Assembly: GCF_005877055.1 (NCBI RefSeq)
Contig: NZ_CP039424.1
Span: 2,480,001-2,544,000 of the forward strand
Source of the DNA: Citricoccus sp. SGAir0253
GTDB taxonomy: Bacteria > Actinomycetota > Actinomycetes > Actinomycetales > Micrococcaceae
Direction of reading: 5' to 3'
Length of the DNA stretch: 64,000 nucleotides
Part shown: one piece after another, positions 1 through 64,000 of the stretch
Layout: every line of letters begins with the position of its first letter
How positions within the stretch are numbered: the first letter of the stretch is position 1
Position numbers and translations under genes: made by a program
The notes under the pieces: generated by a model
Told to the model about the DNA's origin: nothing
The model's input: only the letters and a program-made list of their open reading frames with translations
The model's database searches: none

Positions 1-1061
1 GGGCCCCGGCCATGCTGACCATCCTGCGCTTCTGCCAGGGCCTGGGCCTGGGCGGCGAGTGGTCCGGGGCCGCCCTGCTGGCCACCGAGACCGCGCAGAA
101 GGGCAAGCGCGCCTGGGCGGCGATGTGGCCCCAGCTCGGCGCCCCGATCGGCTTCCTGCTGGCCAACGGCCTGTTCCTCATCCTCACCCTTTCCTTCGAC
201 CACGACTCCACGAACCCGGACATGGACGGCGCCTTCCTCACCTGGGTGTGGCGACTGCCGTTCCTGCTCTCCCTGGTCATGGTCGCGATCGGCCTGTACG
301 TCCGGGTCCGCCTGCAGGAGACCCCGGTCTTCCGCCGCGCCGTGGAGAACGACGAGCGCGTCAAGGCGCCGCTGGGCGAGGTCTTCCGCAAGAACTGGTG
401 GGAGCTCATCCTGGGCACCTTCATCATGCTGGCCACCTACGTGCTGTTCTACCTGATGACCACGTGGATCCTGTCCTACGCGATCGGCAACCCGGAGAAG
501 ACCGGCGGGCTGGGCGTGCCCTACTCCGACTTCCTGGTGCTCCAGCTGATCGGCATCCTGTTCTTCGCCGCGTTCGTGCCGGTGGCCGGCTGGCTCGCGG
601 ACCGCTTCGGGCGCAAGCCCACCCTGGTCGTCATCACGGCCCTGCTGCTCGCCTTCGGCCTGACCTTCGGCTGGTGGCTCAGCGCCGACTCGATCGGCCA
701 GGGCACGGACCTGAACACCGTCCAGATGATGCTCTTCCTCATCGTGGGCATGACGCTCATGGGCCTGACCTTCGGCCCAATGTCCGCCATCCTGCCGGAG
801 CTGTTCCCCACCAACACGCGGTACACGGGCTCCGGGATCGCCTACAACGTCTCCTCCATCCTCGGCGCGGCGCTCACCCCGTTCGTCGCCGCCTGGCTGG
901 TGCAGGCCTACTCGGTCGCCCACGTGGGCTACTACCTCTCCGCCGCCTCCGTGCTGACGCTCCTCGCCCTCGTGCTGTCCCCCGAGACGAGGACGAAGTC
1001 GCTCGACTCGGACGGCGCCGCCTCGCGGGCCATCTCCGAGGAGATCGTCTCCGAGCCGTGA
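1..1061 (+). CDS. MFS transporter, metabolite:H+ symporter type (5' end cut by window)
   Basis: Membrane carrier that should move an organic acid, osmolyte or similar solute with protons. The reading frame is open to the left edge (codons from base 3), so the true start lies outside. The first visible residues carry the R-F-x-Q-G-x-G-x-G-G-E-W loop that follows TM4 in the metabolite:H+ symporter family (ShiA, ProP, KgtP), so about 100 residues are missing. A second-half loop G-W-L-A-D-R-F-G-R-K lies near base 590, and the remaining hydrophobic segments fit TM4-TM12. The gene ends on TGA just before a strong hairpin. The substrate cannot be told from sequence. Family assignment is confident. 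Confidence 0.9.
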   Translation, partial: APAMLTILRFCQGLGLGGEWSGAALLATETAQKGKRAWAAMWPQLGAPIGFLLANGLFLILTLSFDHDSTNPDMDGAFLTWVWRLPFLLSLVMVAIGLYVRVRLQETPVFRRAVENDERVKAPLGEVFRKNWWELILGTFIMLATYVLFYLMTTWILSYAIGNPEKTGGLGVPYSDFLVLQLIGILFFAAFVPVAGWLADRFGRKPTLVVITALLLAFGLTFGWWLSADSIGQGTDLNTVQMMLFLIVGMTLMGLTFGPMSAILPELFPTNTRYTGSGIAYNVSSILGAALTPFVAAWLVQAYSVAHVGYYLSAASVLTLLALVLSPETRTKSLDSDGAASRAISEEIVSEP

Positions 1062-1087
1062 CCGGAGGGGGTTCGTCCCCCTCGGCC

Positions 1088-1134
1088 CGACGCCGGCCCG
1101 GCACCCTCAACGCGAGGGTGCCGGGCCGGCGTCG
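1088..1134. terminator. Perfect 21-bp hairpin, probable bidirectional terminator
   Basis: Perfect inverted repeat 1088-1108 / 1114-1134 with a 5-nt loop, between the MFS gene and the convergent small membrane gene, whose stop lies inside it. There is no T-run, which is usual in high-GC actinobacteria. Confidence 0.8.
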
Positions 1135-1435
1135 TCCCCGGGGCGCGAGGGGCCTCCGGCGGTGCCCGCGGGGTCCCCTGCGGTGCGCGCGAGGACGAGC
1201 AGGCGCCGGCCGGCGAGCACCGCGAACACGGACCACGGCAGCAGGGAGGCCAGCGCGAACACCAGGCCCACGACCCCGGCATTGGAGGGCACGGCCATCA
1301 GGGCGGCGGCGACGAGCCCCCCCCCCCCCCCACGATCAGCACCACGCTCGCCAGGGCGGCCCACCCGCCCAGGCGCACGAGGCCCGCGAAGCGCCGCACG
1401 TCCGGCAGGACGGCGGCGGCGTCGACGACGGTCAT
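1107..1435 (-). pseudogene. Small two-TM membrane protein split by a 15-nt G tract (phase-variable or broken)
   Basis: Start ATG at 1435 with a GGGAGGAA ribosome site. The frame gives M-T-V-V-D, then a hydrophobic segment A-A-L-A-S-V-V-L-I-V, then runs into a 15-G homopolymer (coding strand of 1317-1331) and stops 10 codons later after G5-S-S-P-P-P. In the +1/-2 frame after the tract, a second hydrophobic stretch continues (about N-A-G-V-V-G-L-V-F-A-L, then L-L-P-W-S-V-F-A-V) to a TGA at 1107. A tract of 13 or 16 would join the halves into a protein of about 108 residues with two membrane segments. Either the tract is miscounted, or the gene is switched by slippage. Function unknown. Confidence 0.6.
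1317..1331. repeat. Homopolymer tract C15 (G15 on coding strand)
   Basis: Fifteen consecutive C on the + strand, the longest homopolymer I see in the window, located inside the small membrane gene where its reading frame breaks. Confidence 0.95.
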
Positions 1436-1557
1436 GGTTCCTCCCGAGTGGTCCCGCCCCGCCCGGGGGCGGCCCCTGGCCTCTGGCGCACCCGGCGGGA
1501 GCCGTGCCACGCTGGCGCGCAGGATCGGGCGCGTCGTTCCGGAAGGGGTGTGCTGGC

Positions 1558-2280
1558 ATGCCGATGACATCACGGCGCCTGGTCCGGTGGGTAGGGCTGT
1601 GCGCCGCGGCGGAGGCCCTCGGGATGACGGCCGCGGCGCTCGCCGCCCGGCTCGGCGCGGACTGGGGTGCCGAGGCCGCGGGGCCGGGCACCGGTGCCGC
1701 GCTCGCCCTGGTCGTGGCCGCGGGGATCCTCGAGGGCGCCGCGGTGGGAGCGGCCCAAACCGCCGCCCTGGGCCGTGAGGTGCACGGGCTGCGCCGCGGA
1801 CGCTGGACGGTCGTCACCGTGCTGGTCGCCGGGCTCGGCTGGGCCGCGGCCTCGGCCCCGGCGGTGCTCTCCGCTCCCGGGGACGCCGGGGAACCGCCCT
1901 GGCCGCTCGTGCTGGCCGGGGCCGCCGCGCTCGGCGCCGTCATGGGCGCGGTGCTCGGGGCGGCCCAGTCGGTGGTGCTGCGCCCGGCTGTGGCGCACCC
2001 CTGGCGGTGGGCGCTCGTCAGCACGGTGGCCTGGACACCGGCCATGGCCGTCATCTTCCTCGGCGCCACCACGGCCCCCGCCGCGTGGCCCCTGCCCGCG
2101 GTGGTGCTGCTCGGCACGGTGACCGGGGTGGCCGCCGGCGCGGTGCTGGGCCTGTTGTGCGGGCTGTTCTCCCCGGTGGTCTCCCCCCCGGTGGCCGGGG
2201 CCGGCGGTGCCGCCGGCCCCGGCGTCCCCGTGACGCCTACAGGGCGCCGCGCTCCCACGGCCCGGTCACCGCGTAGGTGA
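1558..2280 (+). CDS. Unknown integral membrane protein, 240 aa
   Basis: Not recognised. The start ATG at 1558 follows GGAAGGGG; an ATG two codons later is an alternative. Long Ala/Gly/Val-rich hydrophobic segments suggest four to five membrane spans. Two stretches resemble each other (I-L-E-G-A-A-V-G-A-A-Q and V-M-G-A-V-L-G-A-A-Q), each followed by a basic or polar turn, so the protein may contain an internal duplication. The final 44 nt overlap the 3' end of the convergent PhoX-type gene, so the two transcripts are antisense to each other there. No catalytic motif seen. Confidence 0.7.
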   Translation: MPMTSRRLVRWVGLCAAAEALGMTAAALAARLGADWGAEAAGPGTGAALALVVAAGILEGAAVGAAQTAALGREVHGLRRGRWTVVTVLVAGLGWAAASAPAVLSAPGDAGEPPWPLVLAGAAALGAVMGAVLGAAQSVVLRPAVAHPWRWALVSTVAWTPAMAVIFLGATTAPAAWPLPAVVLLGTVTGVAAGAVLGLLCGLFSPVVSPPVAGAGGAAGPGVPVTPTGRRAPTARSPRR

Positions 2281-3583
2281 TGCCGGGGGTCTGGACGTTG
2301 AAGAACAGGATCCGCCCGTCCGGGCTGAACGTGGCCCCCGCGAGTTCGCTCGTGTTGTCCGAGGCCAGTTCCGCCAGGTCGAAGATCAGCCCGTCCGGGG
2401 TGATCCCGCGCAACAGGTCCTTGCCGCCGCCGTCCTCGCACAGCACCAGTCCGCCGGTGTTGGGCGACACGCACAGGTTGTCCGGGCTCTGCAGCACGTC
2501 CGGGTCGGTGGACTCGTAGACCAGCACCAGCTGGCCGCCGGACGTGCCGCGCGGACGGTACTCCCAGACCTGGCCGAGGCCGGCGTCGCCGCCGCTCGTG
2601 GAGTTGACGTAGATCGAGCCGTCCCCGTACCAGGCCCCCTCCAGTCGGGCGAAGACGGCGCCGCCGAGGGCGTGGCCCTGCTTGAAGACGGCCAGGCTGT
2701 CGTCGCTGTCCGGATCCGGGTCGGCGATGTCCACCCACTCGACGGGCAGCGGCGTGCCGGGTCGCTGGCTGTACCGGGTGTCGTACTGCGGCCGATCCTT
2801 GACGGCCATCATCTGCAGGCGCCCGCCGGCAGCGAGGTCCTGCGGGTCCTCCGGCAGGAACCGGTAGAAGCCGGAGGTGCCGCGGTCCTCCGTCTCATAG
2901 ACGATGCCGGTGGAGGGGTCGATCGCGACGGCCTCGTGCGTGAACCGGCCCATGGCCTTCAGCGGCACGGGATCGACGGGCGAGGTGGCGTCCGCGGGCA
3001 CCTCGAAGACGTAGCCGTGTGGTCGCTCGACGTCGAGGCCCGTGAAGGTCTCCTCACAGGAGAGCCAGGTGCCGGCCGGCGTCGGGCCGCCGGCACAGTT
3101 GCGAATGGTCCCGGTCAGCGAGGGGTACGCGCTCACGAGCGCCATGGCCCGGGGATCGAAGACGAGGTTGGTGGTGCCGCCGGCGGCCGACGGGTCGTAG
3201 CTGTTGGCGCCGAAGGCCGCGCCCTGGGAGTTCTCGTGGTTGCGCACCAGGTTGATCATCCCGTCCCGGCCCGGGAACGCGGCCATGCCGTCGTGCTTGC
3301 CGGGCGTGGGGGTGCCGTCGCTCATGACCGACCCGGTGTGGCCGAAGGCCACGTAGGAGAAGCCGGCGGGCAGCAGCAGCTCGCCGCCCGGGGCTGGCTC
3401 GAGGGGGCCGTAGCCACCGTTGTCCGGCGCCTGCATGGTGTCGTCGCCCCGGGTGCGGCCCTGGGCGGCGTGGGCGGTGTTGCCCATGAGGGCGGACAGC
3501 GCCGCCGCCGCGGTGAGCGTGCCGCCGGCGAGGAAGCCGCGGCGGCCGAGGCGGGAGGCCGCCGCGCTGGTGGAAGTGGTCAT
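2237..3583 (-). CDS. PhoX-family (DUF839) phosphatase, Tat-exported
   Basis: Predicted secreted Ca/Fe-dependent phosphatase of the PhoX/DUF839 family, releasing phosphate from organic esters outside the membrane. Start ATG at 3583 with AGGAGG seven to twelve bases upstream. The N-terminus has a twin-arginine signal (S-R-L-G-R-R-G-F-L-A-G-G) followed by a hydrophobic stretch and an A-H-A-A cleavage region near residue 37. Family motifs visible: L-V-R-N-H-E, F-T-H-E-A-V-A-I-D-P with Y-E-T-E-D-R, and D-N-L-C-V-S-P with C-E-D-G-G-G. Length of 448 aa is on the short side for the family, as in actinobacterial members. No Pho box recognised. Exact substrate not known. Confidence 0.88.
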   Translation of the reverse strand: MTTSTSAAASRLGRRGFLAGGTLTAAAALSALMGNTAHAAQGRTRGDDTMQAPDNGGYGPLEPAPGGELLLPAGFSYVAFGHTGSVMSDGTPTPGKHDGMAAFPGRDGMINLVRNHENSQGAAFGANSYDPSAAGGTTNLVFDPRAMALVSAYPSLTGTIRNCAGGPTPAGTWLSCEETFTGLDVERPHGYVFEVPADATSPVDPVPLKAMGRFTHEAVAIDPSTGIVYETEDRGTSGFYRFLPEDPQDLAAGGRLQMMAVKDRPQYDTRYSQRPGTPLPVEWVDIADPDPDSDDSLAVFKQGHALGGAVFARLEGAWYGDGSIYVNSTSGGDAGLGQVWEYRPRGTSGGQLVLVYESTDPDVLQSPDNLCVSPNTGGLVLCEDGGGKDLLRGITPDGLIFDLAELASDNTSELAGATFSPDGRILFFNVQTPGITYAVTGPWERGAL

Positions 3584-3788
3584 GATGGAAGGCCCTCCTG
3601 CGGGTGGATGGGGGATCTGGCCTCCCCAGACCACCGGGGCCGGGTGAACGGGTGGCCGGGCGCAGGTGAACGGGCCGCCCGCTGCGGGTGAAGACTGCCG
3701 GGGCGCACCGGTTCCCGGCCCCTGTCCCGCCGCGGCGTGCCCCGCTAGGGTCGACCCACCCCTGCCCCCGGAGTCCCTGGGAGTCCCC

Positions 3789-4868
3789 ATGACCGCCCTC
3801 TCCCCCACGCCCGCGGCGCCGGCCCGGCACTGGTGGCACGCCGCCCTGGAGCGCACCACGGCCCTGGCCCGGACCGTCCGCGCCGGGTTCGCCCGGCGGT
3901 TGGCCGCCCGACGCCGGCGCGACGGTCTCGGGGCGAGCGGCGGTCCGCCCGCCCCGTCCATTCCGTCCGCGCCGGAGGCGCAGCACCGTGCCATCGTGCG
4001 GCCGGGCCGAGGCCGGACCGCAGGCGCGCTCACCGGACTCCTCGCCGTCGTCGCCACCGGCTCCAGCGCCGCGGGACTGCTGCTGCCGGACCTGTACGGG
4101 AACCCCGCCTCGAGGGCCGCGATGTTCCGCGGCCTGGACCTGGTCACGCTCGCCGTGGCCGGGCCGGGGCTGCTGGGCGGCTGGTGGCTCGCGGAGCGGG
4201 GGTCCCTGCGCGGCCGGCTGCTGTGGTCGGGAACGCTCGCCTACATCCTGTACACCTCCGTGCTGTCCGTGTTCGGGCTCGGGTCCACCGCCACGTTCCT
4301 GCTCCACGTCGCGGCGCTGGTCCTGTCCGCCGCCGCGCTCGTCCTCGTGCTGCGGACAGCGGACCCGGACCAGGTCGCGGCGCGGTCCGTGGGCCGACTT
4401 CCGGCCCGGATCGCCGCGGCCGTCCTGGGGCTGCTGGGCGGTGGACTCGGCGGCACGTGGACATTCTTCGCGGTCCGCGAGGCCCTGACCGGGGCACCCC
4501 CGGAGGAGAGCCTGCTCGTCCAGACTCCCGAGGGGATCCAACTGGCCTACGCCGCCGACCTGGTCCTCGTGGTGCCGTCCTACCTGGTGGCCGCCGTGCT
4601 GCTGTGGCGCGGCCTGTCCTGGGGCCACCTGCTGGGTGGCACGCTGCTGGTCTCCGGGCTCCTCCAGCAGCTCGGGTACCTCGCCGAGCTGGCCGGGCAG
4701 GCCCGCGCCGGCATCCCGGGCGCCGCCGGCACCGACCCCCAGGAGCCGGCCGTCGTGGCCGCCTACGTCATCGGCGCCGCCGCGCTGCTGGTGTCGGGCA
4801 CGTCGCGCCGGTCGCACACCGTCCGCGCAGTTCCCCTTGCCCCGCCCGCACGGCTCCCGACCGCCTGA
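3789..4868 (+). CDS. Unknown multi-spanning membrane protein, 359 aa
   Basis: Not recognised. I chose ATG 3789 because the frame upstream is not coding-like and TAGGGT about 40 nt upstream could be its -10 box. The first 70 residues are basic and Pro/Ala-rich, presumably cytosolic. Then follow about eight hydrophobic segments, starting with A-L-T-G-L-L-A-V-V-A-T-G. A-Y-I-L-Y-T-S-V-L-S-V-F is a clear central helix, and the tail after the last helix is short and basic. It is divergent from the PhoX gene and ends before a hairpin. No motif gives a function. Confidence 0.75.
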   Translation: MTALSPTPAAPARHWWHAALERTTALARTVRAGFARRLAARRRRDGLGASGGPPAPSIPSAPEAQHRAIVRPGRGRTAGALTGLLAVVATGSSAAGLLLPDLYGNPASRAAMFRGLDLVTLAVAGPGLLGGWWLAERGSLRGRLLWSGTLAYILYTSVLSVFGLGSTATFLLHVAALVLSAAALVLVLRTADPDQVAARSVGRLPARIAAAVLGLLGGGLGGTWTFFAVREALTGAPPEESLLVQTPEGIQLAYAADLVLVVPSYLVAAVLLWRGLSWGHLLGGTLLVSGLLQQLGYLAELAGQARAGIPGAAGTDPQEPAVVAAYVIGAAALLVSGTSRRSHTVRAVPLAPPARLPTA

Positions 4869-4876
4869 CCCCGGTC

Positions 4877-4911
4877 GCCGGGCCGCAGTGGCCTCGCCGC
4901 GGCGGCCCGGC
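4877..4911. terminator. Hairpin after the 359-aa membrane protein
   Basis: Perfect 10-bp inverted repeat 4877-4886 / 4902-4911 with a 15-nt loop, directly downstream of the stop at 4868 and before the next promoter. Confidence 0.5.
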
Positions 4912-4957
4912 CTCGGAGGCCGGGGGCCACGCCTGTCCGGCGCCAGCGGGCCGGTGC

Positions 4958-4963
4958 TAGCCT
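4958..4963 (+). promoter_or_regulatory. -10 box TAGCCT, leaderless start for the beta-CASP gene
   Basis: TAGCCT ends 6 nt before ATG 4970; there is no room for a ribosome site in the transcript, so the mRNA should start at or near the ATG. Confidence 0.5.
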
Positions 4964-4969
4964 CCGGCC

Positions 4970-6355
4970 ATGGCGCAGCACACGCCCCCGCGGACCGGAC
5001 CCACCCTGCGGTTCCTCGGCGGCGCGGACACCGTGACCGGCTCCCGGTTCCTCGTCGAGACCGCCTCCACCCGCGTGCTCGTGGACTGCGGCATGTTCCA
5101 GGGCCTGAAGGTGCTGCGCGAACGCAACCGGGCGGACTTCCCCGTCCCGCCCGGCTCGATCGACGCGGTGGTGCTCACGCACGCCCACCTCGACCACACC
5201 GGGTACGTGCCCGCCCTCGTCCGCGACGGCTTCCGCGGGCCCGTCTACGCCACCGCCGGGACCACCGACCTGGCCGCGATCATGCTCCCGGACAGCGGGT
5301 ACCTCGCCGAGGAGGAGGCCCGGCGGGCCGCGCACCACGGCTACTCGCGCCACGCGGCCCCGCGCCCCCTGTACACCGCGGCGGACGCGGAGCGCTCCCT
5401 GGCCAGCTTCGTCCCCGTGGACGTGGACGTCCCGACGGCCATCGGCGAGGACGTCCGCTTCACCCTCGTGCCGGCCGGCCACATCCTCGGCGCCGCCGGC
5501 GTCCGGCTCGAGGTGGCCGGGCGCACGGTGCGCTTCACCGGGGACCTCGGCCGCCGGCACGACCCGCTCATGCACCCGCCCCGGCCCCTGGAGCGGGTCG
5601 ACGTCCTCGTCTCCGAGTCCACCTACGGGGACCGGCGCCACCCGCAGGAGGACCCGGAGGACGTCCTGGCCGACGTGGTGCGGCGCACCGCGCAGCGGGG
5701 CGGCGTGGTCCTCGTCCCGGCCTTCGCCGTGGGCCGCACCGAGACGGTCCTCTACCACCTCTCCCGGCTGATCGAGGCCGGCCGGATCCCCGAGATCCCG
5801 GTCTACCTGAACAGCCCCATGGCCGTCGACGCGGCCGCCATCTACCAGCGCTACCCCGAGGAGCACCGGCTGGACCCGGCGGCGCTGCGCCGGATGTACG
5901 CGCTCGCCCGCCTGGTCCGGGACCCGGACGAGTCGCGGCTGCTGAACGTCCGCGGCGGCCCGATGATCATCCTCTCGGCGAGCGGCATGCTCACCGGGGG
6001 CCGGATCCTGCACCACGTGGCCTCGTACGGTCCCGACCGCCGCAACGCCATCGTGCTCACCGGCTACCAGGCCGTGGGCACGCGCGGGTCCGCGCTGCTC
6101 GGCGGCGCGGAGTCCCTGCGCATCTTCGGCCAGGACGTGCCCATCCACGCGGAGGTGGTGTCCATCGACGGCCTGTCCGCGCACGCCGACGCGGACGAGC
6201 TCTTCGGCTGGATGGCGGCCGCCCCGCACCCCCCGCAGTCGACCTACCTCGTGCACGGGGAGCGCACGGCGTCCGACGCCCTGCGCGCGCGGCTGCAGCG
6301 GACGCTCGGCTGGCGGGTGCGCACGCCGGAGCACCTCGAGCGCGTGCGGCTGTGA
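4970..6355 (+). CDS. Metallo-beta-lactamase/beta-CASP RNA-processing-type hydrolase
   Basis: Zinc-dependent phosphodiesterase of the CPSF73-like beta-CASP group, proteins that cut or trim RNA; a precise bacterial substrate is not established. Zinc motif T-H-A-H-L-D-H-T-G-Y at about residues 68-77, a further His in P-A-G-H-I-L-G-A, and Asp in F-T-G-D-L-G-R-R. The beta-CASP part (from about residue 215) has P-A-F-A-V-G-R-T-E, I-I-L-S-A-S-G-M-L-T-G-G and a C-terminal RNA-specificity segment with S-A-H-A-D. At 461 aa it has the normal length. It stands alone between a terminator and a convergent small gene. Confidence 0.9.
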   Translation: MAQHTPPRTGPTLRFLGGADTVTGSRFLVETASTRVLVDCGMFQGLKVLRERNRADFPVPPGSIDAVVLTHAHLDHTGYVPALVRDGFRGPVYATAGTTDLAAIMLPDSGYLAEEEARRAAHHGYSRHAAPRPLYTAADAERSLASFVPVDVDVPTAIGEDVRFTLVPAGHILGAAGVRLEVAGRTVRFTGDLGRRHDPLMHPPRPLERVDVLVSESTYGDRRHPQEDPEDVLADVVRRTAQRGGVVLVPAFAVGRTETVLYHLSRLIEAGRIPEIPVYLNSPMAVDAAAIYQRYPEEHRLDPAALRRMYALARLVRDPDESRLLNVRGGPMIILSASGMLTGGRILHHVASYGPDRRNAIVLTGYQAVGTRGSALLGGAESLRIFGQDVPIHAEVVSIDGLSAHADADELFGWMAAAPHPPQSTYLVHGERTASDALRARLQRTLGWRVRTPEHLERVRL

Positions 6356-6374
6356 TCCTCCGGCGGCGATCCTC

Positions 6375-6411
6375 CGACGCCGGCCGCGGGGTCAGCGACG
6401 CCGGCCGCGGG
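6375..6411. repeat. 16-bp direct repeat straddling a stop codon
   Basis: 6375-6390 and 6396-6411 are identical, five bases apart. The right copy encodes the C-terminal Arg-rich end of the convergent 84-aa gene and the left copy lies just past its TGA, as if the gene end had been duplicated. Confidence 0.8.
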
Positions 6412-6646
6412 CGAAGTACAGGATGGGCCCGAGGAAGTTCAGGCCGATCACCACCGCCCACACCCCCTTGGGGCCGTTGACCTGCTCGGCCGGCCGCCGG
6501 GCCAGGTCCGCCCAGGCCGTGGCGGCGAGCGAGAGCTGCACGGAGCCCAGGGTCAGCACGGCCGCCTGCTGGCGCGGCGTCAGGTCGCTCCAGCGCCGGG
6601 GCCTCCGGCGTCCCGGCCTCCTGCCCTTCCACGGACTGCGGTTCAT
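6392..6646 (-). CDS. PLDc_N-type small membrane protein, 84 aa
   Basis: Small protein with the phospholipase D N-terminal (PLDc_N) two-helix module. A basic N-terminus is followed by helix 1 (A-A-V-L-T-L-G-S-V-Q-L), the family signature R-P-A-E-Q-V-N-G-P-K-G-V-W, and helix 2 (V-V-I-G-L-N-F-L-G-P-I-L-Y-F-A). The role of stand-alone copies is unknown. The ATG at 6646 overlaps the stop of the upstream DUF4389 gene (ATGA), and an AGAGGAGG ribosome site lies inside that gene, so the two are translationally coupled. Confidence 0.85.
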   Translation of the reverse strand: MNRSPWKGRRPGRRRPRRWSDLTPRQQAAVLTLGSVQLSLAATAWADLARRPAEQVNGPKGVWAVVIGLNFLGPILYFARGRRR

Positions 6647-8403
6647 GGTCCCTCCTCTGCTCGGGGATCGGTGCCGGCCGCCGGCGGCGGTCCGGGAGGC
6701 GTCGTCACGGGCCCGGGCGCCCACCCGGGGTCCACGGGGCCCTGGTCCAGCCGGAACGGCGGGTACTCGTCCCGCAGCAGCAACACGTACGCCGCCACCC
6801 GGAAGCTCCAGCGGTCCAGGCCCACCACGAGGTCGAACAACCCGGTGCGGTAGCGGCCGGTGAACAGCAGCACGACGGCGGCGATGAGCACGAGCAGCCC
6901 CACCAGCGAGGGACCCCAGGCCGCCCGGTCCCCGGGCCCGTCCGCCCACCGCGCGCCGGTCCCGCCCGTGAGGATGCCCACGACCACCAGGTGGGGCAGC
7001 GCCAGCAGCCACCACTTCACGAGCACCAGCCCGCGCGAGAGCCGCTCCGGATAGGCCACGTCCAGCGCCGCGGGGTAGGGCGCGGGGGCCAGGCTGAACG
7101 GCGGGTACCGGTCGGTGCCGAGGGCGGAGTAGCCGTAGAAGCCCACCCGCCAACTCCAGCGCAGCACCCCGACGGCGAAGGCGAACCACGCCCGCGGGTA
7201 CCGTCCCGTGACGAGCACGGCGAGGCCGGCGGCGACCGTGGTGACCACCAGGGCGAACCACAGCAGCGCCAGGACGAGGTAGTGCGGGATGGCCAGCAGC
7301 CACTTCACGAGCCACAGGCCGCGGGACAGCGGCTCGTCGAGGATGCCGCCGATCCGCAGCGGGTAGGCCCCGGGCACCGCGCGGACGGGTGCGGGCTCGG
7401 CGGCGGCCGCCGCCCCCGGACCCCGACGGCGGCCCGCGGCCTCCGCGCGCGCGGCCGGGTCGATGTCCCGCCCCAGCCCGGCGGCGCCGAGCAGCAGCAG
7501 CGGGACCCCGACGACGAGCCCGGCGATCCCCGCCCACAGCAGCCCCGTCCCGACGGGGCCGAGGAGGCCGGAGCGGGCGCCTGCCCGCACGTCCACCCAG
7601 ACCGGCTGGCCGGCGTCGGCGTCCATGACCACGAGCGTCCACCGGCCGGGCCCGGGCACCCACTCCAGGGCCTGCTCGCCGGGGCCCGTGGCGGAGGCGA
7701 CCCAGAAGTCCTGCGCCGCCGGCTCGGCCGGCCGCCGGTCGCCGTCGACGGTGCGCCCGCTGTCCGCCCGGTCCGGACGGTCCGCGTCACGGTCCCCCCA
7801 CCGCGGGGCGCCGTCCGGGCCGGTGCCGGCGCCCCAGCCGGTGCCCGGCGCCCACCCGGGCCAGTCACGCGGACCCCAGGCACCCGCGCCCCCGCCGCCG
7901 GGAGTCCAGCCGGACACACCCCAGCCGGAGGGATCCCACGGTCCCCGGCCCCAGGCACCCGGACCCAGCACGGTGTGCCGCACGCCGTCCAGGTACGCCG
8001 CGGCCCGGTCGGCCGGGGCGATGCCGACGAAGACGTCCCGGCCCGGCACCACCGAGGCGGCGCGGACCTGCACCGTGAGCAGGTCGCCGGCTGCGGGCCC
8101 GGGGGCGCCGTCCGCGCCGTCCGGTCCCCCCAGCACGACCGGCGCGGTCGCGAGGGCGTACCCGGTGGACTGCAGCCGCCGGACGTCGCCGACGACGAAG
8201 CCGCCGTCGCGCTGCTCAGCCCCGGCCCGCAGCACGGCGGCGCCGGCGACGGTGAGGCCGAGGCCGGCCATCGCCAGCAGGACGCCGATCACCAGCAGGG
8301 CCCACTGGCCCGGGCGCGTGCGGGCCGGGAGGGGCGCGGGGAAGGACGAGCCGGAGGGGCCCGCGGGGAGGGGTCCGGGCGGTGGTGCGGACGGTGCGGA
8401 CAT
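6643..8403 (-). CDS. DUF4389-containing membrane protein with two DUF4389 copies, 586 aa
   Basis: Membrane protein of unknown function. Start ATG 8403, with CAGGAG upstream; an in-frame ATG six codons earlier is less likely. One helix lies at about residues 34-58, then a long extracytoplasmic-type region with a Gly/Trp/Pro-rich low-complexity part (W-G-x-G-P-W repeats, about residues 145-200), and a helix near 290. Two copies of the DUF4389 unit follow: the first (about 345-430) contains L-S-R-G-L-W-L-V-K-W-L-L-A-I-P-H, the second (about 440-560) L-S-R-G-L-V-L-V-K-W-W-L-L-A-L-P-H. Each copy ends with a T-G-R-Y-R/P and R-W-S-W/F-R-V pattern. Overlaps the next gene by 4 nt. Confidence 0.85.
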   Translation of the reverse strand: MSAPSAPPPGPLPAGPSGSSFPAPLPARTRPGQWALLVIGVLLAMAGLGLTVAGAAVLRAGAEQRDGGFVVGDVRRLQSTGYALATAPVVLGGPDGADGAPGPAAGDLLTVQVRAASVVPGRDVFVGIAPADRAAAYLDGVRHTVLGPGAWGRGPWDPSGWGVSGWTPGGGGAGAWGPRDWPGWAPGTGWGAGTGPDGAPRWGDRDADRPDRADSGRTVDGDRRPAEPAAQDFWVASATGPGEQALEWVPGPGRWTLVVMDADAGQPVWVDVRAGARSGLLGPVGTGLLWAGIAGLVVGVPLLLLGAAGLGRDIDPAARAEAAGRRRGPGAAAAAEPAPVRAVPGAYPLRIGGILDEPLSRGLWLVKWLLAIPHYLVLALLWFALVVTTVAAGLAVLVTGRYPRAWFAFAVGVLRWSWRVGFYGYSALGTDRYPPFSLAPAPYPAALDVAYPERLSRGLVLVKWWLLALPHLVVVGILTGGTGARWADGPGDRAAWGPSLVGLLVLIAAVVLLFTGRYRTGLFDLVVGLDRWSFRVAAYVLLLRDEYPPFRLDQGPVDPGWAPGPVTTPPGPPPAAGTDPRAEEGP

Positions 8404-8483
8404 GGCGACTCCTGGGGGCACGGGTCAGCGCATGGCCCGCACTCTAGCGACGGCCCGCGGGGCGGGCCAGACCCGCCCGACCG

Positions 8484-9881
8484 CTACAGGTGCACGTGCA
8501 GGCGGCGCGCGGCCTCGGAGATCGAGCCGGACACCGAGGGGTACACGGTGTAGGTGCTGGCGAGGTCGTCCACGTGCAGCTTGTGCGTGACCGCGAGCGC
8601 GAGCGCGTAGATCAGCTCGGAGGCGCGCGGGGCGACCACCACGCCGCCGATCACGGTTCCCGAGCCCTTGCGGGCGAAGATCTTCACGAAGCCGTGCCGG
8701 ACGTTCTGCATCTTCGCGCGCGGGTTGGTGGCCAGGTCCAGCTTCAGGATGTCCGCCTGGTACTTGCCGGAGGCGACCTCGGCCTCGGTGATGCCGACGG
8801 TGGCGATCTCCGGGGAGGTGAAGATGTTCGAGGACACCAGGTGCGGCTGGAACGGCTTGACCGCGTCCCCCATCAGGTGCGCCACGGCCACGCGGCCCTG
8901 CATCGCGGCCACGGAGGCCAGCGCGAACACCCCGGTGCAGTCCCCGGCGGCGTAGATGGTGGGCACGGAGGTGCGGGAGACGCCGTCCACGGCGACGTGC
9001 CCGGACTCGGTGAGGCGCACCCCGGCCTCCTCGAGGCCGATCCCCGCGGTGTTCGGGATGCCGCCCACGGCCAGCAGGCAGTGGCTGCCCTCGAGGACCT
9101 CGCCGCCGGTCAGGTGCACGCGCACGCCGTCCGCGGTCCGCTCGACCGACTCGGCGCGGGTCCGGCCGACCACGGTGACGCCGTCCTCCGCGAAGGCGTC
9201 CTCGAGCACGGCGGCCGCGTCCGGGTCCTCGCCCGGCAGGACCCGGTCGCGCGAGGACACGAGCGAGACGCGGGCGCCGAGCAGGTTGTAGGCGGAGGCG
9301 AACTCCGCGCCGGTCACGCCCGAGCCGACCACGATCATGTGCTCGGGGACCTCGGTGAGGTTGTAGACCTGGGTCCAGTTGAAGATGCGCTCGCCGTCCG
9401 GCCGGGCCGTCGGCAGCTCGCGCGGGCTGGCACCCGTGGCCACGATGATCGCGTCCGAGGCGATGGTCTCGGTGCCCTCCGCGGTGGTGGCCTCGACCGT
9501 GGTGGGGCCGGTGAGCCGGCCGGAACCGATGACGATCCGCACGCCCAGGCGCTCGAGCGCCCGGCGGATGTCCCGCGACTGCTGGCGCGCCAGCTCCAGC
9601 AGTCGGTGGTCCACCACGCGCATGTCCGCCCGGGGCACCGTGGTGCCCAGGTCCACGCCGAGCCCCGGGGCGCGGGCGGCCCGGCGCATGGAGTCGGCCG
9701 TGGCGATGAGGGTCTTGGAGGGCACGACGTCCGTCAGCACCGCGGAGCCGCCCATCCCCTGGCGTTCCACGACGGTCACCGTGGCCCCGAGCTTGGCGGC
9801 CACCATGGCGGCCTCGTAGCCGCCGGGACCGCCGCCGAGGATCGTGAGGGAGGGACGGGGGATGATCTGGGTGCTGGTCAC
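8484..9881 (-). CDS. lpdA: LpdA-type NAD(P)H-quinone dehydrogenase (flavoprotein)
   Basis: FAD enzyme of the disulfide-reductase fold. FAD site G-G-G-P-G-G-Y-E-A near the N-terminus, NAD(P) site V-V-G-S-G-V-T-G-A-E-F-A near residue 180, and a second FAD motif T-I-Y-A-A-G-D-C-T-G-V. The redox-active C-x4-C of true lipoamide dehydrogenases is absent: the segment reads G-G-S-A-V-L-T-D-V-V-P-S-K. This fits the mycobacterial LpdA branch (Rv3303c), which reduces quinones instead. I prefer GTG 9881 over ATG 9890, because a -10-like CAGAAT overlaps the ATG and lies 7 nt before the GTG. Divergent from the phosphorylase gene. Confidence 0.88.
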   Translation of the reverse strand: MTSTQIIPRPSLTILGGGPGGYEAAMVAAKLGATVTVVERQGMGGSAVLTDVVPSKTLIATADSMRRAARAPGLGVDLGTTVPRADMRVVDHRLLELARQQSRDIRRALERLGVRIVIGSGRLTGPTTVEATTAEGTETIASDAIIVATGASPRELPTARPDGERIFNWTQVYNLTEVPEHMIVVGSGVTGAEFASAYNLLGARVSLVSSRDRVLPGEDPDAAAVLEDAFAEDGVTVVGRTRAESVERTADGVRVHLTGGEVLEGSHCLLAVGGIPNTAGIGLEEAGVRLTESGHVAVDGVSRTSVPTIYAAGDCTGVFALASVAAMQGRVAVAHLMGDAVKPFQPHLVSSNIFTSPEIATVGITEAEVASGKYQADILKLDLATNPRAKMQNVRHGFVKIFARKGSGTVIGGVVVAPRASELIYALALAVTHKLHVDDLASTYTVYPSVSGSISEAARRLHVHL

Positions 9882-9888
9882 GGGCTCC

Positions 9889-9894
9889 ATTCTG
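9889..9894 (-). promoter_or_regulatory. -10-like CAGAAT for lpdA
   Basis: CAGAAT on the minus strand, 7 nt before GTG 9881, same geometry as the better TAnnnT boxes in this window. The first base departs from consensus. Confidence 0.35.
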
Positions 9895-9976
9895 TCCAAC
9901 CCGGCCGGAATCCGGAAACGGCGTCCGGCGCACGGCACGGCGCCCCGGCACAGGGAACCGGTCGGTGACCGGCGAG

Positions 9977-9982
9977 TAGGAT
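9977..9982 (+). promoter_or_regulatory. -10 box TAGGAT, leaderless start for the phosphorylase gene
   Basis: TAGGAT overlaps the first in-frame ATG (9981) and lies 7 nt before GTG 9990, so GTG 9990 should be the first codon of the mRNA. Confidence 0.55.
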
Positions 9983-9989
9983 GGCGCTC

Positions 9990-10856
9990 GTGACCGACCC
10001 CGCGACGACCACCGTCCCCCCGTCCCGCTCCCCGCTCCAGGGCGACCACCCGGGCTTCACCGAGGCCCGCGAGGCGGCCGCCGCGCTGGCCCGGGCCACC
10101 GGCGCGGCCCTCGAGGGCCCGGACAGCCACCGGATCGCCGTGGTCCTCGGCTCCGGCTGGGGCGGGGCCGCCGAGCTGATCGGCGAGACCGAGCACACCG
10201 TGCCCACCTCCGAGCTGCCCGGCTTCGCCGCCCCGAGCGTGCCCGGCCACAACCCCACGGTGCGCTCCGTGCGGCTGGCCGACGGCAGCCGCGCCCTGGT
10301 CTTCGGCTCCCGCACCCACTACTACGAGCACCGCGACGCCGGCGCCGTGGCCCACACGGTGCGCACCGCCGCCGCGGCGGGGGCGCGGGCCGTGGTGCTC
10401 ACCAACGGCTGCGGCTCCCTGGTCCCCGAGTGGGGACCCGGCACCCCGGTGCTGATCGCCGACCACCTCAACCTGACCGGGGCCACCCCCCTCGTGGGGG
10501 CGGAGTTCGTGGACCTCACGGACCTGTACTCCCCGCGCATCCGCGAGATCGCCCGCTCGGTGGACCCGGACCTGCCCGAGGGCGTGTACGTCCAGTTCCC
10601 CGGCCCCCAGTACGAGACCCCCGCCGAGGTGCGCTACGCCAAGGCGATCGGCGGCGACCTCGTGGGCATGTCCACCGCGCTGGACGCGATCGCCGCCCGG
10701 CACGCCGGCCTCGAGGTGTTCGGCATCTCGCTCGTCACCAACGCCGCCGCCGGCTTCAGCGGCGAGCCGCTGAGCCACGACGAGGTGGTCCAGGCCGGCC
10801 GGGACGCCGGACCGCGCATCTCCGCCCTGCTGGCGGGGATCATCGGGCGCCTGTGA
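9990..10856 (+). CDS. Purine-nucleoside phosphorylase (PNP/MTAP family 2)
   Basis: Cleaves purine (deoxy)ribonucleosides with phosphate to free base and (deoxy)ribose-1-phosphate; cytosolic purine salvage. Trimeric-type motifs: V-L-G-S-G-W-G near residue 47, P-G-H-N-P-T-V, G-S-R-T-H-Y-Y-E, T-N-G-C-G-S-L, Q-F-P-G-P-Q-Y-E-T-P-A-E, G-M-S-T-A-L-D and V-T-N-A-A-A-G base-binding Asn. 288 aa from GTG 9990, usual length. It is followed by a phosphohexomutase and deoC, which together handle the sugar phosphates made here. Divergent promoter region with lpdA. Confidence 0.93.
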   Translation: MTDPATTTVPPSRSPLQGDHPGFTEAREAAAALARATGAALEGPDSHRIAVVLGSGWGGAAELIGETEHTVPTSELPGFAAPSVPGHNPTVRSVRLADGSRALVFGSRTHYYEHRDAGAVAHTVRTAAAAGARAVVLTNGCGSLVPEWGPGTPVLIADHLNLTGATPLVGAEFVDLTDLYSPRIREIARSVDPDLPEGVYVQFPGPQYETPAEVRYAKAIGGDLVGMSTALDAIAARHAGLEVFGISLVTNAAAGFSGEPLSHDEVVQAGRDAGPRISALLAGIIGRL

Positions 10857-10908
10857 GGCGCCGGGCGGGCACCGCTCGATCCACCGCACCGAGGACAGGG
10901 AGCAGCGC

Positions 10909-12654
10909 ATGACCGAGACGACCGCCCCGGACCCCGCCCTGCTGGCGGCCGCCGAGGACTGGGCCCGCCAGGACCCGGACGACGGCGACCGCGCCGTCCT
11001 CGAGGCCGAGATCGCCGCCGCGCGGGCCGGGGACGCCGGCGCCGCCGCGGCCCTCGCCGGCCGCTTCGCCGGTCCGCTGGCGTTCGGCACGGCCGGGCTG
11101 CGCGCCGAGGAGGGCCCCGGCCCGGCCCGCATGAACCGCGCCGTGGTGCGCCGCACGGCCGCCGGGCTCGCGCGGCACGTGCTCTCGCGCCTGGACGGCC
11201 CCGCCGCCGCGTCCGGGGGCGGCGCCGCCCGGCCCCCGCGCGTCGTCGTGGGCTACGACGCGCGCCGCGGCTCGCAGCGCTTCGCCCGGGACTCGGCGGC
11301 CGTGTTCGCGGCCGCCGGCCTGGAGACCGTCCTGCTGCCACGCCCCCTGCCCACGCCCGTGCTCGCCTTCGCGGTGCGGCACCTGGACGCCGAGGCCGGG
11401 GTGATGGTCACCGCGAGCCACAACCCGCCGGCGGACAACGGCTACAAGGTCTACCTCGGCGGCCGGCTCACGGACGAGGCGGGGCGCGGGGCGCAGATCA
11501 CCGCGCCGACGGACGCCGAGATCGCCGCCGCGATCGACCACGCCGCCCCGCTGGACTCCATCCCCCTGGCGGAGGAGGGCTGGACCGTGGCGGGCGAGGA
11601 GATCGTCGCGGCCTACCGGCGGGCCGCCCTGGGCGTGCTCTCCCCGGAGACCGGGGCCGCGCGCCGGCTCGACGTGGTCTACACCCCGCTGCACGGGGTC
11701 GGCGGGACGGTGCTGCCGGACCTGCTCGCCGCGGCCGGCTTCGACCGGCCCTTCGTGGTGCCCGAGCAGGCCGAGCCGGACCCCGCCTTCCCCACGGTCG
11801 CCTTCCCCAACCCCGAGGAGCCCGGCGCCCTGGACCTCGCCCTCGCCGCGGCGCGGGAGCGCGGGGCGGACCTGGTGATCGCCAACGACCCCGACGCCGA
11901 CCGGCTGGCCCTCGCGGTCCCGGGACGGGACGGGGACGGCTGGCGGATGCTCACGGGCGACGAGGTGGGCGTGCTGCTGGGCCACCACCTGCTCGGCCGG
12001 CTGCGCTCCCGCGGTGCCGTGGTGGCCGCCTCCGTGGTCTCCTCCCGGCTGCTCTCGCGGCTGGCCGCCGAGCGGGGCGTGGCCCACGAGACCACCCTGA
12101 CCGGCTTCAAGTGGATCTCCCGCGTGCCCGGGCTCGGCTACGGCTACGAGGAGGCCCTGGGGTACTGCGTGGCCCCGGAGCTCGTGCGGGACAAGGACGG
12201 GCTGACCGCCGCGCTCGTGGCCGCCGAGCTGGCCGCGGGGCTGGCGGCGGACGGCCGCACCCTGCAGGACGTGCTCGACGAGATCGCCCTGGCCCACGGC
12301 GTCACGGTCACCGGCCAGCTCTCCGTGCGGGTCGCGGACCTCTCGCTGCTGGGGGCGATGATGTCCCGCCTGCGGCTCGCGCCGCCGTCGTCCCTCGCCG
12401 GCCGGGAGGTCACCGCCGCCGTGGACCTGGCCCCCGGCTACCGGGGACTGCCGGGCACGGACGCGCTGCTGTACACCACGGCCGACGACTCCCGCGTGAT
12501 CGTCCGGCCCTCCGGCACGGAGCCGAAGCTCAAGTGCTACCTCGAGGTGGTCCGGCCGGTCGACTCGGCGGACCGGCTGGCGGAGGTCCGCGCGGAGGCG
12601 ACCGCCGCGCTCGCGGCCCTCACCGCGGCCGTGTCCGAGGCCCTCGGACAGTAG
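10909..12654 (+). CDS. Phosphohexomutase (phosphoglucomutase/phosphomannomutase family, possibly phosphopentomutase role)
   Basis: Alpha-D-phosphohexomutase that shifts phosphate between C1 and C6 (or C5) of a sugar. Phosphoserine loop T-A-S-H-N-P-P at about residues 166-172, metal loop D-P-D-A-D-R near 327, sugar-binding loop G-Y-E-E-A-L-G-Y, and phosphate loop R-P-S-G-T-E-P-K near 533. At 581 aa it belongs to the long PgmB-like group that in several bacteria accepts ribose/deoxyribose phosphates. A position between a nucleoside phosphorylase and deoC supports a phosphopentomutase-like task, which is inference. ATG 10909 is preceded by a GGGAG ribosome site. Confidence 0.9.
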   Translation: MTETTAPDPALLAAAEDWARQDPDDGDRAVLEAEIAAARAGDAGAAAALAGRFAGPLAFGTAGLRAEEGPGPARMNRAVVRRTAAGLARHVLSRLDGPAAASGGGAARPPRVVVGYDARRGSQRFARDSAAVFAAAGLETVLLPRPLPTPVLAFAVRHLDAEAGVMVTASHNPPADNGYKVYLGGRLTDEAGRGAQITAPTDAEIAAAIDHAAPLDSIPLAEEGWTVAGEEIVAAYRRAALGVLSPETGAARRLDVVYTPLHGVGGTVLPDLLAAAGFDRPFVVPEQAEPDPAFPTVAFPNPEEPGALDLALAAARERGADLVIANDPDADRLALAVPGRDGDGWRMLTGDEVGVLLGHHLLGRLRSRGAVVAASVVSSRLLSRLAAERGVAHETTLTGFKWISRVPGLGYGYEEALGYCVAPELVRDKDGLTAALVAAELAAGLAADGRTLQDVLDEIALAHGVTVTGQLSVRVADLSLLGAMMSRLRLAPPSSLAGREVTAAVDLAPGYRGLPGTDALLYTTADDSRVIVRPSGTEPKLKCYLEVVRPVDSADRLAEVRAEATAALAALTAAVSEALGQ

Positions 12655-12657
12655 GCT
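12652..12657 (+). promoter_or_regulatory. -10 box TAGGCT, leaderless start for deoC
   Basis: TAGGCT begins in the TAG stop of the preceding gene and ends 7 nt before ATG 12665. It implies that deoC also has its own leaderless transcript. Confidence 0.5.
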
Positions 12658-12664
12658 GGTGGGC

Positions 12665-13315
12665 ATGGACCTCGCACAGTACATCGACCACACCCTGCTC
12701 AAGCCCCAGGCCTCGCGCCAGGACGTCCTCGCGCTGTGCGCGGAGGCCGCGCAGGCGGGGGTCAAGAGCGTGTGCGTCAACCCCGTGTGGGTCCCCACGG
12801 TGCACGAGGCCCTGGCCGGCAGCGGCGTGCTGACCTGCGCAGTGGCCGGCTTCCCGCTCGGGGCCACGACCACCGCCGTGAAGGTGGCCGAGGCCGCCGG
12901 CGCCGTGGCCGACGGGGCGGACGAGGTCGACATGGTCATCGACATCGCCGCGGCCCTGGCCGGCGACCGCGAGGCCCTCGTCGCGGACATCGGCGCCGTG
13001 GCCCGCGCCGTCCACGAGGGCGGGGCGATCCTCAAGGTGATCATCGAGACCTGCCTGCTGGACGAGGCGGCCAAGGAGCTGGCCTGCCGCGCCGCCGTCG
13101 AGGCCGGGGCGGACTTCGTCAAGACCTCCACCGGCTTCTCCACCGGGGGCGCCACCGTGGAGGACGTGGCCCTGATGCGCCGGGTCGTCGGCCCGGACGT
13201 GGGGGTCAAGGCCTCCGGCGGCGTGCGCACCCGCGAGGACGCCCTGGCCATGATCGAGGCCGGCGCCACGCGGATCGGCGCGAGCTCGGCCCTTGCTATC
13301 CTGAAGACCAACTGA
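12665..13315 (+). CDS. deoC: Deoxyribose-phosphate aldolase
   Basis: Splits 2-deoxyribose-5-phosphate into glyceraldehyde-3-phosphate and acetaldehyde, the last step of deoxynucleoside catabolism. Starts M-D-L-A-Q-Y-I-D-H-T-L-L-K-P, the usual N-terminus. Schiff-base lysine K153 in F-V-K-T-S-T-G-F, second lysine in V-K-A-S-G-G-V-R-T, and C-V-N-P-V-W-V strand. 216 aa, normal. The GTG two codons upstream is inside the -10 spacer and unlikely. Functionally linked to the two genes before it. Confidence 0.95.
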   Translation: MDLAQYIDHTLLKPQASRQDVLALCAEAAQAGVKSVCVNPVWVPTVHEALAGSGVLTCAVAGFPLGATTTAVKVAEAAGAVADGADEVDMVIDIAAALAGDREALVADIGAVARAVHEGGAILKVIIETCLLDEAAKELACRAAVEAGADFVKTSTGFSTGGATVEDVALMRRVVGPDVGVKASGGVRTREDALAMIEAGATRIGASSALAILKTN

Positions 13316-13357
13316 CTTCCGCTTCGGCACTCGTTCGCACCGCACTGAGGAGACATC

Positions 13358-13627
13358 GTGATCGTTAACGGCAAGCCCCGGAACCACTCCGGCGAGGGCA
13401 GCTTCTGGGGCAACCTGCTGGTGACCGCCGTCTGCTTCGTCCTGTTCGTCGGCTGCATCTACGCCATGGGCTGGTGGTCGCTGGAGGTCGCGTGGATCCC
13501 GGGCATCATCGCCCTGGCCCTGGCCGTGCTGGCGTTCATCATCCCGCAGCAGGTCCTCGGCCGCGGCGACTCCGTGGACCACGAGGCCATCCACGTCCAG
13601 GACGCCACCGTCCGCCGCGGCCACTGA
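13358..13627 (+). CDS. Small two-TM protein of unknown function, 89 aa
   Basis: Start GTG 13358 with TGAGGAGA upstream. A polar N-terminus (I-V-N-G-K-P-R-N-H-S-G-E-G) is followed by helix 1 (L-L-V-T-A-V-C-F-V-L-F-V-G-C-I-Y), a W-W-containing turn, helix 2 (I-I-A-L-A-L-A-V-L-A-F-I-I) and a charged tail. I do not know a function; the clean codon use, ribosome site and tight placement behind deoC support a real gene. Confidence 0.8.
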   Translation: MIVNGKPRNHSGEGSFWGNLLVTAVCFVLFVGCIYAMGWWSLEVAWIPGIIALALAVLAFIIPQQVLGRGDSVDHEAIHVQDATVRRGH

Positions 13628-13700
13628 GCCGCCCGGACCGCACCGCGCCACCGGAGGGCCGTATCCCTCGCGAGGCACCCTCGGCACCGCCGACCCCCAG

Positions 13701-13730
13701 ACGTCCACGCCGGAACACCGGCGTGGACGT
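13701..13730. other. Perfect 13-bp hairpin covering the acyltransferase start codon
   Basis: 13701-13713 and 13718-13730 are exact complements around a 4-nt loop. The GTG at 13723, the only usable start I find for the downstream gene, sits inside the right arm. It could be the terminator of the 89-aa gene, a structure limiting translation, or both. Confidence 0.6.
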
Positions 13731-14715
13731 CTTGCGTATCGTCTCCATCGCCGCCGTGGTGCTCGGCCACTCCTTCGGTCCCCGGCTGGCCGGCGGGGAG
13801 TACCTGGAGATCTGGCGGATGCCGCTGTTCTTCTTCCTCACCGGCTACTTCTGGACCCGCGGCCGGCCCTTCGCCCACGAGTTGCGGGCCCGGTGGCAGG
13901 CGCTGGCCGTGCCCTACCTCGCGTGGGCCGTGCTCATGAGCGCGGCCGCGTGGCTGTGGACCCGGGACACCCCGGACGGGTTCTGGCCCCTCATGGCCAC
14001 CGGCTGGTACGGCGGCTCGGACCAGGAACCGCCGTGGTGGGCGTTCTGGTTCATCTCCGTGCTGTTCTTCGTCACCGTCCTGCGCCGCTGGCTCGAGCGC
14101 TTCCCGGCGTGGGTGGCGTGGGCGGTGTCCCTGGCCGGGCTGGCGCTGGGCCTCGTCCCGGACTCGATGCTCGGCCGGACCCCGTTCGGGGCGGGCCTGG
14201 CCCTGCCGTGCCTGTTCTTCGTCCTGGCCGGGGAGCACTTCCGCTACCGCGTCCAGCCGCGCATCCCCCGGCACCGCACCCTCGTGGGGCTCACCGTGAT
14301 CGGCCTGGGCCTGCTCGCCGTGCGGCTCGGCGTGGCGCCGCCCAACATCAAGTTCGCCGGGTTCGGCGACTTCCTCGTCACGCCCGTGGTGGGGGCCGCG
14401 ATGGCCGCCGGCTTCGTGCTGGTGTCCAGCACCGTGGTCGAGCGCCTCACGCGCGGCGCCTCCCGCGCCGTCAACGCGGTGGTCCGCACGGGCACCGTGG
14501 TGGTGCTGTTCCACGGCTGGCTGCTGCAGACGCTCGTGGACCTCGACGTGCTGGACGACGCGGCGAAGTTCGTGCTCACCCTGCTCATCAGCTGGGCCGT
14601 GGGCATCCTCCTCAACGCCACGCCGCTGGCCCCGGTGCTCAGCGGGACGCCGGCCCCGGACTGGTGGACCCGGTGGCGGGCCCGCCGCCGCGGGCACCGG
14701 CGCGACCACCGGTAG
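13723..14715 (+). CDS. Acyltransferase 3 family membrane protein
   Basis: Integral membrane acyltransferase (OafA/Acyltransferase_3 family) that would O-acylate a surface sugar or lipid. The N-terminus V-D-V-L-R-I-V-S-I-A-A-V-V-L-G-H-S-F contains the family His; then F-F-L-T-G-Y-F-W and about nine to ten helices follow, and a basic tail. GTG 13723 is the only ATG/GTG/TTG start near the conserved N-terminus. In most relatives several residues precede this point, so the true start may be a non-canonical codon upstream. 330 aa from GTG. The acceptor is unknown. Convergent with mfd. Confidence 0.8.
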   Translation: MDVLRIVSIAAVVLGHSFGPRLAGGEYLEIWRMPLFFFLTGYFWTRGRPFAHELRARWQALAVPYLAWAVLMSAAAWLWTRDTPDGFWPLMATGWYGGSDQEPPWWAFWFISVLFFVTVLRRWLERFPAWVAWAVSLAGLALGLVPDSMLGRTPFGAGLALPCLFFVLAGEHFRYRVQPRIPRHRTLVGLTVIGLGLLAVRLGVAPPNIKFAGFGDFLVTPVVGAAMAAGFVLVSSTVVERLTRGASRAVNAVVRTGTVVVLFHGWLLQTLVDLDVLDDAAKFVLTLLISWAVGILLNATPLAPVLSGTPAPDWWTRWRARRRGHRRDHR

Positions 14716-14763
14716 CGCGGCCGCGAGGCGTGGCGGCGCGCCCGCCGGCCCGGGAGCCGCGCG

Positions 14764-14821
14764 CCCCCAGCACTTTGCGGGCAGAAGTCACCGGTGGATA
14801 GTGCCCGCAAAGCGCTGGGGG
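14764..14821. repeat. REP/MITE-like inverted repeat, 20-bp arms
   Basis: Arms 14764-14783 and 14802-14821 are complementary except for one G-T pair, with an 18-nt spacer. The arms carry TTTGCGGGCA, less GC-rich than the surroundings. It lies between the convergent acyltransferase and mfd genes, so it may also act as a bidirectional terminator. Confidence 0.6.
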
Positions 14822-14864
14822 TTCAGGCGTCGGGGGCCGACCGCCGGGCCGCCAGGCCGGACAG

Positions 14865-14927
14865 GCGGGCGGGTCAGGCGGGCGGGTCAGGCCGGCGGGT
14901 CAGGTGGGCGGGTCAGGCCGGCTGGTC
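14865..14927. repeat. 13-bp tandem repeat at the mfd stop codon
   Basis: Four full units (14865-14877, 14878-14890, 14891-14903, 14904-14916) and a partial fifth (to 14927), consensus GCGGGCGGGTCAG with few substitutions. Every unit contains TCA, i.e. a TGA stop on the mfd strand; the innermost one is the gene's stop. Confidence 0.85.
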
Positions 14928-17900
14928 CTCGCGGAAGATGGCCTTGAGCACCTGCGCCGCCCAGTCCAGCAGCGGCAGGTCCACGAGGTCCCGGCCGCCC
15001 ACGGGGGCGGTCCTCGGCCGCGGGATCATCACCGCGTTCAGGGCCGGCTTGACGGAGGCCCCCTTGTACATGCGCTGCAGGCGCATGACGCGGGACTCCG
15101 GCAGGTCCGCGGGGCCGAACTTCACGTTCTGGCCCATGAGCATGACCTCGGTGACCCCCGCCGCGCGGGCGGCATTGCGGAACCGCGCCACGGCCACGAG
15201 GTTCTGCGCGGCGTCCGGCAGCTCGCCGTAGCGGTCCCGCAGTTCCTCCACCACGGCGTCCACCGCCGCGTCGTCGTTGGCCTGGGCGAGGTTGCGGTAG
15301 GCCTCCAGACGCAGCCGCTCCCCCGGCACGTAGTCGTGCGGCAGGTGGGCGTTGATGGGCAGCTCCACCTTGACCTCGGCGGGCGCGGACTCCTCCCCGC
15401 CCTTGAAGTCGGCCACGGCCTCGCCCACCATGCGCAGGTACAGGTCGAAGCCCACCCCGGCGATGTGCCCGGACTGCTCCCCGCCCAGCAGGTTGCCGGC
15501 ACCGCGGATCTCGAGGTCCTTCATGGCCAGCTGCATGCCCGAGCCCAGCTCGTTGTGCGCGGCCACGGCCTTGAGCCGCTCCAGCGCGGTCTCGCCCAGC
15601 GGCTTCTCCGCGTCGTAGAGGAAGTACGCGTAGGCCCGGTCCCGGCCACGGCCCACGCGGCCGCGCAGCTGGTGCAGCTGGGACAGGCCGTAGGCGTCGG
15701 CGCGGTCGATGATGAGGGTGTTGGCGTTGGCGATGTCCAGGCCCGTCTCGATGATCGTGGTGGACACCAGCACGTCGAACTTGCGCTCCCAGAAGTCGAC
15801 CATCACCTGCTCCAGGCGCGCCTCGCCCATCTTGCCGTGCGCCACCACCACGCGGGCCTCGGGGACGAGCTCGCGGATGCGGGCGGCCACCTTGTCGATC
15901 GAGGACACCCGGTTGTGCACGAAGAACACCTGGCCCTCGCGCATCAGCTCGCGGCGGACCGCCGCCGTGACCTGCTGGTCCGTGTACGGCCCCACGTAGG
16001 TGAGCACGGGGTGCCGCTCCTCGGGGGCGGTGGCCAGGGTGGAGGTCTCGCGGATGCCGGTCAGGGACATCTCGAGCGTGCGCGGGATCGGGGTGGCGGA
16101 CATGGCCAGCACGTCCACGTTGGTGCGCATCGTCTTGAGCGCCTCCTTGTGCTCCACCCCGAAGCGCTGCTCCTCGTCCACGATCACCAGGCCGAGGTCC
16201 TTGAACCGCACCTCCTTGGACAGCAGGCGGTGGGTGCCGATGACCACGTCCACCGAGCCGTCGGCCATCCCCTCGAGGGTCTCCTTCGACTCCTTCGCGT
16301 TCTGGAACCGGGACAGCGCCCGGACCCGCACGGGGAACCCGGCGAACCGCTCGGTGAAGGTCTCGTGGTGCTGGCGGGCGAGCAGCGTCGTCGGGACCAG
16401 CACGGCCACCTGCTTGCCGTCCTGGACGGCCTTGAAGGCCGCCCGGACGGCCACCTCGGTCTTGCCGAAGCCGACGTCGCCGGAGACCAGCCGGTCCATG
16501 GGGACCGAGGCCTCCATGTCCTTCTTGACCTCGTTGATGGTGGTGAGCTGGTCCGGGGTCTCGATGAACGCGAACGACTCCTCGAGCTCGCGCTGCCACG
16601 GGGTGTCCGGGGCGAAGGAGTGCCCGCGCGAGGCCATCCGGGCCGAGTACAGCCGGATCAGCTCGCCGGCGATCTGCTTGGTCGCCTTCTTCGCCTTGGA
16701 CTTCGTGGACGCCCAGTCCGAGCCGCCCATCTTGGACAGGCTCGGGGTCTCCCCGCCCACGTAGCGGGTGACCTGGTCCAGCTGGTCGGTCGGCACGAAC
16801 AGCCGGTCCCCCGGGGCCCCGCGCTTGGACGGGGCGTACTCCAGCACGAGGTACTCGCGGTAGGACTCCCCGTTCGCCGAGCTGCCGGCGCCGCCGGCGG
16901 CGCCCGCCCCGGAGACCTTGCGCCGCTGCAGCTCCACGAACCGGGCGATGCCGTGCTGGCTGTGCACCACGTAGTCGCCCTCGGCCAGGGTCAGCGGGTC
17001 CACCGCGTTGCGGCGCTTGCGGGCCAGGGCCTTGGTGGCCCCGCGGGCCCCGCCCGCGCGGTTGCGGCCGAACAGGTCCTGCTCGGTCAGCAGCGCCACC
17101 CTCGCGGCGGGCAGCGCGAAGCCGGACCCGGCGACGGCGGTGGTGATGGTGACCTGACCGGGCTGCGGCTCGGCGGGCACGGCGTCCACCACGACGGCGG
17201 GCAGCCCGGCCTCGCCGAGCAGCTCCGACAGGCGCCGGGCCGGGCCGGGCCCGTCCGTGGCGACGACCGCCTGCCAGCCCTCCGCGCAGCGCTGCCGCAC
17301 GTGCGCGACCATGGCGTCCACGTCCCCGTGGAAGCCGCGCGGCTCCGTCAGGCCGGTGCGCAGCGCGGAGGCGTCCGGCAGCAGCTCGACGTCCGCCCCG
17401 AGGGCGGTGAGCTGCCACCAGCCCTGGAACCGGCCCAGGGCGGTGGCGCGGGTCTCGGCGAGGGTGGCGAAGCCGCCCGCCCCGGCCTGGCCGGCGCCGG
17501 GACCGGTGCCCGCCCCGGCCAGCGCGGCGACGTCCACGGGCGCGGCACCGCCCTGGGAGGCGGAGGCCCACGCGGCGGTGAGGAACTCCTCGTTCGTGTT
17601 GAGCAGGTCGTCGGCCCGGTGCCGGACCTTCTCCGGCTCCACGACGACCGTGAGGGAGCCCTCCGGCAGCAGGTCCAGGAACGGCACCATGCCGTCGGCC
17701 AGCACGGGGGCGAGCGACTCCATGCCCTCCACGGCGATGCCCTCGGCGATCCGCTCGAGCATGTCCACCGCGCCGGGCAGGGCCGGCTGCAGCTCCCGGG
17801 CGCGGCGGCGCACCGAGTCGGTCAGCAGCAGCTCGCGGCACGGGGGCGCGTACAGGGCGGTCGGGTGCCCGGAGCCGTCCTCGGTGGTGTCCTGCAGCGA

Positions 17901-18629
17901 GCGCTGGTCCGCCACGGAGAAGTAGCGCAACTGCTCCACCGTGTCCCCGAAGAACTCGATGCGCAACGGGTGGGCCTCGGTGGGCGGGAAGACGTCCAGC
18001 AGCCCGCCGCGCACGGCGTACTCGCCCCGGCGCGAGACCATGTCCACGCGGGCGTAGGCGGCGTCGGCCAGTGACTGGACGACGCCGTCGAAGTCGTGGT
18101 CCTCCCCCACCGCGAGCCGCACCGGGGCCAGGTCGCCGAGCCCCGCCACGAGCGGCTGGATCACGGAGCGCACCGGGGCGGTCACCACGGCCAGCGGCGG
18201 GCGCCCGTCCGTGCCGGGGTGCTCCAGCCGGCGCAGCACGGCCAGGCGGTTGCCCACGGTGTCCGAGCGCGGGGAGAGCCGCTCGTGCGGCAGGGTCTCC
18301 CACGAGGGGAAGTGGGCCACGGCGTCCGGGTCCATCCACCCGGCCAGGTCGGCGGCGAGGTCCTCCGACTCGCGGGAGGTGGCGGTCACCAGGAGCACGA
18401 CGGCGGGCCGGTCCAGGCCCGTGGCCGCGGCGCCGTCCGGCGCGGAGAGCCCGGCCCCCGCCCCGGCGAGCAGGGCGGCCAGCGGCGCCCGGGCGCCGTC
18501 GGGCAGGCTGATCTCCAGGTCCTCGGTGCGGTCGGCGCCGGTCCGGGCGGCCGAGACGGTGGCCGCGGCGACGGCGGGGTCCTGCAGCAGGGCGGGCAGC
18601 AGCCCCGCCAGCGGGTGGGGTGTGGTCAT
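14913..18629 (-). CDS. mfd: Transcription-repair coupling factor
   Basis: Removes RNA polymerase stalled at DNA lesions and recruits UvrA. 1238 aa, full length. N-terminal UvrB-like module with W-E-T-L-P-H-E-R-L-S-P, RNA polymerase-interacting (CarD-like) domain with G-D-Y-V-V-H-S-Q-H-G-I-A-R-F near residue 547, SF2 helicase with Walker A S-G-D-V-G-F-G-K-T-E near 722 and D-E-E-Q-R-F-G box near 816, H-G-K-M, and the C-terminal TRCF domain. ATG 18629 lies 7 nt from a TATGCT box, so leaderless. Ends inside a 13-bp tandem repeat. In M. tuberculosis mfd also sits beside glmU/prs. Confidence 0.97.
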   Translation of the reverse strand: MTTPHPLAGLLPALLQDPAVAAATVSAARTGADRTEDLEISLPDGARAPLAALLAGAGAGLSAPDGAAATGLDRPAVVLLVTATSRESEDLAADLAGWMDPDAVAHFPSWETLPHERLSPRSDTVGNRLAVLRRLEHPGTDGRPPLAVVTAPVRSVIQPLVAGLGDLAPVRLAVGEDHDFDGVVQSLADAAYARVDMVSRRGEYAVRGGLLDVFPPTEAHPLRIEFFGDTVEQLRYFSVADQRSLQDTTEDGSGHPTALYAPPCRELLLTDSVRRRARELQPALPGAVDMLERIAEGIAVEGMESLAPVLADGMVPFLDLLPEGSLTVVVEPEKVRHRADDLLNTNEEFLTAAWASASQGGAAPVDVAALAGAGTGPGAGQAGAGGFATLAETRATALGRFQGWWQLTALGADVELLPDASALRTGLTEPRGFHGDVDAMVAHVRQRCAEGWQAVVATDGPGPARRLSELLGEAGLPAVVVDAVPAEPQPGQVTITTAVAGSGFALPAARVALLTEQDLFGRNRAGGARGATKALARKRRNAVDPLTLAEGDYVVHSQHGIARFVELQRRKVSGAGAAGGAGSSANGESYREYLVLEYAPSKRGAPGDRLFVPTDQLDQVTRYVGGETPSLSKMGGSDWASTKSKAKKATKQIAGELIRLYSARMASRGHSFAPDTPWQRELEESFAFIETPDQLTTINEVKKDMEASVPMDRLVSGDVGFGKTEVAVRAAFKAVQDGKQVAVLVPTTLLARQHHETFTERFAGFPVRVRALSRFQNAKESKETLEGMADGSVDVVIGTHRLLSKEVRFKDLGLVIVDEEQRFGVEHKEALKTMRTNVDVLAMSATPIPRTLEMSLTGIRETSTLATAPEERHPVLTYVGPYTDQQVTAAVRRELMREGQVFFVHNRVSSIDKVAARIRELVPEARVVVAHGKMGEARLEQVMVDFWERKFDVLVSTTIIETGLDIANANTLIIDRADAYGLSQLHQLRGRVGRGRDRAYAYFLYDAEKPLGETALERLKAVAAHNELGSGMQLAMKDLEIRGAGNLLGGEQSGHIAGVGFDLYLRMVGEAVADFKGGEESAPAEVKVELPINAHLPHDYVPGERLRLEAYRNLAQANDDAAVDAVVEELRDRYGELPDAAQNLVAVARFRNAARAAGVTEVMLMGQNVKFGPADLPESRVMRLQRMYKGASVKPALNAVMIPRPRTAPVGGRDLVDLPLLDWAAQVLKAIFREDQPA

Positions 18630-18636
18630 TCATCCC

Positions 18637-18642
18637 AGCATA
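18637..18642 (-). promoter_or_regulatory. -10 box TATGCT for mfd, leaderless
   Basis: Minus-strand TATGCT, 7 nt before ATG 18629. It abuts the plus-strand -10 box of the DUF2505 gene without a gap. Confidence 0.5.
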
Positions 18643-18648
18643 TAGGCT
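18643..18648 (+). promoter_or_regulatory. -10 box TAGGCT for the DUF2505 gene
   Basis: Plus-strand TAGGCT directly adjoining the mfd -10 box. The leader to ATG 18689 is about 33 nt and includes ACAGGAGG. Confidence 0.45.
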
Positions 18649-18688
18649 CGGCACTGGTCAGCATCGTCGATCCACAGGAGGCTCCACC

Positions 18689-19201
18689 ATGGGATTCCAG
18701 GAAACCACGACCATCGCCCACCCCCCGGCCGAGGTCTTCGCCACGCTCGTGGACGAGCGGTTCAACCACTCGATCACCAAGGGCGTGGGCGGCGAGCTCG
18801 TCGCCTTCGAGCGGCAGGGCGAGCTGGACGGGCCCGTGTCCGTCACCATGGTGCGCTCGGTGCCCGTCTCGCGGCTGCCCGAGGTGGTGCAGAAGTTCGC
18901 CGGCAAGTTCCTCGGCGACCACCTGCGGATGGAGCAGCAGGAGACCTGGTCCGCGCCCGCCGCGGACGGCTCCCGCACCGGCCAGCTCGTCATCACCGTC
19001 TCCGCCGCCAAGGTGACCGCCACGTCCGAGCACCAGCTGGTGCCGGCGGACGGCGGCGCCACCGAGGTGCGCGCCACCGGCTCCGTGGAGTGCCGCATCC
19101 CGCTCGTGGGCGGCCAGGTGGCCAAGGCGGCCGAGCCGCGCGTCGGCCACGTGCTGGGCCGCCAGGCCCGCGAGGTCACCGCCTGGCTGGACGGGAAGTA
19201 G
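18689..19201 (+). CDS. DUF2505 (SRPBCC-fold) protein
   Basis: Member of the actinobacterial DUF2505 family, predicted helix-grip (START/SRPBCC) fold with a hydrophobic pocket; no activity established. ATG 18689 with CAGGAGG ribosome site. 170 aa. Visible traits: A-H-P-P-A-E-V-F-A-T-L near the N-terminus as in SRPBCC proteins, a central strand region with R-S-V-P-V-S-R-L-P, and G-S-V-E-C-R-I-P-L-V-G-G before the C-terminal helix. Single-gene unit between mfd and a strong terminator. Confidence 0.88.
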   Translation: MGFQETTTIAHPPAEVFATLVDERFNHSITKGVGGELVAFERQGELDGPVSVTMVRSVPVSRLPEVVQKFAGKFLGDHLRMEQQETWSAPAADGSRTGQLVITVSAAKVTATSEHQLVPADGGATEVRATGSVECRIPLVGGQVAKAAEPRVGHVLGRQAREVTAWLDGK

Positions 19202-19219
19202 TCCCGGGCCAGCACGCAC

Positions 19220-19257
19220 GACGAGGCCCCGGCGGGAGATCCCGCCGGGGCCTCGTC
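19220..19257. terminator. Strong hairpin between the DUF2505 gene and prs
   Basis: 17-bp perfect stem (19220-19236 / 19241-19257) with a 4-nt loop, placed between two convergent genes; probably works in both directions. Confidence 0.8.
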
Positions 19258-19291
19258 CGTCCCGGGCCTCGGTCCGTGGCCCGGCCGGGGC

Positions 19292-20272
19292 TCAGGCCAC
19301 GCCGTCGAACAGGCTGGTGACCGAGCCGTCCTCGAAGACCTCGCGGATGGCCCGCGCGATGAGCGGGGCGATGGACAGCACGGTCAGGGTGCCGAACCGC
19401 TTCTCCTCCGGGATCGGCAGGGTGTTGGTCACCACGACCTCGCGGGCGCCGCACTCGGCCAGGCGCTGGGCGGCGGGATCGGAGAACACGGCGTGCGTGG
19501 CCGCGATGATGACGTCCTTGGCCCCGGCCTCCTGGAGCACCCGCACGGCGCCGGCGATCGTGCCGCCGGTGTCGATCATGTCGTCGATGAGCACGCACGT
19601 GCGGCCCTCGACCTGGCCGACGACCTGCTTGGACACGGCCTGGTTCGGCACCGTGAGGTCACGGGACTTGTGCACGAAGGCCAGCGGGGCACCGCCCAGG
19701 CGCTCGGCCCACTGCTCGGCCACGCGCACGCGGCCCGTGTCCGGGGAGACGACCGTCAGGTCCTCGCCCTCCGTCTTCGAGCGGATGTAGTCGCTGAGCA
19801 TCGGCACGGCGAACAGGTGGTCCACCGGCCCGTCGAAGAAGCCCTGGATCTGCGCGGTGTGCAGGTCCACGCTCATGATGCGGTCGGCGCCGGCGGTCTT
19901 GTACAGGTCCGCCACGAGGCGGGCGGAGATCGGCTCGCGGCCGCGGCCCTTCTTGTCCTGGCGGGCGTAGGGGTAGAACGGCGAGACCACCGTGATGCGC
20001 TTGGCGGAGGCGCGCTTGAAGGAGTCCAGCATCAGCAGCTGCTCCATCAGGTGGTTGTTGAGCGGGGCCGGGTGCGACTGCATCACGAAGATGTCCTTGC
20101 CGCGCACGGACTCCCCCGAGCGCACGTAGATCTCCCCGTTGGCGAAGTCGTAGGCGCTCATCGGCAGCAGTTCGGTGCCCAGTTCCTCGGCGACCTGGGT
20201 CGCCAGCTCGGGGTGGGCCCGGCCGGCCGCCAGGACCAGCTTCTTCTCGCCGTGCAGGGTGATCTCGTTCAT
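19292..20272 (-). CDS. prs: Ribose-phosphate pyrophosphokinase (PRPP synthase)
   Basis: Makes phosphoribosyl pyrophosphate from ribose-5-phosphate and ATP for nucleotides, His and Trp. 326 aa, class I. Motifs: Y-D-F-A-N-G-E-I-Y near residue 40, F-Y-P-Y-A-R-Q-D-K-K, V-D-L-H-T-A-Q-I-Q-G-F-F, the flexible loop K-S-R-D-L, and the PRPP loop I-D-D-M-I-D-T-G-G-T near 233. Lies 67 nt downstream of glmU on the same strand, so the two are probably one transcript, the conserved glmU-prs arrangement of actinobacteria. Confidence 0.96.
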   Translation of the reverse strand: MNEITLHGEKKLVLAAGRAHPELATQVAEELGTELLPMSAYDFANGEIYVRSGESVRGKDIFVMQSHPAPLNNHLMEQLLMLDSFKRASAKRITVVSPFYPYARQDKKGRGREPISARLVADLYKTAGADRIMSVDLHTAQIQGFFDGPVDHLFAVPMLSDYIRSKTEGEDLTVVSPDTGRVRVAEQWAERLGGAPLAFVHKSRDLTVPNQAVSKQVVGQVEGRTCVLIDDMIDTGGTIAGAVRVLQEAGAKDVIIAATHAVFSDPAAQRLAECGAREVVVTNTLPIPEEKRFGTLTVLSIAPLIARAIREVFEDGSVTSLFDGVA

Positions 20273-20339
20273 GGGGTGCTTCCTTGGTTCTGTTCGGGTA
20301 CCGGCCGGGGGGATGTGTGGGGGAGCGCTGAGGGGTCGC

Positions 20340-21857
20340 TCAGGCGTCGGCGCCGGGGGTCTCCGCGGCCTGCGCGGAGGAGCGGGCGCGCGCGGCGGCC
20401 TCGGCCGCGGGGGACCCGGGACGGCGCTGCTCGGTCCAGCCCTCGGTGTTGCGCTGCGGGGCCACGGTCAGGGCCAGGGCCCCCGCGGGGACGTCCTTGC
20501 GCACCACCGCGCCGGCGCCCGTGTAGGCGCCGTCGCCGACCGTCACCGGGGCGATGAACACGGTGTTGGAGCTCGTGCGCACGTGGTCGCCGATGACCGT
20601 GCGGTGCTTGGCGACGCCGTCGTAGTTGGCCGTGATGTTGCCGCAGCCGATGTTGGTGTACTCGCCGATCTCCGCGTCCCCGGCGTAGCCGAGGTGGGAG
20701 AGCTTGGAGCCGCGGCCGATCACCGCGTTCTTCGTCTCGTAGAAGGCGCCGATCTTGCCCTGCTCCCCCAGCACCGTGCCGGGGCGGAGGTAGGTGAAGG
20801 GCCCGACGGCGGCCCCGGCGCCGATCACGGCCCCCGTCGCCTGGGTGCGGGTCACCGTGGCGCCGGAGCCCACCGTGGTGTCCACGAGGGTCGTGTCCGG
20901 ACCGACGACGGCGTCCTCCGCGACGTGGGTGGCGCCCTGCAGGTGGGTGTTCGGCAGGATCGTGGTGTCCGGCTCGAGGGTGACGGTGGCGTCGATCCAG
21001 GTGGTGGCCGGGTCCTGCACCGTGGTGCCGGCCCGCATGTGGGCCTCCACGGTGCGGCGGTTCATCTCGGCGCCCAGCGCGGCGAGCTGGACGCGGTCGT
21101 TGGCGCCCTCGACCTGCCACTGGTCGCGCGTGCTCACGGCCGCCACGCGTCCGCCGGCGGCGCGCGCCAGGGACAGCACGTCCGTGAGGTACATCTCGCC
21201 CTGCGCGTTGTCCGTGGTGACCTTCTCCAGGGCCTGCACCAGCACGGCGCCGTCGAAGGCGTAGATGCCGGAGTTGACCTCGTTGACGGCGCGCTCGGCC
21301 TCGGTGGCGTCCTTGTGCTCCACGATCCCGGCCACGGAACCGTCCTCGTCCCTCAGGATGCGGCCGTAGCCGGTGGGGTCCTCGAGCAGGGCGGTGAGCA
21401 CGGTGACGGCGTTGCCCTCGGCCTCGTGGGTGGAGACGAGCTCCCGCAGCAGCTCCGTGGTCAGCAGCGGCACGTCGCCGTAGGTCACCACCACGGTGCC
21501 CTCCACCGGGAGGCCGGCCGACTGCAGGGCCTCGAGCCCGCACTGGACGGCGCGGCCGGTGCCGGGGACCTCGTCCTGGTCGGCCACGTGCAGGGAGGTG
21601 CCGAGCTCCTCGGCGAGGGAGGCGATGTGCCCGGCCACGAGGTCGCGCTGGTGGCGCACCACCGCGACGAGCTCCCGGGGGGCCAGTCCGGCCGCGGCGG
21701 CGAGCGCGTGGCCGATCATGGAGCGTCCGCCGATGCGGTGCAGGATCTTGGGGGTCTTCGACTTCATCCGGGTGCCCGCACCGGCCGCGAGGACGATGAC
21801 GGCGGACGGCTGGGCGGTGGCCACGGTGGACTCGGTCAAGGAAGTACGCTCCTGCAT
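20340..21857 (-). CDS. glmU: Bifunctional GlmU: N-acetylglucosamine-1-phosphate uridyltransferase / glucosamine-1-phosphate acetyltransferase
   Basis: Makes UDP-GlcNAc for peptidoglycan and other polymers. N-terminal pyrophosphorylase with L-A-A-G-A-G-T-R-M near residues 23-31 and K-T-P-K; Y-G-D-V-P-L-L after that. The C-terminal left-handed beta-helix acetyltransferase has hexapeptide repeats, K-N-A-V-I-G-R-G-S-K and Y-A-G-D-A-E-I-G. 505 aa, with a 35-residue Ala-rich tail as in actinobacteria. ATG 21857; the N-terminus M-Q-E-R-T-S is slightly longer than usual. Upstream lies the accessory polysaccharide block, not the tRNA-Gln that often accompanies this gene. Confidence 0.96.
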   Translation of the reverse strand: MQERTSLTESTVATAQPSAVIVLAAGAGTRMKSKTPKILHRIGGRSMIGHALAAAAGLAPRELVAVVRHQRDLVAGHIASLAEELGTSLHVADQDEVPGTGRAVQCGLEALQSAGLPVEGTVVVTYGDVPLLTTELLRELVSTHEAEGNAVTVLTALLEDPTGYGRILRDEDGSVAGIVEHKDATEAERAVNEVNSGIYAFDGAVLVQALEKVTTDNAQGEMYLTDVLSLARAAGGRVAAVSTRDQWQVEGANDRVQLAALGAEMNRRTVEAHMRAGTTVQDPATTWIDATVTLEPDTTILPNTHLQGATHVAEDAVVGPDTTLVDTTVGSGATVTRTQATGAVIGAGAAVGPFTYLRPGTVLGEQGKIGAFYETKNAVIGRGSKLSHLGYAGDAEIGEYTNIGCGNITANYDGVAKHRTVIGDHVRTSSNTVFIAPVTVGDGAYTGAGAVVRKDVPAGALALTVAPQRNTEGWTEQRRPGSPAAEAAARARSSAQAAETPGADA

Positions 21858-21901
21858 CGGTCGTTCAAGGCGGGGACGGGGCGGGAGGACCGCCGCCGGT
21901 C

Positions 21902-21907
21902 AGTCTA
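21902..21907 (-). promoter_or_regulatory. Candidate -10 box TAGACT for glmU-prs
   Basis: Minus-strand TAGACT about 45 nt before ATG 21857. No convincing -35 at 16-19 nt. Confidence 0.35.
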
Positions 21908-22104
21908 GACCGTCCCGGGTGCGGGCTCCGAACCCGGGTCCGGCCTGCGGGGCCACACCCGGACCACCTGGTCGCCCACCCCAGAGCCTCCGGAACCAGG
22001 CCTGCGACGGCACCACACCACTCACCCCGGACGCCGATCCCCGGCACGGGCACCCGACGCACGCTCGTGGGGCACGTGGGTGGCGAGCCACGTCACCCTG
22101 GTGG

Positions 22105-22124
22105 TACTCGATCACCACGTGGTC
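22105..22124. promoter_or_regulatory. Copy 1 of a 20-bp motif shared by both ends of the polysaccharide block
   Basis: TACTCGATCACCACGTGGTC. The copy at 29839-29858 matches 17 of 20 positions. It lies 36 nt upstream of the -10 box at 22161. Function as an activator site is inference. Confidence 0.35.
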
Positions 22125-22160
22125 CGCGGGGGTTCCGCGTACTCCGTCCGTGTTCCCACC

Positions 22161-22166
22161 TACCGT
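22161..22166 (+). promoter_or_regulatory. -10 box TACCGT, leaderless start for the 77-aa exported protein
   Basis: TACCGT ends 6 nt before GTG 22173. No consensus -35; the shared 20-bp motif lies about where an activator would bind. Confidence 0.4.
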
Positions 22167-22172
22167 GTGCTC

Positions 22173-22406
22173 GTGAGCGTTGCACCCGTCCAGCCAAAGA
22201 TGTCCGAGCCCTTCGGCCACGTGATGGCCCCGACCCGTGGATCCGCACTGCGTCGCGCAGCGCGGCGAGGCCTGGCGGTCGCACTCCTGGCCGGCTCCCT
22301 GCTCGTCCTGCCCTTCGGTCTCACCCCCCTGGTCTCGGCCGCCGGCCCGTGCGGACCGGCGGCGGCGCGGAGCCACTGCGGGGACGCTGGGGACGGTACC
22401 CCCTGA
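22173..22406 (+). CDS. Putative small exported protein, 77 aa
   Basis: Not recognised. GTG 22173 fits a leaderless start. Residues 18-53 form a clear signal-like segment: basic R-G-S-A-L-R-R-A-A-R-R, hydrophobic L-A-V-A-L-L-A-G-S-L-L-V-L-P-F, then V-S-A-A-G as a possible cleavage site. Only about 23 residues would remain, with two Cys (C-G-P and H-C-G). An internal ATG at 22224 would give the signal without the 17-residue extension. First gene of the polysaccharide block, same strand as the glycosyltransferase fusion about 300 nt on. Real gene uncertain. Confidence 0.4.
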   Translation: MSVAPVQPKMSEPFGHVMAPTRGSALRRAARRGLAVALLAGSLLVLPFGLTPLVSAAGPCGPAAARSHCGDAGDGTP

Positions 22407-22556
22407 ACCACTCTCCGGACACCTGCCCCTCGGACCGCGGTCCGGGCCACGGACGGTCCACGTAGTCCTCCCTCGCCGGCACGCGCGCCGGCACGCGCGG
22501 GACAGGGCCGCCTACTCAACCGCCTCCCGACTTCCTGTCCGGGTCCCGCCCACCCA

Positions 22557-22585
22557 TTGTTGGCCGCAGGGCGGGGACCTACCGT
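22557..22585 (+). promoter_or_regulatory. Candidate sigma-70-type promoter of the glycosyltransferase fusion
   Basis: TTGTTG (22557-22562), 17-nt spacer, TACCGT (22580-22585). It would give a leader of about 110 nt to ATG 22703. The remainder of 22407-22702 shows nothing else I can name. Confidence 0.45.
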
Positions 22586-22702
22586 GAACCCGACGATCCA
22601 GCAGCGCCATCCCCGGCGCGGTGCTCGGCCACATCGTCCCCGGCGCCGCGGCCGGCGTCGCCATCCGCTGCCGCTCCCCGGCGACCGGACCAGGAGGACA
22701 CC

Positions 22703-25543
22703 ATGACCGGAAACCACCCGCGGGTCGACCTCGCGGGGATCACCGTCGACCTGATGGACCAGGACGAGGCCATCCGCACCATCACGGCCCGGGCCGCGCA
22801 GCCGGCCGCGGCGGACCGCCGTGCCTGGGACACCGGGACCGAACCGCCCCTGGCCGTCGTCACGGCGACCCTGGACCACGTCGTGCGGTTCGGCACCCGG
22901 GGACCCTGGCGCCGGACGCTCGGCGAGTCCCGACCGCCCCTCGGCCGTGACGCGTGCGATCGGCCGGTGCGGCTGGACTGGCTCACGCTGCCGGCCGGAG
23001 CGCCCCTCGTCACCGCCTCACGCCACATGACCGGCAATGACTGGCCGCGACTGGCAGGCGGTGACCTGATCGGTCCGCTGCTGGATGCCGCGGAGCGGGA
23101 CGGGATCTCGGTCGGGTTCCTGGGCGGCTCCTACCTCGTCCAGCGGTTGCTGTCGCGGCAGCTCGTGCGCGGGCGACCGGGGCTGGCCGTGGCCGGGATG
23201 TGGTCCCCGGACCACAGCGAGCTGACGGACGAGGAGGCCTCACTGCGCCTGGCGCAGGCGATCGCCGATGCCGGGGTGCAACTGCTCGTCGTGGGGCTGG
23301 GCAGGCCGCTCCAGGAACTCTGGATCGATCGCTACGGCCCGTCCACGGGCGCGAACGTCCTCCTGGCCTTCGGGGGCGCGGTCATCGACCTCCTGGCGGG
23401 CGCGGCCAGGCGAGCGCCCCGACGGGTGGCCGACCATGGTCTGGAATGGGCCTGGCGACTGGCCGCTGGGCCGACGCGCCTGGCGAGGCGGTACCTGGTC
23501 GATGACCCGCGGGGCCAGTGGCCGCTGCGCCGGGACAGCAGGGTCCTCGAGGACGCCCCGCGGGACCGTCCGGGCCGGGAGGGCTTCGCCGACCGACCGG
23601 CGGCCACGGCCTCCGATACGGCCGACCGTCCGGACGCGACGCACGGGAGCGGGGCCTTCGTCCCGCTCGGCCGCACGGCCGATGTCGCCGTCCTGGCCGT
23701 GACCCGCGATGACCAGGACGACATCGAGCGATTCGTGGCAGCCCTCCGGCGCGAGGCACACGACGTGCGGTTGCGCCTCGTGGTGGCCGACAACGACTCC
23801 ACCGACCACACCCTCGAACTGCTCCGGGCCCACCCGGACATCACCGTGGTGACCACCGGGGGCAACCTGGGGCGGGCCGCCGGCATCAACGTGGCCCGTC
23901 GGCACCGGGGCGAGGCCGAGGCCGTCCTGGTGCTACACCCCGGCCTGGAGGTCCGTCCCGGTGCGGTCCGCCACCTCCTGTCCGAGATCCGTTCGGGGCG
24001 GGCCGACCTCGTCGTCCCCCGGCTCGTGGACCACGAGGGGACGACCCAGCACTCCCTCCACCGGGAACCCAGCGTGGCGCGCGTGTTCGGGGATGCCCTT
24101 CCCGCCGCGCTCCGGACACGGCTCCCAGCGGTCCTGACCGGGACGCTCACCGCACCCGAGGGCTACCAGTTCGGCCACGAGGTGGAATGGGCCACCGGGG
24201 CAGCCGTCATGGTACGGGCCGACCTCGACCGGCGTCTGGGCGAGTGGGACGAGAGGTTCTTCCCCTCCGGCGAGGACACGGACTACTTCCGTCGGGCCAG
24301 GGCCTCCGGTGCCGTCGTTCGCTACGCGCCCGGCGCGGTGATGGCCCGCTGCGAGGCGCCCGGTCCCCCGGAACCCCCCGCCCTGGCGGCCGTCAATCGC
24401 GTCCGCTACATGCGCAAGCACCACTCCGAGACGGTCACCACCGTCTACCGGGTCGGTCTGGCGCTGCGGGAGCTGCTGCGCCTGCACGTCCCGGAGCGGC
24501 GGGGCGTCCTGGCCGCCGTCGCCGACGAGGGACGGTGGCAGGGCCTTCCCGGCCCCACCGCGTCCCGCCACCCGGCCACCGTCCTGTCCGGCTTCCCGCG
24601 GGGTGCGGTCATCATCCCCGCGCGCAACGCGGCCGACGTCATCCTGCGGACGCTCTCCGCCCTGGATCCGGTGCTGCGGACGGGCCGGGTGGAGGTGATC
24701 GTGGCATGCAACGGCTGTACCGACGACACGGCGATCCTGGCTGCCTCCGTGCCGGGGGTGCAGGTGATCGACTGCCCAGTGGCGTCAACGGCGGCCGCCA
24801 TGAACGCGGGTGATGCCGTGGCCACGCGCTGGCCCCGCGTCTACCTCGCGGCGGACGTCGAGATCACCCCGACGACGCTGCGCCGCGTCCTCGAGCAACT
24901 CCGCTCCCCGGTCCTGGCCGCCCGTCCGGCCTACCGCTACGACGACGTGGGCGCCAGCTGGCCGGTGCGCGCATACTACAGGGCCAGGTGTCGGCTGCCC
25001 AGGACGGAGCGGGCGCTGTCGGGAGCGGGCGTCTTCGGCCTCACCGAAGCGGGGCACGCCCGCCTGGGCACGTTCCCGGAGGTCACGGCCCTCGACGTGT
25101 TCGTGGATCGCTCCTTCGCCCAGGAGGAGAAGATGACCGTGCCGGCCCCGCCGGTGGCTGTCCGCACGCCCCACGACGTGCGGTCCCTGCTGGCGGTCCT
25201 GCGCCATGATCTCCGAGCGACGCTCAGCCTCCCCGGCGCTGCGGTCAGGGGGGCCGGGGACGAGGCCTCGGGGACCTGTCGTCCGGACGTCCCGGCGAGC
25301 ACGGCAGGCTCCACGTTCTGGGAGTTCGTCCGTGCCGTCCGCGGACCCAGGAGCGCGGTGGACGCCCTGTCGTCCGGCCCACTGGCCGCCGCTCCCCGGC
25401 TCGGCCGTCGAGTCCGCCTCCGGGTGGGACCCGTGGTCGGCCCCGGGGCCATCGCGTGGGAGTGGGACGCCCCCCGGAGGCGGCCGGCCCGGCGGCCCGG
25501 GGACCCCGCAGTGGAGGCCCCGCAGGACCGCCCGGGTCCCTGA
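22703..25543 (+). CDS. Three-domain glycosyltransferase fusion: TagA/WecG (GT26) - GT2 - GT2, 946 aa
   Basis: Surface-glycan glycosyltransferase. ATG 22703 with CAGGAGGA. Residues about 5-275 form a WecG/TagA/CpsF domain: V-G-F-L-G-G-S, L-L-V-V-G-L-G-R-P-L-Q-E-L-W-I, A-F-G-G-A-V-I-D-L-L-A-G, R-R-A-P-R-R-V, G-L-E-W-A-W-R-L. Residues about 322-600 form a rhamnosyltransferase-like GT2 domain (V-V-A-D-N-D-S-T-D-H-T, G-E-D-T-D-Y-F-R-R-A), and about 632-840 a second GT2 domain (I-I-P-A-R-N-A-A-D, V-A-C-N-G-C-T-D-D-T). Relatives with one such domain are 240-330 aa. In the GT26 part the usual L-P-D-G reads L-P-A-G (A98); in GT2-1 the usual N-P-D reads H-P-G (G414). Donor and acceptor unknown. Convergent with the operon after it. 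Confidence 0.85.
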   Translation: MTGNHPRVDLAGITVDLMDQDEAIRTITARAAQPAAADRRAWDTGTEPPLAVVTATLDHVVRFGTRGPWRRTLGESRPPLGRDACDRPVRLDWLTLPAGAPLVTASRHMTGNDWPRLAGGDLIGPLLDAAERDGISVGFLGGSYLVQRLLSRQLVRGRPGLAVAGMWSPDHSELTDEEASLRLAQAIADAGVQLLVVGLGRPLQELWIDRYGPSTGANVLLAFGGAVIDLLAGAARRAPRRVADHGLEWAWRLAAGPTRLARRYLVDDPRGQWPLRRDSRVLEDAPRDRPGREGFADRPAATASDTADRPDATHGSGAFVPLGRTADVAVLAVTRDDQDDIERFVAALRREAHDVRLRLVVADNDSTDHTLELLRAHPDITVVTTGGNLGRAAGINVARRHRGEAEAVLVLHPGLEVRPGAVRHLLSEIRSGRADLVVPRLVDHEGTTQHSLHREPSVARVFGDALPAALRTRLPAVLTGTLTAPEGYQFGHEVEWATGAAVMVRADLDRRLGEWDERFFPSGEDTDYFRRARASGAVVRYAPGAVMARCEAPGPPEPPALAAVNRVRYMRKHHSETVTTVYRVGLALRELLRLHVPERRGVLAAVADEGRWQGLPGPTASRHPATVLSGFPRGAVIIPARNAADVILRTLSALDPVLRTGRVEVIVACNGCTDDTAILAASVPGVQVIDCPVASTAAAMNAGDAVATRWPRVYLAADVEITPTTLRRVLEQLRSPVLAARPAYRYDDVGASWPVRAYYRARCRLPRTERALSGAGVFGLTEAGHARLGTFPEVTALDVFVDRSFAQEEKMTVPAPPVAVRTPHDVRSLLAVLRHDLRATLSLPGAAVRGAGDEASGTCRPDVPASTAGSTFWEFVRAVRGPRSAVDALSSGPLAAAPRLGRRVRLRVGPVVGPGAIAWEWDAPRRRPARRPGDPAVEAPQDRPGP

Positions 25544-25597
25544 CGCGCCGGTGAGTCCGGTGCGCCCACGCCTCGCCGGCGCGTGGTCCGCTGGACT
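25543..25597. terminator. Candidate bidirectional terminator between convergent glycosyltransferase genes
   Basis: Inverted repeat 25543-25551 / 25576-25584 (9 bp), and an overlapping one with GAGTCC (25553-25558) / GGACTC (25592-25597). Two alternative folds; moderate support only. Confidence 0.4.
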
Positions 25598-25631
25598 CCG
25601 AGTGCGACCCGGGCAACCAGCCCGATGGGCC

Positions 25632-26840
25632 TCAGGCCATGACCTCGCCCCGGGCCCAGCGCTCCCGCGCCACCGCCGACCCGAACTCCCGCACCGCGTA
25701 GTAGCGGGCGTCGACGACCACCGTCCGCGCGCGTGAGCGGACCTCACTGCCGTGGACGCGGCGGTCCAGGGCGGTATCCACGTAGGCGGCTGCGAGCTGC
25801 TCGGCAGCCCGGTCCAGGCCGTAGCGGCGCTGCACCAGTTCCCGTCCGAGGTCTCCCAGACGGCGGCGCAGGGATTCCGAGCCGGCCAGTGCCTCCAGGG
25901 CGCCGGCCAGGTCCCGCACTCCCGCGCCCTGGCGGCCGAACCAACCACGCGTGACGAACCCGGCCACGCTGTCCTCGTCCACCAGCCTCCAGAAGCCCCC
26001 CTCTCCGTGCACCACGAGCGGCTTGGCGTGGGCCAGCCCCCTGAGGGCCGAGGAGCCCATGCCGATGACGATGTCCGCCGCCTCGTAGATCGACGCGGAG
26101 TCCGGCGGCACGTCCACCGGCTGCACCACGGTCCACCCATGGTGTGCGTTGACGGCGGCGGCGCGTCGCTCCACCGTCCCCCGGCCCTCTCCGTCACCGG
26201 CGATCAGCAGCCGGACCGGGCGGGTGGCCGCCATCCGGTCTGCCACCCGGATGGCCTCCAGCACCGCCTGCAGCCGCTCCAGTTCCGGCGTCAGTCCGGC
26301 CACGACCACGATGGCCAGGGCACCTCCCGGCACCTCCCACCGCTTGCGCGCCGCGGCCGTGCCGACATATCCGCCCGGCCGGTGCAGCTCCAGGTCCACG
26401 GGCGGCTCCACCAGGTGGGTCCGGTGGCCCCGCGCGGTCATGCGGCGGTGCAGCTCTGGGGTCCCGACGACGACCGGCAGGCGCGGGGGCACGAGGGAAG
26501 GCACGTCCGTGGGGCTGAGCGACACGAGTGCGGGCAGGTTCCCGAAGCAGCCGAGGGTCGTCCTGAGGCCCGGCTGCCATCCGTAGACATGCAGCATGTC
26601 CGGCCGCACCTCGCGCACCACGCGTGCCAACCGCCGGGACCAGGACGGTCGCGGGTCATCCGGAGCCGGGGCCGCCACCCAGTCCAGGCCGGCGTCCCGC
26701 GCGACCTCGGCCAGCGCTCCCGGCGGGGCATAGACCACGGGACGATGGCCATACCCCCGCATCGCGCAGGCGAGGTCTACGGCGCTGGCCCGGCCACCAC
26801 CGCCCCCTCCGGGCGGACGGGGACAGACGAGGACCTTCAT
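25632..26840 (-). CDS. Glycosyltransferase family 4-like protein
   Basis: GT-B fold glycosyltransferase. ATG 26840 with AAGGAG ribosome site. N-terminal Rossmann half starts K-V-L-V-C-P-R-P-P-G-G-G-G-G-G (Gly-rich loop where GT4 enzymes have G-G-x-x). The C-terminal half has V-V-A-G-L-T-P-E-L-E-R, L-L-I-A-G-D-G-E-G-R, A-D-I-V-I-G-M-G-S-S-A-L-R-G and A-K-P-L-V-V-H-G-E-G-G-F-W. The E-x7-E pattern of classical GT4 is not visible, as in the G-M-G-S-S-A-L subgroup. 402 aa. Third protein-coding step of a minus-strand operon after the sugar transferase and DegT genes; 30 nt behind the latter. Sugar unknown. Confidence 0.82.
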   Translation of the reverse strand: MKVLVCPRPPGGGGGGRASAVDLACAMRGYGHRPVVYAPPGALAEVARDAGLDWVAAPAPDDPRPSWSRRLARVVREVRPDMLHVYGWQPGLRTTLGCFGNLPALVSLSPTDVPSLVPPRLPVVVGTPELHRRMTARGHRTHLVEPPVDLELHRPGGYVGTAAARKRWEVPGGALAIVVVAGLTPELERLQAVLEAIRVADRMAATRPVRLLIAGDGEGRGTVERRAAAVNAHHGWTVVQPVDVPPDSASIYEAADIVIGMGSSALRGLAHAKPLVVHGEGGFWRLVDEDSVAGFVTRGWFGRQGAGVRDLAGALEALAGSESLRRRLGDLGRELVQRRYGLDRAAEQLAAAYVDTALDRRVHGSEVRSRARTVVVDARYYAVREFGSAVARERWARGEVMA

Positions 26841-26870
26841 GGCGGGACTCCTTCCATGTCACGTCACCGT

Positions 26871-28043
26871 CTAGGAGCCGTGGGGATCCGGGCGGCGACG
26901 CGGTGCCTCGGCCGCCGCCAGCAGGCTCGCGCAGACCCGCACGTGCTCCTCCGCCGTCATGGTGTGGAACACCGGCAGGACGATCGTGCTTCCGGCCAGT
27001 CGCTCGGTCACCGGCAGGGGCCGGACGCGGCCGGAGTGACCGGCGTAGGCGTCCTGGAGATGGACGGCCATGATGCCGCGCCGCGCGGAGATGCCGTCCG
27101 CCGAGAGCCACTCGAGGAGCTCCTCACGGTCCAGGGGGAACTCGGGCAGCACCTCCACCCAGCAGGACTGGACGTTCGACGTGCCGTACTGGGGATCCCG
27201 GACCAGGCGCAGTCCCGCGACCGAGGCGAACACGTCCCGGTAGTCGGCCGCGAGCGCCCGACGTCGCCGGACCATCTCGGGCAGCTTGCCGAGCTGGACC
27301 AGGCCGACCGCGGCCTGCAGGTCGGTCATGCGGTAGCTGAACCCGATCTCCGGATACCGCTCGCGAGGCGGCAGGGCCTGGGCGAGCGGCTCCGGGGAGG
27401 AGGGATCCATCGAGTGCTCCCGCAGGCGCCGCGCCCGGGCCGCCCACCCCGGGTTGTCGGTCGTGAGCATGCCGCCCTCACCGGTCGTCAGGACGGCGCG
27501 CGCATCGAAGGACCAGGCCGTGATGTCCGCGCCGGCGCCCACCGGTCGGCCCCGGTACGTTGATCCCGCACTGCCGGCCGCGTCCTCGACGAGGGCGAGG
27601 GAATGCCGGTCGCACAACTCGCGCAGGGGAGCCAGGTCCACCGGCAGGCCGCCCTGGTCCACGGCGACGATGGCCGTGGTCCGCGGCGTGATGACCTCGT
27701 CCACCGTGGCAGCCGTGACGGTACCGGTCTCGAGGTCGACATCGGCGAACACCGGCCGCGCACCCACGTAGGTCACGGCATTCGAGGTCGCCACGAACGA
27801 CAACGAGGGGACGATCACGTCATCGCCGGGCTGCACCCCGGCGACGAGTAGTGCAACGTGGAGTGCCGCCGTCCCGGAGGACATGGCCACCCCGAGCGAC
27901 ACGCCCTGCGCCGCGGCGAAGGCCCGTTCGAACTCCGCGGTCCGCGGTCCCTGTGCCATCCACCCGGAGTCCATGACCCTGATGACGGCGTCGGTCTCCC
28001 CGCGACCGAGCCAGGGCCTCATGACGCTGATCCGGTCGCTCAC
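26871..28043 (-). CDS. DegT/DnrJ/EryC1-family protein lacking the PLP lysine
   Basis: Fold type I aminotransferase family that normally aminates keto-sugar nucleotides with PLP. 390 aa, normal length, with M-S-S-G-T-A-A-L-H near residue 54, V-E-D-A-A-G-S-A-G near 157 (Asp for the PLP ring) and T-T-G-E-G-G-M. The lysine that should form the Schiff base, in S-F-H-P-R-K-x-x-T-T-G-E-G, is Ala: the segment reads W-S-F-D-A-R-A-V-L-T-T-G-E-G-G (A183, codon GCC). So it should not be a normal aminotransferase. It could be a dead regulator, a structural partner, or use another chemistry. The GTG start overlaps the TGA of a 32-codon gene; no ribosome site, so coupled. Confidence 0.85.
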   Translation of the reverse strand: MSDRISVMRPWLGRGETDAVIRVMDSGWMAQGPRTAEFERAFAAAQGVSLGVAMSSGTAALHVALLVAGVQPGDDVIVPSLSFVATSNAVTYVGARPVFADVDLETGTVTAATVDEVITPRTTAIVAVDQGGLPVDLAPLRELCDRHSLALVEDAAGSAGSTYRGRPVGAGADITAWSFDARAVLTTGEGGMLTTDNPGWAARARRLREHSMDPSSPEPLAQALPPRERYPEIGFSYRMTDLQAAVGLVQLGKLPEMVRRRRALAADYRDVFASVAGLRLVRDPQYGTSNVQSCWVEVLPEFPLDREELLEWLSADGISARRGIMAVHLQDAYAGHSGRVRPLPVTERLAGSTIVLPVFHTMTAEEHVRVCASLLAAAEAPRRRPDPHGS

Positions 28044-28138
28044 GTCGAGACCGACGTTCTCGCCCCCGGGGCGGCAGGCCCGGGATCTACGGAGGGGGGT
28101 GGGGCGGCAGGGACAGAGGTGTCGATGGCGAGACTCAT
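28040..28138 (-). CDS. 32-codon gene bridging the sugar transferase and DegT genes
   Basis: ATG 28138 overlaps the last base of the sugar transferase stop (TGATG), and its TGA overlaps the GTG of the DegT gene (GTGA). It encodes M-S-L-A-I-D-T-S-V-P-A, then a Pro/Ala-rich stretch ending R-T-S-V-S-T. No homologue recognised, no membrane segment. The exact joints on both sides suggest it is translated, at least to carry ribosomes into the DegT start, which has no ribosome site. The peptide itself may have no role. Confidence 0.45.
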   Translation of the reverse strand: MSLAIDTSVPAAPPPSVDPGPAAPGARTSVST

Positions 28139-29700
28139 CAGGATGCTCCCTCGGGACGGATCATGACGCGGACGGTGCGCCACATGATCGAGAGATCGCC
28201 CAGGACGGACCAGTCCTCGGCGTGACGGGGATCGGGCCGCACGTTCTCGGCCCACTCGAGGCCGGACCGACGGCTGACCTGCCATGGGCCCGTCATCCCG
28301 GGCGTGATGTCGAGCCGGTGGCGCTCCGGGCCGGCGGAGGTGGTGACCTCCAGCGGCATCGAGGGCGGCGGTCCCACGATGGACATGTCCCCGCGCAGCA
28401 CGTTCCAGAACTGGGGCACATCGTCCAGGGAGTGCCGGCGCAGCACCCGCCCGACCCGGGTGACCCGCGGGTCCTGGCGGGGCGTGGACAGGGACCCCTC
28501 CACCTCGCCGGTGGCCTGCGGCGTCGCCCGCTCCTCCCCGGTGGCCACCAGGGTGCGGAACTTGTACATCCGGAAGGGCCTGCCCTGGCGGCCAGTGCGC
28601 GTCTGGGCGAGGATCACCCCGCCCGGGGAGTCCCGCCGGACCAGCACGGCGATCACGGCGAACAGCGGCAGCATCACCAGCAGGGCCAGGGAGGCGATGA
28701 CCACGTCCATGGCCCTCTTGACCACGTGCCGGGCCCCCTCGGAGGCCGACTGGCCCACGTGCACCAGGGGCAGGCCCCCCACCGTCCGGACACGGCTCGG
28801 CGGTCCCGGGACACCGGTCACCAGGGGCGCGAGGATGATCGCGACCCCGGTGGGTCCCACGGCCCGCGTGAGCTCGCGGACGACCCGGCTGTCGCCGCAC
28901 GGCGGGCCGGTGATGACCAGGGCTTCCGCCCGGAGGTCCCGGACGGCCCCCTCGGCCTCCTCGAGGCCCACGTAGCATGCCGCGCGGTGGACCTCTCCCC
29001 AGTCCTGGACGGCGTCGTCGAGGGTGACCTCTCCGTCGAGGACGACACCCACCACCCTGTAGGCGCCTGCGGCCTCCCGCTCCACGAGGCGCACCACGGA
29101 CCGCACGTCCGCAGGCGGGCCCACGACCACGACGTCCGAGAGGTCGTGGCCCTGCCGCCGACGTCTTCGCAGCCAGGACCGCCAGGACCATCTCCCGGCC
29201 AGGAGCCCGGCCAGCCCTAGGGGGAACAGGAGGACCAGCAGGGCACGGACACCGGTCCCGGGTCCCAGCACGCCCACGACGGCGACCATGCCTGCCGCCG
29301 CGGCGGTCCCGACGAGCACCCGCCGGTACTCGACGGTCCCGATGCCGACCTCCCACGGCGACCGGGTGCCGGACAGCTGGAGCATGGTGGCCCACAGCAG
29401 CGTGACGATGGCGACCATCCCCGGTGAGGGTGCCCCGCCTGCCGGCCCGGTGACCGAGTACAGCGGCCCTACCAGGCCGGCAGCGGCCACGACGACCGCC
29501 AGGTCCGTGACCAGGACCCGGCGGACGTAGCTCCGCTGCCAGTCGACGGCACGGAGGCCAGTGCCCACCAGCCCGCGGGGGGACAGGGCGAGGGACGAGG
29601 ATGCATCGGGCCCTCCGGACGCCTGCTGGTCCCTCCCCGACCGGGGCGGCGTGGCCGACACCGGGAGACAGGAGGGGTGCCGGGCGGAGATGAGGGCCAT
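28138..29700 (-). CDS. Polyprenyl-phosphate sugar-1-phosphate transferase (WbaP/WcaJ-type)
   Basis: Integral membrane enzyme that puts the first sugar phosphate on undecaprenyl phosphate for polysaccharide synthesis. 520 aa from ATG 29700 with GGCGGGAG upstream. Four N-terminal helices (first V-L-V-T-D-L-A-V-V-V-A-A-A), a nucleotide-binding-like middle part (V-V-V-V-G-P-P-A-D-V), then the catalytic module: K-R-A-M-D-V-V-I-A-S with its membrane hairpin, M-Y-K-F-R-T, L-D-D-V-P-Q-F-W-N-V-L-R-G-D-M-S-I-V-G-P-P-P and I-T-P-G-M-T-G-P-W-Q-V-S. The usual Asp-Glu dyad (D-E-L-P-Q) is Asp-Asp (D426-D427) and the usual G-P-R-P is G-P-P-P. First gene of the operon. Confidence 0.9.
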   Translation of the reverse strand: MALISARHPSCLPVSATPPRSGRDQQASGGPDASSSLALSPRGLVGTGLRAVDWQRSYVRRVLVTDLAVVVAAAGLVGPLYSVTGPAGGAPSPGMVAIVTLLWATMLQLSGTRSPWEVGIGTVEYRRVLVGTAAAAGMVAVVGVLGPGTGVRALLVLLFPLGLAGLLAGRWSWRSWLRRRRRQGHDLSDVVVVGPPADVRSVVRLVEREAAGAYRVVGVVLDGEVTLDDAVQDWGEVHRAACYVGLEEAEGAVRDLRAEALVITGPPCGDSRVVRELTRAVGPTGVAIILAPLVTGVPGPPSRVRTVGGLPLVHVGQSASEGARHVVKRAMDVVIASLALLVMLPLFAVIAVLVRRDSPGGVILAQTRTGRQGRPFRMYKFRTLVATGEERATPQATGEVEGSLSTPRQDPRVTRVGRVLRRHSLDDVPQFWNVLRGDMSIVGPPPSMPLEVTTSAGPERHRLDITPGMTGPWQVSRRSGLEWAENVRPDPRHAEDWSVLGDLSIMWRTVRVMIRPEGAS

Positions 29701-29766
29701 GGGTGAACTCCCGCCGGGTGAGAGGGGTCCGGGCCGGCCCGCGGCTGGCTCCTGCGGACCCCCGGT

Positions 29767-29783
29767 GGTTGCCGCGGGCAACC
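29767..29783. promoter_or_regulatory. Palindrome GGTTGCC-GCG-GGCAACC, possible operator
   Basis: 7-bp perfect arms with a 3-nt centre, lying within the predicted leader of the sugar transferase gene, 16 nt past its -10 candidate. Confidence 0.3.
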
Positions 29784-29798
29784 TTGGTTGACACCCCG

Positions 29799-29804
29799 AG
29801 CGTA
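29799..29804 (-). promoter_or_regulatory. Candidate -10 box TACGCT of the sugar transferase operon
   Basis: Minus-strand TACGCT with no consensus -35; the shared motif begins 34 nt upstream. Leader of about 90 nt. Confidence 0.35.
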
Positions 29805-29838
29805 GGTTTCCACCTCGTCCTCCACACCCGTAGGCCGA

Positions 29839-29858
29839 TACTCGATTGCCCCGTGGTC
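29839..29858. promoter_or_regulatory. Copy 2 of the shared 20-bp motif
   Basis: TACTCGATTGCCCCGTGGTC, 17 of 20 identical to 22105-22124. It points away from the operon it precedes, while copy 1 points towards its gene. Confidence 0.35.
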
Positions 29859-29993
29859 TCCACGTAGGGCGTGTCCCGCCGCTCCCTAGCTCCACCCGCG
29901 AGCCATCGGGGCCGCGGTCCCTCCGTGCGACTCCCGGCCTCCACGCGGACGGGGCCGGCCCCGGGTCGCCCAGAGGACCCGCACGGGACACGA

Positions 29994-30039
29994 CGACGGC
30001 GTGGCCGGCGCCCGCACGGGAGCGGCGGCCACGCCGTCG
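29994..30039. terminator. Hairpin after the LuxR-type regulator pair
   Basis: 14-bp perfect arms 29994-30007 / 30026-30039 with an 18-nt loop, extended by a further imperfect stem outside; 12 nt past the regulator's stop on the minus strand. Confidence 0.6.
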
Positions 30040-30051
30040 GTCGTGCCCGGG

Positions 30052-32709
30052 CTAGGCGGGCAGGTCCCGCAGCTCGGAGCGGTCGGAGATGCCCAGCTTG
30101 GTGAACACCCGGTACAGGTGGCCCTCCACGGTGCGCTGCGAGACGAACAACCTCTCGGCCACCTCCGCGTTGCTCAGCCCGGCCGCCGCGAGGTCCACGA
30201 TCTCCTGCTCGCGGGCCGTGAGCTCGCCCAGGGCCAGGGCCCCGGCCACGTACGGCGGGAACCACAGTCCGCTCCTGACCTGCAGCCGCTTCAGGTGGCG
30301 CAGGGCCTCGCCGCGGCGGCGCAGGTCTCCGCCGGCGTGGTGGAGGAGCACGAGCCGGGACCACGCCACGGCGGCCGGCAGGACCTCCCCGGCCACGGCC
30401 ATCTCCTCGGCGGCCGCGGCCAGCCCCCGTGGGTCCTCCGCGAGCGCCGGGTCGAGGACCCGCACCAGGGCCTCGGACCGGGGACCGTCCATCCCCGCGC
30501 AGGTCCGGTGCAGCCGGGCCATGACCCCGTCGTCCTCGGCCTGGGGCGCCCGCAGCAGCAGCAGGGTGTACAGGATCTCCCGCCGCACCACGGGATCCTG
30601 TTCCAGGCGCGGGTCGTCGAGGATCCGGCGCCATAGCGGCTGGTGGTCGTCGGCGTACTCCCGGGTCCGGTCCTGGGCCAGGCTGAACAGGGCCAGGGCC
30701 AGCAGCCAGCGTCCCCGGGAGCCCTGCTGGGCTCGGCGTGCCCGTTCCTCCACGCGGAGGTCCTGCGGTACCGGGGACAGGGCGGCCCGGTGGGGGGCCA
30801 GCGCCGCCTCGGCCAGCAGGAGCAGCTGGGCCGGGTCGTGGTGGCGGAGCTCCACGACCGCGTCCCGGAGCCGGGCCACGGTCGAGGTGCTGCCGCCGTG
30901 CGAGGAGTCGACCAGAGCGCGCAGGGCCAGCACGGTGCCGGAGCGCTGGTACCAGTGGCGGGGCGCGAGCCGTTCCTGCTCGTCCAGGACCCGGCGGGCC
31001 TCCTCCAGGTGCCCGGCCGTCGTGTGGCTCAGGACCAGGTGGACGAGCGCGTAGTTCCCGAACCGCGCCGAGAAGGCGGGGGTGCTGGTGGCCAGCCCGT
31101 ACGCCCTCCGGGCGGCCTCGATCGCCTCGGCGCTCCGGCCGGCGAGGCCCAGCAGGTCGGACTCCAGCACGAGCAGGATCGCCCGGGTGCCGTCCTCCGT
31201 GGCGGGGTCCTCGACCAGCGCGCGCGCCCGCTCGAGCAGCTCCTCGCGGCGGTCGTCCACGTCCTCCTCGCCCAGCAGCTCCACCAGCCCGGCGAGGGGC
31301 GCGGGCAGTCCGGGATCGGCCCCGCCCCGGGCGCGGACCCCGGCGACCGCGGGCGGCAGTGCCGCCCACGCGTGCGGTGCCTGGCCGGTGCGTACGCGGT
31401 CCATCGCGAGCAGGGAGTAGGCCTCGATCCGGTAGGCGGGGTCGGGCGCCCGCGCCGCCAGCTCCTCGAGCTCGGCCCGGGCCGTCCAGGTGCGTCCGGA
31501 GACGAGCATCAGCTCGGCCACCAGGAGCGCCGCGCGCGGGTCCCGGCTCCCGGCCAGTGCCGGGGCCAGGGCCCGGGCGGTCGGCCAGTCCTTCGCCCCC
31601 AGGGCCCGGTAGCCGGCCCCGACGACGGCCTCCTCCGGCACCTCCCGGCCGCACTCCAGGGCCCACAGGACCGACCGCGCGGTGGGCGGCTGCCCGTCGT
31701 CCCCGCCGGCGGACTCCCACCGGGCGTACAGGTCTGCGCTGCGGCCCGGCGGCACGCACGTGCGGAGCACCTCCGCGTGCAGGGCCGCGGACAGTTCCAC
31801 GCGGTCGGCCCCCGTGCCCCGCACGAGTCCGGCCTCCAGCAGGTCCGGGACGTGGTCGCCGGCCACCGCGCGCAGCCGGGCGCGGGGCATCGGCCCGGCC
31901 AGGGCCAGCAGCTCGAGGGTCTCCCGCTCGCCCGGCAGCAGGGAGGCGTGCATCGACTCCACGGTGTCCACGAGCCGCACGTCCGGCTCCGGCGCGGCGC
32001 GCAGCAGGATCCAGGGGGTGGGGTGGCCGGGCATCGCCGGCCCGTCCGGGGCCGGGACCAGCACCCCCTGCTCCCGGGCGGACTCGAGGAAGGCGGCGGT
32101 GAGGCGCGGGTTGCCCCCCGTCATGCCGTGGATGGTGCGGACGGTCCCCTCGGTCAGGGGGGCGCCGACCGCCCGCTCGCACTGGCGCCGCACCCGCTCC
32201 GGGCAGGCCGGCTCCATGCGCACCGTGGCCAGGAGCCCCGTGTCCGCCAGCGCGGCGATGCCCGACTCCCGGCCCAGCGATCCCGTCCCGATGGCCACCA
32301 GGGTGGCCGCGCGGTTCTGCACCAGCTGGGCGAGCACGAAGGCGCTCGCGGCGTCGAGGTACTGCACGTCCACCACCACGATCACGGGCGAGGTGTCCAG
32401 CAACTGCAGCGCCCGCAGGACTGCCACGGGCGAGTCCAGGTCGTCCAGCCCGGTCAGCAGCGGCACCAGCGCCCCGTACGGCACCTCGCGCAGCGACTGG
32501 CTGCACTGCACCGTGAGCACCCGGTCGGACAACTCCGCCAGGTCCAGGGCGGCCCGGACGAGGGAGGACTTCCCCGTCCCGGGACCGCCGAGGACCACGG
32601 CGCCGGCCTCCCGGCCCCCGCGGAGCACGTCCAGCAGCGACTTCAGCTCGGGGCTGTCCGCGGGGACCGCGCTGCGCGGTCCCCGCAGCCCCGTCGTCGC
32701 CTGCCTCAT
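30052..32709 (-). CDS. LuxR-family ATPase regulator (LAL-type), intact P-loop, 885 aa
   Basis: Large transcription regulator: N-terminal AAA/STAND-type ATPase, long helical (TPR-like) middle, C-terminal LuxR DNA-binding domain. Walker A L-G-G-P-G-T-G-K-S-S near residue 40, Walker-B-like V-I-V-V-V-D-V-Q-Y-L-D near 110. C-terminal HTH L-T-A-R-E-Q-E-I-V-D-L-A-A-A-G-L-S-N-A-E with Q-R-T-V-E-G-H-L-Y-R-V-F-T-K-L. The ATG at 32709 overlaps the stop of the preceding regulator gene (ATGA), so the two are coupled and may act together. Lies head-on to the divergent end of the polysaccharide operon; control of that operon is inference. Confidence 0.85.
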   Translation of the reverse strand: MRQATTGLRGPRSAVPADSPELKSLLDVLRGGREAGAVVLGGPGTGKSSLVRAALDLAELSDRVLTVQCSQSLREVPYGALVPLLTGLDDLDSPVAVLRALQLLDTSPVIVVVDVQYLDAASAFVLAQLVQNRAATLVAIGTGSLGRESGIAALADTGLLATVRMEPACPERVRRQCERAVGAPLTEGTVRTIHGMTGGNPRLTAAFLESAREQGVLVPAPDGPAMPGHPTPWILLRAAPEPDVRLVDTVESMHASLLPGERETLELLALAGPMPRARLRAVAGDHVPDLLEAGLVRGTGADRVELSAALHAEVLRTCVPPGRSADLYARWESAGGDDGQPPTARSVLWALECGREVPEEAVVGAGYRALGAKDWPTARALAPALAGSRDPRAALLVAELMLVSGRTWTARAELEELAARAPDPAYRIEAYSLLAMDRVRTGQAPHAWAALPPAVAGVRARGGADPGLPAPLAGLVELLGEEDVDDRREELLERARALVEDPATEDGTRAILLVLESDLLGLAGRSAEAIEAARRAYGLATSTPAFSARFGNYALVHLVLSHTTAGHLEEARRVLDEQERLAPRHWYQRSGTVLALRALVDSSHGGSTSTVARLRDAVVELRHHDPAQLLLLAEAALAPHRAALSPVPQDLRVEERARRAQQGSRGRWLLALALFSLAQDRTREYADDHQPLWRRILDDPRLEQDPVVRREILYTLLLLRAPQAEDDGVMARLHRTCAGMDGPRSEALVRVLDPALAEDPRGLAAAAEEMAVAGEVLPAAVAWSRLVLLHHAGGDLRRRGEALRHLKRLQVRSGLWFPPYVAGALALGELTAREQEIVDLAAAGLSNAEVAERLFVSQRTVEGHLYRVFTKLGISDRSELRDLPA

Positions 32710-35438
32710 CGGCCGGCCCCGAGATGCACCTGCGCCCGGGCCAGCCGGGCCAGGTCGGCCCGCCCGCGCACCTGCAGCTTCGCGTAGATCTGGTACAGGT
32801 GGCCCTCCACCGTCCGGATGGAGATGCCGGTGATCCGCGCGATCACGGCGTTCGTCCGCCCCTCGACCACGAGCCGGGCGACCTCCCGCTCGCGCCGCGT
32901 GAGCTCGGCCATCCAGGCCGGGTCGGCGTCGGCCTGGTCCTCGGCGCCCCCCGCGGGACGCCGGGAGGGCGCCGCCTCGGCGATGCGCCGCAGCGCCTGG
33001 GGCGGGAGGGCGCGCAGCAGCGGCGTCGCAGCCCACTCCAGGTGCGCGGCGAAACCGGCCGCGGCCAGGCCCTCGAGGGCCTGGACGCGCAGTTCCTCGT
33101 CATCCTCCAGGACCCAGCGGGCCAGCAGCAGGTGCGGGGCCGAGGTGGTGGTCTGGGTGCACGCCGCGGCCTCGGCCAGCCGCGCGGCCACCCGGAACTC
33201 GCCCAGCTGGAAGACGCTGGCCAACGCGGTGAACTCGACCGCGTAGAGCCCCGCCTCCGCCGCCCGGTCCGCCAGGGCCAGGACCCGCGCGGTGCCCGCC
33301 TCCGGGGAGTGGGTCCGCGCCGTGGACCAGGCCAGCATCAGCTCGGCGAGCCAGCCCAGGCGGCCCAGCGGCTGGTCCGCGGGCTGCCCCGACTGGCCGT
33401 CCATGAGCGCCTCCAGCAGCGTGGAGTCCCGGACGTCCTCGCCGTCGCTGCAGAACACCGTGATCGCGCGCGCCACCTGCAGCTCGTGGGGATTGCCCCC
33501 GGCCTCGAGCTGGGCCGCCAGGCGTGCGGCCCGGTGGTGGGCCTGCTCCCGCTCGCCCGTCACGGCGTCGAGGACCGCGAGCACGAGCTCGGCGTACTGG
33601 GCGGCCAGGGGGTGTCCGTGACGGCCGTCCAGGACGGCCTCGGCCACCTCGCGGCAGCGCTCGATCCGTCCGCAGGCGAGCAGCACGTTCAGCACCGACT
33701 GGGCGAGCACGGCGCGGTCCGAGGCGCCGAGCACGTCGTCGATGATGCCGTCGGCCTCGAAGCGGCCGAGCTCGGCATCGAGCCGGTCCAGCAGGCGCAG
33801 GGCACCGTCCTGGTCGTCGGCCAGGGCGAGGGCCTCCGCCCGCAGGGCCTGGGCCCGGCAGCGCACCGCCTCGCCCGTGAGGCCCGAGCTGGCGGGCGAC
33901 AGGAGGCCGGGCAGGTGCTCCGCGGGGACCAGGTCCAGCCGCGCGTGGGCCTCGCGGACGTCCCCGCGGGCGACGGCCACGCTGGCCGCCACCACGCTCA
34001 GCGCGGCGGACGAGCCCTGCGGGAACCGGCGCACGACGGCCTCGGCCCCGTCCAGGTCGCCCGCCGCCACCCGGGCGCGGGCCTCGGCCCAGGCCACGTA
34101 CAGGCCGGCGGGCGGCCCGGGGACCCCGGCCGGGACCGTGCCGGGGGCGGGCCAGTCGGTCTCGGCGAACAGGGACACGGCGCCCCGGACGTCGCCGAGC
34201 AGCATCAGCTCGTCGGCGGCCCGCAGGACGCTGAGGAAGCCCGGGTCCAGGGCCTCGAGCGTGACGGCCAGTTCCCGGCGCCGGTCCGGCTCGATGGCCG
34301 CGAGGGTCTCGGCGGCCTGCACCGGGGTGAGGGAGGCGATCCGCCCGGAGTGGTCGTTGCGCAGCTCGAGGGCGCCCCCGGCGTGCAGGGCGTCCAGCTC
34401 GTGGGCGAAGCCGTCGTGGATCAGCTCGCTGACCTTGCGGGGACCGCAGACGGCGAGCGCCTCCAGCAGCGCGCGCTGGCGCTGCGGCAGGTGGCGCAGG
34501 GACGTCATGGGCATGCCGGCGGCGCCCGTCCGGGGCAGCGGGCCGGAGCCCAGGATCCAGCAGGACCCGGACCGGCGCAGCTTGCCCTCGGCGACGCAGT
34601 CGCGCGCGAGCCGGCGCAGGCGGCTCGCGGAACCGCCGGCGTGCCGCCACAGGACCGTCAGGGCGAACCGCGAGACGGGCCCGTCCAGCACCTCCTCGAG
34701 CAGGCCCTCCGCGGCGGCCGGCGTGAGCGGCCCGACGGTGATGCCCTCCAGGACGCCGGCGCGCAGCAGGGCGGCCAGGTCCACGGGGACGTCCGAGAGG
34801 CGGTCGCAGTGCACGACCAGGGTGATGCGGCCCAGCTGCGCGAGCTGGGACAGCACCGTGAGGGTGCCCGCGTCGATCTGGTGGGCCTGGGACACGATGA
34901 CCACGGCCGGCGGCTGGCCGGCCGGGCGGACGTAGTCGGAGAGCGTGCGGATCATGCCGTGCAGGGAGGACGGCGGGGCCTGGTCGAGTCCGGAGAGGAG
35001 GATGGACAGGGCCGCGTAGGGCGTGGCCACGGCGAACGCGCTGCCGTGCAGGCGGAAGACGGTCCGCTCCGGCGGCAGCGCGGCGATGGCCGCCTCGATG
35101 GTCTCCCGCCGGTCGCCGGCCTCGCCGGAGAGGATGGCCCCTCCGGGACGGTCGGCGGACAGGATCCGGCCGAGGGCCGTGGTGGCCTCGTGGGGGGACT
35201 CCATCCAGCGGCCGTCCCGGCCGGAGCCCAGCCAGGCCAGGGCCGGTCGCGCGGGATGGCGACGGGCGGCCGGCCGGGGGGTGTCCGGTGGTTCGGGGGG
35301 CGTCGGCCGGCCCGGGGCAGCCGCGGCCGCGGGCCGGGCGCCCGGCGGGGAGGCCGGGGAGGGTGTCCTGGGACTGGTGGTGGTCGGTGGGGCCGCCCGG
35401 GGGATGGGAGCGGCGTGGGTCGGATGAGACGGATGCAT
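32706..35438 (-). CDS. LuxR-family regulator with degenerate ATPase, 910 aa
   Basis: Same architecture as the following gene, but the ATP site is lost: the P-loop position reads L-S-G-E-A-G-D-R-R-E-T (no G-K-T/S) and the Walker B position I-V-S-Q-A-H-Q-I-D lacks the Asp pair. C-terminal LuxR HTH is complete: L-T-R-R-E-R-E-V-A-R-L-V-V-E-G-R-T-N-A, R-T-V-E-G-H-L-Y-Q-I-Y-A-K-L. The first about 75 residues are Pro/Ala-rich; ATG 35438 follows CGAGGG at 10 nt, and an in-frame ATG about 78 codons on (M-E-S-P-H-E-A-T) is a possible alternative. First gene of the pair. It may form a mixed complex with the ATP-binding partner. Confidence 0.82.
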   Translation of the reverse strand: MHPSHPTHAAPIPRAAPPTTTSPRTPSPASPPGARPAAAAAPGRPTPPEPPDTPRPAARRHPARPALAWLGSGRDGRWMESPHEATTALGRILSADRPGGAILSGEAGDRRETIEAAIAALPPERTVFRLHGSAFAVATPYAALSILLSGLDQAPPSSLHGMIRTLSDYVRPAGQPPAVVIVSQAHQIDAGTLTVLSQLAQLGRITLVVHCDRLSDVPVDLAALLRAGVLEGITVGPLTPAAAEGLLEEVLDGPVSRFALTVLWRHAGGSASRLRRLARDCVAEGKLRRSGSCWILGSGPLPRTGAAGMPMTSLRHLPQRQRALLEALAVCGPRKVSELIHDGFAHELDALHAGGALELRNDHSGRIASLTPVQAAETLAAIEPDRRRELAVTLEALDPGFLSVLRAADELMLLGDVRGAVSLFAETDWPAPGTVPAGVPGPPAGLYVAWAEARARVAAGDLDGAEAVVRRFPQGSSAALSVVAASVAVARGDVREAHARLDLVPAEHLPGLLSPASSGLTGEAVRCRAQALRAEALALADDQDGALRLLDRLDAELGRFEADGIIDDVLGASDRAVLAQSVLNVLLACGRIERCREVAEAVLDGRHGHPLAAQYAELVLAVLDAVTGEREQAHHRAARLAAQLEAGGNPHELQVARAITVFCSDGEDVRDSTLLEALMDGQSGQPADQPLGRLGWLAELMLAWSTARTHSPEAGTARVLALADRAAEAGLYAVEFTALASVFQLGEFRVAARLAEAAACTQTTTSAPHLLLARWVLEDDEELRVQALEGLAAAGFAAHLEWAATPLLRALPPQALRRIAEAAPSRRPAGGAEDQADADPAWMAELTRREREVARLVVEGRTNAVIARITGISIRTVEGHLYQIYAKLQVRGRADLARLARAQVHLGAGR

Positions 35439-35540
35439 ACCGGCGTGCCCTCGATTCTGCTGCGGACCTCCGGAAGGGGGGACTTCCGGACATGCTCGCG
35501 GGGATGCGAGACGACCCTGGCAGGTGGCCCTGATCTCGCG

Positions 35541-35570
35541 ATCCTATGGAATCGGCCACACCGGGCGGAA
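35541..35570 (-). promoter_or_regulatory. Candidate promoter of the regulator pair
   Basis: Minus strand: TTCCGC (35570-35565), 18-nt spacer, TAGGAT (35546-35541). Leader of about 95 nt to ATG 35438. Confidence 0.35.
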
Positions 35571-35645
35571 GGGCGGGCGACATGGAGGGACACCCCGCGG
35601 GGCAAATCAACCCGCAGATTTAACCCTTGACGGCACGGGACTGGT

Positions 35646-35663
35646 GTGCAGTATGGGGCGGAA
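35646..35663 (+). other. Inverted partial copy of the tRNA-Gln 3' end without the T arm
   Basis: GTGCAGTAT (35646-35654), one G, then GGGCGGAA (35656-35663). In the tRNA (minus strand) the same two words flank the T stem-loop. Possible integration scar or deletion relic; the match is short. Confidence 0.3.
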
Positions 35664-35715
35664 GGGGCCTAGGGCCCGGTGCGGGCCGGCCACGGGACGC
35701 CGACGCGGAGGGCGA

Positions 35716-35736
35716 GCCCGGGACGGACGCCCGGGC
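35716..35736. terminator. Small hairpin behind tRNA-Gln
   Basis: GCCCGGG / CCCGGGC with a 7-nt loop, 13 nt past the tRNA 3' end on the minus strand. Confidence 0.4.
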
Positions 35737-35748
35737 GGGGCCGCGCGG

Positions 35749-35820
35749 TTCCGCCCATAGGATTCGAACCTATACTGCACGGCTCCAAAGGCCGGCGTGC
35801 TGCCGTTACACCAGGGCGGA
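35749..35820 (-). tRNA. tRNA-Gln (anticodon TTG)
   Basis: 72-nt cloverleaf on the minus strand: acceptor TCCGCCC pairing with GGGCGGA, discriminator A, no encoded CCA. D arm with GTGTAACGGCAGCAC, anticodon loop CTTTGGA (anticodon TTG), T arm ATAGG-TTCGAAT-CCTAT. The outermost anticodon-stem pair appears as C-T, a small irregularity. It lies 39 nt past the ABC-F gene's stop and may share its transcript. Many actinobacteria have this tRNA next to glmU; here about 14 kb of accessory genes separate the two. Confidence 0.93.
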
Positions 35821-35859
35821 TCGGTCGGCTGCGGACCGGCAGCCCATTCTGCCACAGGC

Positions 35860-37773
35860 TCATCCCTCGGCGACCTCGCCGGCCTCGAGCCAGGCCAGCT
35901 CCGTCTCCTCCCTGCGCTCCAGCAGTTCCTGCAGCGCGGCGTTGGCGCCCGCGAGCTCCTCGTAGTCCCCCGCGGTCGAGAGCCGGGCCATCCTCTCGTG
36001 CAGGGCGGCCTCCTCCTCGGCCAGCCGCGCGAGCTGGCGCTCGAGGCGGGCGGCCTCCTTGCGGGCCGCCCGCTTCTCCGCCTCGCTGGGCCCGGCCGGG
36101 CCGGCGTCGGGCCCCGCGGCGGACCCGGGGGCGGACCCCGTCCCGGCCGCGGGCGCCGACCGGCCGGCCGCGGGCGCCGACCGGCCGGCCGCGGGCGACC
36201 CCGCCGGACCGGTCGCGCCGCCGCCCGCCTGCTCCTGGGCACGGCGCAGCTCCAGGTACTGCTCCACGCCCCCGGGCAGGTCCCGGACCCGGCCGTCGCC
36301 GAGCAGGGCGAGCTGGTGGTCGGTGACGCGCTCGAGCAGGTAGCGGTCGTGGCTGACGACCACGAGCGTGCCGGGCCAGCCGTCGAGCATGTCCTCCACG
36401 GCGGCCAGGGTGTCCGTGTCGAGGTCGTTGGTGGGCTCGTCCAGCATGAGCACGTTCGGCGAGCCGACCATGAGCCGCAGCAGCTGCAGCCGCCGGCGCT
36501 CCCCGCCGGAGAGCTCCGCCACCGGCGTCCACTGCCGGGAGGCGCCGAAGCCCAGCTGCTCGAGCAGCTGGCCACCCGAGACGTCCTTCCCGCCGACCTG
36601 GAACGTGTTGCCCTCGCGGGCGATGACCTCGGCGACGCGCAGGTGGGCCACCTCGTCGAGCTCGGTCACGTCCTGGGTGAGGATGGCGGTCTGCACGGTC
36701 TTGCCCCGGCGCACGCGCCCGGAGTCGGGCTGCACCTGCCCGTCGAGCAGGCGCATCAGCGTGGACTTGCCGGCCCCGTTGACACCCACGATGCCGACCC
36801 GCTCCCCCGGGGCCAGGCGCAGGGTCACGTCGTCGAACAGCACGCGGCGCCCGCCGTCGCCGCCGTCCGTCCCGCCGGGCACCGGCACGGAGTAGGTGAC
36901 GGACTCCAGGTCCAGCACGTCCTTGCCCAGCCGGGCGGTGGCCATCTTGGCCAGGGACACCGAGTCCCTCGGCTCCGGGACGTCCGCGATGACGGCGTTG
37001 GCCGCCTCGATGCGGAACTTCGGCTTCGAGGTCCGCGCCGGGGCGCCGCGGCGCAGCCAGGCCAGTTCCTTCTTGACCAGCTGCTGGCGCTTGCCCTCCA
37101 TCACGGCCGCCGCGCGGTCGCGCTCGGCCCGGGCGAGCATCCACGCCGCGTAGCCGCCGTCGAAGGGCTCGACCGTGGCGTCGTGCACCTCCCACGTGCG
37201 GGTGCACACCTCGTCCAGGAACCAGCGGTCGTGCGTGACCACGAGCAGCCCGCCGTCGGAGGCCCGCCAGCGGTCCTTGAGGTGCCGCGCGAGCCACGCC
37301 ACGCCCTCCACGTCGAGGTGGTTGGTGGGCTCGTCCAGGAAGACCAGGTCGTCGTCCCCGGCCAGCAGCCGGGCCAGGGCGGTGCGGCGGCGCTGGCCGC
37401 CGGAGAGGGTGCCGACCTGCCGGTCCCAGTCGATGCCGGACAGCAGCCCGGACACCACGTCGCGCACCTTCGGGTCCGAGGCCCACACGTGGTCCGGGAC
37501 GTCGCCCACCACGGCGTGGCCCACCGTGTGCTCCGGGTCCAGGTCGTCGCGCTGGTCCAGCACGCCGAGGGTGACGCCGCCGCGGCGGGTGACCCGGCCG
37601 GCGTCGGGGTCCTGCTGTCCGGCGAGGATGCGCATGAGCGTGGACTTGCCGTCGCCGTTGCGGCCGACGAGGCCGATGCGGTCGCCCTCGTCCACGCCCA
37701 GGGACACGGAGTCCAGGACGGTGCGGGTGCCGAAGGAGATGCCGATGTTCTCGGCGCCGAGCAGGTGTGCCAT
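35860..37773 (-). CDS. ABC-F family ATPase (ribosome-associated type)
   Basis: Soluble protein with two ABC ATPase domains and no membrane part, the ABC-F class that acts on the ribosome (translation factor or antibiotic protection). 637 aa. Domain 1: G-R-N-G-D-G-K-S-T near residue 40, L-S-G-G-Q-R-R-R-T, L-D-E-P-T-N-H-L-D. Domain 2: G-V-N-G-A-G-K-S-T near 330, L-S-G-G-E-R-R-R-L-Q, L-D-E-P-T-N-D-L-D. Linker rich in Lys/Arg between them. The C-terminus has an Ala/Pro/Gly linker containing a 21-bp repeat and then a charged coiled coil (E-A-E-K-R-A-A-R-K-E). ATG 37773. Downstream of rsmA-ispE on the same strand. Confidence 0.93.
   Translation of the reverse strand: MAHLLGAENIGISFGTRTVLDSVSLGVDEGDRIGLVGRNGDGKSTLMRILAGQQDPDAGRVTRRGGVTLGVLDQRDDLDPEHTVGHAVVGDVPDHVWASDPKVRDVVSGLLSGIDWDRQVGTLSGGQRRRTALARLLAGDDDLVFLDEPTNHLDVEGVAWLARHLKDRWRASDGGLLVVTHDRWFLDEVCTRTWEVHDATVEPFDGGYAAWMLARAERDRAAAVMEGKRQQLVKKELAWLRRGAPARTSKPKFRIEAANAVIADVPEPRDSVSLAKMATARLGKDVLDLESVTYSVPVPGGTDGGDGGRRVLFDDVTLRLAPGERVGIVGVNGAGKSTLMRLLDGQVQPDSGRVRRGKTVQTAILTQDVTELDEVAHLRVAEVIAREGNTFQVGGKDVSGGQLLEQLGFGASRQWTPVAELSGGERRRLQLLRLMVGSPNVLMLDEPTNDLDTDTLAAVEDMLDGWPGTLVVVSHDRYLLERVTDHQLALLGDGRVRDLPGGVEQYLELRRAQEQAGGGATGPAGSPAAGRSAPAAGRSAPAAGTGSAPGSAAGPDAGPAGPSEAEKRAARKEAARLERQLARLAEEEAALHERMARLSTAGDYEELAGANAALQELLERREETELAWLEAGEVAEG
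36147..36188. repeat. 21-bp tandem repeat in the ABC-F linker
   Basis: Two perfect 21-bp units (36147-36167, 36168-36188) and part of a third, encoding repeated A-A-G-R-S-A-P in the low-complexity linker before the C-terminal coiled coil. Confidence 0.85.
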
Positions 37774-37806
37774 GGAGCGGGGGGATCCTCGGGGTCGGTG
37801 GGGTTC

Positions 37807-37867
37807 GGGTGGTGCGGTCCGGGTGGTCCGGTGGTCCGGGTGGTCCGGTGGTCCGGTGGTCCGGGGC
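37807..37867. repeat. GGTGGTCCG-type simple repeat between ispE and the ABC-F gene
   Basis: About seven degenerate copies of GGTGGTCCG/GGTGGTCCGGGT in the 100-nt gap after the ispE stop. Non-coding; might affect ribosome or polymerase passage to the ABC-F gene. Confidence 0.8.
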
Positions 37868-37873
37868 GCCGGC

Positions 37874-38848
37874 CTACAGCACCCGGGCGCCGTGGACGGG
37901 GCCGTGCACCGCGACGGCGGCGACCCCGGTGCGGTCCTCGATCCGCGCGGCGAGCTGGTAGGACTCCTCGGCGCTGCGGGCCAGGAACATGACGGTGGGC
38001 CCTGAGCCGGAGACCTGGCCGGCCAGGGCCCCCTCCTCCAGGCCGACGTCCAGCATGTCCGACAGCTCCGGGACCATGGCCGCCGCCGGGACCTGCAGGT
38101 CGTTGTGCAGCAGCAGCGCCAGCCGCTCCGGGTCGCCCGCGGTGAGGGCCTGGACGAGTTCCGGGTCCACCGCGGGCTCGTCCTCGGGGGCCGGCAGCGT
38201 GCCGTCCGCGCGCAGCTCGTCCAGCAGCGCGTAGACCTGCGGGGTGGACAGTCCCGTGGTGGCGGGCACGAGGACCAGGTGGACCGGGTGGCGCGCGAGC
38301 AGCGGGGTGAGCTCGTCCCCCACCCCGAGCCCGACGGCGGCACCACCGGTCACCGCGAAGGGCACGTCCGCGCCCAGGTCCGCGCCGAGGTCGGCCAGGT
38401 CCTGCCGGGACAGGCCGGCGTCCCACAGCGCGGCGCACGCCACGAGCGCGGCCGCGGCGTCCGCCGAGCCCCCGCCCATGCCGCCGGCCACGGGGACCTG
38501 CTTGGTGATCTCCAGGTGCACGCCGTGGGTGGCGGGGTCCAGGCCGAGCTGCTCGCGCAGCAGCAGGGCGGCCCGGGCGGCGAGGTTGGAGGCATCCTGC
38601 GGGATGGCCTCGGGGTCCACGAAGACGCTCGAGTGGTCGGACAGGGACACGGAGACCTCCCCGTCGCCGCGGGGCGTGGCGGTGACCTCCTCGAGCATGG
38701 ACACGGAGAGGTAGACGCTCGCCACGGGGTGGTAGCCGTCCTCCCGGGGGCCGCCGACGGCCAGGGCCAGGTTGACCTTGCCCGGGGCCTGGGCCGTGAC
38801 GTGGCTGAAGAGCCGGGTGCTCCCGGCGGTGGCGTCGGACGGGCTCAT
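37874..38848 (-). CDS. ispE: 4-diphosphocytidyl-2-C-methyl-D-erythritol kinase
   Basis: GHMP kinase of the MEP isoprenoid pathway; phosphorylates CDP-methylerythritol. 324 aa. A-P-G-K-V-N-L-A-L near residue 21, the ATP loop [15 protein letters not shown] near 118, and [10 protein letters not shown] near the C-terminus. ATG 38848 overlaps the rsmA stop by 4 nt (ATGA), the usual rsmA-ispE coupling in actinobacteria. Confidence 0.95.
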
Positions 38849-39768
38849 GCGCCGGCCTCCCCGGCGGCGGGGACCGGACCGGTGCCCGCGGGGCGGGCGG
38901 CGGCGATGCGCGCGAACTGCTCGATGCCGAGGACCTCTCCGCGGGCGCGCGGGTCCACGCCGGCGGCCAGCAGCGCGGCCTCCGCGGCGGCCGGGGAGCC
39001 GGCCCAGCCGGCCAGGGCCGCGCGCAGGGTCTTGCGCCGCTGGGCGAAGGCCGCGTCCACCACCGCGAACACCTGCCGGCGCGTGGCCGGGGTCTCCGGA
39101 GGGGTCCGCCGGGTGAGGGAGACGAGCCCGGACTGGATCTTGGGGGCCGGCCAGAAGACGTTCTTGCCGATCGTGCCGGCCTTGCGCACCTCCGCGTACC
39201 ACGCGGCCTTGGCCGAGGGCACCCCGTAGACCTTCGATCCGGGGGCGGCGGCGAGCCGGTCGGCGACCTCCTCCTGGACCATGACGAGCCCGTGGCGCAG
39301 GGAGGGCAGCTCGGCGAGCAGGTGCAGCAGCACGGGCACCGCGACGTTGTACGGCAGGTTGGCCACGAGGGCGGTGGGCGGCCCCGCGGCGGCGGCCGGG
39401 CGGACGGAGTCCACCTCGGCGGCGGTGACGCGCATCCCGTCCGCCAGCAGCACGCCCAGCCGGCGCTCGGCGCCCGGACGGAACTCGGCGGCCGTGCGGG
39501 CCAGCCGGCCGGCCGGCACGGGGTCGATCTCCACGGCGGTGACGGCGCCGGCGGCGTCCAGCAGCCCGAGCGTGAGCGAGCCCAGTCCCGGGCCCACCTC
39601 CAGGACGTGCTCGTCCGGTGCGGTGCCCGCGGCGGCGGTGATGCGCCGGATGGTGTTGGGGTCGATGACGAAGTTCTGCCCCAGGGTCTTGGTGGGCCGC
39701 AGGTCCAGTTCCGTGGCCAGCCGGCGGATGTCGGCGGCGGAGAGCAGGGGGGCGTCGGGTGCGGTCAC
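38845..39768 (-). CDS. rsmA: 16S rRNA (adenine1518/1519-N6)-dimethyltransferase KsgA
   Basis: Dimethylates two adjacent adenines near the 3' end of 16S rRNA during small-subunit maturation. SAM motif [19 protein letters not shown] near the N-terminus (L-G-Q-N-F), catalytic N-L-P-Y-N-V-A-V-P, and C-terminal [10 protein letters not shown] prefer GTG 39768 (307 aa) over ATG 39777: a TAGGAT -10 box overlaps that ATG and stands 7 nt from the GTG. In M. tuberculosis rpfB lies between tatD and this gene; here only a 12-bp repeat does. Confidence 0.95.
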
Positions 39769-39775
39769 GCGCTCC

Positions 39776-39781
39776 ATCCTA
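39776..39781 (-). promoter_or_regulatory. -10 box TAGGAT, leaderless start for rsmA
   Basis: Minus-strand TAGGAT, 7 nt before GTG 39768, overlapping the alternative ATG. Confidence 0.5.
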
Positions 39782-39814
39782 CGGTGGCGCGGCCGTGCGG
39801 GGGCGGCACCGCCC

Positions 39815-39850
39815 GGTGCTGGGGACGGCGCTGGGGACGGTGCTGGGGAC
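39815..39850. repeat. Three 12-bp tandem repeats between rsmA and tatD
   Basis: GG(T/C)GCTGGGGAC three times, ending 6 nt before the tatD stop codon region. Confidence 0.85.
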
Positions 39851-39856
39851 GGACCG

Positions 39857-40888
39857 TCAGAACTCCCCGTACACGCGCCGGGTGTTCTCCGCCACGGCGG
39901 TGCACAGCGCCTCCTCCGCCACGCCCCGCACCCGCGCCATCCCGCGCACCGTCAGCGGCACGAGGTAGGGCGCGTTGGGCCGTCCACGGTGGGGGTGGGG
40001 CGTGAGGAAGGGCGCGTCCGTCTCCACCAGCACCAGGTCCTCCCGCGCCTCGGCGAGCGCGGCCCGCAGGCCGTCGTTGGCGCCGAAGGTCACGGGGCCG
40101 GCGAAGGACATGTACCAGCCGTGCTCGTTGCACGTCCGGGCCAGCTCCACGTCCCCGGAGAAGCAGTGGAACACCACGGTCCCCGGCCGCCGCGGGGTGT
40201 CCAGCAGGATCCGCACCACGTCCTCGTGGGCGTCGCGGTCGTGGATCTGGACGGCCTTGCCGAGGCGGTGGGCGAGGTCCAGGTGCCAGCGGAAGGCCTC
40301 CTGCTGGGCCCCCACGCCCTCCGGGCCGGTCCGGTAGTAGTCCAGCCCGGTCTCCCCGACGGCGCGCACGCGCGGGTGGGCGGCCATCTCCTCGATCTGC
40401 TCCAGGGCCGCCTCGAGGTGGCCGCGCTCGGCCAGCCGGGCGGCGTCGTTGGGGTGGATGGCCACGGCCCCGAGGAGGCGGGGCTCGGCCTCGATGGCCG
40501 CGAGGGTGAACCGCGCGGACTCCACGTCGCAGCCGACCTGCACGGCGCCGGCCACCCCCACCGCCGCGGCGGCGTCCATGGCCTGGTGCACGTCCACGCG
40601 CACGAGCCCGTCGCGGAAGTCCAGGTGCGTGTGGTTGTCCACCACGGGCACCGCCAGCGGGTCGGGGGCCGGCGGGTACTCCAGCCGGCGCCGCCGCCGG
40701 GACTTCTCCTCCGCGGGATCCCGGCGCCGCTCCCCGGCGACCGCTCCCCCGGTGGCCGCGGCACTGGCGTCCTCGGCGGGCCGGTAGGCGGCCGGGGTGG
40801 CGGGCTCGGCCGCGGCGGCGCGGGCGGGCCCGGCGGTCTGGGCTGGATCGACAGGCACGGCGGGATCGGCGGGATCGGCGGTGGGCAT
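39857..40888 (-). CDS. TatD-family metal-dependent DNase
   Basis: Amidohydrolase-fold hydrolase of the TatD DNase family. Metal ligands D-N-H-T-H-L-D near residue 88, [24 protein letters not shown] and E-T-D-A-P-F-L-T-P. The first about 85 residues are a low-complexity extension (Pro/Ala/Asp, then R-R-R-R-R-L) not found in short relatives. ATG 40888 (343 aa) fits a TAGCAT box 7 nt upstream; ATG 40897 overlaps that box. Same strand as rsmA-ispE, as in other actinobacteria. Confidence 0.92.
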
Positions 40889-40895
40889 GGTCCCC

Positions 40896-40901
40896 ATGCT
40901 A
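40896..40901 (-). promoter_or_regulatory. -10 box TAGCAT, leaderless start for tatD
   Basis: Minus-strand TAGCAT, 7 nt before ATG 40888; decides between two nearby ATG codons. Confidence 0.5.
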
Positions 40902-40984
40902 GGGCCACGCCGGGGCCTGCATCGGGGCGGGCCCTGGGCGCCGTGCCCTCGGGGAGTGCGCCCGGGACCGCGCGCCCGGCTGGC

Positions 40985-40990
40985 TACGAT
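40985..40990 (+). promoter_or_regulatory. -10 box TACGAT, leaderless start for the phosphatase gene
   Basis: TACGAT ends 6 nt before ATG 40997. Confidence 0.5.
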
Positions 40991-40996
40991 GGACGG

Positions 40997-41611
40997 ATGA
41001 GTGAACCGCTGGCCACCGTGCTGTTCGTCTGCACGGGCAACATCTGCCGTTCCGCCTACGGGCAGCACCTGCTGGCCCGCCAGCTGGAGGAGGCCGCGCC
41101 GGGCCGGTACCGCGTCGCCTCCGCCGGGACGCAGGTCAACCCGCGGCTGACCGTCCCGCCGCAGGTCCACGCGCTCGAGCGCGCCGGCGCCCTGGCGACA
41201 CTGGCGGAGCACTCCCCCACGCAGCTGTCCGGGCGCACCGTGGCGCGGGCGGACCTGCTGCTCGGGGCCACCGCCGAGCACTCCGCGGCGATCCTGCGGG
41301 AGACGCCGGGGGCGCTGAACCGGTCCTTCACCATGCTCGAGTTCGGCGCGGCCGCCCGCGCGCTGGCCACGGGCACCCTCCCGGCCTGGTCCGCCCCGGA
41401 ACCGGGGGCGACCACGCTCGCCGAGGACGTGCGCTCGCTGGCCCGCCACGTCGCGCGGCACCGCCCGGCGGTGCGCGCCGCGCTGGACACGATCGACCTG
41501 CCGGACCCCTACGGCCGGGAGGACGCCGCGTACACGGCCATGGCCGCGGCGCTGGAGCCCGCGGTGGACGCCATCACCGACCTGCTCGCCGGGCTCGCCC
41601 GCCGCGGCTGA
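40997..41611 (+). CDS. Low-molecular-weight protein-tyrosine phosphatase
   Basis: Arsenate-reductase/LMW-PTP fold phosphatase (Wzb/PtpA-like) that removes phosphate from tyrosines, often of kinases controlling polysaccharide export. Catalytic loop V-C-T-G-N-I-C-R-S (C12 to R18), general-acid loop D-L-P-D-P-Y-G near residue 169. At 204 aa it is longer than the usual 150-165, with extra Ala-rich helices in the middle. Not next to a tyrosine kinase here; divergent from tatD and convergent with pth. Link to the polysaccharide block is speculative. Confidence 0.88.
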   Translation: MSEPLATVLFVCTGNICRSAYGQHLLARQLEEAAPGRYRVASAGTQVNPRLTVPPQVHALERAGALATLAEHSPTQLSGRTVARADLLLGATAEHSAAILRETPGALNRSFTMLEFGAAARALATGTLPAWSAPEPGATTLAEDVRSLARHVARHRPAVRAALDTIDLPDPYGREDAAYTAMAAALEPAVDAITDLLAGLARRG

Positions 41612-41664
41612 GCCGCCGTCGGGACCGGGCCGCCGCCGGGAGCGCCGCCGTCCGGACCGGGCCG
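41612..41664. repeat. 21-bp direct repeat between the phosphatase gene and pth
   Basis: 41612-41632 and 41644-41664 match at 20 of 21 positions; the second copy ends one base before the pth stop. Confidence 0.7.
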
Positions 41665-41665
41665 G

Positions 41666-42283
41666 TCAGCGGCCGGGGGCCGGGTGGAAGCGCTGCTGGG
41701 CCTTCTCCAGGCCCGCCTCCACCAGCTCGACGACGGCGTCCGCCGCGCGGTCCAGGTGCAGCGGCAGCAGCTCGCGCTCGGTGGCCGTGAACGGCCGGAG
41801 CACGAAGTCGGCGGCGGGCTGGCGCCCCGGGGGCCGGCCGATGCCCACCCGCACGCGCGGGTAGTCCTTGGTGCCGAGCACCTGGGAGATCGACTTCAGC
41901 CCGTTGTGGCCGCCCTCGCCCCCGCCGGTCTTCAGGCGCAGGGTGTCGAAGGGGATGTCCAGCTCGTCGTGGACCACCACCACGCGCTCGGGCGGGATGG
42001 AGTAGAAGCGCGCCAGGGCGCCCACGGGGCGCCCTGACACGTTCATGTAGCTGGCCGGCTTGGCCAGGATGAGTTTCGGCCCGCCGGGGGCCACGTGCGC
42101 GGTCCCGACGGCGGCCCCGGCCTTGTGGGCCGTGAGCCCGGTGCCGTAGCGCCCGGCCAGCTCGTCCACGACCATCTGGCCCACGTTGTGCCGGGTGCGC
42201 GCGTAGTCGGGCCCGGGGTTGCCGAGCCCGACCACGAGCCACGTCGAGGGGTTCCCCGCCGAGGGCGCACCCTTCACGTCCAC
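41666..42283 (-). CDS. pth: Peptidyl-tRNA hydrolase
   Basis: Releases tRNA from prematurely dropped peptidyl-tRNA. 205 aa. [11 protein letters not shown] near residue 19, catalytic His in T-R-H-N-V-G near 33, K-P-A-S-Y-M-N, H-D-E-L-D-I-P and [12 protein letters not shown]. Eight nt behind rplY, the conserved rplY-pth pair of actinobacteria. Confidence 0.96.
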
Positions 42284-42291
42284 GGGGAGGC

Positions 42292-42906
42292 TCAGGCCTC
42301 GGTCGGCTCGGCGGGGGCCTCGGCGCCCTCGGTGGCCTCGGTGGCCTCCGCGGTCTCGCCCAGGTCCTGCACGATCGGCTCGGAGACGGTGGCGATGACG
42401 TGGTCCTCGGCCAGCTCCAGGGTGACGCCGGCGGGCAGCTTCACGTCGGAGGCGTGCACGTGCTGGCCGGCCTCGCGGCCCTCGACCTCGATCGTGACGT
42501 TCTCGGGCAGGTGGGTGGCCTCGGCCAGCACCGGAACGGTGACCTCCTCGAGGTTGAACACGGCGCCCGCGGCGATCTCGCCCTCCACGTGCACCGGCAC
42601 GTCCACGACGACCTTCTCGCCGCGCTGGACGACCAGCAGGTCGAGGTGGTCCACGGTCTGCTTCAGGGCGTTGCGCTGGATGTCCTTCGGCAGCACCAGG
42701 TGCTCCTGGCCGTCGTGGACCAGGGTCAGCAGGGCGTTGGGGTTGCGCACGGCCAGCGTGGTCTCCTGGGCCGGCATCAGGATGTGCACCGGATCGCCGC
42801 CGTGGCCGTAGACGACCGCGGGGATCTGGCCGGACCGGCGGGCCTGGCGCGAGGCGCCCTTGCCGAAGTCCTCGCGCAGGGTGACCTGGATCTTGGTATC
42901 GCTCAT
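42292..42906 (-). CDS. rplY: 50S ribosomal protein L25 (long Ctc form)
   Basis: 5S rRNA-binding ribosomal protein. N-terminal L25 domain with [20 protein letters not shown] near residue 14, then the C-terminal TL5/Ctc beta domain ([10 protein letters not shown]). The last 20 residues are an Ala/Glu-rich tail ([10 protein letters not shown]). 204 aa, normal for the long form. ATG 42906 with AGGAGGAAA ribosome site. Confidence 0.96.
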
Positions 42907-43163
42907 GGTTTCCTCCTGTACTTCCTCACCGCCGCCACCGGTGGTGGGGCGGGCCTTCCAGGCAGGACATCGCCGCGTCCGGCCGGGCGGTCACGGCGGA
43001 CCCGCTCGGGGATCCGCCCCGGCCACGGTCCGGGGGTGCGGCGGCCTCGTCGATCACGGAGCGGGACGCTCCCTCGCCTGGGCAACGCCGACCATCCTAC
43101 CAGTAGGCTGGTCCCCACCGGCTCCGCCGTGGCATCCGCATCCCTGATCCCCCAGGAGGACCC

Positions 43164-44150
43164 GTGGAGGACCCGCACCAGGACTGGGAGGCCGGCGGGG
43201 ACCGGCTGACGGCCACCGCGGGCGCCATGCTGAGTGCCATGGACTCCGTGCTGGACGGCCGCCCCGGCGCGGTGCGCACCGCCGTGCTCGTCCTGCTGGC
43301 GGGCGGGCACCTGCTGGTCGAGGACGTGCCGGGCGTGGGCAAGACGCTGCTGGCCAAGGCCCTGGCCCGGACGGTGGGCGGGACCGTCAGCCGCATCCAG
43401 TTCACCCCGGACCTGCTGCCCTCGGACGTCACCGGGGTGGCGGTGTTCGACCCGGAGCGGCGTGGCTTCGAGTTCCGCCCCGGGGCCGTGTTCGCCAACG
43501 TGGTGATCGGCGACGAGGTCAACCGTGCCTCGGCCAAGACCCAGTCCGCCCTGCTCGAGTGCATGGAGGAACACCAGGTCACCGTGGACGGCACCACGCA
43601 CCCCCTGGACGCCCCGTTCATGGTGGTGGCCACGCAGAACCCCGTGGAGTCGGAGGGCACCTATCCGCTGCCGGAGGCCCAGCGGGACCGGTTCATGGCC
43701 CGGATCACCATGGGCTACCCGGACGAGGACGCCGAGCTGCGGATGCTGCGCGCCCACCACCACCCGTTGCCCGCGGCCGCCCCCGTGAACCGGCTGGCCC
43801 CCGTCACCACCACGGAGGAGGTGCTGCGGATGATCGGTGCCGTCGCCCGCGTGCACGTCTCCGAGCCGGTGGCCCGGTACGTCGTGGCGCTGGGCCGGGC
43901 CAGCCGCGAGGACCCCGAGGTGCTCGTGGGGGCTAGCCCCCGCTCGCTGCTGCAGCTCACCCGGGCGGCCAAGGCGGAGGCCGCCCTGTCCGGCCGGTCG
44001 TTCGCCACCCCCCAGGACGTGGCGGACGTGGCCCGCGTGGTGCTGCCGCACCGGCTGCTGCTGCGCCGCCGCACCGCCGACGAGGCGGCCCGGGCCGAGG
44101 CGGTCGTCGACCGGCTCCTGCGCTCCACGCCCGTCCCGGCCGGCGACTGA
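43164..44150 (+). CDS. MoxR-type AAA+ ATPase
   Basis: AAA+ chaperone-like ATPase thought to help assemble or activate partner proteins encoded beside it. GTG 43164 with CAGGAGGA upstream. Walker A V-E-D-V-P-G-V-G-K-T near residue 53, Walker B V-V-I-G-D-E-V-N-R-A-S, sensor V-A-T-Q-N-P-V-E-S-E-G-T-Y-P-L-P-E-A-Q-R, and P-R-S-L-L-Q-L near the end. 328 aa. Followed 13 nt later by a DUF58 gene and then a transglutaminase gene, a standard three-gene operon of actinobacteria. Confidence 0.94.
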   Translation: MEDPHQDWEAGGDRLTATAGAMLSAMDSVLDGRPGAVRTAVLVLLAGGHLLVEDVPGVGKTLLAKALARTVGGTVSRIQFTPDLLPSDVTGVAVFDPERRGFEFRPGAVFANVVIGDEVNRASAKTQSALLECMEEHQVTVDGTTHPLDAPFMVVATQNPVESEGTYPLPEAQRDRFMARITMGYPDEDAELRMLRAHHHPLPAAAPVNRLAPVTTTEEVLRMIGAVARVHVSEPVARYVVALGRASREDPEVLVGASPRSLLQLTRAAKAEAALSGRSFATPQDVADVARVVLPHRLLLRRRTADEAARAEAVVDRLLRSTPVPAGD

Positions 44151-44163
44151 GGGCGGGGCGGGG

Positions 44164-45321
44164 ATGGGCGGCGGCACCGGGACCCGGGTCCGCGGACCGC
44201 TGCGCCCCACGGCCCGGGGCCTGGCCGTGGGCACCGCCGCCGCCGTGCTCGTGCTCGCCGGGCCGGTCCTCGGCCGCAGGGAGGCCCTGGCCCTCGGCCT
44301 GTTCCTCGCGGTGCTCGCCGCCGCGTCCCTCGGGGTCCTGGCGGTCCACGCCGGCCGGGTGGGCCGGCGGCGGCTGGGGCGCACCCTCGTGCCGGAGGCC
44401 GTGCCGGCCGGGGGCACCGTGCGCGTGTCCCTCTCCGGCACGGCGCCCGGGCTGCACGACGCGCTCCCGGGCCGCGACCCGGTGCCGGTGCCCTCCGGCA
44501 GCCACGACTGGCCGGCGGCCCGCCGCGGGGTCTACGACCTCGGCCCCGCCACGGCGGGGCTCATGGGACCCTTCGGCCTGTGGTCGGCGCGCGTCACGGT
44601 CGCCGGGACCGGCCGGGTGCGCGTGCTGCCGGCACCCCCCGACGACGCGGTCCTGGACGGGCTGTTGCGCGCCGGGCTGGGCGGGCGGCACGCGGCGGAC
44701 CTGCTCGGCCGGCACGCCGCCCCGGACGACCTGCTGGTGCGGGAGCACCGGGACGGCGACCCGCTCACCCGCATCCACTGGGGCGCCACCGCCCGCACCG
44801 GGCGGGTCATGGTGCGCCAGGAGGAGTGGGCGCCGGACCCGTGGACCGCGGTCGTCCTGGACTGCCGGGCCGTGTCCTTCCCCGCCGGCCGCCGGACCGT
44901 GGAGGGCGGCGCCGGGCGGCGGTGGAGCACCTCCGGGGACTTCGAGCGCGCCGTGTCCGCAGCCGCGGCGGCCGCTGACCGGCTGCGCTCCGCCGGGCAC
45001 CGGGTCCTCGTGCTGGACCAGGACGGGGCGCCGCTGGAGGAGGACCTCGCCGCGGCCGTGCTCACCCCGGCCCTGCGGGAGGCCTCCTGGCCGGCCTCGC
45101 TGCCGGCCGGGACCGCGGCCGTCGTCGCCGTGCTGGGCGCTGCCGTCACCCGGGACCTGCCGGTCCTGGCCTCCCTGCCCCGGTCGCTGCGCCGCGCCGC
45201 CGTGCTGGTCGGCGTGCCGGACGCCGGGCTAGCCGGCCCGGGGAGCGCGGGATCCGGGGACGGCGGGCCCGCCCGGGCGCTGGAGCGGGCCGGCTGGTTC
45301 ATGGCCGAGGTCCCGTCATGA
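44164..45321 (+). CDS. DUF58 domain protein
   Basis: Membrane-anchored protein with two N-terminal helices (L-A-V-G-T-A-A-A-V-L-V-L-A-G and L-A-L-G-L-F-L-A-V-L-A) and the DUF58 (vWA-like) domain marked by V-R-E-H-R-D-G-D and R-I-H-W-G-A-T-A-R-T-G near residues 192-213. Presumed client of the MoxR ATPase. 385 aa; ATG 44164 follows a G-rich ribosome site. The stop overlaps the transglutaminase start by 4 nt (ATGA). Confidence 0.92.
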   Translation: MGGGTGTRVRGPLRPTARGLAVGTAAAVLVLAGPVLGRREALALGLFLAVLAAASLGVLAVHAGRVGRRRLGRTLVPEAVPAGGTVRVSLSGTAPGLHDALPGRDPVPVPSGSHDWPAARRGVYDLGPATAGLMGPFGLWSARVTVAGTGRVRVLPAPPDDAVLDGLLRAGLGGRHAADLLGRHAAPDDLLVREHRDGDPLTRIHWGATARTGRVMVRQEEWAPDPWTAVVLDCRAVSFPAGRRTVEGGAGRRWSTSGDFERAVSAAAAAADRLRSAGHRVLVLDQDGAPLEEDLAAAVLTPALREASWPASLPAGTAAVVAVLGAAVTRDLPVLASLPRSLRRAAVLVGVPDAGLAGPGSAGSGDGGPARALERAGWFMAEVPS

Positions 45322-47840
45322 CGGCCCGGTCCTCCCGCGCGGCGGCCTCGGGACTGCTGGCGGCGCTGGCGGGGGTCCTGGTCCTGTCCGCCGGGGCGGC
45401 CCTGGCCGGGGCGCTCGACGCCCCCGTGGCCGCGTGGCTGGTCCCGGCGGCGGTGCCGGCGGCGTGCGGCCTCGCCGCCGCCGCGCTCACCCGCTGGCTC
45501 GGTGGCCGGACGGTCCAGCCGCTGCTGGCGGGGCTGGCCGTGGCCGCGGTCGCCTGGTGCCTGCAGTGGTGGCCGGAGACGCTGTTGGTCGGCCTGGCGC
45601 CGCAGCCGGCCACCGCGGCGGCGATCGCCGAGTCCGCCGACCGGCTGCGTCAGGTGATCTGGACCGAGACCGCGCCCGTGGACCCCTCGCCCCCCGTGGT
45701 GGCCGGCGTGGGGGCCCTGCTGGCGGTCACCGCCCTCGTCACGGACGCCGTCGCGGTGGGACTGCGCTCCCCCGCCCTCGCGGGCCTGCCGGCGCTGGCG
45801 TTCGTCGGCGGCGCGGGGGTCCTGACCACGGGCGTGGCGCCGTGGCCCGCGCTGGCCCTGGCCGCCGCGGCCTGGCTGGGACTGCTGGCGGTGGGCCGCG
45901 AGGAGGTCCTGGACCGCGTGCTGGACCGGGCGCACCGGCCCGGGGCCGCGTCCGGGACGTGGCCGGCCGGCGCGGCCGTGGCCGGGACCGCCGCCGTGGC
46001 CGCCCTGGTGATCGCCGCCACCCAGCTCCCCCTGCTCTCCTCCGGCCTGGCCCCGGAGGGCCGGCGCGTGGTGCTGGGTCCGGGCTCGGGGCCGGTGGAC
46101 CCGGCGGCGGACCTCGGCCGGGAGCTGCGCAGCGGCACCGGCTACGCGGGCATCCGCTACGAGACCGAGGACGGCCGGGGCGTGTACCTGCGCACCGCCG
46201 TCGTCGACGACGTCTACGACGCCCCGTGGGAGGCCTCGCCGCCGGGCCCCGGCGCCCCCGGCCGGACCGTCCCGGAGCTCGAGCCGGCCGGGGTCCGGCT
46301 GGCCGGCGGCGCCGGGCGGTTGCGGTCCGGGTCCGGCCCGCCCCGGTCGGAGGTGCGCCTCGTCCTGGAGGGCTGGTCGGGGCACTGGGCGCCGCTGCCG
46401 GACCAGTCCTGGATGGTGGACGGGCCCCTGGGCCAGCGGGGGTGGACCCTGGACCCGGCCACGGCCTCCGCCTACCGGCCCGCGGCCGAGCCCGTGGGCC
46501 TGGCGTACCGGGCCGCCGTCGTGCCCGTGCGCCTGGGGCTGGCGGACCTGGCCGCCCGCGCCGCCCCGGGGGCGCCGCCGGAGGTCGCCGGGCGGTGGGG
46601 GCCCGCACCCGAGCTGGCCGGCTCCGCCCTCCAGGACCTCGCCCGGCGGGTCACCGCGGGGCGGACCGGGCCGGTGGAGCAGGCCGCCGCCATCCAGTCC
46701 TACCTGACCTCGCGGCGCTTCAGCTACTCCGAGACCGCCCCGGCGGAGGAGGGCTACGACGGCTCCGGCCTCGAGATGACCGAGCAGTTCCTGCGGACCG
46801 GCGCGGGGTACTGCATCCACTACGCCTCGGCGATGGCCATGATGGCGCACGCCGTCGGCATCCCGGCCCGGGTGGTGGTCGGCTACGCCCCCGTGGCGGC
46901 CCGGGGCGGGGAGCACCGCGTGACCTCGGACCGCGCGCACTCGTGGCCCGAGCTCTACCTCGGCGGCGTCGGCTGGGTGCCCTTCGAGCCCACCCCCGGG
47001 GTGGGGCGGACCCCGCCGTACGGGCAGCTCGCCGCCGGCCCGCGCGGGCCGGTCGAGGACCCCGTCATCGGCGATCCGCCCGCGGCCGCCGGGGACGCCC
47101 CCACCGCCTCCCCCGAGCCCCCGGACGGCACCGCGGAACAGGGCCCCGCGGCCGGGGACGGGAACGCGGCCGGGGCCACCGGCCGGCTCGCCGCGGGGGC
47201 GGTGCTGCTGGCCGCGCTGGCCGGCGTGGCGGCGCTGCCCCGCGCACTCAGGACCCGACGGCGGCGCCTCCGGCTGGGCGCCCGGCCGCGGGTCCGGGGG
47301 CCGGGTCCGGGCCGGCACGCGGAGGCGCTGCGGGCCGCCGTCGGGAGTGCCTGGCGCGAGCTGGAGGACACGGCGGTCGACCTGCGCCGCGGCCGCGCCC
47401 CGGCCGAGTCCGAACCGGCCCTCGGACGCCGGCTCGCGCGGGCCGCCGGCGGCGGGGAACCGCACCGTGCCGTTCCGGGCCGCGGGGACGGCGGCGGGGA
47501 CCCGGATCCCGGCGCCACCGCCGACCGCATCGTGGACGCGGTCGTGTGGGCCCGCTACGCCCCGCCGGACGCTCCCCCGCCCGCGGACGCCGGGCGCACC
47601 ACCGAGCGGGTGGCGACCCTGGTCGCGGGCCTCGAGGCGGCCGCGGAGCCGGCCGTCCGGCGTCGGGCCCGGTGGCTGCCGGCGTCCCTGCTGCCCCGCG
47701 CGTCGCGGGCGCCCGCGACGGCCCGGGCGCCCGGACGCGTGGCGTCCGCGGGGCCCGGGGAGCCGGCCCCCGGGGATCCCGGAAGCGCGACGACCCGCCA
47801 CCGGTCGGGGGCATCGCGGTCGGATGCGCCCCGTCGGTGA
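45318..47840 (+). CDS. DUF3488/transglutaminase-like membrane protein
   Basis: Large membrane protein, 840 aa. About six N-terminal helices (DUF3488), then an extracytoplasmic transglutaminase-like domain with the Cys in G-A-G-Y-C-I-H-Y-A-S-A-M near residue 497, His in R-A-H-S-W-P-E-L-Y near 541, and W-V-P-F-E-P-T-P-G in the third catalytic region. A Pro/Ala-rich linker, one more helix near 635, and a cytosolic DUF4129-like tail with R-A-A-V-G-S-A-W-R-E-L-E follow. Likely a cell-wall or surface-protein modifying factor working with MoxR and DUF58; substrate unknown. Translationally coupled to the preceding gene. Confidence 0.9.
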   Translation: MTARSSRAAASGLLAALAGVLVLSAGAALAGALDAPVAAWLVPAAVPAACGLAAAALTRWLGGRTVQPLLAGLAVAAVAWCLQWWPETLLVGLAPQPATAAAIAESADRLRQVIWTETAPVDPSPPVVAGVGALLAVTALVTDAVAVGLRSPALAGLPALAFVGGAGVLTTGVAPWPALALAAAAWLGLLAVGREEVLDRVLDRAHRPGAASGTWPAGAAVAGTAAVAALVIAATQLPLLSSGLAPEGRRVVLGPGSGPVDPAADLGRELRSGTGYAGIRYETEDGRGVYLRTAVVDDVYDAPWEASPPGPGAPGRTVPELEPAGVRLAGGAGRLRSGSGPPRSEVRLVLEGWSGHWAPLPDQSWMVDGPLGQRGWTLDPATASAYRPAAEPVGLAYRAAVVPVRLGLADLAARAAPGAPPEVAGRWGPAPELAGSALQDLARRVTAGRTGPVEQAAAIQSYLTSRRFSYSETAPAEEGYDGSGLEMTEQFLRTGAGYCIHYASAMAMMAHAVGIPARVVVGYAPVAARGGEHRVTSDRAHSWPELYLGGVGWVPFEPTPGVGRTPPYGQLAAGPRGPVEDPVIGDPPAAAGDAPTASPEPPDGTAEQGPAAGDGNAAGATGRLAAGAVLLAALAGVAALPRALRTRRRRLRLGARPRVRGPGPGRHAEALRAAVGSAWRELEDTAVDLRRGRAPAESEPALGRRLARAAGGGEPHRAVPGRGDGGGDPDPGATADRIVDAVVWARYAPPDAPPPADAGRTTERVATLVAGLEAAAEPAVRRRARWLPASLLPRASRAPATARAPGRVASAGPGEPAPGDPGSATTRHRSGASRSDAPRR

Positions 47841-47889
47841 CGGGTCGTGGCACCGGGTGCCGGCGTGGGGTGCCGGCGTGGGTGCGGTG

Positions 47890-49374
47890 CTACTTCTTCG
47901 CCGCGTACGGGTCGGCCAGGCCGATGTACTGCACCGTGGTGTACTCCTCGATGCCCTCGGCGCCGCCCTCGCGGCCCAGGCCCGACTGCTTCACGCCGCC
48001 GAAGGGGGCGGAGGCGTTGGAGATGACGCCGGCGTTGAAGCCGACGAGCCCGAACTCGATCTGCTCGGAGACCCGGAACATCGTGTTGACGTCCCGGGTG
48101 TAGATGTAGGAGGCCAGCCCGTACTGGGAGGCGTTGGCCAGCTGGATGGCCTCCTCCTCCGTGGCGAACGTGGTCACGGGGGCCACGGGGCCGAAGATCT
48201 CCTGGGACAGGATCGGGTTGTCGCTGCCCACGGACAGCAGGGTGGGGAGGTAGAAGTAGCCTTCGCCCTCCTTCGGCTTGCCGCCGGTGACGACCTCGCC
48301 GCCGGCGGCGACGGAGTCCTCGACGAGCTGGTGGATGTCCTGGCGGGCGCCCTCGTCGATGATCGGGCCCACGGTGGAGTCCGGCTCGGTGCCTCGCACC
48401 GGGTTCAGCGCGGCCAGGGCGGCGGCGAACTTGGCCTTGAACTCCTCGGCCACGTCCTCGTGCACGATGAAGCGGTTCGCGGCGGTGCAGGCCTCGCCCA
48501 TGTTGCGCATCTTGGCGGCCATGGCGCCCTCGACGGCGGCGTCCAGGTCGGCGTCCGCGAACACCAGGAACGGGGCGTTGCCGCCGAGCTCCATGGAGGT
48601 GCGCAGCACGTTCTGGGCCGCGTCCTGCATCAGGCGCACGCCCACCGGGGTGGAGCCGGTGAAGGAGACCTTGCGCAGGCGCGAGTCCTTCATGAGCGGG
48701 CCGGAGATGGCCGAGGCGGAGGAGCCGGCCACGACGTTGAGCACGCCGGCGGGCAGGCCGGCCTCCTGCATGACCTGCGCGAACAGCAGGGAGGTCAGCG
48801 GGGTCAGCTTGGCGGGCTTGAGCACCATGGTGCAGCCGGCGGCCACGGCCGGGGCGACCTTGCGGGTGGCCATCGCCAGCGGGAAGTTCCACGGGGTGAT
48901 CAGCAGGGACGGGCCCACCGGCTTGTGGGTGACGATCATCTTGTTCTTGCCCTCGGGCGAGGTGAAGTAGCGGCCGTAGTGGCGCACCGTCTCCTCGGAG
49001 AACCAGCGCAGGAACTCGGCGCCGTAGGCCACCTCGCCGCGGGCCTCGGCCAGGGGCTTGCCCATCTCGAGGGTCATCAGCAGGGCGAAGTCCTCGGCGC
49101 GGGCCGTGACCATGTCGAAGGCGCGGCGCAGGATCTCGGCGCGCTCGCGCGGGGCGGTGAGGGCCCACTCGGCCTGCGCCCCGGCGGCGGCGTCGAGGGC
49201 GGCGAGCGCGTCATCGGAGTTGGCGTCCTGGATGGACAGCAGCACCTTGCCGGTGGCCGGGTCGTGGACGTCCAGGGTCTTGCCGGAGGCGGCGTCCCGC
49301 CACTCTCCGTTGATCAGCAGGCCGGTGGGGACGGACTGCAGCAGTTCCTGCTCGCGTTCGGCGGTGACAGTCAT
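47890..49374 (-). CDS. NAD(P)-dependent succinate-semialdehyde dehydrogenase
   Basis: Aldehyde dehydrogenase of the GabD type, oxidising succinate semialdehyde to succinate (GABA shunt). I-T-P-W-N-F-P-L-A-M, K-P-A-K-L-T-P, S-F-T-G-S-T-P-V-G, catalytic Glu in E-L-G-G-N-A-P-F near residue 261 and Cys C296 in M-G-E-A-C-T-A-A-N-R. I chose ATG 49374 (494 aa), which has TGAGG upstream; ATG 49386 has none. A GabD2-like role is equally possible; the exact aldehyde cannot be proved by sequence. Candidate -10 TAGTCT at about 49448-49453. Confidence 0.9.
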   Translation of the reverse strand: MTVTAEREQELLQSVPTGLLINGEWRDAASGKTLDVHDPATGKVLLSIQDANSDDALAALDAAAGAQAEWALTAPRERAEILRRAFDMVTARAEDFALLMTLEMGKPLAEARGEVAYGAEFLRWFSEETVRHYGRYFTSPEGKNKMIVTHKPVGPSLLITPWNFPLAMATRKVAPAVAAGCTMVLKPAKLTPLTSLLFAQVMQEAGLPAGVLNVVAGSSASAISGPLMKDSRLRKVSFTGSTPVGVRLMQDAAQNVLRTSMELGGNAPFLVFADADLDAAVEGAMAAKMRNMGEACTAANRFIVHEDVAEEFKAKFAAALAALNPVRGTEPDSTVGPIIDEGARQDIHQLVEDSVAAGGEVVTGGKPKEGEGYFYLPTLLSVGSDNPILSQEIFGPVAPVTTFATEEEAIQLANASQYGLASYIYTRDVNTMFRVSEQIEFGLVGFNAGVISNASAPFGGVKQSGLGREGGAEGIEEYTTVQYIGLADPYAAKK

Positions 49375-49546
49375 GGGGAACCTCATTTCCGGTCGGTCGG
49401 CTCGGTCGGCCGGCGGCGTCTCGCCGTCGTCGGGGACCGTTCACCCCAGACTACTGCCGCCCGTGGGGCCACCCTGCACAGGTCACATTGCGACACCGGT
49501 GCACTGTGCGGCCCCGGAGGCGGGGCGTGCCGGCCGGCGCGAAGGG

Positions 49547-50431
49547 CTACTGCCGCGAGGCCAGGACCGCCTCGTAGAGCTCGCGCTTGGCCACGCCCCG
49601 GGCGGCGGCGACGGCGGCCACCGCCTCCTTCAGGCGGGTCCCGGAGGCCACGAGGACCTCGACGTCGGCCACCTGGCCCGCGGTGTCCGTGTCCGGGGCC
49701 GCGGTGGCCCCGGCCGTGACGATCACGATCTCCCCCTTGATCTCCTTCGAGCCCGCCCACTCGACCAGGCCGTCCAGGCTGTCCCGGACGACCTCCTCGT
49801 GCAGCTTGGTCAGCTCCCGGGCCACGCACGCCGGCCGGTCGGCCCCGAAGGCCTCCCGCAGGGAGGACAGGGTGGCGGCGAGCCGGTGGGGGGACTCGAA
49901 GAAGACGAGGGTGCGCCCGTCCCGGGACAGCTCGGCCAGCAGCCGGGCGCGCTCCCCCTCCTTGCGCGGGAGGAAGCCCTCGAAGGCGAACCGGTCCGTG
50001 GGCAGCCCGGACAGGGCCAGGGCGGTGGTCACCGCGCTGGGGCCGGGGGCGCAGGTCACCGGGACGTCCTCGCGGGCGGCGGTGGAGACGAGCCGGTAGC
50101 CGGGGTCGGAGACCAGCGGCATGCCGGCGTCCGTGACCACCGCGACCACGGCCCCGCCCCGGGCGGCCGCGAGCAGCTCCTCGGTGGACTCGCGCTCGTT
50201 GTGCTCGTGGTGGCTGACGACCCGGCCCGCGATCCGCACCCCGAGGCCCTGGGCCAGGTGGTGGGCGCGCCGGGTGTCCTCGGCCGCCACCACGTCCGCC
50301 GTGGCCAGCAGGTCCCGCAGGTGCTGCGAGGCGTCCGAGAGGTTGCCGATGGGCGTGGCCGCCAGCACGATCCGGCCGCCGACGGTGGCGTCGGACGGAG
50401 CGGGGGTCCCGGGGGTCTGCGGAGCGGCCAT
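49547..50431 (-). CDS. rsmI: 16S rRNA (cytidine1402-2'-O)-methyltransferase RsmI
   Basis: SAM-dependent tetrapyrrole-methylase-fold enzyme that 2'-O-methylates C1402 of 16S rRNA. V-L-A-A-T-P-I-G-N-L-S-D-A-S near residue 22, A-A-E-D-T-R-R near 49, T-D-A-G-M-P-L-V-S-D-P-G, P-G-P-S-A-V-T-T-A-L and F-F-E-S-P-H-R-L. 294 aa. Leaderless from ATG 50431. Divergent from the Pmt gene, the same pair as Rv1003/Rv1002c. Confidence 0.95.
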   Translation of the reverse strand: MAAPQTPGTPAPSDATVGGRIVLAATPIGNLSDASQHLRDLLATADVVAAEDTRRAHHLAQGLGVRIAGRVVSHHEHNERESTEELLAAARGGAVVAVVTDAGMPLVSDPGYRLVSTAAREDVPVTCAPGPSAVTTALALSGLPTDRFAFEGFLPRKEGERARLLAELSRDGRTLVFFESPHRLAATLSSLREAFGADRPACVARELTKLHEEVVRDSLDGLVEWAGSKEIKGEIVIVTAGATAAPDTDTAGQVADVEVLVASGTRLKEAVAAVAAARGVAKRELYEAVLASRQ

Positions 50432-50437
50432 GCCTCC

Positions 50438-50443
50438 ATGCTA
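50438..50443 (-). promoter_or_regulatory. -10 box TAGCAT, leaderless start for rsmI
   Basis: Minus-strand TAGCAT, 6 nt before ATG 50431. Confidence 0.5.
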
Positions 50444-50484
50444 GGCGTGCCCCGGTCCGGCCCGGCCCGCGCGGTCCCGGCACG

Positions 50485-50490
50485 TACGAT
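50485..50490 (+). promoter_or_regulatory. -10 box TACGAT, leaderless start for pmt
   Basis: TACGAT ends 6 nt before GTG 50497. Together with the rsmI box it defines a 42-nt divergent promoter core. Confidence 0.5.
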
Positions 50491-50496
50491 GGCAGG

Positions 50497-52176
50497 GTGC
50501 TCCCGTCCCCGCCCCTCGGCCCGCCGGCCGCACCCGCCCTCCCGCCGGTGTCCCGGCCGGTGACGGCGGCCCCCGGGCCCGGCCCGCGGGGTTGGCTGGA
50601 CGCCCCCGCCCACGCCTACACGGAGGCCGCGCTGCGGCTGCGGCTGCTCGGCGAGCGCTTCCGCCCCGGACACTGGGGCTGGATCGTGCCGCTGGCCGTC
50701 ACGGTGGTGGCGGCGGTGCTGCGCCTGGCCCGCCTCGACCACCCGGACCAGCTGATCTTCGACGAGACGTACTACGTCAAGGACGCCTACACCCTGCTCC
50801 GGGCCGGGTACGAGCTGGACTGGCCGGAGGACCACGACGCGCAGTTCGCCGCCGGCGACCCGCGGCCGCGGGACTCCCCCGAATACGTGGTGCACCCGCC
50901 ACTGGGCAAGTGGCTCATCGCCCTGGGGATGCTCGCGTTCGGCACGGACCACGGGCTGGGGTGGCGGTTCTCGGCGGCCGTGGCCGGCACGCTGTCCGTG
51001 CTGCTGACCGCCCTGGTGGCCCAGCGGATGTTCCGCTCGGTGTTCCTCGGCGGGATCGCCGGGCTGCTGCTGGCGGTGGAGGGACACCACCTGGTGATGT
51101 CCCGGACCGGCCTGCTGGACATCTTCCTGTCCTTCCTCGTGCTCGCCGCCTTCGGGGCGCTGCTGCTGGACCGGGACCACGGCCGGGCGCTGCTGGCCCG
51201 GCGGCTGGCGGCCGTGGCGGACCGCCACGGCGGGGTGCCGCCGTCGTGGGCCCTGCGCCACGGGCCGTGGCTGGGCTGGCGCCCGTGGCGGATCCTGGCG
51301 GGCGTGCTGCTGGGCGCGGCGTGCGGGGTGAAGCTGTCCGGCCTGGCGTTCATGGCGGCCTTCGGGCTGATGAGCGTCCTGTGGGACGCCAACGCCCGCC
51401 GCGTGGCCGGGATCCGGCACTGGCTGGGGGCCGGGGCCGTGCGGGACGGGCTGCCCGCCCTGGTCGCCGTGGTGGGGGTCGGCGCCGCCGCCTACCTCGC
51501 CACCTGGACCGGCTGGCTCGTCACCTCCGGCGGCTACAACCGGCAGTGGCACCTGGCCCATCCGCCGCAGGCCTGGTGGGAGCACCTGGTCCCGGGGGCG
51601 CTGCGGTCCCTGGTGGACTACCACGTGCAGTCCACCCGGTTCCACGGCGGCCTGGCCTCCGGCCACGCCTACGCCTCGAACCCGTGGACGTGGCCGTTCA
51701 TGGGCCGGCCCACGTCCTTCTACTACGAGGGCCACGAGGCCGGCGAGGCCGGCTGCGCGGTGCGGTCCTGCTCCGCGGCGATCATCGACCTGGCCAATCC
51801 GGTGATCTGGTGGGCCGGGCTGCTGGCCGTGCTGGCCCTCGTGCTGCTCTGGGCCGGCCGCCGGGACTGGCGCGCCGGGGCGATCCTGGGCGCGTACGCG
51901 GCCGGCCAGCTCGTGTGGTTCCTGTGGCCCGAGCGCACCATGTTCTTCTTCTACACGGTGGCGTACACGCCCTTCCTCGTCCTGGCCGTCACGCTGTGCC
52001 TGGGCGTGCTGCTGCGCGCCGGCGGCCCCGCGCTGCGCCGCCGGAACACGGCCCTGGTCCTCGCGTTCGTCCTCGTGGCCCTGCTGGCCAGCGCGTTCTT
52101 CCTGCCCGTGTGGACGGGTGAGACGATCCCCTACGACCACTGGCGCCAGCGGATGTGGATGAGCAGCTGGATCTGA
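50497..52176 (+). CDS. pmt: Polyprenyl-phosphate-mannose--protein mannosyltransferase
   Basis: GT39 membrane enzyme that O-mannosylates exported proteins using polyprenyl-phosphate mannose. GTG start supported by the -10 box. After a Pro-rich N-terminus, the first luminal loop has the acidic motif L-I-F-D-E-T-Y-Y-V-K-D-A near residue 87, then H-P-P-L-G-K-W-L-I and eleven or so helices; C-terminal Y-D-H-W-R-Q-R-M-W. 559 aa, normal for actinobacteria. Implies that the organism makes mannoproteins. Confidence 0.94.
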   Translation: MLPSPPLGPPAAPALPPVSRPVTAAPGPGPRGWLDAPAHAYTEAALRLRLLGERFRPGHWGWIVPLAVTVVAAVLRLARLDHPDQLIFDETYYVKDAYTLLRAGYELDWPEDHDAQFAAGDPRPRDSPEYVVHPPLGKWLIALGMLAFGTDHGLGWRFSAAVAGTLSVLLTALVAQRMFRSVFLGGIAGLLLAVEGHHLVMSRTGLLDIFLSFLVLAAFGALLLDRDHGRALLARRLAAVADRHGGVPPSWALRHGPWLGWRPWRILAGVLLGAACGVKLSGLAFMAAFGLMSVLWDANARRVAGIRHWLGAGAVRDGLPALVAVVGVGAAAYLATWTGWLVTSGGYNRQWHLAHPPQAWWEHLVPGALRSLVDYHVQSTRFHGGLASGHAYASNPWTWPFMGRPTSFYYEGHEAGEAGCAVRSCSAAIIDLANPVIWWAGLLAVLALVLLWAGRRDWRAGAILGAYAAGQLVWFLWPERTMFFFYTVAYTPFLVLAVTLCLGVLLRAGGPALRRRNTALVLAFVLVALLASAFFLPVWTGETIPYDHWRQRMWMSSWI

Positions 52177-52181
52177 GCCGA

Positions 52182-52187
52182 TAGCAT
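52182..52187 (+). promoter_or_regulatory. -10 box TAGCAT of the acyl-CoA ligase gene
   Basis: TAGCAT six nt after the pmt stop; leader of about 57 nt to ATG 52251. Confidence 0.4.
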
Positions 52188-52250
52188 CGCAGGAGACACC
52201 CCCGTCCCTCACGCCGGGCCGCCGCGCCCGGCACCGTGGAAGGCAGCGAC

Positions 52251-54080
52251 ATGGACAACCCCCAGGAATCCGGCACGGACCAGGTCGCCGAGCTCCCCGC
52301 CGAGACGAACGCGACGGACCACGTCCTCGCCGTGGCCGCCGCCCACCCCCACGCCCCCGCCTACGCCGTGCGCAACGGCGCCGGCGGCTGGATCGACGTG
52401 TCCTACGCGGCGTTCCTGGAGCAGGTGCGCGCCGCGGCCAAGGGCCTCATCGCCCGGGGGGTGCGACCGCGCTCCATGGTGGCGATCATGGCGCCCACGA
52501 GCTACGAGTGGGCGGTGATCGACCAGGCGATCTGGTTCGCCGGGGCCACGTCCGTGCCGGTGTACGAGACGTCCTCGCCCCTGCAGGTCCGGCACATCCT
52601 GGAGGACTCGGGCGCCCGCCTCGTCTTCACCGCCGCCGAGCGGCACTCCACCGCCGTCGAGCGCGCGGCCGGGCAGGGCGGCCTCGAGGTGGACGTGCGG
52701 CCGCTGGACGCCGCGGGGCTGGCCGCCCTCGCCGAGGACGGGCGGGGCGTCTCCGACGCGGCGCTGGAGGCCGCCCGCTCGACCGCCACCCTGGCCGACG
52801 TCGCGTCCCTCGTCTACACCTCCGGGACCACCGGCAAGCCGAAGGGCACCCGGATCACGCACGGGAACTTCGCCGTGGGGGCGGTCAACATCCTGCCGTT
52901 CGCGCAGGACATCGTGGGCCACGGCGAGCAGCGCACCCTGATGTTCCTGCCCCTGGCCCACGTGCTGGCCCACGCCGTGCAGTACATCTGCCTGCTGGGC
53001 CGCATCCAGGTGGCCCATGCGGCGGACCTCAAGACGCTCACCGCGGACCTGGCCTCCTTCCACCCCACGTGGCTGCTGGCGGTGCCCCGCGTGTTCGAGA
53101 AGCTCGACGCCGGCGCCGCGGCCGCGGCGCGCGAGGCCGGCACCGGCAGGCTCTTCGGCGCCGCCCGGGCCACGGCGATCGCGTACTCGGAGGCACTGGA
53201 CGCCCGGGAGCGCGGCGAGGGCACCGGTCCCGGGCCGGCCCTCCGCGCCCGCCACGCGCTGTTCGACCGGCTCGTCTACCCGCGGATCCGGGCCATCCTG
53301 GGCGGCTCGGCGCGGTACACCGTCTCGGGGGCCAGCGCGCTGAACCCGGAGCTCGCCCACTTCTTCCGGGGCGCGGGCCTGGGCATGCAGGAGGGCTACG
53401 GGCTGACGGAGACGACGGCGCCGGCCACCCTGAACATCCCCGGCCTCACCCGCGTGGGCTCCGTGGGGCTGCCCGTGCCGGGGACCACGGTGCGGATCGC
53501 GGCCGACCAGGAGATCCTCGTCCGGGGCCCGATCGTGTTCGACGGCTACCACGGGCTGCCCGAGGAGACCGCCGCCGCGTTCGACGACGAGGGCTTCTTC
53601 CGCACCGGGGACATCGGCCGCCTCGACGCGGACGGCTTCCTCTACGTCACCGGCCGCAAGAAGGAGATCATCGTCACCGCGGGCGGCAAGAACGTCTACC
53701 CCACGCCGCTGGAGGAGGCCATCCGCTCCTCCGGGATCGTCGCCCAGGTCGTGGTGGTCGGGGACGGCCGGCCGTTCGTGGGCGCCCTCGTCACCCTGGA
53801 CCGCGAGGGCCTGGCGCAGTGGGCGCGCGCGCAGGGCCGGCCGGTGCCGGACCTGGCCGCGGCCAGCACGGACCCGGACGTGCGGGCCGAGGTGCAGCGA
53901 GTGGTGGACACGGCCAACGAGCACGTCTCGCGCGCCGAGTCCGTGCGGAAATTCGTCATCCTCGACGCGGAGCTCTCCGAGGAGTCCGGGCACCTGACCC
54001 CCTCCCTGAAGCTGCAGCGCAAGGTCGTCATGGCGGACTACGCTGCGGCGGTGGAGGAGCTGTACGCGCCCTCCGCGTGA
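52251..54080 (+). CDS. Long-chain fatty-acid--CoA ligase (AMP-forming)
   Basis: ANL-superfamily enzyme activating long-chain fatty acids to acyl-CoA (FadD15-like). P-loop Y-T-S-G-T-T-G-K-P-K-G-T near residue 188, L-P-L-A-H-V-L-A, G-Y-G-L-T-E-T-T near 383, R-T-G-D-I-G-R-L, G-R-K-K-E-I-I-V-T-A-G-G-K-N-V-Y-P, and the catalytic lysine in S-L-K-L-Q-R-K. 609 aa. ATG 52251 follows GAAGG; a GTG five codons earlier is possible. Confidence 0.93.
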   Translation: MDNPQESGTDQVAELPAETNATDHVLAVAAAHPHAPAYAVRNGAGGWIDVSYAAFLEQVRAAAKGLIARGVRPRSMVAIMAPTSYEWAVIDQAIWFAGATSVPVYETSSPLQVRHILEDSGARLVFTAAERHSTAVERAAGQGGLEVDVRPLDAAGLAALAEDGRGVSDAALEAARSTATLADVASLVYTSGTTGKPKGTRITHGNFAVGAVNILPFAQDIVGHGEQRTLMFLPLAHVLAHAVQYICLLGRIQVAHAADLKTLTADLASFHPTWLLAVPRVFEKLDAGAAAAAREAGTGRLFGAARATAIAYSEALDARERGEGTGPGPALRARHALFDRLVYPRIRAILGGSARYTVSGASALNPELAHFFRGAGLGMQEGYGLTETTAPATLNIPGLTRVGSVGLPVPGTTVRIAADQEILVRGPIVFDGYHGLPEETAAAFDDEGFFRTGDIGRLDADGFLYVTGRKKEIIVTAGGKNVYPTPLEEAIRSSGIVAQVVVVGDGRPFVGALVTLDREGLAQWARAQGRPVPDLAAASTDPDVRAEVQRVVDTANEHVSRAESVRKFVILDAELSEESGHLTPSLKLQRKVVMADYAAAVEELYAPSA

Positions 54081-54093
54081 GGACCCCGCTTGC

Positions 54094-54099
54094 TACGCT
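54094..54099 (+). promoter_or_regulatory. -10 box TACGCT of the 85-aa membrane protein gene
   Basis: TACGCT with a leader of about 75 nt to GTG 54177. Confidence 0.35.
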
Positions 54100-54176
54100 G
54101 GCCGGGACCGAGTGATCACCCGCAGGACCGGCCGATCCACCGATCGTCCGGACGACCGACCAGGAAGCAGGTCACC

Positions 54177-54434
54177 GTGGCAGACATCGATCCCCAGAGG
54201 GCACGGCAGGATCCCGAGGAGGCCGCCGAGGCCACCCGGGAGCACAGCGGCTACAGCATCGAGGGCGACACCCCGCCCGCCGAGGGGCTCGGCGTGGGCC
54301 CCACGAACCCCGAGATGGACGTCGAGCGGCGCGGCGAGGGGGCCAAGGGCAAGACCTGGCTGGTGCTGGTCCTCGCCCTCGTCGTGGTGTTCGTCGTCCT
54401 GGCGATCATCGGCCGCATCGCCGGGATGTTCTGA
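54177..54434 (+). CDS. Small single-TM protein, DUF6480-like layout, 85 aa
   Basis: GTG 54177 with GGAAGCAGG upstream. Acidic, Pro-rich cytosolic part (D-P-E-E-A-A-E-A-T-R-E, G-D-T-P-P-A-E-G-L-G-V-G) followed by one C-terminal helix (W-L-V-L-V-L-A-L-V-V-V-F-V-V-L-A). The layout resembles DUF6480 proteins of actinobacteria; family membership is a guess. Function unknown. It is followed directly by the PAP2 gene. Confidence 0.75.
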   Translation: MADIDPQRARQDPEEAAEATREHSGYSIEGDTPPAEGLGVGPTNPEMDVERRGEGAKGKTWLVLVLALVVVFVVLAIIGRIAGMF

Positions 54435-54589
54435 TCCGGGAGGACACGGCCGGCCACGGGGCCGGCGAGCCGGGGCCCACCCCCGGCGGTCCCGCGGGGG
54501 AACTGGCCGAGGACCGGTACGTCGGCGGCCGGGACCTGACGCGCTGGGACACGCGCCTCGGGAACCGGCTGGCCGAGTCGGCCCACCGC

Positions 54590-55324
54590 GTGGGCAGCGC
54601 ACTGGGGCCCCACCAGGCGCTCATCCTGGTCCTGGCGATCGGCGCCGCCGTCGCCGCGCTCATGACGTGGCTGGCCTCGGAGGTCTACGAGGCGGTCACC
54701 CAGGCCGACGGCGTGGCGAGCCTGGACCGCCCCGTGCTGCGGGCCATGGTCGGGTGGCGCTCGACCGCCCTGGACACGGCCGTGACCGCCTACACGAACG
54801 TGGGCGGGGTGGTCGGCATGCCCGTGGTCGCCGTGACGGTCATGCTGGCCCTGGCCCTGCGGCGACGGTCCTGGACCCCGGTCATCCTCGTGGCCGCCGC
54901 CGGCACGGGCTCGCTGCTGATGACGGTGGCCGGCAAGGACCTCATCGGCCGCACCCGGCCGCCCCTGGCGGACGCCGTGCCGCCCTACGAGTACTCGCCG
55001 TCCTTCCCCTCGGGACACTCCCTCAACGCGCTCGTGATCGCCGGGACCGTGGCGTACCTGCTGTTGCTGCGCCAGCACTCGCGCGCAGTGCGGGTCCTCA
55101 CGATCGCCCTGGCGGCCGCGTTCGCCCTCACCATGGGGCTCAGCCGCGTGTTCCTCGGGCACCACTGGCTCACGGACGTCCTCGCGGCCTGGCTCCTGGG
55201 GGCCGGCTGGCTCGCCGTGGTGGTCACCGCGCACCGGCTCTACCTCACCACCCGCCGCGCCGAGCGGCCCGGCGGGGCCGCGCCCGACGACGGCCCGGTC
55301 CCGGGCGGCGCCGGCCGCGCCTGA
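54590..55324 (+). CDS. PAP2-family membrane phosphatase (start uncertain)
   Basis: Lipid phosphate/undecaprenyl-pyrophosphate-type phosphatase. Signature in three parts: K-D-L-I-G-R-T-R-P-P, F-P-S-G-H-S-L-N, and S-R-V-F-L-G-H-H-W-L-T-D, with about six helices. GTG 54590 is the first canonical start, but the frame is open and coding-like back to 54434, right at the preceding stop (I-R-E-D-T-A-G-H, later G-G-R-D-L-T-R-W-D-T-R-L-G). So the natural N-terminus is probably up to 52 residues longer, from a non-canonical codon such as CTG 54431 or CTG 54527. Likely role in lipid carrier recycling. Confidence 0.88.
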   Translation: MGSALGPHQALILVLAIGAAVAALMTWLASEVYEAVTQADGVASLDRPVLRAMVGWRSTALDTAVTAYTNVGGVVGMPVVAVTVMLALALRRRSWTPVILVAAAGTGSLLMTVAGKDLIGRTRPPLADAVPPYEYSPSFPSGHSLNALVIAGTVAYLLLLRQHSRAVRVLTIALAAAFALTMGLSRVFLGHHWLTDVLAAWLLGAGWLAVVVTAHRLYLTTRRAERPGGAAPDDGPVPGGAGRA

Positions 55325-55358
55325 GGCGGGGGGACGGGGATGCCGCCGCCCCGGAGGG

Positions 55359-56597
55359 CTAGCGGCCGCCGTCGGGCACCAGGGCATCCACGATCCGGCC
55401 GAGCTCGCCCAGGCCGCCGGACCGCGCCATCGCCTCCGCCATCCCCTCGGCGGCGCGCCGGTAGGACGGGTCCTCGAGGACGGCCCGCACGGCGTGCGCC
55501 AGCCGCTCCGGGCTCGGGGTCTCGGACCGCAGCCTGCGGCCGACGCCCGCCCACGCCACGCGCGCCCCGACCTCGGGCTTGTCCTCCAGCCCTCCCGTGG
55601 TCACCACCGGCACCCCATGGCACAGGGCGTAGTGGACCCCGCCGTAGCCGCCGTTCGTGACGTAGACGTCGGTCCGCGGCAGGAGCTCGTCGTAGGGCAG
55701 CATCTCCGCGGCGCGGGCGTTCGCGGGCAGCGGCGGCAGCGTGTCCAGGGACCGGCCCCCCGTGGAGACGACCACCAGGACGTCGTCGCCGGCGAGCCCC
55801 TGCAACGCCGGGACGATGACCTGCCGCAGGTCCTTGTTCGCGAACGTGCCCTGCGTGACGTGGACGACGGGACGGCTGCCGTCCAGCTCGTCCCACCACG
55901 GCGGCAGCGGCGCCCTGGAGGGGGACAGCACAGGGCCGATGAAGTGCAGGTTCTCCGGGGCGTCGGATCGTGGGTACTCGAACGCGGCCACCGTGAACTG
56001 GGCCAGCGCCTCCGCGTGGCGAGGCCAGTCCAACACGGGGAAGCCCAGCGGCCGACCGTGGAGTCCGCGGTTGATCCCGTCCGCCGACGCGTTGACCGGC
56101 GCGAACAGGGTCCGGTCCATCACCGCGGACAGCGCCCGGTTGCGCCACCGGCCGACCGGTCCCCGCAACGGGGGCAGCCCCAGCCCGATCGGGGCCGTGT
56201 CCCGGCTGGCCAGCAGCAGCGGGATGACCCCGCACGCCACGATCGGCGGTCGCGTCCCTCGGGTGTGGCCCAGCAGGAAGGCGGCGCCGAGGAACGCGGT
56301 CTCCGCCAGCAGGACGTCGACGGGCTCCTGCGCGTGGCACGCCATCACCGTGCGGTACTGCTCGCGTCCGGGCCTGACGATGTAGCGGTCCGTCTGGCTG
56401 ATGGCGAGCTTGAGGCCCTTCATCGTCGCGGAGTCCGGGTTCTGCGCCACGAGGTCCAGCCGGTCGTCGTAGTCGGCGGCCGGCGGCAGGGGGACGAACT
56501 CGGCGCCGGTGGCACGCACGTCGTCCGCGAAGCGGGCGCCGGTGAGGAAGCGGACGCGGTCAACGGGCCATGTCCTCCCGGTCCTGCCCTCGAGGGC
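55359..56597 (-). pseudogene. MGT/UGT-type glycosyltransferase without its N-terminal start (GT1 family)
   Basis: GT1-family (macrolide glycosyltransferase-like) protein. The C-terminal donor half is complete: H-V-T-Q-G-T-F-A-N-K-D, M-L-P-Y-D-E-L-L-P-R-T-D-V-Y-V-T-N-G-G-Y-G-G, H-G-V-P-V-V-T-T-G-G-L-E-D-K-P-E. At the other end, family-like sequence R-V-R-F-L-T-G-A-R-F-A-D-D-V continues upstream of GTG 56519, yet between it and the stop of the preceding gene (56598) there is no ATG, GTG or TTG. The first strand-helix unit with its G-H-x-x-P motif is missing, replaced by the end of the DUF1461 gene. Either it starts at GTG 56519 as a 386-aa shortened protein or it is a deletion remnant. Confidence 0.7.
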
Positions 56598-57839
56598 TCA
56601 GGCGGCGTCGGCCCAGTCGGTGCGCCGCCGGACGAGGTCCTGCTGCGCCAGCCGGGACTCGCGGCGCCGACGGCGCGTGGGCCACGTGCCGATGAGCACG
56701 GCCACGAGCGTCACCAGCACCACGGCGGCCACGGCGATGCCGGCGTCCATCCAGAACTGGCCCGGGTAGAGCCGGATCAGGGCGTCGCTGGCGCGGAACG
56801 TCCACGTCCCCTCCGCGAAGAACAGGCCGTGGAAGGCCGCGAAGAACTGCTCCCAGCCCAGCGCGGCGAGCACGGCCAGCGCGACCAGCGCCACCAGCAT
56901 CCACGCCGACCCGGCGAACAGGGCCCGGCGGATGCCGCCCTTGGCCGTGCGGGACAGCGCCACCATGAAGGCGAGGCAGGCCACCGCCAGCACGAGGCCC
57001 ACGGCCATCGTCACGAGCATGACGAGCTTGACGTCCGCCATGTGCGCCACCTCCCCGTCCGTGAACAGCGGGGCGCCGCCGTTCCGCAGCTCGGCGAGGT
57101 ACCGCGCGGGGGCGGCGTTGAAGAGGTAGTCCATCCCCGCGGACCCGTAGGTGAGCCGGTCCTCCGTGGTGAAGCCGTAGGGATCCGCCGGGAAGCCGGG
57201 GCGTTGGTACTCGAGCCACAGGAACACCGGCGAGGCGACGAGCCGGACGGCCGCGACCAGCACCACGACCGGGAAGAACAGGGCGAGCAGCACCTGCAGC
57301 ACGCGCGGGGCGGTGGAGGGGCCCTCGAGCGCCTCGTCGCGGGCCGCGGCGCGGGCCTCGGCCTCGCGCAGCTCCCGCCGGCGGTCCTCGGCGTCCGCGG
57401 GGTCGGTGCCGAAGCCGCGGTAGTCCTGCGCGACCGGCGCGGGGACGGCCCCCGGACCCGCGGTCCAGGCGGTCTCGGGCTCCGGGGCGGCGGTGGCGGT
57501 CACGACGTCGGCCCGCGCCCCCGGGGCGCCCGGCCGCTCGTCGTACGGGACGGCGTCACCGGCGGCGAGCCGGCCGAGCTCGTCGCGGTCGATCGCCTGC
57601 GTCGACCCGGCCGCGTCATACCCCTCGCCGGCGGCGGGGCGGTCGAGCGCGACCGTGTCGGCCTCGCCGGCGCCCCGGTCGACCGGGTCCGCGCCGGCCG
57701 CGGTGCGGTCGAGCGCGACCGTCTCGGCGCCGTCGTCCTCCTGGTGGGCGCCGTAGTCCAGTCCGCTCTCGAACTGCGGGGCGTCCTCGCGGTCCCCGGT
57801 GGCGTCTTGGTCGCCGTTGCCTGACGTCCTGCGTGCCAT
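56598..57839 (-). CDS. DUF1461 (TIGR01906) integral membrane protein
   Basis: Membrane protein of unknown function, 413 aa. A long acidic N-terminal region (about 175 residues) contains two related stretches, E-T-V-A-L-D-R-T-A-A-G and D-T-V-A-L-D-R-P-A-A-G, possibly a duplicated phospho-acceptor or binding motif. After this come five helices of the DUF1461 domain with T-D-G-E-V-A-H-M-A-D-V-K and F-H-x-L-F-F-A-E-G-T-W-T-F. ATG 57839 with GGGAGG; a TAGGCT box about 45 nt upstream. Confidence 0.88.
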   Translation of the reverse strand: MARRTSGNGDQDATGDREDAPQFESGLDYGAHQEDDGAETVALDRTAAGADPVDRGAGEADTVALDRPAAGEGYDAAGSTQAIDRDELGRLAAGDAVPYDERPGAPGARADVVTATAAPEPETAWTAGPGAVPAPVAQDYRGFGTDPADAEDRRRELREAEARAAARDEALEGPSTAPRVLQVLLALFFPVVVLVAAVRLVASPVFLWLEYQRPGFPADPYGFTTEDRLTYGSAGMDYLFNAAPARYLAELRNGGAPLFTDGEVAHMADVKLVMLVTMAVGLVLAVACLAFMVALSRTAKGGIRRALFAGSAWMLVALVALAVLAALGWEQFFAAFHGLFFAEGTWTFRASDALIRLYPGQFWMDAGIAVAAVVLVTLVAVLIGTWPTRRRRRESRLAQQDLVRRRTDWADAA

Positions 57840-57961
57840 GGTGCTGCCTCCCGCTCGTGCCGGACTGCCCGGATCTCGGCCACGAGCCTAGTCGGCGGGC
57901 CGGTCCCCGCGGCGGGGGCGCACCGGTCCCCGGCCGGGTTCGGCCGGGGACCCGCGGACGG

Positions 57962-59515
<1,554 letters not shown>

Positions 59516-59522
59516 GCGTCCC

Positions 59523-59528
59523 AGCCTA
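59523..59528 (-). promoter_or_regulatory. -10 box TAGGCT, leaderless start for ahcY
   Basis: Minus-strand TAGGCT, 7 nt before ATG 59515. Confidence 0.5.
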
Positions 59529-59593
59529 GGGCAGGCGCGAGGGCGGACCGGGCGGCCGGCGACCGCGGGCGTCACGGGCCCGCGCCCGGGGAC

Positions 59594-60019
59594 TCAGTCG
59601 TCGGTGGCGTCGCGCAGCAGGCGCAGGACGGGCCGGCCGGGACGGGCCGGGGCGTCACCCGTGAGCGGCTCGGGGCGCGGGCCGGCGTCGGGACCGGTGC
59701 CGCGGCGCACCGCGGGCGGCGTGGCGGCGGGCTCGTCCCGCGGCTCGGGCTCGCGCACGGCGTGCGCCAGGGCCAGCAGGTCGTCGGGCTCCGGCGCGGG
59801 GACGGCCGGGGTGCCCCCGGGGGCCTCGATGCGCAGGATCTCCCAGCCCCGCGGGGCCGTGAGCGTGCGCGCGTGGCGCTCGCACAGGTCGTAGGTGTGC
59901 GGCTCCGCGAGCCGGGACATGGGGCCCAGCACCACCGTGGAGTCGGCATAGTTGTACGTCAGCGTTGCCACGGCCGCCGTCCGGCAGCTGGTCTTGGAGC
60001 ACTGGCGCATCGATCCCAC
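59594..60019 (-). CDS. DUF3499 family protein
   Basis: Conserved actinobacterial protein of unknown function. Starts (GTG) G-S-M-R-Q-C-S-K-T-S-C-R-T, then T-Y-N-Y-A-D-S-T-V-V-L-G and Y-D-L-C-E-R-H-A; the Cys/His set (two Cys near the start, C and H later) suggests a small zinc site. The C-terminal half is Pro/Ala-rich. A TAGGCT box stands 8 nt before GTG 60019; ATG 60010 (M-R-Q-C-S-K) is the usual family start. Divergent from the zincin-like gene, the conserved pairing. Confidence 0.92.
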   Translation of the reverse strand: MGSMRQCSKTSCRTAAVATLTYNYADSTVVLGPMSRLAEPHTYDLCERHARTLTAPRGWEILRIEAPGGTPAVPAPEPDDLLALAHAVREPEPRDEPAATPPAVRRGTGPDAGPRPEPLTGDAPARPGRPVLRLLRDATDD

Positions 60020-60027
60020 GGCAGACC

Positions 60028-60033
60028 AGCCTA
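60028..60033 (-). promoter_or_regulatory. -10 box TAGGCT of the DUF3499 gene
   Basis: Minus-strand TAGGCT, 8 nt before GTG 60019 and 17 nt before ATG 60010. Confidence 0.4.
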
Positions 60034-60093
60034 CCCCCGCTTCCCCGGGCAGGCATGGAGGCCGCCCCGGTACACACCGGGGCGGGGCGGGAC

Positions 60094-60099
60094 TAGCAT
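60094..60099 (+). promoter_or_regulatory. -10 box TAGCAT, leaderless start for the zincin-like gene
   Basis: TAGCAT ends 6 nt before ATG 60106. Confidence 0.5.
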
Positions 60100-60105
60100 C
60101 GAGTC

Positions 60106-60609
60106 ATGATGTCCTTCGATCCGATCGTGGTCACCGCTCCCGGCGGGAACGGCGGGGAACCGGTCCGGACGCCGGAGGGCCGCTCGCCGCGGCGCGACCG
60201 CCGGGGCCGCGGGCTGCGCGGTCCGCTGATGCCGGCCGCCCTGCCCGCCGCGCGCACGCGCAACGAGCGGTTCGAGGACCACCTGCAGGCCGCCGTGGAC
60301 CGGCTCGCGGAGCTGTGCGGCCCCGCGGTCGAGCAGGCGCGCTTCCGCGCCACCATGGTCCCCGAGGACCTGGAGCGCCGCCTGGAGCTCGTGCGCGCCT
60401 GGGGCAGCGAACTCGTCGAGGAGCCCACGGGCACGGCGCGCCGCGACCCGGACGGCACCGTGGTGATCACCATCCACCGCCGGCCCGTCGAGGCCCGGTG
60501 CCCCATCCCCTCGCTGCTGCCGGACGCCGTCTACGGGGCGGTCGTGGAGCAGTGGGCCGCACTCACCGGGGTGTCCCCGGAGTCCGTGGACCCCGACTAC
60601 CACTGGTAG
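60106..60609 (+). CDS. Metallopeptidase-family (zincin_1-like) protein without HExxH
   Basis: Belongs by pattern to the small zincin-like family (PF06262 type) that sits beside DUF3499 in actinobacteria. Visible: R-N-E-R-F-E-D-H-L-Q-A-A-V-D-R-L, V-V-I-T-I-H-R-R-P-V-E-A-R, and the C-terminal L-P-D-A-V-Y-G-A-V-V-E-Q-W-A-A-L-T-G-V. Where active members have H-E-x-x-H the helix reads V-V-E-Q-W, so no zinc site is present. 167 aa with a basic N-terminal extension. Probably not a protease; role unknown. Confidence 0.8.
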   Translation: MMSFDPIVVTAPGGNGGEPVRTPEGRSPRRDRRGRGLRGPLMPAALPAARTRNERFEDHLQAAVDRLAELCGPAVEQARFRATMVPEDLERRLELVRAWGSELVEEPTGTARRDPDGTVVITIHRRPVEARCPIPSLLPDAVYGAVVEQWAALTGVSPESVDPDYHW

Positions 60610-60634
60610 GGCGCGGACCGGCGGATCCCGGCGC

Positions 60635-60662
60635 GCCGCGCCCGGCCCGCGCCGGGCGCGGC
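60635..60662. terminator. 12-bp perfect hairpin between convergent genes
   Basis: Arms 60635-60646 / 60651-60662 with a 4-nt loop, between the zincin-like gene and the DUF5719 gene; probably bidirectional. Confidence 0.7.
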
Positions 60663-60696
60663 CGGCACCGCCGCCGGCCGTGACGGGCCGGACCCG

Positions 60697-62418
60697 TCAG
60701 TAGCCCACGCGCACCGGCAGGCCCCCCGAGCGCTCGGCGCGGGGCACCACCGGATAGGCGGAGATGCCGTCCGCCGTCCGCACCGAGACGCCCGCGTGCA
60801 CGAGTCCCCCGGTGGTGGTCAGCAGCACGCCGGCCACGGTCTCGTCCCCCGCGGCCAGGTCCCGCGCGGCGAGGGCACGGGACGACCGCGGGTCCAGCGC
60901 GCGCTCCACGGGTTCCCCCAGGGACCCGTCCGCCAGCACGGGGGTGACCTGCACGGCGCCGCCCTCCGCCGAGGACAGCACGAGCGTGGCGTCGGCGCCC
61001 TCCGGGAACGCGACCGCCCGCTCCACCCCGAGCGGGCGGACGGCGGACACCGAGGAGGTGTCCAGCGGACCGCCGGGCCGGCCGGACTGCCCCTGGGCGC
61101 TGGCCACCACGGGCTCGTCCGCGGTGACCGTCACGGTGTAGGTGCCGGTCTCCAGGCCCTCCAGGGGGACGCGGACGGTGGAGCCGGCGGCGATCTCCAC
61201 CTCGCCGACCCCCTCCAGTTCGACCGGGCCGTCCGCCCCGGCCACGGTGACCTCCGCGGTCGTCGCCACCGTGGGTGCGGCGATCGTCACGGCCGGGGAC
61301 ACGCCCCCGTGGCCGTCCTGCGCCGCGACCTCGCGCACCGCGCGGGGGGAGGGCACGAGCACCCCGGGCATGACCGCCCGCGGCGCGGGCGCGGCCGTCG
61401 GCTGGATGACGTCCACGCCCCCCGGGGTGACGCCGAACAGCCGGCTGTGCTGCACCACCGCGCCCACGGCGCCGCCCCGGGCGCTCACGCGCACCGCGAG
61501 GTGCTCCTCGTCCGGGGCGAGGCCGCCGAGGACGATCGAGCGGTCCTCGCCCGGCCCGAGCACCAGGCCGGCGGTGCCCGGCGCCTCCACGGGCCCCTCG
61601 GCGCCGTACAGGCTCACGTCCACGGTGCTGGCGGAGGCCGAGGGGTTGGACAGCGTGAGCACGGCCGTGGAGCCGGCCGCCGTCCCGGCCCCCGTCAGCC
61701 AGAGCTCGTGTCCCGGGGCGGTGCACGCGCTCGCGTCGGCCCCGGCGAGGTCGCCGTCGGCCGCGGAGTACAGGGTGACGGCGTCCGCCACGGCGGACTG
61801 CCCACCGAGGGGCTCGACCGTGACGGCCGCCGCGCCCCCGTCCTCGCCGCCCGGGTCGGCGAGGGTCTCCACGCCGGCCCGGCGCACGGGCACGCCGTCC
61901 GGCCCCGAGGTGGCCGGCTCGCCCTGCTGGACCCGTTCCGGCTGCCCCCTCGTCAGCGGCTCCGCCCCGCCGTCCCCGCCGGCCGTGGCCAGCGGTCCCG
62001 CGGAGCTGCCGGGCAGGCGCCCGGCCAGGTCGGACAGCAGCACGGCGCTGAGCCCCGAGCGGGCCGTCGTGGACACGGGGCTGAACTGCGCATCCGTCCC
62101 CTCCGCGGCGCCGCGGGGCAGCCGGGGCGCGGGCGCGCACACGCCGACGTCCGGCGCGGCGGAGAGCCGGGCCGGGGCGGCGGTGCCGTCCACCGCCGGC
62201 GGGGCCGGCGCGGCGAGGCTGCCGGCCGCCACGGCGCCGGCCACGAGGAGCACGACGCCGGTCCCGGCCAGTCCCGCGCCGATCCTCCCCCGCCGGCCGA
62301 GCCCGCGCTCGTGCGCCGCGAGGGCGGCCCGGCGCCGCCGGTCCCGCTCTGCGGCGGCGCGCTGTCCCTTGAGCTGCCCGCGGCTGGCGGGCGGGGTGGG
62401 CTCGTCCGGTCGGCTCAT
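60697..62418 (-). CDS. DUF5719 family exported/membrane-anchored protein
   Basis: 573 aa, unknown function. Charged N-terminus (K-G-Q-R-A-A-A-E-R-D-R-R-R-R), one helix (I-G-A-G-L-A-G-T-G-V-V-L-L-V-A-G-A-V), then an extracytoplasmic beta-rich part with repeated Ig-like traits (A-V-L-T-L-S-N-P-S, V-P-L-E-G-L-E-T-G-T-Y-T-V-T-V). Ends R-S-G-G-L-P-V-R-V-G-Y. ATG 62418 overlaps the stop of the upstream membrane protein (ATGA). This pair beside DUF3499 is a conserved actinobacterial neighbourhood. Confidence 0.85.
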   Translation of the reverse strand: MSRPDEPTPPASRGQLKGQRAAAERDRRRRAALAAHERGLGRRGRIGAGLAGTGVVLLVAGAVAAGSLAAPAPPAVDGTAAPARLSAAPDVGVCAPAPRLPRGAAEGTDAQFSPVSTTARSGLSAVLLSDLAGRLPGSSAGPLATAGGDGGAEPLTRGQPERVQQGEPATSGPDGVPVRRAGVETLADPGGEDGGAAAVTVEPLGGQSAVADAVTLYSAADGDLAGADASACTAPGHELWLTGAGTAAGSTAVLTLSNPSASASTVDVSLYGAEGPVEAPGTAGLVLGPGEDRSIVLGGLAPDEEHLAVRVSARGGAVGAVVQHSRLFGVTPGGVDVIQPTAAPAPRAVMPGVLVPSPRAVREVAAQDGHGGVSPAVTIAAPTVATTAEVTVAGADGPVELEGVGEVEIAAGSTVRVPLEGLETGTYTVTVTADEPVVASAQGQSGRPGGPLDTSSVSAVRPLGVERAVAFPEGADATLVLSSAEGGAVQVTPVLADGSLGEPVERALDPRSSRALAARDLAAGDETVAGVLLTTTGGLVHAGVSVRTADGISAYPVVPRAERSGGLPVRVGY

Positions 62419-64000
62419 CGTGCCGTGGTCCTCTCCTCGTCGCCGGCGCGGACGGCGTGCGACCCCGCCGGTCCGGGCGCCGGGGCCGGCGCCCCCGGTC
62501 CGGCCGGGCGCTGCGCGTCGACCGGCCCCTCCGGGTCGTCCGCGTCGTCGTCCGCCCAGTCGTCCCCGGGTCCGCCGAGCTCGCCCTCGAGGTCCTGCCA
62601 GGGCCGCGCGGGGCCGGCGAGCGGGGCGCGCGGGCGGGCGTCCGAGCGGCGGGCCGGCGAGGGGACCGCGAGCAGGGTGGCGAGCAGGAGCAGCACGGCA
62701 GGGACCCACCAGGCCCAGGAGACGGCGCTGGCGGACTGCTGCCAGACCACCAGCCGGCCGCCCTCGGCGGGCAGCTCGAAGGCCTGGGCCCACTCCCCCT
62801 CGGCCACGGGCGCGCGCTCCAGCGGCGTGCCGTCCAGGGTCGCGTGCCAGCCCGGGTCCGCGCGCTCGGCGAGCACGAGCCGGCGCTCCCGGCCGTCCTC
62901 GCCCGCCGCGATCCGGGTGTCCACCCGGCCGTCCCGGCGGGCCACGAGCTGGGTCGTGTCCCCCGCCGCGTCCTCGATGCGCACGCGCGCTGTGGTGAAG
63001 CCCAGGCGGTCCCGCAGTCCGTGCTCCCCGGCCACGGGGATCCCGCCGTCCCGGTCCGGCACCACGCGCCACAGCCAGCCGGAGTCGGTCAGGCCCACGG
63101 GAGCCAGCCCGGGAACCGCGTCGATGGACGCCGCGGTGGCCGCCTCCCGGCCGTCGGGGTCGCGCAGCACCACGAACGCGGCGCCGAGGGACTCCAGGGC
63201 GGGGCGCGGGTCCGCCGTCGTGCCCGAGACCAGTCCGGCGGCGAGGCTGCGCAACTGCTCGTCGGCCGCGTCCGGCGCCGCCGGGCGCGGGTCGGTGAGC
63301 GGCCCGGCCAGGGAGCGGGCCGCCCAGCCGGCGCTGAGCCGGTCCAGGGACGGGCCGGAGCCGGCGGCCAGGCCGGCGCGAAGCTCCTCGGCGCCGCGTT
63401 CCAGCACGAGCGTGCGCGTGGCGAGGGCGCTGGTGCCCTGGTCCGCGGCGGTGGCGGGGATCAGGCGCACGGGGCTGGGCGCCACCTCCGAGCCGGCGCC
63501 CAGCCCGGAGAGCTCCGGGGAGTGCTCCCCCGCAGCGGCGCGGGACTGCAGGGCGGCGGCGCCGGCCGCCTCCAGGTCCCCGCCGGGCAGGGTCCGCGGC
63601 AGGGTCCACAGTCCGGCGGCCAGGAGCACCGAGCACGCCCCGGCCGCCCCCAGCATGGCCAGGGCGGCGCGCAGTGGCACCCGGGCGCCGCGGTACCCGT
63701 TGAGCCCGGAGACCGCAGCGAGCAGCACGCCCATCGCCGCCAGGGAGGTGAAGGGGCCGGTGGAGACGGTCACGAGCCGCCCGTCGGCCGCCAGCGAGGT
63801 GGCGACCAGGGGCGCGAGCGTCCCGCCGGCGAGGGCCACGAGGGCCACGAGCAGCCCGGCCCGGGCCAGCCGGCCGGCCCGGCCGCGCCGCACCGCGCCC
63901 GCGGCCGCCATGGCCAGCGGGGGGGCGCCGAGGACGAGGGCCGCGGCCAGCGCCCACGGGGTCCCCGGGACCCACGCGTCCAGCCACGGCAGGGCGAGCA
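62415..64000 (-). CDS. C-terminal part of a large membrane protein, probably GT2-type (cut by window)
   Basis: Frame open to the right edge, so the N-terminus is outside. The visible part has helices near the edge (A-L-A-A-A-L-V-L-G-A-P-P, L-L-V-A-L-V-A-L-A-G-G), then a large extracytoplasmic region with P-G-W-H-A-T-L-D-G-T-P-L near the end, one more helix (W-V-P-A-V-L-L-L-L-A-T-L-L-A-V) and an acidic Pro-rich tail. This matches the C-terminal part of the long GT2-family membrane proteins that precede DUF5719 genes in Micrococcaceae; the catalytic part is not in the window, so the assignment rests on position and the tail. Confidence 0.7.
   Translation of the reverse strand, partial: LALPWLDAWVPGTPWALAAALVLGAPPLAMAAAGAVRRGRAGRLARAGLLVALVALAGGTLAPLVATSLAADGRLVTVSTGPFTSLAAMGVLLAAVSGLNGYRGARVPLRAALAMLGAAGACSVLLAAGLWTLPRTLPGGDLEAAGAAALQSRAAAGEHSPELSGLGAGSEVAPSPVRLIPATAADQGTSALATRTLVLERGAEELRAGLAAGSGPSLDRLSAGWAARSLAGPLTDPRPAAPDAADEQLRSLAAGLVSGTTADPRPALESLGAAFVVLRDPDGREAATAASIDAVPGLAPVGLTDSGWLWRVVPDRDGGIPVAGEHGLRDRLGFTTARVRIEDAAGDTTQLVARRDGRVDTRIAAGEDGRERRLVLAERADPGWHATLDGTPLERAPVAEGEWAQAFELPAEGGRLVVWQQSASAVSWAWWVPAVLLLLATLLAVPSPARRSDARPRAPLAGPARPWQDLEGELGGPGDDWADDDADDPEGPVDAQRPAGPGAPAPAPGPAGSHAVRAGDEERTTAR

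Follow-up and report, generated by a model that had tools for sequence, protein, structure and literature searches.

The four sugar-pathway genes found together in Citricoccus sp. SGAir0253 appear, judged from their sequence, to be the remnant of a Wzx/Wzy exopolysaccharide cluster. On balance we favour the reading that the glycan is no longer made by this reduced cluster, and that its DegT/DnrJ/EryC1/StrS-like protein (DegT), which has lost the PLP lysine, persists as a selected pseudoenzyme. The stretch of DNA that was analysed, here called the window, comprises 64,000 nucleotides (positions 2480001-2544000 of the host contig), and all coordinates are window positions. Four intact frames at 22703..29700 are followed by two large LuxR-type regulators (Table 1). 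A first-pass annotation had assigned the four frames to the same families at this place, and this was confirmed.

Table 1. Features of the reduced locus and codons of the replaced residues (window positions).
Feature	Position	Strand	Remark
Fused TagA/WecG-GT2-GT2 protein, 946 aa	22703..25543	+	35/158 invariant residues lost
A98, replaces Asp aligned with the proposed TagA general base (Asp65)	22994..22996	+	alignment
H412-P-G414, replaces N-P-D of the first GT2 domain	23936..23944	+	alignment
A716, first Asp of D-A-D lost, second GT2 domain	24848..24850	+	alignment
L797, replaces invariant Asp of the second GT2 domain	25091..25093	+	alignment
GT4 glycosyltransferase-like protein, 402 aa	25632..26840	-	GGSQLN signature replaced; 14/57 invariant residues lost
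DegT/DnrJ/EryC1/StrS-like protein, 390 aa	26871..28043	-	no PLP lysine; other Micrococcaceae have the Lys-type orthologue
A183 codon (GCC), replaces PLP lysine	27495..27497	-	alignment
Phosphoglycosyl transferase (PGT, Bac_transf)	28138..29700	-	Asp-Glu replaced by Asp-Asp, GPRP by GPPP; 28/105 invariant residues lost
D426-D427 codons of PGT	28420..28425	-	
LuxR1, large LuxR-type regulator with AAA region	30052..32709	-	start taken from the gene finder
LuxR2, second large LuxR-type regulator	32706..35438	-	

The complete form of the cluster is found in congeners. Three genomes of the genus (G034, G082 and G102, the last being Citricoccus zhacaiensis) carry a cluster of about 20.5 kb, reaching from the PGT to the fused gene. 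It was studied in most detail in G034, while in the other two the main genes were seen. In G034 the genes comprise those for LuxR2, LuxR1, the PGT, a Gfo/Idh oxidoreductase, an NAD-dependent epimerase/dehydratase, DegT and the GT4 protein, as well as a second DegT, a flippase, a GT2 protein, the fused protein, a Wzy_C polymerase and other transferase-like proteins. The flippase occurs in all three genomes and the Wzy_C polymerase in G034, the one scanned for it. All three keep K183 of DegT, the TagA Asp, N-P-D, D-A-D and the D-E dyad.

About ten of the G034 cluster genes are absent from the window locus, among them the flippase, the polymerase, the dehydratase, the oxidoreductase and the second DegT. 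Neither a flippase nor a polymerase, as a functional Wzx/Wzy cluster would have, occurs among the frames at the locus; the single PF13440 flippase match of the window genome lies elsewhere (960 kb). The remaining genes lie close together: the PGT and DegT frames are separated by 94 bp, and the GT4 and fused frames by 88 bp, compared to about 2.2 kb and 11 kb in G034, and the distance from glmU to the fused gene is 0.8 kb versus 13.8 kb in G102, where both genes are on the same contig. LuxR1 adjoins the locus in intact and reduced relatives alike. The first-pass annotation had considered a possible new kind of glycan system, in which the proteins form a scaffold or use changed chemistry. A working system of all four proteins is not supported, given that the locus is without flippase, polymerase and further sugar genes of the congeners, and that the set of four substituted proteins was seen only in the window species.

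Reduced forms also occur in three further genomes, which correspond to Citricoccus sp. CH26A (G060), Citricoccus sp. WCRC_4 (G133) and Micrococcus sp. Bu38 (G119), the latter two being metagenome assemblies. They have kept another remnant set than the window, and none of them has a PF13440 flippase match. Their PGT is reduced to a 168-aa fragment (G060), carries a stop (G119) or is mostly deleted (G133), so that broken genes are tolerated there. The DegT gene is present in seven of the eight genomes of the genus and the fused protein was matched in four of them. Conservation of the substitutions across genomes had been suggested as a check, and its outcome is divided: the DegT lysine is missing in four genomes of the genus, while the residues of the fused protein are in place in the other three genomes that have it. 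At the level of the family, DegT relatives were found in 32 of 149 genomes (E 1e-60); the fused protein has relatives in 30 of 149, of which two match its TagA part alone.

The replaced residues that had been reported (A98, H412, G414, A183, D426 and D427) are all present in the window sequence, and they occupy columns that are invariant in the compared homologues. Alignment to the respective families, which had been recommended, showed that the losses are real, with the number of lost invariant residues far above that in leave-one-out controls. Misaligned motifs can be ruled out because the homologues carry the residues in the same columns. Additional replacements were detected, namely D716A and D797L in the fused protein, R445P in the PGT and S16G/Q17R/L18A/E87G in the GT4 protein. 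In this way each domain has lost an acidic active-site residue: D98 in TagA, D414 in the first and D716 plus D797 in the second GT2 domain, and E427, replaced by Asp, in the PGT.

The fused protein retains clear similarity to the WecG/TagA/CpsF domain (PF03808, 127.7 bits). Its exchanges N412H, D414G, D716A and D797L all concern columns that are invariant in the 26 homologues compared, and neither GT2 domain retains its acidic active-site motifs. Altogether 35 of 158 invariant residues are lost, as against 0-6.0% in the 26 leave-one-out controls. Polar residues are hit preferentially (25/70 versus 10/88, p=4e-4), and Gly/Pro are spared (3/35). In the TagA domain the general-base Asp, found in all 26 homologues, is replaced by A98, at a position that corresponds to the Asp of 'VPDG' in a solved TagA. 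In a TagA study, Asp65 is the proposed base, and the Asp65Ala protein had a rate of 0.052 uM/min as against 1.0-1.5 uM/min for the wild type (PMC6493773). With a few per cent of the wild-type rate left in that mutant, it may be too strong to call the TagA domain dead.

In the PGT, the Asp-Glu dyad, which is described as catalytic for monotopic PGTs (PMC10942596), has become Asp-Asp, Glu427 being invariant in the 30 homologues compared. The PGT has lost 28 of 105 invariant residues, versus 0-7.9% in the 30 controls, a reference set of which some members are perhaps from other clusters. There is no polar bias among these losses (12/46 versus 16/59), and the changes L489P, L491P, G477R and A298P are likely to damage the fold, as in decay. 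For the GT4 protein, 14 of 57 invariant residues are lost compared to up to 8/65 in controls, based on an alignment of 13 sequences that are mostly N-terminal parts and in some cases from one and the same genome. One control (L084; 39.8% identical, 36/92 changed) was taken as non-orthologous and set aside in this comparison, although it remained in the reference set.

DegT is similar to its family over the full length (PF01041, 334.7 bits, residues 16-374; PDB 3dr4/3bn1). The Schiff-base lysine, invariant in the 23 Lys-type orthologues compared, is replaced by Ala in the window, G060 and G133 and by Thr in G119. An exact pattern scan, which would miss divergent motifs, found the Ala/Thr form in 4 of 395 genomes of the family, all from one genus; 88 of 395, representing 11 of 32 genera, have the Lys form. 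From 131 invariant residues, the window gene has lost 13, G133 and G060 15 each and G119 11, while the 23 Lys-type controls have lost 0-3.7%. T58, D154 and S178 are invariant across the 31-sequence alignment, Lys-less genes included. Of the four Lys-less genes, three deviate at N236, a position without variation in the 23 Lys-type orthologues.

The distribution of these losses was compared to anchor positions of the PLP site, using distance along the sequence. Losses near the anchors are above chance in G133 (p 1e-4), G060 (p 8e-4) and the window (p 0.009), and this holds when residue 183 is left out (p 3e-4, 0.002 and 0.02, respectively). In G119 the losses are not clustered near the anchors (p 0.46); for the union of the four genes p is 0.02.

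The DegT tree joins the four Lys-less genes (UFboot 96 for protein, 93 for nucleotide sequences), and moving the window gene to either of two other positions costs 8.6 and 10.0 lnL units, respectively. It is this tree on which the clade of four genomes rests; the GlmU tree is not decisive, the GlmU+Prs tree does not place G119, and the LuxR1 tree has a support of 57. The altered motif QDA is common to DegT from G060 and G133, so that the loss of the lysine precedes their split. The window genome codes for two other DegT homologues, located elsewhere and 34 and 37% identical. In G060 and G133 no second DegT match was obtained at E 1e-20, and a function of the Lys-less protein as regulatory partner of an active DegT is therefore unlikely in these two genomes. 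A plasmid search with DegT returned 78 records, all below 60% identity, of which 69 are from Rhizobium. Among the open-access papers listed in literature searches, none dealt with a Lys-less DegT pseudoenzyme or with this locus.

After the loss of the lysine, DegT has been under strong purifying selection in G060 and G133. For this pair omega is 0.053, with 20, 3 and 49 differences at the three codon positions. On the two tips, omega is 0.067 versus 0.052 elsewhere, and fixing it at 1 is worse by 56.6 lnL units. These values compare to 0.039 and 0.031 for Lys-type DegT pairs and 0.026 and 0.051 for GlmU pairs. When all Lys-less branches are taken together, omega is 0.064 versus 0.042 in the rest (2.3 lnL units), and constraint is mildly relaxed on these branches. 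The stem of the four genes gave a free omega of 1.9 on a very short branch, a value which was not used. On the window branch the codon tests are saturated (dS about 3 or more) and carry little information on recent selection; for the window's own transferases they cover a single strain of one species, whose frames contain neither a stop nor a frameshift.

The Gfo/Idh protein behaves in a related way. Its GAGYWGP motif has become GADSGTP in G060 and G133, and its EKP has become EQP in G119. With an omega of 0.12-0.14 in these relatives (0.120 for the trio versus 0.047 elsewhere; omega 1 is worse by 97 lnL units), the protein is relaxed but constrained. DegT from G060 and G133 shows the succession expected of a selected pseudoenzyme, as the residue was lost and purifying selection followed. 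Taken together with the absence of the lysine in four species, this means that the DegT loss is not simple decay. The first-pass annotation had made this statement for the entire locus, and we limit it to DegT.

Plain decay would mean that the cluster has become useless and selection has relaxed, that the frames are not yet broken, and that GC-biased mutation has turned Asp, Asn and Lys into Ala, Gly and His. We regard this as an unlikely account of the locus, yet one with a good deal in its favour. The fused protein and the PGT have lost 22-27% of their invariant residues, about ten genes of the G034 cluster are gone, and the PGT is overtly broken in relatives. In each of the four genes, codon positions 1 and 2 show more AT to GC than GC to AT changes per site, which fits the direction of the replacements; GlmU has this bias as well, at lower rates, so that it is not special to the four genes. 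Codon use had been described as normal, but GC3 is 0.88-0.92 in the four genes as against 0.936-1.00 in the other listed window genes above 600 nt. As the orthologues in the congeners' clusters have a GC3 of 0.81-0.93, the low value has, in part at least, long been a feature of the cluster and does not prove decay. Against decay stand the omega values of 0.05-0.14 for DegT and Gfo/Idh in relatives after the loss, and the preference of losses in the fused protein for polar residues rather than Gly/Pro. Neutral evolution was also simulated from congener genes (60 runs each, continued to the lost fraction, with substitutions alone and no indels; for GT4 the target loss was set by hand at 20%, the observed value being 14/57). 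With the base composition of the window, runs free of stops amounted to 3% for the fused protein, 2% for the PGT, 20% for GT4 and 52% for DegT, but at an extreme GC content of 94% they rose to 13%, 28%, 45% and 73%. Within the terms of this model, the simulation argues against a long neutral phase and is compatible with relaxed selection.

It is also conceivable that the Lys-less DegT is still an enzyme with changed chemistry, for example using PMP as a reagent like ColD. The invariance of D154, S178 and T58 would agree with this, and replacement of the lysine by His has a precedent in ColD, E1 and SpnQ (PMC8987622). That His acts as acid and base according to the same text, whereas the residue here is a variable Ala or Thr; moreover, N236 has been replaced in three of the four Lys-less proteins, and the locus has no counterpart of the dehydratase gene in the congeners' cluster. 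We therefore give this possibility little credence. The chance that sequencing or assembly errors in the window account for the replacements is practically negligible, as ninety invariant residues are changed over four genes (35+28+13+14) with no frameshift, and the DegT lysine is also absent in three other genomes.

The favoured reading, a reduced cluster with a retained DegT pseudoenzyme, suggests the following course of events. In this lineage the locus has shed the genes for flippase, polymerase, dehydratase, oxidoreductase and second DegT, among others, and catalytic residues have disappeared from the enzymes left behind, presumably in this order and with loss of activity. The initiating PGT and the TagA-type domain were probably inactivated, as lipid-linked sugars that are neither flipped nor polymerised would trap undecaprenyl phosphate. 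Flippase loss with active earlier steps is reported to trap this carrier and to select for mutants blocked early in the pathway (PMC12826051). The loss of residues from the PGT in the window, or its breakage or deletion in G060, G119 and G133, fits a shut-down at the first step. The Lys-less DegT was probably kept by purifying selection as a pseudoenzyme whose role is non-catalytic, or at least independent of the lysine, and might consist in the binding of PLP, a nucleotide sugar or a partner protein; in the relatives Gfo/Idh with its changed cofactor or catalytic motif was probably kept likewise. A shut-down that spares the carrier lipid leaves the constraint on DegT and Gfo/Idh unexplained, and a non-catalytic role is the simplest reading of it. 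More tentatively, and with less confidence than for the reduced cluster as such, the exopolysaccharide locus of one genus might have been turned into a set of selected pseudoenzymes (DegT, Gfo/Idh and, in the window, the glycosyltransferases that lack the catalytic Asp) that bind, sense or act as a scaffold, perhaps in conjunction with the two neighbouring LuxR-type regulators.

A family search alone would report an amino-sugar and glycosyltransferase locus, while the residues indicate that probably no glycan is made. The genus offers a natural series of three genomes that have the cluster and four in which it is reduced. Here loss of catalysis can be separated from maintenance of the protein, and the series includes a DegT that selection maintains in the absence of its lysine. 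Should the role be one in sensing or scaffolding, enzymes of sugar-nucleotide metabolism would have found a second use that needs no catalysis. Should there be no more than a lag before decay, the locus would still illustrate clearly how a pathway is switched off at its catalytic residues and not by stops.

With the Wzx/Wzy clusters of Micrococcaceae, for example that of C. zhacaiensis, the locus has in common the protein families, the order of the kept genes and the fused TagA-GT2-GT2 protein; it differs in lacking the flippase, polymerase, dehydratase, oxidoreductase and second DegT, and in that the remaining enzymes are devoid of catalytic residues. DegT is similar over its full length to the DegT/DnrJ/EryC1/StrS sugar aminotransferases (perosamine synthase, ArnB, PseC), from which the window protein is set apart by the missing PLP lysine, with Ala or Thr in its relatives. 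The 3-dehydratases ColD, E1 and SpnQ are likewise aminotransferase relatives without the lysine (PMC8987622), but they have a catalytic His where the Lys-less DegT proteins have Ala or Thr. The tyrosine pseudokinase EcpK from Myxococcus xanthus belongs to an unrelated family and serves a working Wzx/Wzy pathway, as shown by experiment (PMC12004946); like the Lys-less DegT, it is an enzyme relative devoid of catalytic residues, and its part in exopolysaccharide synthesis offers a precedent for a non-catalytic role.

Remnants of the phosphoglycosyl transferase (PGT) are found in three relatives with a reduced cluster and a lysine-less DegT-like protein (L079, L080 and L081). They occupy one position, between the regulator LuxR1 and the Gfo/Idh oxidoreductase, and represent three stages of loss: deletion, stop and fragment. 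The Gfo/Idh/MocA proteins of these loci are under purifying selection despite motif changes, the GxGxxG motif being altered in two of the three and the EKP lysine replaced by Gln in one.

Gfo/Idh/MocA proteins of the relatives
Locus	Coordinates	State
L081	13874-15022	open frame
L079	7830-8981	open frame
L080	5703-6785	open frame

In LuxR2 (window 32706-35438), the neighbouring LuxR-type regulator, no Walker A motif was seen by eye; GEAGDRRETIE is found where LuxR1 has GGPGTGKSS. As this variant is also present in a frame of the congener G034, it is an old feature.

A second polysaccharide-type region of the window's own genome, outside the window (G000:C1, about 950-967 kb; loci L048, L052, L071), contains a PGT, a flippase match and two DegT homologues, one of which has kept the lysine (SFNGNK).
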